A stretch of DNA of 40,073 nucleotides from Desulfobacterales bacterium (GTDB lineage: Bacteria; Desulfobacterota; Desulfobacteria; Desulfobacterales; UBA11574). The stretch covers positions 1 to 40,073 of the forward strand of contig JAHECI010000005.1 in NCBI GenBank assembly GCA_024641825.1, read 5' to 3'. The notes beneath the pieces were generated by a model. That model saw nothing but the letters and a program-made list of their open reading frames with translations. It made no database searches and was not told the origin of the DNA. Shown here one piece after another: positions 1-40,073 of this stretch (within the stretch, counting starts at the first letter, position 1; each line of letters starts with the position of its first letter). The position numbers and the translations under genes are program-made.

Positions 1-1137
1 GGGATCGGCGGATTCAGCCCGCTGACCGGTTTTATGACCCGAGCGGACTGGAAAGGGGTATGTGAAAATTTTCAGCTTGCCGATGGAACCTTCTGGCCAA
101 TTCCGGTCACTTTATCCGCGGGCAAGGACGATGCTGACAGCATCAAGGTCGGCGATGAAGTAGCGCTTTGTGATCCGGATACCGGTGACATAATGGGCAC
201 CATGAAGGTCACGGAAAAATTTGAAATGACCGAGGCCGACAAAAAGTTCGAATGTGAAAAAGTCTATATGGGTGAAGGTACCTCGACTGTCGAGGAATTC
301 TGGAAGATTGCCGGCGAAGATCATCCCGGCGTCCAGATGGTCATGGCCCAAAAAGAATTCAGCCTTGCCGGACCGGTCAAGGTTTTAAGCGAAGGTGAGT
401 ATCCGACCAAATATGCCGGCGTCTATATGCGGCCGGAACAATCCCGAAAAATCTTCGAAGAAAAAGGTTGGAGTGAAATTGCCGCCCTTCAGCTCAGGAA
501 TCCCATGCACCGATCCCATGAATACCTCTGCAAGATCGCAGTGGAAGTTTGTGACGGCGTGTACATTCACTCTCTGGTCGGAAACCTGAAACCCGGTGAC
601 ATTCCCGCCGAAGTTCGCGTAGAATGTATCGACGCCCTTGTGAAGAACTACTTTGTGGATAAAAATGTGGTCCAGGGCGGCTACCCGCTGGACATGCGGT
701 ATGCCGGTCCCAGGGAAGGCCTGCTCCACGCCACCTTCCGCCAAAATTACGGGTGCTCCCGAATGATTATCGGCCGAGACCATGCAGGCGTAGGCGATTT
801 CTACGGCATGTTCGAAGCCCAGACCATCTTTAACAAGATTCCAACCTCTGACGATCCTGGGAAAAATTTGCTTTGCCAGCCTTTAAAGATCGACTGGACA
901 TTCTACTGTTACAAGTGTGACGGCATGGCCTCACTCAGAACCTGTCCCCACGGCAAGGAAGACCGGGTTCTTCTGTCCGGAACCATGCTGCGGAAGATGC
1001 TTTCAGAGGGCGGAGAACTTCCCGATCACTTTGGACGTGATGAAGTGGTTGCAATCCTCAGGAAATACTACGAAGGGCTCACAGAAAAGGTCGAAATCAA
1101 GATGCACGGCGCCGCCACCGGCGATAGTAAAAAATAG
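1..1137 (+). CDS. sat: Sulfate adenylyltransferase (ATP sulfurylase), 5' truncated by window edge
   Basis: Frame is open from base 1 ([12 protein letters not shown] upstream of the listed Met). Motifs [25 protein letters not shown] and the ISGTxLRxML-like [11 protein letters not shown] are typical of Sat. Confidence 0.96.
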
Positions 1138-1179
1138 TCGAGCAACCGAAAATGGGTTAGTGTTGCCCGTTAAATAAAA

Positions 1180-1209
1180 AAGGGGAGACGATGCGTCTCC
1201 CCTTTTTTT
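1180..1209 (+). terminator. Rho-independent terminator downstream of sat
   Basis: AGGGGAGACG-ATG-CGTCTCCCCT followed by a T-run. Confidence 0.9.
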
Positions 1210-1236
1210 TATTATTTTTTTAAAAACGCCAATTTT

Positions 1237-1388
1237 TGATGGCAAAGTAAAAAGTTTCAAATTCCCCCGCATAAAACCAGCGGGATAAAAAGGCGCGCAA
1301 ATTCCGAGGAACGAGGCGTACTCACAGTACGCCGCAGTGACGAGGAATGCAGCGCAACGCAGAAGTTGGACTTTTTACGAAGCCATCA
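1237..1388. repeat. Palindromic repeat element, copy A (about 152 bp)
   Basis: Imperfect terminal inverted repeats TGATGGCAAAGTAAAAAGT / ACTTTTTACGAAGCCATCA; internal GCGTACTCACAGTACGC dyad. Same end sequence as copies B and C. Confidence 0.75.
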
Positions 1389-1389
1389 G

Positions 1390-2529
1390 TTATTGTCTTT
1401 TGGAGTACTCATTATATGTCATTGCCACCGTCCGGTAAACGAGATGGGCCAGTTTTGAGAACGGCAGGAATGCAAACAGGTTGAATACAAAAATCAAATG
1501 GATGAAATACATAAAATAGGTCAAACCGGCCAAACCGGCCAGCCGGGTTCCCTCTGTAAGTATACCGGTGACACCGAGCCCCAATACGAGCCCCAGCAAG
1601 TACCAATCCTTATAAGTGGAGGTCTGGTCTTTTTTCGCCAGACGGTTTTTAATCATTAAAGCACTTCCGATAATGAGGGCCACGCCGCTGGCATTTGCCA
1701 GCCATTTGACAGGATTCAACTGTGAATAAGGACCATGCTGCTGAAAAACATATAGGACAACAAAGAATATGTTGGTTACGATAAAAAGCCCCACAAACGA
1801 CCAGAATACCATGAGGTGGGCTGTGGCACGGTCTTTGTTTTCCGAACATTCAGAAAACTTGTCATGTTTTAATATGGTCGGCAAAATACCGGGCAGTGCC
1901 TTGACAAATCCGATAACATTGAATTCTTTATTCTCGGTCTTGCCTTCCAGGACGGCATTTTCATGGATATTTGCGATAAATCTTTTCAGGCCTAAAGCGA
2001 AAATCACAACCACCCAGATCGCCAATGGAACAAAGATCATATCCACCAGCCATGTGGAAAAGAACTGAGAATGCGAAATCCCGTGTTCACCCAATTCCGG
2101 TGAAAAATCGAGGAGACCTGTGATAAGGCCCAGTACAATAAAAATTACCACGGGAATGGCCATAAGGATAGGGAGTTTTTTGGGATCGTTGACCGCTTTT
2201 CCGATGGCTTTGGGTACGGCATACTCCGCAATGGCATAGGAACGAACAGCGCCCAGCACTTCACCCGGTTTTGCCCCCCGGGGACACAGGGTGGTGCAGT
2301 CCCCGCAATGATGGCACAGCCAGATGTCAAGGTTATTGACCAGTTTGTCCTTTAACCCCCAGGATGCCGCGATCATCTCTTTCCTCGGAAACGGCTTGGT
2401 GTCCGGAGAAATGGGGCAGGCCACCGAGCAGGTCGCACATTGAAAGCATTTTTTCAGGGTGTCGCCCCCGAGCCCGATGACTTCTTTAATAAAGCCGACA
2501 TCAGGCTCTATCAGGTATTTGTCTGTCAT
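1390..2529 (-). CDS. qmoC: Quinone-interacting membrane-bound oxidoreductase subunit QmoC (HdrC/HdrE-like, Fe-S plus membrane helices)
   Basis: Two CxxCxxCxxxCP motifs (CFQCATCSVACP, CHHCGDCTTLCP) and C-terminal hydrophobic helices; located after qmoB. Start chosen at MTDKYLIEPD, preceded by GGAGG. Confidence 0.92.
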   Translation of the reverse strand: MTDKYLIEPDVGFIKEVIGLGGDTLKKCFQCATCSVACPISPDTKPFPRKEMIAASWGLKDKLVNNLDIWLCHHCGDCTTLCPRGAKPGEVLGAVRSYAIAEYAVPKAIGKAVNDPKKLPILMAIPVVIFIVLGLITGLLDFSPELGEHGISHSQFFSTWLVDMIFVPLAIWVVVIFALGLKRFIANIHENAVLEGKTENKEFNVIGFVKALPGILPTILKHDKFSECSENKDRATAHLMVFWSFVGLFIVTNIFFVVLYVFQQHGPYSQLNPVKWLANASGVALIIGSALMIKNRLAKKDQTSTYKDWYLLGLVLGLGVTGILTEGTRLAGLAGLTYFMYFIHLIFVFNLFAFLPFSKLAHLVYRTVAMTYNEYSKRQ

Positions 2530-2560
2530 ATGGATACCTCCTGCTATTAAAAAAATGAAC

Positions 2561-2619
2561 ATTGACGATTGAAGATTTTTAATCTCATCTGGAGACCGAT
2601 TCAACCTTCAATCGCCAAT
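2561..2619. repeat. Inverted repeat in the qmoB-qmoC intergenic gap
   Basis: ATTGACGATTGAAG (2561-2574) versus CTTCAATCGCCAAT (2606-2619), 13 of 14 complementary. Confidence 0.6.
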
Positions 2620-2635
2620 TGAAAATCATCAATCC

Positions 2636-4972
2636 CTAAAATCCCTTGAACGGATTCGGACCCAGCTCTTCAACTTCTTCTACAAAGTCATTGATCATTT
2701 TGGGAAGCTTGTCATACTCGTCGATGGCAATCGTAAACTGGGTCACCCGTTCTTCTTCCAGGGCCAGGCTTGACAGCGCGTCACCGATTTTCTGCATTCT
2801 GATGTCCGAAAGTTCGCTCCCTTTAATAAAATGGCACTGGTAGTCGTCGCCGTGTTGGCAACCCAACAGAAAAGCCCCGTCCATACCCTGGGCCAGGGCG
2901 TCTTTGATCCAGATGACATTCATGGAACCCAAACAACGAATGGGAATAAACCGAACGTCGGCGGAGTAGACAAGCCGGTTCAAACCGGCGATGTCCAGCG
3001 CCGGATAGGCGTCGTTTTCACACACAAACCCGACAATCCGGAACGGGGGCTCGTCATAATCGTCTTCTGAAGGCACGCCGATGGCTTTGACCATGGAACC
3101 GACACTGTCGATGTTATAATCGGCAAAACCGATGATACGCTCGGGACAGGCGCCCATACAGGTACCGCACCGTCGGCAGCGGGCCGGATTCGGCTTGGGG
3201 GTTCCCTTTTCATCATCATCCAGGGCCCCGAAGGGACATTCTTCGGTACATCGCTTACACTGGGTGCATCTCTGGAAGAAAAAATCCGGAAATGTCATAT
3301 CCCCGGACCTGGGATGGACGGAAACGCCGCGGTTTACCGATTCAATGCACTGGATTGCTTTGAGGGCGGCACCGGTGGCATCTTCCATGGATTCTTCTAT
3401 GGTCATGCTTCGCCGAACGGCGCCGGCCGCATAAATGCCGGTCCGCTGGGTTTCATAAGGAAAGCAGATATAATTGGAATCGCAGTAGCCGTCGAAAAGA
3501 CCGATATCCCGGAACGCCGGGCCCTGCCGATACGCCAGGTTGACCACCGGATCATCAACGGTAGCCGGAACCATACCGGCCGCCAGCACCACCAAATCGG
3601 CCTTGACTTTGACCTTTTCTCCCAAAAGGGTGTTATCGGCTTCGACAATCATGCCGTCGCCGTTTTTGGAAACATTGATCACTTCCCCTTTGGTCATGAA
3701 GATCCCTTCATCCTGCTGGATACTTTTGTAAAAATTTTCCAAAAGGCCGGGTGTCCGCATGTGCTGGTAAAAGATATAGGCCTTGCCGTCGTCATAATCT
3801 TCGCGGACATATTTGGCCTGCTTTAACGATACAAGGCTTGTGACCGAACCGCAGTAGTCAAAGTCGGCATCATCATCTCCTTTGCCGGGACTCTGAACAA
3901 AAACAACCGACTTGGCTTCTTTACCGCCCGAGGTGACGATCTTGCCTTGGGCCGCCATCTCCTCAAATTTGTGGTTGGTAACGACATCCGGAAGTAAACC
4001 GTATCCGAGATGTTCGAGTTCACCGGCTTCGGGTTCAAAGGGGCGCCAACCGGCAGCCAGCACAACGGCACCGAATTTTTCACCATCGGGATCGAACTTC
4101 AGAATATCGAGCTTGCCCTCGTTGTACTCCAGATAACGCTTATGTTGTGCTTCAACATCCAGTTCTTTACCGTTCTCATCGAACTTCATTTTTTCCGGAA
4201 GCGGGAAAGGAACGTCAAACTTCATTTTTTCACCGGGTTTTTTAAGCGTTACGGTGAAATCCCCGGGCTCACCGGCGATACGGGCAACGATGGTTTCGGT
4301 TTTAACGGTAATACTGTCAAAGGCTTCAAGTTCTTTGATTTTGCTTTCAATAACCGGTGGCACCAGGTTTTCATAAGGATCGCCGGTGGGCAGCTGTTTG
4401 CGAATTTTGGCTGCATAGCCGCCAATTGCCGATTCTTTTTCGACAATGGTGACGTCATAACCGGCCTTGGCTGCATCCAGGGCCGCTGAAATCCCGGTGA
4501 TACCGCCGCCGATGACCAGGATTTTTCTGCTCAGGGCTTCCAGCTTGTACGGCTCCGGCAGCTTGATTTTTTCAACCTTGGCCATTCCCATTTTCAGATA
4601 ATCTTCGGCCAGCATCTGAAGGCGGTCAAAGTGTTCTTCATCGTCTTTTTGCTCTTCAGTCAGGGCGGGAAATTCGGATCTGGGATGGGACCAGACCGTC
4701 TGTTCGCGTAAGTTCACCCGGTCGACGATACAGCCCTCAAAGTTAAACACATCATAATTGACCCGGCGGGAACAGGCCGCAATAACCAAGGTGTTGTACC
4801 CATCGTCGGCGATACCCTTTTTGATGAGTTCAACCCCTTCCTTTCCGCATAAGAAAGGATGCGTTTTAACCGGATAACCTTCTTCTTCCGGGACTTCGCA
4901 CAGCGCTTCCATATCAAGGGCATCCCCGATGCCGCATCCTGTGCAAATATATACACAATACTTTTTATCCAT
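2636..4972 (-). CDS. qmoB: QmoB (HdrA-like flavoprotein with ferredoxin and MvhD-type domains)
   Basis: GGGITGISAALDAAKAGYDVTIVEK FAD motif, CTQCKRCTEECPFGA and CRRCGTCMGACPERI clusters, C-terminal MvhD-like IRCLGSMNVIWIKDALAQGMDGAFLLGCQHGDDYQC. Confidence 0.93.
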   Translation of the reverse strand: MDKKYCVYICTGCGIGDALDMEALCEVPEEEGYPVKTHPFLCGKEGVELIKKGIADDGYNTLVIAACSRRVNYDVFNFEGCIVDRVNLREQTVWSHPRSEFPALTEEQKDDEEHFDRLQMLAEDYLKMGMAKVEKIKLPEPYKLEALSRKILVIGGGITGISAALDAAKAGYDVTIVEKESAIGGYAAKIRKQLPTGDPYENLVPPVIESKIKELEAFDSITVKTETIVARIAGEPGDFTVTLKKPGEKMKFDVPFPLPEKMKFDENGKELDVEAQHKRYLEYNEGKLDILKFDPDGEKFGAVVLAAGWRPFEPEAGELEHLGYGLLPDVVTNHKFEEMAAQGKIVTSGGKEAKSVVFVQSPGKGDDDADFDYCGSVTSLVSLKQAKYVREDYDDGKAYIFYQHMRTPGLLENFYKSIQQDEGIFMTKGEVINVSKNGDGMIVEADNTLLGEKVKVKADLVVLAAGMVPATVDDPVVNLAYRQGPAFRDIGLFDGYCDSNYICFPYETQRTGIYAAGAVRRSMTIEESMEDATGAALKAIQCIESVNRGVSVHPRSGDMTFPDFFFQRCTQCKRCTEECPFGALDDDEKGTPKPNPARCRRCGTCMGACPERIIGFADYNIDSVGSMVKAIGVPSEDDYDEPPFRIVGFVCENDAYPALDIAGLNRLVYSADVRFIPIRCLGSMNVIWIKDALAQGMDGAFLLGCQHGDDYQCHFIKGSELSDIRMQKIGDALSSLALEEERVTQFTIAIDEYDKLPKMINDFVEEVEELGPNPFKGF

Positions 4973-4982
4973 GAATAACCTC

Positions 4983-6260
4983 CTACTTCCTCACCAGGGT
5001 TTGAATCGCTTTAAGGGCCATTCCGGTGGCATTCTGGTTTGACGAAACCACATCTGCCGGTTTGTTGGCACATCCTGCAGCAAACATGCCACCTTTTTCA
5101 AAGTCGTTGATGATAAAGCCGTCTTCGTTATATTTCAGATCGGAAGGCAGTTTGTCTATCGCTGCTGTCGGCTGCATACCGGTGGCAAGGACTGCCATTT
5201 CAACGGTTTGCTTGATCTTTTCACCAGTGACTGCATTTTCTGCAACCACGGTGATATTGCCGGTCCCTGGATCTTCACTCACTTCGGCAACCTTGCCTTT
5301 GATTAGAAAGACATTTTCATCGTCTTTGATGGTCCGGTAAAATTTCTCATACCGCTGGCCCGGTGATCGGATATCGATATAAAAGATATAAACCTTGGCG
5401 TCCGGATAGGCTTCCCGAATGTAGGTGGCCTGCTTCAAAGAGGCCATACAGCAGATATATGAACAATATGGAAGATAGTTTTCATCTCTGGAGCCGGCGC
5501 ACTGGACAAATGCAATGCTCTCGGGTTCCTTGTCGTCCGACGGACGGATAATTTTCCCTTTGGTCGGACCGTTGGGAGACGCAAGTCTTTCCATCATCAT
5601 GTTGGTAATAACATTCGGATATTGCCCGAAACCGAGATTGTCAATCTTGGTGGCGTCATAAGGCTCCCACCCTGTAGCCCAGACGATGGCACCCACTTTA
5701 AGGTTGGTGGTTACGGCCGCCATGTCGAGATCGACGGCATCGTATTTACAGGCTTCCTTACATTTTTGGGCATCCTCGGTTCCGATAATTTGAGGAGAAA
5801 TTACATAACGGGTCGGAAACGCCATTTCAAACGGCAGATACGCCCCCTTGATCTTGTTCATTCCAAAATTGAAATCACTGGAAATTTCAGTTTCACAGGC
5901 CGCCTCACAATCGCCGCAGCAGGTACAGTTTTCATTGACATATCTGGGGCTCGACTTGACTGCAACCTCATAACTCCCCGGCGTGCCCTCGACCTTTTCA
6001 ACCTCAGCCTGTGTTAAAACGGTTATTCTCGGATTATCTTTTATCCTCCGGAAATTGATTTCCAGACCACAGCTCGGAGGACATAGCTTGGGAAAATATT
6101 TATTTAGCTGTGCCACTCTTCCGCCTAAGTAAGGATTTTTTTCCACCAAAAACACGTCGTATCCGACTTCGGCAGCTTCGAGGGCCGTGGTCAAGCCGCT
6201 TATCCCTCCTCCAACAACCAAAATGCTCCCGTTTGAAGGGGCTGCTTTGTTTTCTGTCAT
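4983..6260 (-). CDS. qmoA: QmoA (HdrA-like flavoprotein)
   Basis: ILVVGGGISGLTTALEAAEVGYDVFLVEK, LGGRVAQLNKYFPKLCPPSCGLEIN; adjacent to qmoB. Confidence 0.93.
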   Translation of the reverse strand: MTENKAAPSNGSILVVGGGISGLTTALEAAEVGYDVFLVEKNPYLGGRVAQLNKYFPKLCPPSCGLEINFRRIKDNPRITVLTQAEVEKVEGTPGSYEVAVKSSPRYVNENCTCCGDCEAACETEISSDFNFGMNKIKGAYLPFEMAFPTRYVISPQIIGTEDAQKCKEACKYDAVDLDMAAVTTNLKVGAIVWATGWEPYDATKIDNLGFGQYPNVITNMMMERLASPNGPTKGKIIRPSDDKEPESIAFVQCAGSRDENYLPYCSYICCMASLKQATYIREAYPDAKVYIFYIDIRSPGQRYEKFYRTIKDDENVFLIKGKVAEVSEDPGTGNITVVAENAVTGEKIKQTVEMAVLATGMQPTAAIDKLPSDLKYNEDGFIINDFEKGGMFAAGCANKPADVVSSNQNATGMALKAIQTLVRK

Positions 6261-6542
6261 GCTATCCCTCCGTACAATATAAATTCAGTGATCCTGACCG
6301 TCGTGGAGCCTGTATAGGGCTCGGAATGTTGTTTGAATAGTTGAGTGATGCTGTCCAGGGAGAGTGATGAAGTGATGGCGTGATGGCGTAATGCATTTAA
6401 TGGAAGCGCTGAAATTTCTGATTTTCCATCCAATACTCCAAATTAACCAATATGAAAAATCCCTGGATACCACCCAAATTCCTGCGTGTCAGAAGTTCTG
6501 AAGTTCAGGGGTTTAAAAAAAACGATATCGAATTAATAAAAA

Positions 6543-6571
6543 CCTCCAGGCGTCTTTAAGACGCCTGGAGG
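6543..6571 (-). terminator. Rho-independent terminator downstream of aprA
   Basis: Near-perfect dyad CCTCCAGGCGTCT-TTA-AGACGCCTGGAGG (13-bp stem); T-run on the minus strand after the stem. Confidence 0.85.
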
Positions 6572-6602
6572 CGTATCAGATTAGGTTAAAACCGATTCAG
6601 CA

Positions 6603-8576
6603 TTAATCAGGGATGATCTTGATGTAATCTTTCTTGAAGATATCCCATTCTTTTGCCTTGGGATCAAACTTGGAGTTGACGAAGCAGAACCAGTTCTCGT
6701 CATCCTGTCCCGGATAGTCGGCCTGATAGTAGAATCCCGGATAACGGGTTTCTTTGCGGTACTGGATGTGACGCAGGTGAGACTCGACCGTCCAGATGCG
6801 GTGCTCGATTTCCCAGCAGCGCATCAGCTCATGGAGGTCACCGGCAGCCAGCTTTTCACAGTCTTCGCGCATCATCAAGAGCATATCCATGATGATTTCC
6901 AGACTCTTGGAACTGGTCATGTAGTAGGTGGCCGTACCGGCGCCATACTCATGGGTAGCCTTCATCAAACGATACATCATCCCTTCGGGTTTGAGATAAT
7001 TGGGGTTGATATTGATGGCCGTGGTATAATCTTTATGCTCAAGGAATGTTCTCACCGGCTTGTAAATCAGGTCCACCAGCTCTTCCTTGGACTGGCTAAG
7101 GGTCGGTTTAAAGTCGGCATTGTCACGTACAAACCGGGCCATGGATTTGGCGCAAATACGCCCTTCTGCATGGGAACCGGAGGAGAATTTGTGACCGGAA
7201 GCACCCACACCGTCACCGGAGGTAAACAGGCCGTTGACCGTGGTCATGCGGTTGTACACCTTGCCTTTGTAGCGGATTTTGTAGGCATCGGGGATCCAGT
7301 CATAATCAGGTCCGGAGGTCCACAGCCCGCAGCAGCCGGAATGGGATCCCAGCAGATACGGCTCAGTGGGCATAATCTCTGAGGTCTTCTTGTCCGGCTC
7401 GGTGTTCGTGCCGCACCACAGGTTGGCCTGTCCGCAGGTCATATCCAGGAAGTTTTCCCAGGCTTCTGATTCCAGGGCCTTCATTTCTTTCTTGTCCAGC
7501 TTTCCACCCATTTCTTTAAGGGCTGTGACCGTATCCATCATGACCGGGCCGCGGCCTTCCTTCATCTCAAAGAGCATCAGGTGGTTTCGGAGACAGGTGG
7601 GCGTAATGGCGGCGGTTCCGTAAGGTGCATATCTCTGAAGCTCTTTTTTGGCGGCGTCACTGCCCACGTAGCCTTCACCCAGGCCGTTGACGGTTTTGGC
7701 CTTGAAGAGCAAGAACCAGGCGCCGACCGGGCCGTAACCGTCTTTGTAACGGGACGGGGTGAAACGGTTTTCCATCATGGTAAGCTCGGCACCGACCTTC
7801 ATGCACATGGTGTAGGTGGAACCTGCGTTCCAAACCGGATACCAGGCACGGCCTTTTCCTTCACCGACGCTGCGGGGCTGGTAGATGTTTACAGCACCGC
7901 CGCAGGCAACCATCATGGTGTTGCATTTAATAATGAAGACTTTGTTTTCACGAACGGAAAAACCGACCGCGCCGGCGATTCTGTTTTCTTCATTGGCGTC
8001 CAGAAGAAGCTCGACGATAAAGCAACGTTCCAGAATATTTTCGTCGCCAAGGGCCAGCTTGGCAGCTTCGGCAACGATTCTTTTGTAGGATTCGCCGTTA
8101 ATCATGATCTGCCATTTTCCGGTACGGACAGGTTTGGCGCCACCCTTTAAGGTCCCCATTTTCAGGCCTTTTTTACCGTCCATTTTCTTTCCGTCGTCGG
8201 ACAGTTTCCACATGGGAAGGCCCCATTCCTCGAACAGAAATACGGAATCGTCCACGTGACAGCCCAGATCAAAGATAAGGTCTTCACGGACAATGCCCAT
8301 GAGGTCGTTGCGGACCATACGGACATAGTCATCGGGCGTATTCTCGCCGATGTAGGTGTTGATTGCTGAAAGCCCCTGGGCAACAGCGCCACTACGCTCC
8401 ATAGCAGCTTTGTCACACAGCAGGATTTTTGCGTCAGGTGCCCATTTCTTAACCTCGAAAGCAGTTCCGCAGGCAGCCATGCCGCCGCCTACGATCAGAA
8501 TATCAACTTCGCGCTCTTCAACTTCCGGATCCCTGACAGCTTTGAGTTCTCCCAAAGGTTTATTCGGTAATGCCAT
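6603..8576 (-). CDS. aprA: Adenylylsulfate (APS) reductase alpha subunit
   Basis: 657-aa FAD-binding protein with VDILIVGGGMAACGTAFEVKKWAP, typical AprA length and C-terminus, directly downstream of aprB. Confidence 0.96.
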   Translation of the reverse strand: MALPNKPLGELKAVRDPEVEEREVDILIVGGGMAACGTAFEVKKWAPDAKILLCDKAAMERSGAVAQGLSAINTYIGENTPDDYVRMVRNDLMGIVREDLIFDLGCHVDDSVFLFEEWGLPMWKLSDDGKKMDGKKGLKMGTLKGGAKPVRTGKWQIMINGESYKRIVAEAAKLALGDENILERCFIVELLLDANEENRIAGAVGFSVRENKVFIIKCNTMMVACGGAVNIYQPRSVGEGKGRAWYPVWNAGSTYTMCMKVGAELTMMENRFTPSRYKDGYGPVGAWFLLFKAKTVNGLGEGYVGSDAAKKELQRYAPYGTAAITPTCLRNHLMLFEMKEGRGPVMMDTVTALKEMGGKLDKKEMKALESEAWENFLDMTCGQANLWCGTNTEPDKKTSEIMPTEPYLLGSHSGCCGLWTSGPDYDWIPDAYKIRYKGKVYNRMTTVNGLFTSGDGVGASGHKFSSGSHAEGRICAKSMARFVRDNADFKPTLSQSKEELVDLIYKPVRTFLEHKDYTTAININPNYLKPEGMMYRLMKATHEYGAGTATYYMTSSKSLEIIMDMLLMMREDCEKLAAGDLHELMRCWEIEHRIWTVESHLRHIQYRKETRYPGFYYQADYPGQDDENWFCFVNSKFDPKAKEWDIFKKDYIKIIPD

Positions 8577-8645
8577 GTTATATCCTCCTTAATCAAAATA
8601 TTCTAAATTGATCATCAAACCGTAGTTTTGAAAACCCGTTACCGC

Positions 8646-9083
8646 TTAAACAGTTGCCTGCGGTTTTGGAATTTCATAACCATCTGCCTCTTGGGTGGAA
8701 AGTAGCTCGCTGTCAAGATTTTTGCCTGCGAGATCAAGATACGCATTGGCAGCGCCTTCAGGCGTTGTCCGGATGGGGAACTTAAAGCGCTTGATGGTTC
8801 CGTTCCTGAACTTACAGGTCCACATGACATCCTCGGTTCCAAGCATCGGCATAATGCTGCTTCCCAGCGGTACAAAGTCGGCATAACCTCTGACTTCGAT
8901 TGCCTGGGTGGGGCAGATCTTGACGCATGAAAAACATTCCCAGCACTGATCAGGCTCCTGATTGTAAGCCTTCATTTCATTGGGTTCCAGAACCATCAGG
9001 TCGTTGGGGCAAATGTACATGCACGCGGTCTTGTCCCCGCCTTTGCAGCCATCGCATTTTTCGGTAATTACGAAACTTGGCAT
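8646..9083 (-). CDS. aprB: APS reductase beta subunit (ferredoxin-type)
   Basis: MPSFVITEKCDGCKGGDKTACMYICPNDLM and CWECFSCVKICPTQAIEVRGYADFVPLG are AprB signatures. Confidence 0.96.
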   Translation of the reverse strand: MPSFVITEKCDGCKGGDKTACMYICPNDLMVLEPNEMKAYNQEPDQCWECFSCVKICPTQAIEVRGYADFVPLGSSIMPMLGTEDVMWTCKFRNGTIKRFKFPIRTTPEGAANAYLDLAGKNLDSELLSTQEADGYEIPKPQATV

Positions 9084-9337
9084 TTAGTTACCTCCTAATT
9101 TTGTTTTGAAAATAATTCAGCATTTCAATCGGTTCTAAATAGTCTCTGGTACAATTTCTAGGCTATTTGCACCTCCCTTCATAATCTTGGCCCAACGGGC
9201 CGTCTTTTCTTAAGTGTAAAAATCCCTATTCTTATTTTCTAAATCACCTTTCCAAGTGATAAAAAGTTCAGGTTGACAAGGTAAATAATTTTCTATAAAA
9301 TCAACAAGATAGCAATGAACCTAAAAGTCAAAAAATT

Positions 9338-9366
9338 TAAATAACAATTAACATTATCCTTGTCAA
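9338..9366 (-). promoter_or_regulatory. Candidate sigma70-like promoter upstream of aprBA
   Basis: On the minus strand TTGACA (9366-9361), 17-nt spacer, TATTTA (weak -10, 3 of 6 to TATAAT). Pattern match only. Confidence 0.3.
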
Positions 9367-9744
9367 GGACTTTTGGATAAACTAAATTATTAATTTATAA
9401 CCCATAGAATCATCCGTTTGCCAGATCCTATATATAGTCAACAATACTTCGTCATATACCACATGTTGTGGTTAATAGGATTCAGGTTGTGTGTTTCATT
9501 CAGCTAATGAATTTCATACAGAATTTTACAGAATTTTGCTGCTTGTCGAACGGTAAACGTACCAATCATACAGTTTACAAGACACGAACTCGAACAAGGG
9601 AGGCGGTGCCCGCCGGTTATTTGTTATTTGTTATTAGAAAATTGAGGTTGGAGGGTGGTGCTGCGCGTAAACCGCTTGGCGCAAAGCGCAGAGAGTAAAG
9701 CAGTTCCCAAAAAAATATTTTCCAATTGAAATGCATGTGGTCAC

Positions 9745-9962
9745 AATTTCGGTAAGCTGTAGGATTGTTCCGTTTTGATCGGGAAGCTGTTTGAGCAAAT
9801 TAGAGCGCGTTAAAGTGAACAGCAAAGAGGTTGGTCAAAATTATGGATAATTATCATTTTCCCGCCGTGCAATCTTAATACGTAAGACCTGTTCGCTTTT
9901 ACGCGGTTTTTTTTGCGAGTTCTTGCCGATCAAAACGGAATTGTCCTGCAGCTGAAACGGGA
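9745..9962. repeat. Candidate small element bounded by long imperfect inverted repeats
   Basis: Left arm AATTTCGGTAAGCTGTAGGATTGTTCCGTTTTGATCGGGAAGC; right arm CTTGCCGATCAAAACGGAATTGTCCTGCAGCTGAAACGG. Core GATCAAAACGGAA identical over 13 nt (9768-9780 / 9928-9940). Confidence 0.6.
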
Positions 9963-9989
9963 TGTTATTTTAAGAAAGGATGTTGATCC

Positions 9990-10718
9990 ATGGAAAACAA
10001 CATATCCCCCATTTCGTCGAACGACACCTTCACGTTTTCATGCTCCCAAAAAGTCGCCTGTTTCAATGAATGTTGTCGAGATCTGAACCAGTTTCTCACC
10101 CCTTACGACATCCTGCGCCTTAAAAACAGACTCGACTTGACATCGCGTATTTTTCTTGAGCGTTATACCACCCAGCACATTGGTCCTGAAACCGGACTTC
10201 CCGTAATCACGCTTAAAACAGACTACGCTCACAAATTTAAGTGCCCGTTTGTGACCGAGTCAGGATGCAGGGTATACGAAGATCGTCCGTCCTCGTGCCG
10301 GACGTATCCGCTGATCCGGGTTGCATCCCGGTCCAGAGAAACCGGCACGGTCACCGAACAGTACATGCTGTTAAAAGAAGCGCACTGTTTGGGATGTAAA
10401 CAGGGACACCGCTGGACGGTGCAGGATTGGATAGAAAATCAGGAGGTTGCCATTTACAATCAAATGAACGACATGTTCATGGAGATCATCGGCCTCAAAC
10501 ATCACCGCTTGCCCGGTCCGCTGGATGTAAAATCGGGTCTTATGTTTCACCTGGCGTGTTATGATCTTGACACCTTCAGATCCCATATCTTCGATAACGA
10601 TCTTTTAGGTGACTGGAATCTGGACCCAAAGACGATAGATGCCCTAAAACATGACCATGTCGAGCTGTTGAAACTCGGTTTTGAATGGGTCAAAGAGACC
10701 CTGTTTGGAAAACCTTGA
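9990..10718 (+). CDS. YkgJ-family CxxCxxCC metal-cluster protein
   Basis: CSQKVACFNECCRDLNQFLTPYDILRLKNRL ... CPFVTESGCRVYEDRPSSCRTYPL. Confidence 0.85.
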   Translation: MENNISPISSNDTFTFSCSQKVACFNECCRDLNQFLTPYDILRLKNRLDLTSRIFLERYTTQHIGPETGLPVITLKTDYAHKFKCPFVTESGCRVYEDRPSSCRTYPLIRVASRSRETGTVTEQYMLLKEAHCLGCKQGHRWTVQDWIENQEVAIYNQMNDMFMEIIGLKHHRLPGPLDVKSGLMFHLACYDLDTFRSHIFDNDLLGDWNLDPKTIDALKHDHVELLKLGFEWVKETLFGKP

Positions 10719-10737
10719 CAGGATTAGGGATGAAACT

Positions 10738-11553
10738 ATGAAAATCAAAGATAAGGTCGCGCTGGTTCTCGGCGCGATAAAAGGAATCGGCAAAAGCATC
10801 GGACTGGCCCTTGCAGACGAAGGGGCCAAGGTCGCTTTTAACTATTTCGACTGGGAAGAAAGTCTTGTTGAATTAAAACAAGATGTTGTCAAAACCGGCC
10901 AGGATCACCTGCTCATCAAAACAGATTTGCTCGAGGGCGAGAAAATTCCAGAACTTGTCAAAAAAGTCGTGGATCATTTCGGCCGACTCGACATTCTAAT
11001 CAACAACATCGAACGGGGCGGATGGCCGGTGGTTCATGGACCGTATGTTCAGGGACAGTGGGACCTGGAACTGGCCACCACCTTGCGGACAAAAACATGG
11101 ACGTTTGAATCCGCCCTCCCCTATCTTAAAAAATCGGGGGACGGCGTGGTCATAAACCTTTCGTCCATTGCGGCCATCGTGGGCCGGTCGGGTCCTGCCA
11201 GCTACATATTCAACGAAGGCTATGCAGCAGCCAACCGCGGCGTTTCTTTGTTGACCGAGACCTGGGCCCGCATGGGCGCTCCGGAAGTGCGCGTCAATGA
11301 AATCATGCTCGGTTTTGTTGAAACCCGTCATGGGGAAAAAACCAGGGGCTGGGGCTTGCTCACCGATGCACAGAAAGCAGCGATTAGGGACCATACCCTC
11401 CTCTTGCGTTCCGGCACCCTGGCGGATGTGGTGAAAGCCGTTCTTTTTATTATAAAAGACGCGCCCTTTATGACGGGAAGCGTTCTACGGCTTGACGGCG
11501 GTTATGTCCTGGGTGGCGAAAAGGTCGCGCCCATGCCCAAAGGGGTGCTTTGA
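10738..11553 (+). CDS. Short-chain dehydrogenase/reductase (SDR)
   Basis: VALVLGAIKGIGKSIGLALADEGAKV, ILINNIE, SSIAAIVGRSGPASY, C-terminal GSVLRLDGGYVL. Start taken at ATG 10738 rather than the listed upstream Met. Confidence 0.88.
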   Translation: MKIKDKVALVLGAIKGIGKSIGLALADEGAKVAFNYFDWEESLVELKQDVVKTGQDHLLIKTDLLEGEKIPELVKKVVDHFGRLDILINNIERGGWPVVHGPYVQGQWDLELATTLRTKTWTFESALPYLKKSGDGVVINLSSIAAIVGRSGPASYIFNEGYAAANRGVSLLTETWARMGAPEVRVNEIMLGFVETRHGEKTRGWGLLTDAQKAAIRDHTLLLRSGTLADVVKAVLFIIKDAPFMTGSVLRLDGGYVLGGEKVAPMPKGVL

Positions 11554-11639
11554 AATTAAATAGGGTTGAATGAGCACTCGTTGAATATCGAATGTCGAAC
11601 AAGGAATTTCGAATAATAAAGGTTTTCATTATCAATACT

Positions 11640-11705
11640 TGAGGTTTTGTAAAAAGTCTTTTGTGAGGGACTTCGAGCAAAATCAGACTTTTTACGAAAC
11701 CGTCA
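11640..11705. repeat. Palindromic repeat element, copy B (66 bp, internally deleted form)
   Basis: TGAGGTTTTGTAAAAAGTCT ... AGACTTTTTACGAAACCGTCA; outer parts match copy C in reverse complement. Confidence 0.8.
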
Positions 11706-11746
11706 ATATTCTGCGGTTCAAAAATAGTTCGCGTTCCTTCGTAAAG

Positions 11747-12529
11747 CTAACGCATTTTAAAATATTTAGATTGAATCCCCCAGACGTAAAATTTTACCCA
11801 TTCAAATCCGAATTTCATCAATTCCCCATCATCGGAACGGATTTGTTTCAAGATTTTTGATTTTACTTTATAGCGCTTTAAAAAGGTGCTTTTAAACAAA
11901 AATTCACGGAATGGGTCCATATTGTAGGTGGCCATGAACGCCATCTTGGCTTTGGGGCCTTCCGTCCCCTGGGAACCCCAGGGATCCGTTTGGAAAAGGC
12001 GTTTCAATTCCGCCCATCGAGCGGTCATTTTATTATATAAAACAGCATCTTGATCCTTGGCCCATGTTTGGGGGGTCCACTCTTTTTTTTCGTGCTGTCC
12101 CATACAGAAGTCCGGCGGTTTAAAAAAATGAACAACCTCTGTTCGATTCCCCTCGACATCATAAAAAACCCCCTGCTCCACCGGAAAGGTACGGCAGGTA
12201 TCGGGACGATCCGGATACACCGAACAGCCGGAGGCATTTAGAAACGGGCAGGTTTTTTCTTCATTTTCAGACATCTGCAAAAGTACTTCGGGGAAAAAAC
12301 TACCCGGCCGCAAGACAATATCGACGTATTTTTCCAGAAACCGATCCGAGTCCATATTCAGCCGCCGTTTCAGTCGGACAACGTCATAGGGGTACAAAAA
12401 AAGATTGAGATTTCGGCAGCATCGATTAAAACAGGGAATCCCCGGATAACAGTGAAAATTAAAGCTGTCTTCGGTTTCAAGCCGTCTGCCGGGCAGTCTG
12501 TCGAGATCGTCGATATCTATCTGTTTCAT
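11747..12529 (-). CDS. YkgJ-family CxxCxxCC metal-cluster protein, paralogue of 9990..10718
   Basis: CYPGIPCFNRCCRNLNLFLYPYDVVRLKRRL ... CPFLNASGCSVYPDRPDTCRTFPV; C-terminal KFGFEWVKFYVW parallels KLGFEWVKETLF. Confidence 0.85.
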   Translation of the reverse strand: MKQIDIDDLDRLPGRRLETEDSFNFHCYPGIPCFNRCCRNLNLFLYPYDVVRLKRRLNMDSDRFLEKYVDIVLRPGSFFPEVLLQMSENEEKTCPFLNASGCSVYPDRPDTCRTFPVEQGVFYDVEGNRTEVVHFFKPPDFCMGQHEKKEWTPQTWAKDQDAVLYNKMTARWAELKRLFQTDPWGSQGTEGPKAKMAFMATYNMDPFREFLFKSTFLKRYKVKSKILKQIRSDDGELMKFGFEWVKFYVWGIQSKYFKMR

Positions 12530-12620
12530 GCTTCACCCAACGAACAACAACCCATTATCTTTAATCCTAGAACCATCGATATGCTCTCCCATACCCCCCA
12601 GGTAACTTTTGTTAGTAAAA

Positions 12621-12904
12621 CGTGAAACGTAAAAAGTAAAAAGTTGCTGAAAATCATCATATTAAACCCTAAAAGAGATTAATTATTTGAAGGGTCGGGG
12701 AGTTTTTATTCTAACTTCTTGAGTACCAGCGGAATGGATGATCTTTTTTTAAATCGGATGCGGTTTAAAAAAGATCATTCATGGAGCGACTTTATTAAAA
12801 AAACACCCCGACCCTTCAATTATTTAAGAATGTTATAGATAAACTCAACACATTTTCAAAGAATTTCTTGCCAACTTTTAACCTTTCACTTTTTACCTTT
12901 CACC
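12621..12904. repeat. Outer imperfect inverted repeat flanking repeat element 1
   Basis: CGTGAAACGTAAAAAGTAAAAAGTTG (12621-12646) versus CAACTTTTAACCTTTCACTTTTTACCTTTCACCG (12872-12904). Confidence 0.5.
12681..12825. repeat. MITE-like palindromic element 1 (uninterrupted copy, about 145 bp)
   Basis: Terminal AATTATTTGAAGGGTCGGGGAGTTTTTAT / TTAAAAAAACACCCCGACCCTTCAATTATT; inner stem GGATGATCTTTTTTTAAATC ... GGTTTAAAAAAGATCATTC. Near-identical to both halves of element 2. Confidence 0.85.
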
Positions 12905-12979
12905 GTTAACATGTCCGCCAACCGCCCTGCTCACTAAACCTCGAACCCTGAACCATGACACCTGAAACCCATCCGATCC

Positions 12980-13600
12980 TCATCGATGACCGTATGATCT
13001 TATCATCTCAGCAACGGTCATCTTGATTTTTATCGGCATCCCCACAGCCTGCCTGAGCTCCTTTTCCAGCCCTGCCATTTCCAGATAGAGCGGGGTCCGG
13101 TCAAACTTAAAACGCGGTTTCCCTTGAAACTGTGTGGTGAAAGCGCCACACCCCGAAGCCTGCACCAATCCCCCCCCGGGACTCTGAAGTTCGTGGGGAA
13201 TGCCGTGCAATCTGCATATCATGGGCCGGTAAGCATAAAGGAGACAGACGCTGTCGACACACAGGGGGCACATCATTCGTACCGGAACGCCTTTTGCATC
13301 GGCATGACCGGTTTCCCGGCAAACCTCCAAGGCCCGGCCCGTTATCTGGGCCCGTCTTTCACCATCAAGGGTGTTGAGGCCGTCAAGAATATAGAGGTAT
13401 TCCAAAAGGGTATAATGATAGAAACGGGTGAAGCAGCAGTTGTCGTCGCACCCCGTACAGTTGAAGCCATAATAATCCGCTGCTGCCTGGTATTTTCCAT
13501 CCATGGCTGCGTAGATTTTTTTTAACCGGCCCAGGAAAGGAAGATAGGTGTTCCGGCCGACTCCGGCCAAGAGATCATGGATAGGGTCCCGTGGGTTCAT
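12980..13600 (-). CDS. Cysteine-rich YkgJ-like (CxxCxxCC) protein, divergent
   Basis: FNCTGCDDNCCFTRFYHY ... MCPLCVDSVCLLYAYRPMICRLHGIPHEL. Confidence 0.75.
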   Translation of the reverse strand: MNPRDPIHDLLAGVGRNTYLPFLGRLKKIYAAMDGKYQAAADYYGFNCTGCDDNCCFTRFYHYTLLEYLYILDGLNTLDGERRAQITGRALEVCRETGHADAKGVPVRMMCPLCVDSVCLLYAYRPMICRLHGIPHELQSPGGGLVQASGCGAFTTQFQGKPRFKFDRTPLYLEMAGLEKELRQAVGMPIKIKMTVAEMIRSYGHR

Positions 13601-13618
13601 ATATTGACCTTCACCGGG

Positions 13619-14674
13619 CTAAAACTGCGGCGAGGGGAAAAAGATTTTCTTGTAAAGGTTCAACGCATCTCGATCGGTCATGCTGGCAATGAAATCACAA
13701 ACGATCCTTTCGATGGGAAGTCGGTTGTGATAACAGCCGGCCATCTGCATATTTTCAAGACTTTTCTGAAGCATCTTTTCATTCTCCAAGAAAAAGCCGT
13801 AAAGTTCGGACAAAATCTTTTTGGCTTTTTCAAATTCTTTGTGAACTCGCGGAGAACGATAGACCTTTTCATAAAGAAACTCTCTCAATACGGTCATGCT
13901 GGAATAGACTCGATCGCTCATCTCCAGACACAGCTTACCATCGCGAACACAGGTGGAAAATACCAGATCTTTTATCATGGTGTTGGCGCGTTCCGAATGG
14001 GTGCGTCCGAGAACCTTTATACACGAATCCGGAATCTGGTGGGAAGTGACCACGCCGCTTCTTACGGCATCATCCAAATCATGATTAAGATATGCCATAA
14101 TATCGGCGATCCGAACGATATTTCCTTCGGTGGTGCAGGCCTCCTCGGCGGGATCATCCGGCATAATCTTTCCATACCCCTTGGAATGCTTTAAAATGCC
14201 GTCCCGCACCTCATAGGTCAGATTCAGTCCCCGACCGTTATTCTCCAGAACATCCACCACACGCAAGCTCTGTTCCTTGTGTGAAAAATCGGGGGAAAAT
14301 ATTTCTTTGAGAACCGTTTCGCCGCCGTGGCCAAAGGGCGTATGCCCCAGGTCGTGGCCCAATGCAATGGCTTCGGCCAAATCCTCGTTGAGACGCATGG
14401 CCCGGGCGATGTTTCTCGCAATTTCAGACACTTCAAGGGTATGGGTCAGGCGGGTCCGATACTCGTCGCCCAAGGGAGATAGAAAAACCTGGGTCTTATA
14501 TTTTAACCGTCTGAAAGCATTGGAATATACAATTCGGTCCCTGTCCACCTGAAAAACGGTTCGGATGGGACAGAGGTCTTCTGATCTCCTACGGCCCCGG
14601 GATTCGGCGCTCACACATCCAAAAGGTGAAATAAAGCCTTTTTCACGTTTTTCAAAATCTTCGCGGATACTCAT
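13619..14674 (-). CDS. dgt: dGTP triphosphohydrolase-like HD-domain protein
   Basis: FRRLKYKTQVFLSPLGDEYRTRLTHTLEVSEIARNIARAMRLNEDLAEAIALGHDLGHTPFGHGGE. Start placed at MSIREDFEKRE; the listed ORF extends further upstream. Confidence 0.9.
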   Translation of the reverse strand: MSIREDFEKREKGFISPFGCVSAESRGRRRSEDLCPIRTVFQVDRDRIVYSNAFRRLKYKTQVFLSPLGDEYRTRLTHTLEVSEIARNIARAMRLNEDLAEAIALGHDLGHTPFGHGGETVLKEIFSPDFSHKEQSLRVVDVLENNGRGLNLTYEVRDGILKHSKGYGKIMPDDPAEEACTTEGNIVRIADIMAYLNHDLDDAVRSGVVTSHQIPDSCIKVLGRTHSERANTMIKDLVFSTCVRDGKLCLEMSDRVYSSMTVLREFLYEKVYRSPRVHKEFEKAKKILSELYGFFLENEKMLQKSLENMQMAGCYHNRLPIERIVCDFIASMTDRDALNLYKKIFFPSPQF

Positions 14675-14816
14675 AATCGGAAAGTTATTCATAGGAAAAT
14701 TAAATTGTAAAGAAATATTTGACCCTTTACATCCTGAAAATCTTATTTTATGCTTTTTTCCGGTTCGATATGAGATTATATTTATAATACACTGGCGCAA
14801 TTTGAAACGCTAAATT

Positions 14817-15007
14817 TGATGAACTCGTAAAAAGTCTGATTTTTCTCGCTCCGCAAGCAATTTTGGGATTCATGACTCGCCTGGCTAAATTGCAAGAACT
14901 CGGGCTAACGCCCTCAAACAGCTTGCAATTTTTAACGCCAGACGCATCATGAATCTTTCTCCAAAATTGCTCGATGTCGCTCACAAAAGACTTTTTACGA
15001 AACCGTC
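14817..15007. repeat. Palindromic repeat element, copy C (about 191 bp, full-length form)
   Basis: TGATGAACTCGTAAAAAGTCTGATTTTT ... AAAAGACTTTTTACGAAACCGTCA; complementary internal arms (CGCTCCGCAAGCAATTTTGGGATTCATGA / TCATGAATCTTTCTCCAAAATTGCTCGATGTCGC; AAATTGCAAG / CTTGCAATTT). Confidence 0.85.
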
Positions 15008-15038
15008 AAATTTAGGTTTTATATAATTCCACTACCTG

Positions 15039-15641
15039 TTGACCACCCATCGATCCGGGTTGGAAAGGTTCAATAAAGCGTTGAAAGAGACCCAAGGGCA
15101 TCACCTAGTTCTCGGCGAACTGATCGATTTTGTTACCGGTGAAACAATTCCGGACACTCATGACGAAAGATATCGGCAGCAACTGGCTCGATTGCTGGTG
15201 GCGCATAAAGGATACTTCAAAAACCAAATCCAGCCCCGCTTCGAACTTCGTGTAGCGGCTGAAAATAAACAAGCGATTTTGAAGATCGACTTTGTTGTTC
15301 ACCTTTCCGAAAGGATCTGCATGATCCTAAAATACGGCCCCGGTTCTCTGGTTACCCGGCATCGACCCGCTTTGGCGGCATCGAGACTCGTGGCACCGTA
15401 TCAGGTTCCCATTGCGGTGGTGACAAACGGCGAAGATGCAGACATACTTGAGGGTGCCACCGGCAAAATCATTTCATCCGGTCTCGAATCGATACCCGTC
15501 CAAGCCGAACTTGTCCAACGGGCTGAAAAAACAGACTTTGACCCCATATCGCCAAAACAGGCTGAAATGGAATCGAGAATCCTTTATGCCTTTGAAGTCG
15601 ATGGGAGCTGTCCGTGTGACGACACCATCTGCAGATTATAA
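15039..15641 (+). CDS. HsdR N-terminal-domain-like (type I restriction R protein N-terminal-like) protein
   Basis: 201-residue protein with LRVAAENKQAILKIDFVVHLSERICMILKYGPGSLVTRHRPALAASRLVAPYQVPIAVVTNGEDADIL, resembling the HSDR_N_2 fold family; TTG start as listed. Confidence 0.6.
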   Translation: MTTHRSGLERFNKALKETQGHHLVLGELIDFVTGETIPDTHDERYRQQLARLLVAHKGYFKNQIQPRFELRVAAENKQAILKIDFVVHLSERICMILKYGPGSLVTRHRPALAASRLVAPYQVPIAVVTNGEDADILEGATGKIISSGLESIPVQAELVQRAEKTDFDPISPKQAEMESRILYAFEVDGSCPCDDTICRL

Positions 15642-15681
15642 CCCGCTGAAATTTATTTTATTTTGATGGAAAACCAGATAT

Positions 15682-16182
15682 ATGGACTATGAATATTTCA
15701 TGAAAAAGGCTTTAGACCAGGCAAGAAACGCCTTATCCGCCGGAGAATTCCCGGTGGGATGTGTGGTGGTCCACAAAGACCGGATTCTGACCACCGGTGC
15801 CAGAAAGGGTACCGCCGGAAACATCCCCAATGAAATCGACCATGCAGAAATGATTGCGTTGAAGCGTCTGGCCGACCTGGAGATCCATAGGGATAACCAG
15901 CGAATCGCCCTTTTCACCACACTGGAGCCCTGCCTCATGTGCCTGGGCGCGCTGATTTTAAGCGGTATCAGTGAAATTGTATATGCCTACGAAGACGTCA
16001 TGGGCGGGGGCTTGAGCTGCGATTTGAAAAATTTGATGCCCCTTTACAAAAACAGTCGAATCTCGGTTGTTCCCAACATTTTACGAAAAGAGAGCATCGA
16101 ACTTTTCCAGACCTTTTTTAATAATTCTGAAAATTCTTACTGGCAAGGAAGCCTGTTGGCAGAATACACACTCAAGCAATGA
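15682..16182 (+). CDS. tadA: Cytidine/deoxycytidylate deaminase family (TadA-like tRNA adenosine deaminase)
   Basis: HAEMIALKRL ... TLEPCLMCLGALILSGISEIVYAYEDVMGG zinc deaminase motif. Confidence 0.82.
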   Translation: MDYEYFMKKALDQARNALSAGEFPVGCVVVHKDRILTTGARKGTAGNIPNEIDHAEMIALKRLADLEIHRDNQRIALFTTLEPCLMCLGALILSGISEIVYAYEDVMGGGLSCDLKNLMPLYKNSRISVVPNILRKESIELFQTFFNNSENSYWQGSLLAEYTLKQ

Positions 16183-16359
16183 CCTCCTGGAAATTTTATC
16201 CGGCCGAAGCGGAAAACCACACGCTCCTTGACGGTGATTTATTTATGCCGTCTAAATGAAAGAACCGAATGACAGAAACCCATGGTTTTATTTTCTTGCA
16301 TTTTTTTCTTGCATTTATTAGGGTTTTTATATATTTCAGACTTCGATTTATGTTTGTAA

Positions 16360-16413
16360 TGCCTCACATGGGGTATCTTTATAAAACAGAGGGCTCTCCT
16401 CTGTTTTCGTGTG
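16360..16413 (+). promoter_or_regulatory. Nested hairpin in the infC leader
   Basis: Inner stem AAAACAGAGG-GCTCT-CCTCTGTTTT (16383-16407) enclosed by CTCACA ... TGTGAG. Confidence 0.5.
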
Positions 16414-16459
16414 AGTAAAAATGGCAACAATTTATGGCTCAGGAGGTGAAGGTATAGCT

Positions 16460-16999
16460 ATTTCGAAACGTACAACTCGGGGAAACAGATCAAATAGAAT
16501 AAACATCAATAGAAATATAAGGGCAAAAGAGGTCAGAGTCATAGACCCTGACGGCAATCAGATCGGCGTTATACCGACGTACAAAGCAATTGCTGTTGCC
16601 AATGATTTTGGCCTTGATCTGGTGGAAATTTCACCGAACGCCGATCCTCCTGTTTGTAAAATCATGGATTACGGCCGGTACAAATATGAACTGACCAAGA
16701 AAAAGCAGGAGGCCAAAAAGAAACAAACCACATTTCAGCTCAAAGAGATAAAGGTGCGTCCAAAGACGGGTGACCACGACCTTAACACAAAAATCGGCCA
16801 CATCAAGAAGTTTATCAATCGAAAGGATAAAGTCAAGGTAACCGTCATTTTCAGGGGCCGAGAAATTACACTCACCCAACAGGGCCGGATACTGCTCCAA
16901 AAGATTGTTCAGGAAACAGAAGAGATTGCATCGGTTGAACAGCATCCCAAAATCGAAGGCCGCACCATGGTGATGGTCCTTGCACCCAAACCCGTATAA
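16460..16999 (+). CDS. infC: Translation initiation factor IF-3; likely AUU start
   Basis: NRININRNIRAKEVRVIDPDGNQIGVIPTYKAI... IF-3 signature. ORF track starts at 16421, but AGGAGGTGA (16441-16449) lies just upstream of in-frame ATT at 16460. Confidence 0.93.
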   Translation: MSKRTTRGNRSNRININRNIRAKEVRVIDPDGNQIGVIPTYKAIAVANDFGLDLVEISPNADPPVCKIMDYGRYKYELTKKKQEAKKKQTTFQLKEIKVRPKTGDHDLNTKIGHIKKFINRKDKVKVTVIFRGREITLTQQGRILLQKIVQETEEIASVEQHPKIEGRTMVMVLAPKPV

Positions 17000-17130
17000 A
17001 AATAATTCTGTCTTGACAACCCGTTATTGTAAATAATAAAAGGCGGTTGATCATCGGAAGCGTCAATTAGCTGTTGATGAATTCATGCCCTTGCGAATTC
17101 ATTAATAATGTTTAACATATTCTGTTTATG

Positions 17131-17173
17131 TAGATGGCGTGGGCTGGAATCTGTCTATGGTTCACGCCATCTA
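17131..17173 (+). promoter_or_regulatory. Hairpin in the infC-rpmI intergenic leader
   Basis: Perfect 11-bp stem TAGATGGCGTG / CACGCCATCTA with a 21-nt loop. Confidence 0.6.
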
Positions 17174-17200
17174 TGTTTGAACCATCGGAGAGGATAAAAA

Positions 17201-17398
17201 ATGCCAAAAATAAAAACAAATCGCGCCGCAGCAAAGCGGTTTAAAAAAACAGGAAAAGGCAAATACGTCTTTGCAAAATCCCATGCAAGTCATATTTTAA
17301 CCAAAAAAACCACCAAACGAAAACGTGGTTTAAGGAAAAGTCAAATCATCGACAAAGACAATATGAAGGAAATCAGACTGTTACTTCCCAATGGGTAA
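17201..17398 (+). CDS. rpmI: 50S ribosomal protein L35
   Basis: MPKIKTNRAAAKRFKKTGKGKY; between infC and rplT. Confidence 0.97.
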   Translation: MPKIKTNRAAAKRFKKTGKGKYVFAKSHASHILTKKTTKRKRGLRKSQIIDKDNMKEIRLLLPNG

Positions 17399-17429
17399 CT
17401 GATTTGACATACTGTTTAGGAGAAAATCC

Positions 17430-17780
17430 ATGCGAGTAAAAAGAGGTTTTAAAGCGAGAAAACGCAGAAAAAAGGTTCTAAAATTAGCCAAAGGATTTCG
17501 TGGCGGCCGCAGCAAATTATTTCGCACAGCCGCGGATGCCGTCGATAAGGCGCTGATGTATGCTTACCGGGATCGCAGAGTCCGCAAGCGTGATTTCCGG
17601 AGACTCTGGATTGCCAGGATCAATGCGGCTGCCCGGATGAACAATCTATCTTACAGCAAATTCGTTCACGGATTGAAGCTTGCCGGTGTTGAGCTGGACC
17701 GAAAAGTTCTGGCGGAATTGGCAATATCCGATCCATCGGGCTTTACTCAGATTGCCAAACTGGCATCAGAACAGCTATGA
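17430..17780 (+). CDS. rplT: 50S ribosomal protein L20
   Basis: [34 protein letters not shown]. Confidence 0.97.
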
Positions 17781-17873
17781 CCCCAATCCGGATCGGCAAC
17801 ATAGAGAAACCAAAAGGGGTTTTGCTGTTGGCCTTAAATTTGTCCGGGAATGCTTTAGAGATAGAGTTCGAAA

Positions 17874-18881
17874 TTGGAAAAAACCATAGAACAGATAAAA
17901 GAAGACGCGCTCAAGGAACTCGAACACGCATCTGACCCTGAAAGTATCAAGGCCATTTCTGTCCGGTATCTGGGCCGAAAGGGAGCAGTCACCGGGTATT
18001 TAAGGAATGTTTCACAACTGCCCAAAGAAATTCGGCCCACGGCGGGAAGAAAGGCCAACGAGACCAAAAAAACCCTTGAAGCATTATTCAAAAAAACCCT
18101 TAAACAACTTGAAGCATCCGCCGATGAAAAAGATGGCCGGTTGGATGTTTCGCTTCCCGGAAGAGTTGTCCCCCAAGGATCTCTGCATCCGATTACCCAA
18201 ATTGCCCAGCAGATCACCAACATTTTTATCCGGCTGGGATTTGACGTTGCGGAAGGGCCTGAGGTCGAAACCGATTATTACAACTTCGAAGCGCTGAATA
18301 TCCCTAAAAATCACCCTGCAAGAGATATGCAGGATACCTTTTATATATCCCAGAACATCGTTCTTAGAACCCATACCTCTCCGACGCAGCCCCGAATCAT
18401 GGAAAAGCAGAAACCTCCGGTAAGAATAATTTCACCGGGCAAGGTCTACCGTTGTGATTCCGATTTAACGCACACGCCCATGTTTCATCAGGTTGAAGGG
18501 CTTTTGGTGGATAAAAATATATCCTTCGGCGATCTTAAAGGTATTTTGACCACATTTGTCCACCAGATGTTCGACCCGGAAACCAGTCTCAGATTCAGGC
18601 CCAGCTTTTTCCCCTTTACCGAACCGAGTGCCGAAGTCGATATTCGGTGCGTTATCTGCAGAGGCGATGGATGCAGAGTATGTTCAAAAACCGGTTGGCT
18701 GGAGGTCCTCGGTTCCGGCATGGTTCACCCGGCAGTGTTTGAAAATGTCGGTTACGACACCACCCGCTATTCCGGTTTTGCGTTCGGTATGGGGGTGGAA
18801 CGGATTGCCATGCTGAAATACGGGATTGATGATATTCGAAAATACTTTCAAAATGATCTAAGATTTTTAAGGCAGTTTTAA
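17874..18881 (+). CDS. pheS: Phenylalanyl-tRNA synthetase alpha subunit (TTG start)
   Basis: LHPITQIAQQITNIFIRLGFDVAEGPEVETDYYNFEALNIPKNHPARDMQDTFYI; class II aaRS motif GFAFGMGVERIAMLKYGIDDIR. Confidence 0.97.
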   Translation: MEKTIEQIKEDALKELEHASDPESIKAISVRYLGRKGAVTGYLRNVSQLPKEIRPTAGRKANETKKTLEALFKKTLKQLEASADEKDGRLDVSLPGRVVPQGSLHPITQIAQQITNIFIRLGFDVAEGPEVETDYYNFEALNIPKNHPARDMQDTFYISQNIVLRTHTSPTQPRIMEKQKPPVRIISPGKVYRCDSDLTHTPMFHQVEGLLVDKNISFGDLKGILTTFVHQMFDPETSLRFRPSFFPFTEPSAEVDIRCVICRGDGCRVCSKTGWLEVLGSGMVHPAVFENVGYDTTRYSGFAFGMGVERIAMLKYGIDDIRKYFQNDLRFLRQF

Positions 18882-18882
18882 C

Positions 18883-21303
18883 ATGAAGGTCAGTTTAAAC
18901 TGGGTAAAAGAATACGTTAACGTGGATATGGATCCAAATGATCTGGCGGATGCACTCACCATGGCCGGGCTTGAAGTTGAAGCTGTTTCAGACCGTTACG
19001 ATTATTTGAACCGTGTTGTCATCGGCCGGATAACCACCGTTGAACCCCATCCGAATGCCGACACGCTGAAACTCTGCCGTGTAGACGTCGGTGAGCGTGT
19101 CGTCACCGTTGTTTGTGGCGCACCCAATGTCAAAAAGGATATGCTGGCCCCGTGTGCGCTGCCCGGCGCGTGTTTCCCAAAAGGGCCGGTGCTTAAAAAA
19201 ACCAGCATCCGGGGAGAGACTTCGGAAGGGATGCTCTGCAGCGAAGTCGAATTGGGACTCGGCATCAACAGTGACGGCATCATGGAACTTGGCAATAATC
19301 TTTCGGTGGGGGATCCCCTCAACAAGGCCCTGGATCTGTCAGACCCCGTGTTCGAAATAGACCTGACCCCCAACAGACCCGACTGCCTCAGCATCATTGG
19401 AACGGCTCGGGAAATTGCGGCATTCCAGAATAAAAAGGTGTCATATCCTGAAATTTTATTGCCTGAATCCTTTGATGATATTTCCAATCATACCTCTGTT
19501 ACACTCATGGCCCCCGACCTTTGTCCGAGATATGCCGCCAGTCTTATTTTTGATATCACCGTTGGACCGTCTCCAATCTGGCTTCAAGATCGGCTGGTTT
19601 CAGTGGGATTGAAACCCATCAACAATGTGGTCGACATCACCAACTTCGTCATGATGGAGACCGGCCAGCCGCTCCATGCCTTTGACTTTGACCACCTTGC
19701 CGAAAACCGCATTGTGGTTCGGGCCGCCGGCCAGGATGAACCCTTTGTCACCCTGGATGGAAAAGAACGCCGTCTGGACCCGGAAATGCTGATGATTTGT
19801 GACGGTGAAAAGCCCGTTGCCCTGGCAGGTGTAATGGGGGGACTCAATTCGGAAGTCGAAAACACCACCACAAGGATTCTCCTTGAAAGCGCATATTTTG
19901 ACCCGGTTTGCATTCGAAAAACATCTAAAAAAACAGGGTTGAATACCGATGCATCTCACCGTTTCGAACGGGGGGTCGATCACGGCGGTACCCTCACCGC
20001 CTTAAAGCGTGCGACACAACTCATTGTCGAAATCGGCGGCGGCAAGCTCGTTAACGGAATCATCGACGAATACCCAAATCCTTTTTCTGAAAAAACCATC
20101 GAATTCAACGGCACGGATTTAAATCGACATCTGGGCACCCATCTCCCTATAGATGATATCGGAAACTACTTAAAATCCATTGAATTTGAAGTTGAAACAA
20201 TAGACGCCGACCGACTTCGGGTAATCCCGCCATCCTGCAGGGTCGATATCTCCAGATTTGAAGATATTTCCGAAGAGATTGCACGGCTATACGGCTATAA
20301 CAATATCGAAACAACATTTCCGTTGATACCGGCCGAAGCATTCCATCCGTCAAAAAAAATCGAAGCCAGAAATCGAATCAAATTCCTGATGACGGGACTG
20401 GGGTTCAACGAAGCCATAAATTACAGTTTTGTCAGCGAAGGATCCTGCGACCTCCTCGAACTCGCCCCCGATGATCCCAGAAGGCAGATGGTGGGGATAT
20501 TAAATCCCCTGTCCGAAGATCAGTCGGTGATGCGTACGTCTCTGGTTCCCGGGCTTCTTGAAACCATGAAGTACAATTTGTCGGTACAAAATAAAAATCT
20601 AAAGCTGTTTGAGATTGGCAAGGTCTTTATCGACACGGGCGAGGAAGATGCACAGCCGAATGAGATTGAAATGATTTCAGGACTATGGACCGGAACCGCC
20701 TTCGATATGGCCTGGTTTTCCAAAGCAATCGATTGTGATTTTTTTGACTTAAAAGGCGTGGTTGAACAACTGTTAGAGAAGCTGGGGGTTGTGGATACCA
20801 TCTTCACACGAATGCCGCCCGCATCTTGTTTTTATACGAAACCCGGCGCTACGGCTCAAATTTTCGTTAACAACGAGTCCATGGGGCTTTTGGGAGAATT
20901 GCACCCTAAGGTACTTGCCAATTACGACTTGAAGCAAACAGCCTTTATTTTTGAACTTGACCTCGACCGGCTCATTCAGTTATTATCGGATGAAAAGCTC
21001 GCCCGTCCCATCCCGAAATATCCGGCAACATCTAGGGATATTACCCTTATTATTGATAAAAACGTTGAGGCACACAAGATCATTCAAACCGTTAAAGGGC
21101 TTGACGAGGAATTGGTGGAAACCATACACCTCTTTGATGTTTTTGAAGGAAGCCCGATTCCTGAAAAAAGAAAAAGTGTTTCATTGAGAATAACTTACAG
21201 ATCTTTAGATGAAACTTTGGAAGATATCCGGATAAATCATATTCACACGAGCGTGACCCAGCTCCTGGTGGAAAAGTTTGATGCCACCCTGCCGGCCAAA
21301 TAA
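18883..21303 (+). CDS. pheT: Phenylalanyl-tRNA synthetase beta subunit
   Basis: MKVSLNWVKEYV..., tRNA-binding-type N-terminus, B3/B5 and C-terminal FDX-ACB domain. Confidence 0.97.
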   Translation: MKVSLNWVKEYVNVDMDPNDLADALTMAGLEVEAVSDRYDYLNRVVIGRITTVEPHPNADTLKLCRVDVGERVVTVVCGAPNVKKDMLAPCALPGACFPKGPVLKKTSIRGETSEGMLCSEVELGLGINSDGIMELGNNLSVGDPLNKALDLSDPVFEIDLTPNRPDCLSIIGTAREIAAFQNKKVSYPEILLPESFDDISNHTSVTLMAPDLCPRYAASLIFDITVGPSPIWLQDRLVSVGLKPINNVVDITNFVMMETGQPLHAFDFDHLAENRIVVRAAGQDEPFVTLDGKERRLDPEMLMICDGEKPVALAGVMGGLNSEVENTTTRILLESAYFDPVCIRKTSKKTGLNTDASHRFERGVDHGGTLTALKRATQLIVEIGGGKLVNGIIDEYPNPFSEKTIEFNGTDLNRHLGTHLPIDDIGNYLKSIEFEVETIDADRLRVIPPSCRVDISRFEDISEEIARLYGYNNIETTFPLIPAEAFHPSKKIEARNRIKFLMTGLGFNEAINYSFVSEGSCDLLELAPDDPRRQMVGILNPLSEDQSVMRTSLVPGLLETMKYNLSVQNKNLKLFEIGKVFIDTGEEDAQPNEIEMISGLWTGTAFDMAWFSKAIDCDFFDLKGVVEQLLEKLGVVDTIFTRMPPASCFYTKPGATAQIFVNNESMGLLGELHPKVLANYDLKQTAFIFELDLDRLIQLLSDEKLARPIPKYPATSRDITLIIDKNVEAHKIIQTVKGLDEELVETIHLFDVFEGSPIPEKRKSVSLRITYRSLDETLEDIRINHIHTSVTQLLVEKFDATLPAK

Positions 21304-21381
21304 CCTTTGTTAAGGCACTTAACCCGAGACGCGGGAAAACCGATTCGTTTTCCGGTCGTTTACAAAACCGGCAACTTCAAG

Positions 21382-21729
21382 ATGCAAAACACCCCATCTT
21401 TTCAAAAAGAATTGCCAAACAAACTCTACTTCAAAGTCGGAGAAGTCAGTGCCCTCGTCGGTGTTCCGGCCTATGTCCTTAGATTTTGGGAATCTGAGTT
21501 CAAAAAGATTAACCCCAAACGGACGCCTTCGGGACAGAGACTGTATCGGAAAAGAGATGTTGAGCTGATTTTGAAGATCAAGCATCTCTTGTATGAAAAA
21601 AAATTTACGATTCAAGGCGCAAAACAACACTTGAAAATAGCCCCCCCTGAGGAAAAAATAAAACCATCCGTTAACACCCTCGAGGAAATCCGCCTGGAAC
21701 TGAAAAAAATCCGCGATCTTTTAACTTAA
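21382..21729 (+). CDS. MerR-family transcriptional regulator
   Basis: LYFKVGEVSALVGVPAYVLRFWESEFKKINPKRTPSGQRLYRKRDVELILKIKHLLYEK. Start moved to MQNTPSF. Confidence 0.88.
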   Translation: MQNTPSFQKELPNKLYFKVGEVSALVGVPAYVLRFWESEFKKINPKRTPSGQRLYRKRDVELILKIKHLLYEKKFTIQGAKQHLKIAPPEEKIKPSVNTLEEIRLELKKIRDLLT

Positions 21730-21827
21730 TCTCTATCAATTCTAATTTGCTAAAAAAACGCAAAAATTTATTATTGAAAAATATTGACAATGAATATTTT
21801 TTGTAATAATTTTACTTTCGTTAGTTA

Positions 21828-21902
21828 GCGGGCATAACTCAGTGGTAGAGTACAAGCTTCCCAAGCTTGGAGTCGCGAGTTCAAATCTCGTTGCCCGCTC
21901 CA
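21828..21902 (+). tRNA. tRNA-Gly (anticodon CCC), CCA encoded
   Basis: Cloverleaf GCGGGCA-TA-ACTC-AGTGGTA-GAGT-A-CAAGC-TTCCCAA-GCTTG-GAGTC-GCGAG-TTCAAAT-CTCGT-TGCCCGC-TCCA. Confidence 0.95.
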
Positions 21903-22270
21903 TTAAAAGGTCGCCTTTTTATTATAAAGGTTAGAGGCCATTGAAACGTGTTCAATTGTGTTCAAGACCACGGCCGGTTCTGAGGAATTTGCAGAACTGG
22001 AAAGCTGTCAAGCTTACCGAAAGGGCGAAGGGCATAAAAGGCCCCGAGTCGACGCGGAAATTTTAACCGCAGGAATTTATGGAGTATCTTAAGGATTAAA
22101 ATTTGAGACTGACACAGGGATTGAACGGAAGGGAACGTTTTTCAAAGACCTCGGTTGCCGAGTGTAGATTTTGGCAATGTACGTATGGTTTGGATTTAAT
22201 TTTTTTCTCATGGGTAATTAAATGAACAGGTAACGTTTTCTATCCACCATAAGATCTACCTGAATGAGAA

Positions 22271-22300
22271 GAAACGGGCGACAGCCCGTTTTTGCATTTT
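22271..22300 (+). terminator. Hairpin with T-rich tail upstream of rimP
   Basis: AAACGGGC-GACA-GCCCGTTT followed by TTGCATTTTTTT. Confidence 0.65.
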
Positions 22301-22873
22301 TTTGGGGCGAAAGTTAAAAGGCCATTGAACGGTCAAAGGAAAAAGAAAGGAAAACCGCGACAAAACGTCAAGGGCAAACCCCAGGCGCCTGACCATCGGT
22401 CTTTGGCCAATGAGAAGAAAATGGTCGCCCGGGTAACAGATTTGCTCGAACCGTTGTTCTCCGCCGAGGGGATGGAATTGGTTTGCGTCGAGTATCAGCG
22501 CGAGCCGGGGGGCAGGACACTCCGTCTTTACATCGACAGGCCCGGCGGGGTAACCCTTGATGATTGCGCATATATCAGCCGTCAATCGAACGATCTGCTG
22601 GATGTATATTTAGAAAATACCGGACCCTATCGTCTGGAAGTTTCGTCGCCCGGGCCGAATCGACCGCTGGCGAAAAAAACGGATTTTGAGAAATTCAAAG
22701 GGAATCGCGTGCAGGTCCGAACCGGTCGTCCCATTGACGGTAAAAATAAATTCAAAGGTGTATTGTTGGGCATTTCGGAAGATCAGGTAAATTTGTCGAT
22801 CAATGATCAAACCGTAAAGATTCCCCACGAGGAAATTATAATGGCCCGGCTAATTGACAAAGGGATACCATAA
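22292..22873 (+). CDS. rimP: Ribosome maturation factor RimP (start uncertain; possibly ATG 22421)
   Basis: LLEPLFSAEGMELVCVEYQREPGGRTLRLYIDRPGGVTLDDCAYISRQSNDLLDV...YRLEVSSPGPNRPL; precedes nusA. Listed start sits in the terminator tail. Confidence 0.93.
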   Translation: MHFFGAKVKRPLNGQRKKKGKPRQNVKGKPQAPDHRSLANEKKMVARVTDLLEPLFSAEGMELVCVEYQREPGGRTLRLYIDRPGGVTLDDCAYISRQSNDLLDVYLENTGPYRLEVSSPGPNRPLAKKTDFEKFKGNRVQVRTGRPIDGKNKFKGVLLGISEDQVNLSINDQTVKIPHEEIIMARLIDKGIP

Positions 22874-23011
22874 ATTTATACGCCGCCGACAATGAACCCG
22901 TCAAACGTCTTTTGCCAGGGATATTGAGCACCCAAATGTGCACGGCGCGCAAAACAGACGATTTGTCAAACTGTTATGTGTGGGTGGAATAAATAATATT
23001 GGAGAAAATGA

Positions 23012-24436
23012 ATGTTTATCTCGGATATCAAACGTGTCGTCGAACAGGTGAGTCGAGACAAGGGGATTGATCGTGACATACTCATCAAGGCCCTTGAAGA
23101 GGCACTGGGATCTGCCGCAAGAAAAAAATTCGGAAGCAAGGTCGATGTCGAAGTTCAATACAATGAATCGACCGGTGAAATCGAGGTCTTCCAGTTCAAG
23201 GAGGTTGCGGAGGTTGTGACAGAACCCGACCTTCAAATCACCCTTGAAGAGGGACGCAAGTTGGATCCGGAATGTGAAATCGGCGACAGCCTCGGAACAA
23301 AAATGGACACCGCCACCTTTGGTCGTATTGCCGCACAGTCCGCCAAGCAGGTCATCATACAAAAAATGAAGGATGCGGAACGGGATGCGGTCTACGCCGG
23401 TTTTATCGACCGAAAGGGTGAAATTATAAACGGAATTGTCCAACGTTTCGACCGGGGTGATATTATTGTTAATCTGGGGCAAACCGAAGGCGTCCTTCCG
23501 AGCCGGGAACAAATCCCCAAGGAATCCTATCGACGGGGGGATCGAATCCGGGCGCTCATCATGGACGTACTTCATGACACCCGGGGCCCGCAGATCATTC
23601 TTTCGAGAACGCATCCTGAATTTCTGATTTCACTTTTTAAAACAGAGGTGCCCGAAATTAATGAAGGGATCGTTACCATTATGGGTGCGGCTCGGGAACC
23701 TGGAGTTCGGGCAAAATTTTCGGTGACGTCAAACGATTCCGATATAGACCCGGTGGGCGCCTGTGTCGGCATGAAAGGCAGCCGTGTTCAGAACGTGGTT
23801 CAGGAACTCAGGGGTGAAAAAATAGATATTATACCCTGGCATATCGACCCTGCAAAATTTGTGTGCAAGGCCCTTTCACCCGCTGAAATATCCAGAGTGA
23901 TTATCGATGAGGAACATAATTCCATGGAGGTCATTGTTCCGGATGAATTCCTTTCAATCGCCATCGGGAAAAAAGGACAAAACGTCCGGCTGGCGTCGAA
24001 ACTGACGAAATGGCATCTTGATGTCATCAGTGAAACACGATACAGCAATGCCATGCAAGACGGATACGACTCCCTTGTATCGCTGCCGGAGGTTGGAATT
24101 AGTTTGGCGGACGCACTGTATGAAAAGGGCTTTTTTTCTGCAGAGGAACTCAGCAAGGCTTCTGTGGAAGATCTAACCCATATTAGAGATATTACCGAAG
24201 AAGACGCCATCCAACTTATTAAAACCGCGAAAGCCCATATGGTGAGGAAGGTGGATGACGTCGATAAAGCATCCAAGGCGGCTTTGGCCGACGAAAAAGA
24301 CAATGACCATGGCGCTTCAGAGGGTTCGGATGTGCCCAATGGGTCCGAAGAAAAATCGATGGATGACGAAAGTACATCCGGACACGTCTTACCTTCGGAT
24401 AATGAGGGATCAGATCCCATCGATCCGAAAGAATAA
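23012..24436 (+). CDS. nusA: Transcription termination/antitermination factor NusA
   Basis: VSRDKGIDRDILIKALEEALGSAARKKFG, S1/KH domains, GMKGSRVQNVVQELRGEKIDIIPW, AIGKKGQNVRLASKLTKWHLDV. Confidence 0.97.
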   Translation: MFISDIKRVVEQVSRDKGIDRDILIKALEEALGSAARKKFGSKVDVEVQYNESTGEIEVFQFKEVAEVVTEPDLQITLEEGRKLDPECEIGDSLGTKMDTATFGRIAAQSAKQVIIQKMKDAERDAVYAGFIDRKGEIINGIVQRFDRGDIIVNLGQTEGVLPSREQIPKESYRRGDRIRALIMDVLHDTRGPQIILSRTHPEFLISLFKTEVPEINEGIVTIMGAAREPGVRAKFSVTSNDSDIDPVGACVGMKGSRVQNVVQELRGEKIDIIPWHIDPAKFVCKALSPAEISRVIIDEEHNSMEVIVPDEFLSIAIGKKGQNVRLASKLTKWHLDVISETRYSNAMQDGYDSLVSLPEVGISLADALYEKGFFSAEELSKASVEDLTHIRDITEEDAIQLIKTAKAHMVRKVDDVDKASKAALADEKDNDHGASEGSDVPNGSEEKSMDDESTSGHVLPSDNEGSDPIDPKE

Positions 24437-24540
24437 CGCTCTTGCTAAAGCATACAAAAGCTGTAAATAAAAAGAATTCGATTAAGGGGAAAAACCTCCT
24501 TCGAGGATTTCCTCTCAATTTTAACCAATAGGGGGGATGG

Positions 24541-27252
24541 ATGGCAAAGATCAGAGTATATGAGCTTGCCAGGGATCTTAACATGACCAATAAAGTGCTG
24601 CTCGATAAGGTGCGGAATATGGACATTGAAGTAAAAAGCCATATGAGTTCTCTGGATGACGATACGGTGGCTAAGATCAAAAAAAATATTCTTGGGATAT
24701 CGGCCAAGGAGATAGAAGAAACGCGTATAAAGCCGACGATCATCCGGAGACGCAAAAAACGCGTCCCAAAAGCGCCCCTTCGTGTAGAAGCGGATGCAGC
24801 ACCGGAATCTCTGCCCGAAGAACCAGAAATTGCGGATCAACCCGCTGAAAAAGTTCTTAAAGATAAAGAACCCGTGGTCGAAAAAGAACCCCAAGAGGAG
24901 AAAAAGCAAGACGCCGCTGTGATGGCACCTGAGGTGACAGCGACCCCAGAACAAAAACCCCTGGAAAAAGTTGATGTTCCTCAAGACAATGTTACACCCA
25001 TCGCCCTTACCAAAGAGGAAGAAAAACCCGAAAAACCGGTTGAGTCGAAACTTAAAAAACCAGCGGTTGTCAAGCCGTTAAAACCCAAGAAGCGACCCAA
25101 AAGATTCCCAAAAGATACGCCGGCAAAAATCATAAAACTCCCTGTGGCACCGCCGCCTGAGAAAAAAGCGCCTGAGATCAAAAAAGAACGGGTTTCTGTG
25201 CTTAAAGAGAAAGTGGCAGACATACCTGAAACGTTAACAGGCAGGCCTGAACCCAGACCACCCGTTGTAGACGTACCAGGAAAAGACAAAAAAAAGAAGG
25301 TGAAACCGGAACCTAAGGATGTAGAAAGTCCCCGGGATAAAAAATTCTTCAAAAAGAAAATTTCCTTCCGTAAAAAGGAGGTTGTCGAAGGGGCGGATCT
25401 ATACACCCGAGCGCATCGGACTCGCAAAGGCCGGAAAATGGCCAAGGGAAAAGCAACGGTAACCAAGCAAAAACCGTTGATAACCATCCCCAAAGCCATT
25501 AAACGCCGGGTAAAAATTGACGACACCATCGCCCTGTCTGATCTGGCAAAACGCATGGGGATAAAAGCCAGTGAAATGATCAAAAAACTAATGGACCTGG
25601 GGGTGATGGCAACGGTCAATCAAATCATCGACTTTGATACCGCTGTCCTTGTGGCGGCAGAATTCGATTATGAACTGGAAAGAGCCACTTTTGAAGAAGA
25701 CCTGGTGTTGAAGGTTGAAAAGGACGACCCCGACAAACTCATAACCATACCGCCGGTGGTGACCATCATGGGACATGTGGATCATGGTAAGACATCGCTT
25801 CTCGATGTGATCCGGAAAACCAAAGTCACCGAACATGAGGCCGGAGGTATTACCCAACACATCGGAGCCTATCATGTCGTCACCAATAAAGGACAGGTTG
25901 TCTTTCTGGATACGCCGGGGCATGAAGCGTTTACTGAAATGCGATCCCGGGGCGCCAAGATTACGGACTTGGTGATTCTGGTCGTTGCCGCCGACGACGG
26001 CGTCATGCCCCAGACCGTGGAAGCGATCAACCACGCCAAGGTCGCGGGAGTGCCGATCATTGTGGCCATCAATAAAATTGACAAACCGGACGCCAATCCC
26101 GAGCGTGTCCAGCGTGAACTTGCCGATGTCGGCCTGGTGCCTGAGGATTGGGGGGGCGATACCATCTTTGTCCAGGTTTCTGCCAAGGAGAATCGGGGGA
26201 TCGACGATCTTCTTGAAATGGTGATCCTCCAGGCTGAAATCTTGGAACTCAAAGCCGACCCGGACCGCCTGGCCCAGGGCCACGTGGTTGAATCCAAGCT
26301 GGATGCAGGCAGAGGCCCTGTTGCCACTGTCCTGGTGAAACAAGGGACCCTTAGGCTCCACGACTCTGTGGTCTGCGGGATACACTACGGTAAAATCCGT
26401 GCCTTGCTCAACGACAGAGGGAAGCAGGTAACGTCTGCCGGTCCGTCCATGCCGGTGGAAATCATCGGTCTTTCCGGTGTTCCCAACGCCGGAGATGAAA
26501 TGATTGCCCTGGCAGACGAGAAAGATGCAAAGCAGGTGAGTGCCCATCGGAGTCAGAAGCAGCGATCCAAAGAATTGGCCAAAACCAGCAGATTAAGCCT
26601 GGAAAAACTTTATGAGCAGCTGCAGGAAAATGAGGTCAAAGATCTGAACCTCATCATAAAGGCCGATGTTCACGGTTCCATCGAGGCCCTTACCGATGCA
26701 TTGACAAAACTTTCCAACGAGGAAGTCCGAATCAGTGTGATCCACTCCGCCACCGGCGCCTTGAACGAATCGGATATCTCACTGGCCGCCGTTTCCGATG
26801 CCATCATTATCGGTTTCAATGTCCGTCCGAGTTCAAAAATTCAGACGCTGGCCAGTGAAGAGAATGTAGATATACGCTTTTATAACATCATTTACAATGT
26901 CATCAAGGACATCAAGGGCGCCATCGTCGGCATGATGGCGTCTACCTTTGAAGAAAGGACCCTGGGCAGGGCTGAAGTGCGGGAAGTATTCCACATCCCC
27001 AAAGTCGGAACCGTCGCAGGCTGCTATGTAACCGACGGCAAAATCGAGCGGGGACAGCTGGCCCGAATCCTGAGAGATTGGGTGGTTTCTTATGAAGGCA
27101 AAATTGCTTCCCTTCGGCATTTCAAAGACGACACCAAAGAAGTACAAAGCGGCTATGAGTGCGGAATCGGAATTAAAAATTACAATGATATCAAAATTGG
27201 CGATATCATCGAATGCTACTACTTGGAAGAGATTAAGCCTGAACTCGAATAG
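24541..27252 (+). CDS. infB: Translation initiation factor IF-2
   Basis: [44 protein letters not shown]. Confidence 0.98.
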
Positions 27253-27365
27253 GGTCCCATGGACCTGCGCCCGTGCTCCGCGGCCAACTTTGGATAGATG
27301 CCGTTATTGGGAGTTTGTTTATAAATTTTGTGTTTTTTGGTTTCAATGGCTCCGGATTGGACGTA

Positions 27366-27707
27366 ATGAGCGATCCAGAAAAAGCGTCGAATGTTCTCGA
27401 AGACAGTGAGCGTACGATTATGGTTGCAGGCTTAGGGATCATCACATTTAGACTGCATGACTGCCGCTCTTTAAAAGGTAAGCGCAAGGTTGTAAAATCG
27501 ATTATCGCTCAGTTGCGCAATCATTTTAATGTTTCGGTGGCCGAGGTTGGCGCCAACGATATCCACCAAAAGGCTGTAATAGGATTCGCCATGGTGGGGA
27601 ATAATCGAGGGGTCATCAACTCCAAAATAGACAAAATTTTCAATCTGGTGGATGATCTGAATCTGGCGGAGGTCGTCGACAGTGAAATGGAAATTATCAA
27701 TCTATGA
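27366..27707 (+). CDS. DUF503 (YlxP-like) protein
   Basis: HDCRSLKGKRKVVKSIIAQLRNHFNVSVAEVGANDIHQKAVIGFAMVGNN; between infB and rbfA. Start ambiguous. Confidence 0.85.
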   Translation: MSDPEKASNVLEDSERTIMVAGLGIITFRLHDCRSLKGKRKVVKSIIAQLRNHFNVSVAEVGANDIHQKAVIGFAMVGNNRGVINSKIDKIFNLVDDLNLAEVVDSEMEIINL

Positions 27708-28084
27708 AACCATTTGCACGATCTGACAGAGTGTGCGGTCACATACATAAAGTGCTGTCGGATGTTTTGCTCAAAAGAATTAAAGATCCTCGTCTTAAAT
27801 CCGCGACCATTACAGACGTAAAGATGTCGCGAGATTTAAGGGTTGCCCGGATCTACTTCACGACAACCGGCAATAAAAAAAGTGTCGAAGAAGCGATTGA
27901 AGGATTTAAAAGCGCCATCGGATATGTAAAACGCACGTTGGCCGGTCAGCTGGGATTACGGTATATGCCGGAGCTTAGATTTTTTTACGATGAATCCTTT
28001 GATTACGGGTCACATATCGATAAAATTTTGAAGGATGTCAAAGCGGATGATGGACTTAATCATACGTCACTTGAAGAAGAGTAG
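27704..28084 (+). CDS. rbfA: Ribosome-binding factor A
   Basis: MKPFARSDRVCGHIHKVLSDVLLKRIKDPRLKSATITDVKMSRDLRVARIYF. Confidence 0.95.
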   Translation: MKPFARSDRVCGHIHKVLSDVLLKRIKDPRLKSATITDVKMSRDLRVARIYFTTTGNKKSVEEAIEGFKSAIGYVKRTLAGQLGLRYMPELRFFYDESFDYGSHIDKILKDVKADDGLNHTSLEEE

Positions 28085-29018
28085 CCATATTTTAGTTGCC
28101 ACTCACATGAATCCAGACGGCGATGCCATCGGATCTCTCATGGCCATGGGGCTTTCTCTGAACGCACTGGACAAAAAAACAACCTTATACTGTGAAAGTC
28201 CCATACCGGCGGTGTACCGTTTTCTTCCGGAAGTTCATCGTGTCGAACATCACATAAACATCGCTGATTACGACCTGGCCGTTATCCTTGATTGCGGGAA
28301 CCTGCAACGGATCGGAACGGTTGCTTCGGCGGTCAGCGGAATACCGGTCATTGCCAACATCGACCACCATATCACAAACACCGGTTTCGGCCATCTTCAA
28401 CTCATCGACACATCTGCATGTGCCACGGCGGAAATTATATACAAACTGATAAAACAAATGGACATCCCCATTGATAGCGCCATCGCCACTTCAATATATA
28501 CCGGCATTCTTGCGGACACCGGTTCATTTCGGTTTTCCAATACCAACAGGGCGGCCTTTGCAATCAGCCAAGAAATGGTGGAATTTGGCGTCGATCCGTA
28601 CGACATCGCCCAGCATGTATACGGAACATATTCACTGAGTCGCATAAAACTTTTGAATCTGGCCCTTGACTCCATTGAAATTTCAAAAAATGGGAAGCTG
28701 TCCATCATGACACTGACCAAAGACATGTTTGATCAAACCCATACGCAGCCGGAAGACGTGGACGGTCTTATTAATTATGCAAAACGTATCAAGGATGTTA
28801 AAATCGCGGCACTCATACAGGAGAACCAGAACGGCATAGAGAACTCAGAAAATTCCAATCGGTTTCATGTCAGCCTCCGTTCCGATGGAACCATCGATGT
28901 TGCGGTTATCGCATCTTCGTTCGGCGGGGGCGGCCATTCCACTGCTGCCGGGTTTAGCATTGAATCGACACTTTCCGATATTAAATCACAAATTACACGT
29001 TTGGCGGATGAAATATGA
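28047..29018 (+). CDS. nrnA: DHH/DHHA1 phosphoesterase (NrnA-type)
   Basis: ILVATHMNPDGDAIGSLMAMG, ANIDHHITNTGFG, C-terminal GGGGHSTAAGF; overlaps the end of rbfA. Confidence 0.9.
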   Translation: MMDLIIRHLKKSSHILVATHMNPDGDAIGSLMAMGLSLNALDKKTTLYCESPIPAVYRFLPEVHRVEHHINIADYDLAVILDCGNLQRIGTVASAVSGIPVIANIDHHITNTGFGHLQLIDTSACATAEIIYKLIKQMDIPIDSAIATSIYTGILADTGSFRFSNTNRAAFAISQEMVEFGVDPYDIAQHVYGTYSLSRIKLLNLALDSIEISKNGKLSIMTLTKDMFDQTHTQPEDVDGLINYAKRIKDVKIAALIQENQNGIENSENSNRFHVSLRSDGTIDVAVIASSFGGGGHSTAAGFSIESTLSDIKSQITRLADEI

Positions 29019-29188
29019 TTTAACACCCGAGCAAACCATCGAGGAAGGTTCTTTTAATTGTACCATCGCTTCGCGTCGCAATAGGACGGTCCGGTTAAAA
29101 CGGGCTTTAAAAAAGGAAATTTTTATATTATTAAATTAAATGTCACGCGGGTTTCCGCCCGTATTTCTTGCGGGCTTGGGTTGGAGAT

Positions 29189-30103
29189 ATGCACCGAGAA
29201 TTAAGCGGGGTTTTGGTTGTCGATAAACCTGCAGATATGACCTCCGCTAAAGTTGTGGCCCGTGTCAAGAAGTTGCTCGGCGCAAAAAAAGCAGGACACA
29301 CCGGGACACTCGACCCTTTTGCCACCGGTGTTCTGGTGTGTTGTATCAACCGTGCCACAAAGCTTTCGAGTTTTTTTCTGCACGGCAAAAAGAAATACGA
29401 GGGGGTTCTTCACCTCGGCATTGAAACCGATACACAGGATTCCACCGGAAATATTACGGCCACCTGTGATGATATTAATTTATCTGGAAAAACAATACGG
29501 TCGGCATTTGAGCGGTTTGAGGGGACCATAGAACAATTTCCGCCGGTTTATTCGGCCCTAAAATTTAAAGGAACTCCGCTCTACAAGCTTGCCCGCAGCA
29601 ACAGGCCTGTACAGAAACCGGCAAGACGTGTTTCGATACGATACATTAAAATACTTGAAATTAAGGTGCCGCTCATCCGTTTCGAGGTCGCCTGCTCTGC
29701 CGGGACGTATATTAGAACACTCTGTGCAGACATCGGCACATCGCTTGGATGCGGGGGCCACCTTAAAGAATTAAGGCGGATCGAAAGCAGCGGATTTACC
29801 CTTTCGGAGGCGGCAACGTTACAAGAACTCGAGGATCTGGCCGTATCCGGGAAATTATTCGACCGGATCATACGGATGTCAAACGCGCTGAAGGGCATGC
29901 CGGCACATATTGCCGACACGGTTTTAGAAAAAAAAATAATGCACGGCAACATTCTGATGAAAAATGATTTTAGACATGAAACCTCCGATATTCCGGAAAG
30001 TTTTATCAAGGTCCTCGATACGAACAATGACCTTATTGCCGTATTGAAGGTTACGAAAGGTAAGAACAGATACACGTATTGCTGCGTACTCAACGCCAAG
30101 TGA
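29189..30103 (+). CDS. truB: tRNA pseudouridine(55) synthase
   Basis: GVLVVDKPADMTSAKVVARVKKLLGAKKAGHTGTLDPFATGVLV. Confidence 0.96.
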   Translation: MHRELSGVLVVDKPADMTSAKVVARVKKLLGAKKAGHTGTLDPFATGVLVCCINRATKLSSFFLHGKKKYEGVLHLGIETDTQDSTGNITATCDDINLSGKTIRSAFERFEGTIEQFPPVYSALKFKGTPLYKLARSNRPVQKPARRVSIRYIKILEIKVPLIRFEVACSAGTYIRTLCADIGTSLGCGGHLKELRRIESSGFTLSEAATLQELEDLAVSGKLFDRIIRMSNALKGMPAHIADTVLEKKIMHGNILMKNDFRHETSDIPESFIKVLDTNNDLIAVLKVTKGKNRYTYCCVLNAK

Positions 30104-30154
30104 GCGAAAACAAAGTTAAAAAAACCATAACTATAAAAGAGGAGGCAAAATAAA

Positions 30155-30424
30155 TTGGTTTTGACATCAAAAGAGAAAAAGGATTTGATTGAGCAGTTCA
30201 AACTTCACGAAGATGATACCGGATCCCCAGAAGTACAGGTCGGGCTGCTGACCCATCGGATTACTTACCTTACAGAGCACTTAAAGGTTCACAAAAAAGA
30301 TCACCACTCCCGGAGGGGGCTTTTGATTCTCGTCGGCAGAAGACGCAGACTCTTAAACTACGTCAAAAACAAAGATGTAAAACGATACCGTACCATCATC
30401 GAAAACCTGGGGATAAGAAGATAA
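30155..30424 (+). CDS. rpsO: 30S ribosomal protein S15 (TTG start)
   Basis: [56 protein letters not shown]. Confidence 0.97.
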
Positions 30425-30739
30425 ATCATATTATATGCCGGAATATCTCAACAGCAGTCGACAAACGGTTCAGGTTGGCAGATTCCTGTATTTTCAAACA
30501 AGCACAAGATCGTATCAAAGAACTTTGCCGTGATAACGGCACAAGTTCTATTAACCCTGCCATCGGCAATCGAAGGAACGAATTTTTTTCGTGAAGCATT
30601 TTACGATGCCCTGGAAATGAACACGTAGAACTCATGAGAAATCCGTGCTAAAATTTTGCAGTCTTTTCCTCCAGAAAGAAAAGGCTCGAGTTGCTGTACG
30701 GGAACAGATTTGAAGCTGTTTGGCTTTTAGGAGACATAT

Positions 30740-32833
30740 ATGGAAACTTTATTAAAAACAGAAATCGGAGGCAAAACTCTGAGTATCGAGACCGGCAAAC
30801 TTGCTAAACAGGCTTCGGGATCGGTGGTGGTTCAATACGGAGATACCATGGTCCTTGTGGCCGCCGTATCTTCTTATGAAGAACGGCCGTCGAGTTTTTT
30901 ACCCCTTACCGTCGAGTATCAGGAAAAGGGGTATGCGGCAGGCCGTATTCCCGGGAATTATTTCAGGCGTGAAATCGGCAGACCCAGTGAAAAAGAGACC
31001 CTCACCGCCCGTCTCATCGACCGGCCCATCCGGCCGCTCTTCCCCAAAAACTATCGCAGTGAAACTCAAATTATTGCAACGGTCCTGTCCATGGACAAGG
31101 AAAACGATCCCGACATTCTGGCAATGATCGGCGCGTCTACCGCCCTTGAGATATCAGACATTCCCTTTGCAGGACCGATTGCATGTGTACGGGTCGGTCG
31201 GATCGACGGTCAATTGATCATCAACCCCACCGTCGACCAATACGAAGGCTCTGACATCAACATCATCGTTGCCGGCTCAAAAAGCGGTGTCGTAATGGTG
31301 GAAGGCGGTGGAGATATTGTGAGTGAGGCAGACATGCTGGAAGCCATCTTTTTCGGCCACCAGGCCATGCAGCCGATTATAGATATGCAGGTGAAACTCA
31401 AGGAGACCCACGGGGTGCCGAAACGGCCCTTTACCCCGCCTGAAAAAGATGCGGAACTTGTCAAAATAGTTGAGGAAAAAGGATCTTCAAGGATATATGA
31501 AGCCCTGACGACATCCGGTAAAGTCAACCGCAATGCGGCCCTTCGCACCGCAAAATCGGATATATTCGAAGCGTTGGGAGAAGCGGTCACGGATCGAAAA
31601 GACGAAGTAGATGACATATTGAACGACATCCTTAAAAAATGCAGCAGGGACATTGTCCTTAAAGAAAGACGCCGTATCGATGACCGAAAATTCGATGAAA
31701 TACGACCCATTGACTGTGAAGTCGGCATATTAAACAGGCCCCACGGGAGCGCTCTCTTTACCCGGGGAGAAACCCAGGTGCTCAGCGTGCTGACCCTTGG
31801 ATCGGGTCAGGACGAGCAGCGGGTGGAAACCTTAATCGGAGAAGAACTCAGGCCGTTTATGCTCCATTACAACTTCCCGCCATATTCGGTTGGAGAAGTG
31901 AGGCGCATCGGGGGACCGAGCCGAAGAGATATCGGCCATGGCGGACTGTCCACTCGGGCTATAGAAAAAGTACTGCCGGACAAGGAAGATTTCGATTATA
32001 CCATCCGCCTCGTCTCGGAGGTTCTGGAATCCAACGGCTCTTCGTCTATGGGGACCGTATGTTCGGGCATCATGGCGCTCATGGACGGCGGTGTTCCCAT
32101 CAAGGCACCGGTATCCGGCATTGCAATGGGACTCGTAAAGGAAGGCGACGATATCGTTATCCTGTCCGACATTCTTGGAGATGAAGATCACTCCGGTGAT
32201 ATGGATTTTAAAGTTGCCGGCACCAGCGAAGGCATCACTGCGCTCCAGATGGACATTAAAATCCATGAACTCACCAGAGATATCATGGAAAAAGCGCTGC
32301 AACAGGCCCGTGAGGGGCGGCTTTTTATCCTTAAAAAAATGATCGACGCCATCAAGGTCCCTCGGGAGGAAATTTCTCCGTTTGCGCCTAAAATAGTTAC
32401 CATTAAAATTAATCCCGATAAGATTCGCGAAATCATCGGACCGGGTGGTAAAATCATCAGAGCCATTCAAGCGGAAACCAATACAAAAATTGAAATCGAT
32501 GATTCGGGCCTGGTCAAAATTGCCGCGCTATCCCAAGAAGAAGGGGACGCCGCTTTAAAGATGGTCAATGAAATCATCGTTGAGCCCGAAGTCGGAAAGA
32601 TTTACGACGGCACCGTTGTAAAAATCATGGACTTTGGGGCCTTTGTCCAGATACTTCCCAACGTTGACGGTCTTGTACATATCTCACAACTTGCCGAGCA
32701 CCGCGTAAACAAGGTGACGGATATCGTTAAGGAGGGAGACCAAATTAAAGTCAAGGTTCTCGAGATCAGCAGAGATGGAAAAATCCGCTTGAGTTACAAA
32801 GCCGTTCTGGAAGAAGAAAAACAGGCCAAATAA
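30740..32833 (+). CDS. pnp: Polyribonucleotide nucleotidyltransferase (PNPase)
   Basis: Two RNase PH domains, KH ([23 protein letters not shown]) and S1 domains; follows rpsO. Confidence 0.98.
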
Positions 32834-32834
32834 A

Positions 32835-34100
32835 ATGCGTCGTGAAGTTCATAAAACCATCCTCGATAACGGCATCAAAATTGTAACCCAAAACATGCCC
32901 CATTTTCATTCGGTATCCATGGGCGTGTGGGTGAATGTCGGTGCCCGTGAAGAATCGCCTGAAGAAAGCGGTCTTTCCCATTTTATCGAACATATGATTT
33001 TTAAAGGGACCCAACGAAGAACGGCCTATCAGATTGCCAAAGAGTTTGATTCCATCGGAGGTCAGACCAACGCTTTTACCAGTGCTGAAAATACCTGCTA
33101 CCATGCAAAAGTCATGGACACGCATCTGGAAATCATGGTGGACATCCTTTCGGATATCTTTTTAAACTCTGTGTTCAATGAAAAAGAGTTCGAAAATGAG
33201 CGAGCGGTTATTCTTCAGGAAATCGGAATGATGGAAGACAGCCCGGATGACTACATTCACTTTCTTTCCGGAAGTAATTTCTGGGGTGAAAATTCATTGG
33301 GCCGCTCGGTTCTCGGCAGTCGTGAAAACATCAGAAACTTTGATGCAAATTCCCTTAAAGGATTTTTCCAACGCTTCTATCAGCCTGAACGCATTATCAT
33401 TTCCGCTGCAGGAAATCTGGAACACAACCACTTGGTCGATATTGTCGGACCGGTGTTTGAATCGATTCGTCCAGGCAATGGTTTCCCCGATCGAATGACA
33501 TCTGACGGATGCTCCCAGGTCAATGTGCATTACAAAGATCTGGAACAGGTTCATATCTGTTTGGGAACCAAAGGGATGTCCATAACCGATCCGCGGAAAT
33601 ATGAATATTCCCTTTTGAACACCATCCTGGGCGGGAACATGAGTTCCAGGCTGTTCCAGGAAATCCGGGAGCAAAGAGGATTGGCTTACGCGGTTTACTC
33701 TTTTATATCATCTTATGTGGATACCGGCATGTTCGGGGTCTATGCAGGCGTCAATCCCGACAATGCGTTTAAATCCGTGGAACTGATTCTGAATGAACTC
33801 TTAAAGATTAAAAAAGTGCGAATCGATCCGGACGAGCTGCGGTATGCAAAGGAATTCACAAAGGGCAACCTCATGCTTGCATCGGAAAGTAACGACAATC
33901 AGATGGTTCGAATGGCACAGAATGAGACGCACTACGGACGTTATATCCCTCTGGAAGACGTTGTAAATAACATCGAAGCGGTGACCGAAAATGACATCCG
34001 AAATCTGGCTGAAAGCCTTTTTTCGCCCCATCGATTTGCACTGACCCTGCTGGGACCCGTAACCGATAAAACCGTATTCGATGATATGCCGGCTCTCTGA
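32835..34100 (+). CDS. M16-family zinc peptidase (mitochondrial processing peptidase-like)
   Basis: HFIEHMIFKGTQRRTAYQIAKEFDSIGGQTNAFTSAENTCYHAKV contains the inverted HxxEH motif. Confidence 0.94.
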   Translation: MRREVHKTILDNGIKIVTQNMPHFHSVSMGVWVNVGAREESPEESGLSHFIEHMIFKGTQRRTAYQIAKEFDSIGGQTNAFTSAENTCYHAKVMDTHLEIMVDILSDIFLNSVFNEKEFENERAVILQEIGMMEDSPDDYIHFLSGSNFWGENSLGRSVLGSRENIRNFDANSLKGFFQRFYQPERIIISAAGNLEHNHLVDIVGPVFESIRPGNGFPDRMTSDGCSQVNVHYKDLEQVHICLGTKGMSITDPRKYEYSLLNTILGGNMSSRLFQEIREQRGLAYAVYSFISSYVDTGMFGVYAGVNPDNAFKSVELILNELLKIKKVRIDPDELRYAKEFTKGNLMLASESNDNQMVRMAQNETHYGRYIPLEDVVNNIEAVTENDIRNLAESLFSPHRFALTLLGPVTDKTVFDDMPAL

Positions 34101-34103
34101 ATT

Positions 34104-34562
34104 ATGAACGCGTCTCCTGTCATCAAATTCCTCCGTTTAAGACCTGACTCGGATGCAGATATGCCCCTGCCCTGCTACATGACGCCCAGGGCCGCCGGGA
34201 TGGACATATGTGCTGCAATAGAATCCGATTTCATACTCGAAAAAAGGGCGGTTGCTTTGATACCCACCGGTTTCGCCGTTGCCATTCCAGAAGGGTTTGA
34301 AATCCAGATCCGTCCCCGGAGCGGACTGGCGATAAATCACGGAATATCGATCATTAATTCCCCCGGAACCATAGATGCCGACTATCGCGGAGAGATAAAG
34401 ATTGGGGTGATAAATCTTGGAAACAAAGCCTATGTGATTCACCGGGGGGACCGCATCGCCCAGATGGTGGTTAAAAGGGTTTATCAGGCACACTTAGAGG
34501 TTGTGGAACAACTCGATGAAACCGACAGAAATACCGGCGGGTTCGGGCATACCGGGCGTTAA
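34104..34562 (+). CDS. dut: dUTP diphosphatase
   Basis: PRAAGMDICAA, RPRSGLAINHGISIINSPGTIDADYRGEIKIGVINLG, RIAQMVV, NTGGFGHTGR. Confidence 0.97.
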   Translation: MNASPVIKFLRLRPDSDADMPLPCYMTPRAAGMDICAAIESDFILEKRAVALIPTGFAVAIPEGFEIQIRPRSGLAINHGISIINSPGTIDADYRGEIKIGVINLGNKAYVIHRGDRIAQMVVKRVYQAHLEVVEQLDETDRNTGGFGHTGR

Positions 34563-34563
34563 C

Positions 34564-35382
34564 ATGAAAGGATCGCCATGCTCGGAATCCTCTCTTGCAG
34601 CGTCTGACTTCAACCTTGCCGTGTGCATACTGGCCAGCGGAAGCAAGGGGAACGCCATTTTTGTGTCCAGCGGTTCCACCTCCATACTGATCGATGCCGG
34701 CCTTTCAGGAATCGAAATCGAACGCCGGTTAAAGTCCAGAGGACTTTCCCCCAAGGATCTCGATGCCATTCTCGTATCCCATGAACATACGGACCATATC
34801 CAGGGTGTCGGCGTTCTTTCCCGCCGTTTCAACCTGCCGGTTTATATGAATTCAAAAACAGAGGGGATTGCCTTTCCACAGATCGGAAAGGTCCGTAACG
34901 TCAAAAACTTCGCGTGTGGTTCGACCTTTCGAATCGGCGATCTGGCAATACATCCCTTTTCCATATCCCACGATGCAGAAGATCCGGCGGGGTTTACCGT
35001 CAATCGGAACGGAGCCACCATCGGCATCGCCACCGACCTCGGCATCGCCACCGCTATGGTCAAAGAACATCTTAAAGGGTGCGGCCTATTGATCCTTGAA
35101 GCCAACCATGACGAAGAGATGCTCATCAACGGCCCCTATCCGTGGTCGGTCAAACAGCGGGTAAAAAGCAGAACCGGCCACCTGTCCAACGCGGCATCGA
35201 AAACCCTCCTCAGCGAGATCCAACACGACCGCTTGAAGCATGTCATTCTGGCCCACCTCAGCGAAACCAACAATACACCCCAGAAAGCCTTAAATGAAGT
35301 CGGTCAGGCCCTGACCCGCAGTAAAGCGCGCCTGGATGTTGCCGTCCAGCATGAATGCGGAGCGCTCCTAAGACTTAAATAA
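34564..35382 (+). CDS. MBL-fold metallohydrolase (YycJ/WalJ-like)
   Basis: LASGSKGNAIFVSSGSTSILIDAGLSGIEIERRL ... VSHEHTDHIQGV ... ILEANHDEEML. Start taken at ATG 34564. Confidence 0.9.
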   Translation: MKGSPCSESSLAASDFNLAVCILASGSKGNAIFVSSGSTSILIDAGLSGIEIERRLKSRGLSPKDLDAILVSHEHTDHIQGVGVLSRRFNLPVYMNSKTEGIAFPQIGKVRNVKNFACGSTFRIGDLAIHPFSISHDAEDPAGFTVNRNGATIGIATDLGIATAMVKEHLKGCGLLILEANHDEEMLINGPYPWSVKQRVKSRTGHLSNAASKTLLSEIQHDRLKHVILAHLSETNNTPQKALNEVGQALTRSKARLDVAVQHECGALLRLK

Positions 35383-35670
35383 TTGAGGGGTCAGGGAGTT
35401 TTTATTCTAACTCCTTGAGTACCAGCGGAATGGATGATCTTTTTTTAAATCGGATGCTGTTTGAGTGGCTTAGGGATCGTTAGAAAGAACAGGCGCATGT
35501 AGAAATCTATCTATAAAGAAATATTAAAGTTATGCAATTAACCTATTGATATTTCAAGGATAATTTCCTGTTCTTTCTCTAGGATCCCTTGCCGCGAGTT
35601 CATGCGGTTTAAAAAAAGATTATTCATCGAGCGACTTTATTTAAAAAACACCCCGACCCTTCAAATAATT
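35377..35670. repeat. MITE-like palindromic element 2, interrupted by a second element
   Basis: Left half AAATAATTGAGGGGTCAGGGAGTTTTTATTCTAACTCCTTGAGTACCAGCGGAATGGATGATC and right half GGTTTAAAAAAAGATTATTCATCGAGCGACTTTATTTAAAAAACACCCCGACCCTTC match element 1 at 12681-12825. Confidence 0.88.
35458..35605. mobile_element. Small non-coding element (about 148 bp) nested inside element 2
   Basis: Absent from element 1. Flanked by ATGC on both sides (35454-35457, 35602-35605). Imperfect terminal inverted repeats AGGGATCGTTAGAAAGAACAGG / CCTGTTCTTTCTCTAGGATCCCT. Confidence 0.75.
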
Positions 35671-35706
35671 GAGGGGTCGCGGTTTTTCCGTTTCCCCTCG
35701 CTTCGC

Positions 35707-36021
35707 TTATGACCTGGACAGTTTGATGGACACGTCGGCAGGAACTGCCAACTTGGCTTCCACTTCGACGGCTTTGATGATACCCACCGGGACAGGACAC
35801 GCCGCATGGGGGCAATGTTGCATGCTCAACTGGATCGTTTGAGGTATTGACTGGCGGAATGAGATTTCCTCAAACGGATTGACCTGCTTAAGATTTTGTG
35901 CCAACTTTTGAATGGACTCACAATCACTATTGATGACCAGGTTGCAGGCCTTACCGTTCATTTTCGCCTCAACCACGGTTGTGAAACCACAAATTCCCGA
36001 ATGTATTTCAGCTTTAGACAA
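35707..36021 (-). CDS. Small conserved protein resembling the DUF6951-type family (tentative)
   Basis: MSKAEIHSGICGFTTVVEAKMNGKACNLVINSDCESIQKLAQNL ... CPHAACPVPVGIIKAVEVEAKLAVP. Family assignment from memory only. Confidence 0.55.
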   Translation of the reverse strand: MSKAEIHSGICGFTTVVEAKMNGKACNLVINSDCESIQKLAQNLKQVNPFEEISFRQSIPQTIQLSMQHCPHAACPVPVGIIKAVEVEAKLAVPADVSIKLSRS

Positions 36022-36206
36022 GACTTCCTCCTTAAGACAACGTGTCCGTATTTCATATTTGCGTTAAATTTCAATATCTAATTTTTGTAGAACATGACAT
36101 CTAATACGTCATCATCTGATTGGCAAGTTATTTTCGAAAACACTGCTTTTAAAACAAATCGTTATAATTTTTCGTTTGTGTCATCTCAGGATGTACCTCA
36201 TGATCA

Positions 36207-36278
36207 TCCTAACGATATCATCACCAGTGGGCATGGAGCGCCAGCGGAATGACCATCTGGTGGATGAAGTTATTAAGG
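36207..36278 (-). other. attC-like site 0 (degenerate, about 72 bp)
   Basis: Minus strand: R''-like CCTTAAT, CATCCACCAG ... CTGGTGATG arms with one extra C on the left, R'-like GTTAGGA. Confidence 0.5.
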
Positions 36279-36327
36279 CCAAGTTTTTCTCTCACAACCT
36301 CTCACGATCTACAAGCTCAAAGATGGC

Positions 36328-37461
36328 TTATTGTAAAATTTTAATTGTATCGGTTATATGCTTCAATATTTGTTTTTCTTTTTGAAAATGCTTTCCTTCA
36401 TCGGTGAGATTTAAGAGCAGAACTTTATACGGCTCGCCAGGTTTTGATAGTGAAACTGCGTAAATAGGTCCCTCTTGTGATTTTTCGATTTCTTTATCGC
36501 TTTCCTTTTCTTCTTGACCGTCCTCGTAAAGCGGCCAGGATTCTCTAACGACTGTCAGATAGATTTCAAGCGCCTTAAGATTATTAAGCGTCGTGAAGAT
36601 GTTCCTTTTGATAACATCGGTTGCGTACTGGGAACCGTTGGGACCGTCGGCAGAGAACATTATTTTCGCCATTCGTATTACGAAATCTTCAAAAGTCATT
36701 TTTTGCGGATTGAACTCTTGGTTTGGATATTGGGACATATCTTCGAAGTTGATCTCAATAAGCCAGCCAGTGCCGTTTCTTTTAAGTAAAAAGCCGCCCT
36801 TATTCATTTCATAATCGTTAGGATAAGCGAATTCGAAACAGTTCATAAAATCCCTGTAAGTTTTAAAGTCTGAAGGTACTTTTCCTTGCTCTTGTCTGAA
36901 CTCTACTTTCGTTCCGGTTGTGGGATCAAGCATAAGTATTTGATTTTCAACTGTTTCAGCCACAAGATAACCGGCCTCGTTAAATCCTTTCAAATTTCCC
37001 CATCGTAAGCCTAATTGCGTTTTTTCCAACGTTGAAAGATCGCTGATAATTTCACTTAACCCAAGATCTCCTATAGGTTTCCCATTTTTGAAGAAAGAAA
37101 AAATGATCTCTTCCTTGGTGTAGTTTGAGGGAAGTGCACCTTCTGCATAACTAGCGCCTATTATATGTTGTCCATCATTTGCCACCCAAACCTCCTCGAA
37201 ACATGCTTCTGTCGACCACATCGGATTTTTTTCTCTCCTTCCTACGTTTCCATGCCAGTTTACTTTGAAAACGAAAATGTTTTTGTCATCTGGGCAGACG
37301 ATTGCCGTGAATTTGTGATTTTTAGAGTGGAAGGTTTTCAATGGAAGTTTGCTTACGGGCACTTTAAAAGCGGGTTCAACAAGTGTTGGTTGGGCAAAGG
37401 CTAAAAGTGTTTGACCGATTATAAGAAAGCTTAATCCAATATTTCTGAGTTTTAGCTTCAT
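36328..37461 (-). CDS. Hypothetical secreted protein (377 aa), candidate integron-cassette ORF
   Basis: N-terminal signal-like MKLKLRNIGLSFLIIGQTLLAFAQP; lies between attC-like sites 1 and 0 on the same strand. Confidence 0.75.
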   Translation of the reverse strand: MKLKLRNIGLSFLIIGQTLLAFAQPTLVEPAFKVPVSKLPLKTFHSKNHKFTAIVCPDDKNIFVFKVNWHGNVGRREKNPMWSTEACFEEVWVANDGQHIIGASYAEGALPSNYTKEEIIFSFFKNGKPIGDLGLSEIISDLSTLEKTQLGLRWGNLKGFNEAGYLVAETVENQILMLDPTTGTKVEFRQEQGKVPSDFKTYRDFMNCFEFAYPNDYEMNKGGFLLKRNGTGWLIEINFEDMSQYPNQEFNPQKMTFEDFVIRMAKIMFSADGPNGSQYATDVIKRNIFTTLNNLKALEIYLTVVRESWPLYEDGQEEKESDKEIEKSQEGPIYAVSLSKPGEPYKVLLLNLTDEGKHFQKEKQILKHITDTIKILQ

Positions 37462-37493
37462 ACTCTTAGCTTCCTCTATTTTTTCTCAAGTAT

Positions 37494-37557
37494 CCTTAAC
37501 ACCGCGGTTCACAGGCCGCGAGGTACGAGCGGTCCTTTGTGAAACCGAATGTTATGC
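37494..37557 (-). other. attC-like site 1 (64 bp)
   Basis: Minus strand: GCATAAC-ATTCG-GTTTCACAAAGGACCGC-TCGTACCTC-GCGGCCTGTGAAC-CGCGGT-GTTAAGG. Spacers 5 and 6 nt; left arm has extra bases. Confidence 0.8.
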
Positions 37558-37576
37558 GAGTTTCTGTGATCTCTGA

Positions 37577-38026
37577 TTAAGACGAGTTTCGGCAAGCAAT
37601 AATATATCGATAGCCATACTCAATTACAGGTTCCCCTTTCTGATTTGTAACTTTGCATTTAATCCCTGCGAATCCTAAATCCGGTTTGCTTTTAGATCGT
37701 CTGAGATCGGTCCACCAAGCTTCGATAGAAAGGACGTCTTTTGGTCTTACTGGATTAAACATTTTGGCCTCATACATTCCAACCCCACTTAAAATTGCCA
37801 CGTCACCCTGCGCTTCTACAACATTACGAGTACAGGCGGAAATGGTGTGAAGCGATGAAGCGACAAGACCTCCGAAAATTGATTCCTTTGCTGCGATCTC
37901 ATCAGTATGAAATGGCTGTGGATCAAATCTTTTGGCGAATTCAATGATGTCCTTTTGGGTAAAAGCAAGCTTTTGGCAATGGAGATGCTCACCATCAGTA
38001 ATATCCTCAAAATATCTTTTTCCCAT
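37577..38026 (-). CDS. MaoC-like (R)-specific hydratase / hotdog-fold protein, candidate cassette ORF
   Basis: KDIIEFAKRFDPQPFHTDEIAAKESIFGGLVASSLHTIS hydratase motif; flanked by attC-like sites 1 and 2. Confidence 0.88.
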   Translation of the reverse strand: MGKRYFEDITDGEHLHCQKLAFTQKDIIEFAKRFDPQPFHTDEIAAKESIFGGLVASSLHTISACTRNVVEAQGDVAILSGVGMYEAKMFNPVRPKDVLSIEAWWTDLRRSKSKPDLGFAGIKCKVTNQKGEPVIEYGYRYIIACRNSS

Positions 38027-38050
38027 ACTTGCCTGCTCTTTACTCTTGGC

Positions 38051-38113
38051 GCATAACGTTGCTTTTCAGCGGCCGCGGCTTTTTTGCGATCCGCTGCAAA
38101 AGCCTTGTTGGGT
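38051..38113 (-). other. attC-like site 2 (63 bp)
   Basis: Minus strand: ACCCAAC-AAG-GCTTTTGCAGCGG-ATCGCAAAAAAGCCGCGG-CCGCTGAAAAGC-AAC-GTTATGC. Arms pair with one extrahelical base. Confidence 0.85.
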
Positions 38114-38120
38114 GTTTTTA

Positions 38121-39026
38121 TTAATTCACACCTTCAAATCTTTCCCATTTGAAATTAGAGCTTTGAGAATCTCCGGAACGATAAATATTCATTAACGCTG
38201 CCAATGAATTATCATTGCAATCGTCATCACAATCTTTACCAATCTTTCTAAACAAAAATGTAACATCAGGATATGATGGAAACCGAATCGGAAAATTTTT
38301 AGGAGGGCCAATAGAGTTAGGCGAGAATCCCTCCGGCATTGCAGTCCATTCACTCTTTGAAGTATTGATTAGTATCCACTTGGCATCAATTTTAGCTATT
38401 ACAAATTGGTGGCCATTTATAGTCATTTCGCTATCATTTTTTTCAAGAGCTTTATTATAGTCATCCGCCTTACTTGAAATAACGTATCGAAGGTCTTCAG
38501 GTTTATCCATCAAACCGAGTGCTTTCACAACGGCGATAAATGAACGGGCATAATGGGAACAGCCAAAAGCAGCTTTGTATTTAATAATCTCATCAGCAGA
38601 TGGTGCGAAGAAGACATCTGCTGGAGTTTTTTTCATATATTTCTCATGCCAATCCTTTAAATTCCGTTTTTGTTCAGCTGACATTTTAAAGGAAACAAGA
38701 AAACCAAGCTTAACTTTTTCTAATAAATCATAGTAGATATATCTACTTGGCTTTATAGAATTTTTGTTGACGCCTGTGTTTTCGTCGATCAGTATTTTGG
38801 ATACCTTGATAAGTACTGATAATTTATCTTTTTCTGGGTAGGAATCAAGAACAGGTTTTACAACATTAGATACATAATCATTTACAACTGGGGTGACTTC
38901 TATAAGATTTTCTTTCTTATCATTGTGTTTCAACGATTGAATCGACGTAGCAGAACACGATAAAATGGCAACAAATAGTATGGTTAAAAGCACTGTAATA
39001 TTAATTGATTTCAGTATATGTTTCAT
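38121..39026 (-). CDS. Lipoprotein with transglutaminase-like Cys-His arrangement, candidate cassette ORF
   Basis: Signal/lipobox MKHILKSINITVLLTILFVAILSC; FGCSHYARSFIAVVKALG ... NGHQFVIAKIDAKWILINTS. Start taken at 39026 rather than the listed 39152, because the upstream part overlaps attC-like site 3. Confidence 0.7.
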   Translation of the reverse strand: MKHILKSINITVLLTILFVAILSCSATSIQSLKHNDKKENLIEVTPVVNDYVSNVVKPVLDSYPEKDKLSVLIKVSKILIDENTGVNKNSIKPSRYIYYDLLEKVKLGFLVSFKMSAEQKRNLKDWHEKYMKKTPADVFFAPSADEIIKYKAAFGCSHYARSFIAVVKALGLMDKPEDLRYVISSKADDYNKALEKNDSEMTINGHQFVIAKIDAKWILINTSKSEWTAMPEGFSPNSIGPPKNFPIRFPSYPDVTFLFRKIGKDCDDDCNDNSLAALMNIYRSGDSQSSNFKWERFEGVN

Positions 39027-39079
39027 ACTCAATTCCTGATTATGAAATGATCGATCTGTTTTATTTGATTGATCGCAAC

Positions 39080-39147
39080 ACCCAACGGCCGGGCTAACAG
39101 GTTCGCGGCGGGTTTTCCGCGCATCCTTGTTCAGCACGATGTTGGGG
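39080..39147 (-). other. attC-like site 3 (68 bp)
   Basis: Minus strand: CCCCAAC-ATCGT-GCTGAACAAGGATGCGCGG-AAAACC-CGCCGCGAACCTGTTAGC-CCGGCC-GTTGGGT. Spacers 5 and 6 nt, extrahelical G in the left arm. Confidence 0.88.
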
Positions 39148-39226
39148 AACAATCGTTGTCCACGGCCTGATTATAAAGATTGTCTAGTCCCCCAATCCGC
39201 TCAAAAAAGTTGCAGCCGCAGCCGAC

Positions 39227-39865
39227 TTACTTGACCAGCACCAGTCCCGCCAGATTGCCCACCGGGATATCCTCTGGATTGGCGTCGCTACCATAAGGAT
39301 AGATCTCCCACCCCGACGAGGCGATCAAACGGTACACATCCATACCCACCGCCTCCATGGAGGGCCGGGCTTTGAGGGGGAAACGGCATTTTTCGCCTTT
39401 TAGCACTTGGCAGCCCAGGTTGGGGTCGCAAAGAGACGAGAAGCAACTGCCCGCACTGAAACCTACAGCCAAGTAATGTCCGTCGTAGAAAGCCGCGGAC
39501 TCCAACTTGCTTACAATTTCCAAAATGCTCTTGAAGGCGGCCCTACGCTCCTTGTCGTTTCGGTCACGTTTCAGTACCTCGGAGTGCACCCTGCGAAGAA
39601 AAAGCAGACCATGGCTGTAGCTTTTCAGCAATTGTCGTATTTCAGATGGCTTGGGCGCATGGGGCGGGCATTGGGCGCAGGTGTTGTATCCGAAACACTG
39701 GGGAACCCTACACTTGAAAGCGACCGCGTCCTCCACCGGTATTTTAGAGGCATCCACCACCCGTGCTTCGTCGGCCCCGAGTTTTAAGGCATATTGACAA
39801 TACTTGTCGAGATCTTTGAGCAATATTACCCGATCGCGGTCTTCGGCTATTTTAGCTATTGGCAT
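39227..39865 (-). CDS. DUF2284-type cysteine-rich metal-binding protein
   Basis: CRVPQCFGYNTCAQCPPHAPKPSEIRQLLKSYSHGLLFLR ... CFSSLCDPNLGCQVLKGEKCRFPLKARPSMEAVGMDVYRL. Start at MPIAKIAEDRDRV, preceded by GGAGGAGA. Confidence 0.8.
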   Translation of the reverse strand: MPIAKIAEDRDRVILLKDLDKYCQYALKLGADEARVVDASKIPVEDAVAFKCRVPQCFGYNTCAQCPPHAPKPSEIRQLLKSYSHGLLFLRRVHSEVLKRDRNDKERRAAFKSILEIVSKLESAAFYDGHYLAVGFSAGSCFSSLCDPNLGCQVLKGEKCRFPLKARPSMEAVGMDVYRLIASSGWEIYPYGSDANPEDIPVGNLAGLVLVK

Positions 39866-40073
39866 AAATGTCTCCTCCAACATTATATATTATACGGCTG
39901 CATCTTTTTTACAGGATTTATTAATATGAGACAATTATACAAAAATAGTGGAAAAACGAAAGAAAAATCAAAATATATAATGATATTAATTTTCTATGCT
40001 TATTTTTGACGGCGGAAAACTTATACAAAATTGTAATAAATACATCTTTTTGCTCTTATTATGGGAATTATGA

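Follow-up and report, generated by a model that had tools for sequence, protein, structure and literature searches.

What is the cluster of attC-like hairpins near the right end of this window, the 40,073-nt stretch analysed here? The window is the entire contig C101 of a 3.5-Mb MAG, which is 87% complete and 6% contaminated. A sequence-only reading had described the cluster as CALIN-like, with no integrase visible, in the chromosome of a sulfate reducer; in IntegronFinder, the term CALIN denotes attC clusters that lack an integrase (PMC9024848). In our view, with a probability of roughly 0.93, the cluster is a cassette array that belongs, together with its attI, to a sedentary chromosomal integron with a dead integrase of its own. 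The label “sulfate reducer” is not supported, as no dsrA above the curated cut-off was found in this MAG (best 61.5 bits).

The attC sites and their cassettes

A purpose-built attC model was needed, because a scan at the Rfam gathering thresholds gave only a tRNA. The covariance model, hereafter called R1, was trained on 11 attC sites (10 from related genomes and that of aadA1), none of which came from the window. Up to E=10, R1 gave exactly four matches in the 40-kb window, all on the minus strand and all exactly where the sequence-only reading had placed its sites, including the one it had called degenerate: 39080-39147 (40.2 bits), 38051-38113 (38.3 bits), 37494-37557 (28.9 bits), and 36207-36278 (52.6 bits). 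The score of the 36207 site is inflated, since R1 holds a 96%-identical relative of it; R1 also holds relatives of the 38051 site at about 82-84% identity, and therefore only the 39080 and 37494 matches are fully independent. In addition, a box-and-stem scanner, which looks for AAC...GTT boxes, an L''/L' stem in which seven paired bases enclose one extrahelical base, and spacers of 4-7 nt, gave its three highest scores in the window to 39080-39147 (score 23), 38051-38113 (23), and 37494-37557 (22), again all on the minus strand. At a score of at least 22, dinucleotide-shuffled windows gave 0.07 matches per whole window, and the aadA1 attC used as the positive control scored 25. The scanner reproduced the 5/6 spacers at 37494 and 39080, from which the site orientation had been read. 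With DNA energies, the bottom strand (the plus strand of the window) folds better than the top strand at all four sites, if only slightly at some, with z values of -2.1 to -3.4 and bottom-over-top margins of 0.1 to 3.2 kcal/mol. The sites thus show the R''/L''/L'/R' boxes, the extrahelical base, and the bottom-strand hairpin that belong to an integron.

Could unrelated hairpins, such as terminators or copies of a dispersed repeat, resemble attC by chance? Hairpins are frequent between genes, and the window does contain a genuine dispersed repeat close to the array (35375-35670), but this explanation is refuted in practice by the restriction of the R1 matches to four in the window, by the shuffle control, and by the central sequences of the four hairpins, which differ from one another and so do not form one repeat with identical interiors. 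Furthermore, as described below, homology with another genome is bounded by the sites, and attI and intI adjoin them. The nearby repeat itself is MITE-like: it is about 296 bp long and is bounded by imperfect terminal inverted repeats of 30 nt (80%). The same genome contains at least six more copies at 92-94% identity, and the relatives contain many at 68-87%. The bare RYYYAAC...GTTRRRY pattern was dropped as an attC detector, since a backwards control gave more matches than the pattern itself.

How are the cassettes arranged? The earlier description of single ORFs on the minus strand separated by attC sites holds, but there are four cassettes rather than three, the first having been missed, and the array extends from 36207 to about 39881. 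Cassette 1 (39227..39865, attC 39080-39147) encodes a DUF2284 predicted metal-binding protein (Pfam PF10050, E=1.3e-35), the ORF of which likely starts at the second Met (MPIAKIAE). This gene is assigned to a cassette because it lies between the attI crossover and the attC at 39080-39147. Cassette 2 (38121..39026, attC 38051-38113) encodes a 301-aa protein with weak similarity to the transglutaminase core, below the Pfam cut-off, and with an apparent lipobox signal peptide in its translation. Cassette 3 (37577..38026, attC 37494-37557) encodes a 149-aa MaoC-like dehydratase (PF01575, E=4.4e-18), and cassette 4 (36328..37461, attC 36207-36278) a 377-aa protein with no Pfam match above the cut-off. 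The ORFs occupy 80-88% of the cassette length in all four. To the left of the array lies a minus-strand DUF6951 ORF (35707..36021; PF22263, E=2.9e-31), which has a homologue in one other of the 24 genomes of the family. R1 found no attC beyond this ORF in the window, and it is possibly a fifth cassette that has no recognisable attC. Elsewhere, a DUF2284 relative in a Desulfobulbaceae MAG (L042) is followed by a scanner match of 22.0, without an R1 match.

The site of cassette 4 differs from the others in its R'' box, where AAC has become AAT. The whole cassette (36208-37507) is 98% identical to a cassette in the genome G297 (contig C97), which belongs to a different genus and in which the attC is intact (CCTTAAC...GTTAGGC; L083:6155-6226). 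The 36207-36278 site is therefore a genuine attC, the R'' box of which has mutated. The homology with G297 ends within a few bases of both attC boundaries, which fits the exchange of a single cassette. Cassette 4 is also present at 94-95% identity in G204, where, on contig C125, it adjoins a full-length intI in the classical divergent orientation. Cassettes are thus exchanged as units here: cassette 4 is shared across genera, and other cassettes occupy the same locus in the congener G121.

attI and the integrase remnant beyond the contig end

Where does the array begin? A minus-strand R' box, GTTGGAG, lies at 39875-39881, with the crossover G^TT at 39881/39880. The adjoining stretch, 39879-40073, is 94-97% identical beside four other arrays, 98.5% identical over the 136 bp available beside a fifth, and 86% identical beside a sixth. 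The query for this comparison was cut at 39879, and an earlier uncut search was used to check the boundary; in the latter, the edge of the homology falls at 39879 or 39876 for most loci and at 39857 for one. Position 39879 is the end of the GTT in the R' box, and this coincidence of the homology edge with the GTT makes the DUF2284 gene and the attC at 39080-39147 the first cassette. As judged from these alignments, a conserved region that ends at the GTT crossover beside several different arrays is the predicted attI, the left part of which (39879..40073, minus strand) adjoins cassette 1 and the remainder of which extends to about base 163 of contig C390.

Contig C101 ends inside this attI region. 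Its last 121 bp match the first 121 bp of C390 exactly, and the MAG has no other place with that sequence. On the basis of this k-mer-length overlap and of synteny, C101 probably continues into C390. A near-perfect 27-bp palindrome, GGAATTATGATGCTGCATCATAATTCC, is located between attI and the stop codon of intI (window 40064-40073 and onward into L008 112-138) and is conserved in most of the related platforms; the contigs break inside it both here and, at the same point, in G121 (C106).

An integron integrase gene, of which only the C-terminal 93 codons remain, lies on the minus strand of C390, 42 bp past the overlap (TIGR02249, E=1e-36, model positions 225-312 of 315). As compared to the gene in G121, this intI has lost about 765 bp (deletion junction at C390 424-434), and the remnant reads MIDTHVV in place of MIYTHVV, which replaces the catalytic Tyr by Asp—a single-base difference in one assembly. 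Therefore, a contig that ends in attI is followed by a truncated and mutated intI, and the locus is better described as an integron that has a dead integrase than as a cluster that has none. It is a degraded integron, because its IntI is reduced to a remnant lacking the catalytic Tyr. The earlier statement that no integrase lies in the window remains correct, while “CALIN-like” falls short in that attI is present and the intI remnant directly adjoins it. Under the IntegronFinder rules, the locus would probably still be called a CALIN: the four attC sites exceed the required two, no complete integrase is nearby, and the 93-aa remnant scores 127 bits, below the NCBIfam curated cut-off of 265. 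The profile search found no complete integron integrase in the MAG. Its other TIGR02249 matches (C125 and C374), at 54-87 bits per piece and far below the cut-off, resemble tyrosine recombinases of the Xer kind and were set aside. An intact integrase may exist elsewhere in the genome, given the 87% completeness and 6% contamination of the MAG.

Is the cluster instead a true CALIN, formed by off-target insertion at a secondary site or detached from its platform by rearrangement, and having neither attI nor intI of its own? The lack of a complete integrase in both the window and the MAG would agree with such an origin, as would the isolated attC-like sites elsewhere in the genome, but the conserved attI at 39879-40073, the intI remnant on the overlapping contig, and the same arrangement on one contig in G121 render it very improbable. 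The isolated sites are restricted to three contigs outside the window, and all differ from those in the window. An attC on C232 (4365-4425) follows a DUF1254/DUF1214 gene and precedes a gene for an RsgA-like GTPase. A weak attC-like site on C285 (3150-3219; E=0.015 genome-wide) lies beside a PIN/RHH toxin-antitoxin pair, between glnA-like and P-II-like genes, and another on C278 (1878-1941; E=0.06 genome-wide) lies beside DUF5661 and KamA-like genes. The toxin-antitoxin pair (L122 3150-3866) is possibly an isolated cassette. RsgA-like GTPase genes adjoin attC in two genomes (L121 4365-5613 on C232, and L085 1326-2501), a housekeeping-type GTPase family occurring as a cassette.

The same locus in related genomes

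The integron lies between two chromosomal genes, one with a metallo-beta-lactamase fold on the left (34501..35382, plus strand; PF12706) and an amidohydrolase gene on C390 on the right. In the congener G121, the flanking genes (92%), the intI region, and attI (97%) all recur on a single contig, C29, where they are accompanied by five other attC sites and by cassettes different from those in the window. In two genomes of other genera, G171 (L096) and G294 (L095), the metallo-beta-lactamase-fold gene is followed by the amidohydrolase gene after 143 and 276 bp, respectively, with nothing of an integron between them. This empty-site synteny independently supports the join between C101 and C390. 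Relative to the empty site, the insertion in the present genome is about 5.1 kb, including the MITE-like repeat and the DUF6951 gene. In G293, the left flank runs into other genes, and no attC was found within the 2 kb examined.

Does some part of the population still carry a live integron here? The contig break inside attI could reflect strain variation or a second attI copy, with an intact intI kept at this locus in some cells. The same attI region is indeed present twice per genome, on different contigs and beside different cassettes, in G121 (C29, and C106 with C15), G216 (C12 and C1), and G297 (C97 and C491). However, C101 has a single continuation in the bin, and the intI sequences beside this attI in the relatives are damaged as well: that of G121 is 5'-truncated (209-aa frame), both copies in G216 are frameshifted or contain stops, and throughout these three genomes the intI sequence is damaged where it is present beside attI. 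We thus regard a live integron as unlikely, though less so than a true CALIN.

The history of the degraded integron may accordingly be pictured as follows. Cassette insertion by attI x attC recombination is established for integrons. Between the two flanking genes, the platform reads on the minus strand as intI remnant, attI, and cassettes 1-4, each cassette consisting of one ORF followed by its attC. A working integrase would insert circular cassettes at attI by recombining the double-stranded attI with the folded bottom strand of attC, and insertion at this point would lead the arrays at one locus to differ between congeners. The deletion in intI has left only a stump bearing the Tyr-to-Asp change. 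With a dead integrase, the array should now be fixed, unless another integrase acts in trans.

Integrase orientation and comparison with known systems

At this locus (the C390 remnant, minus strand), and likewise at L079, L084, L085, and L124, intI points toward attI in the same direction as the cassettes; intI and cassettes share one strand and attI lies downstream of intI, as in a reverse integron. The related IntI at L124 (G165) is intact, in an ORF of 409 aa. A tree of 44 IntI sequences places the C390 remnant as sister to that of G121, in a group with those of other reverse platforms (UFBoot/SH-aLRT 98/85). The IntI genes that surround this group in the tree mostly have frames of 395-440 aa, and some of them are in the classical orientation. 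L123, beside which no attC was seen, was counted as reverse because its integrase is identical to that of L085, and L126, the orientation of which is unknown, also falls in the group. L085 (8927-9718, G216) and L123 (849-1691, G217) come from genomes of different families, and their integrases are identical over 267 aa, with 98% DNA identity across 1.1 kb, which reflects either recent transfer or cross-contamination between the MAGs.

Integrons are ordinary in this group, as attC matches at E<=0.001 occur in 21 of the 24 genomes of the family and an integron integrase match at E<=1e-30 in 181 of the 293 genomes of the order. We tentatively suggest, while considering it rather doubtful, that one integron lineage of the order reversed its integrase relative to attI independently of Treponema, and that the platform was then duplicated within genomes, moved between families, and repeatedly lost its integrase while the arrays persisted.

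At this one place, relatives can be compared that differ in the state of the locus: the integrase deleted, the integrase less damaged (in a congener), the site empty, or the array different. The locus and its relatives show the reverse layout outside the order of Treponema, in several genomes of another order, and the comparison provides a clean example of how attC clusters without an integrase originate. The kind of system is already known, and the understanding of integrons is unchanged by it.

The “reverse” layout was described in Treponema denticola and its relatives (PMC3607928, PMC4909258), which form a different host group; the present integrase, compared with the Treponema system by description only, belongs to a group with 395-440-aa frames. 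These frames are in the same range as those of the deltaproteobacterial IntI clade 15, which carries an N-terminal fusion of about 120 aa (PMC2426708) and was likewise compared by its description only. A CALIN, as defined in IntegronFinder (PMC9024848), shares with this locus the two or more attC sites and the lack of a complete integrase nearby, while attI and an intI remnant are present here. Loss of intI is one listed route to a CALIN (PMC8618304), and the attI and intI remnant make that route visible at this locus. Finally, nearly a third of the intI genes surveyed by Nemergut et al. in 2008 were pseudogenes (PMC2426708). The sedentary chromosomal integrons with such genes resemble the present one in having an attI, a chromosomal array, and a defective integrase; here, a congener provides a comparison for the lesion at the same locus, and there is no difference in kind.
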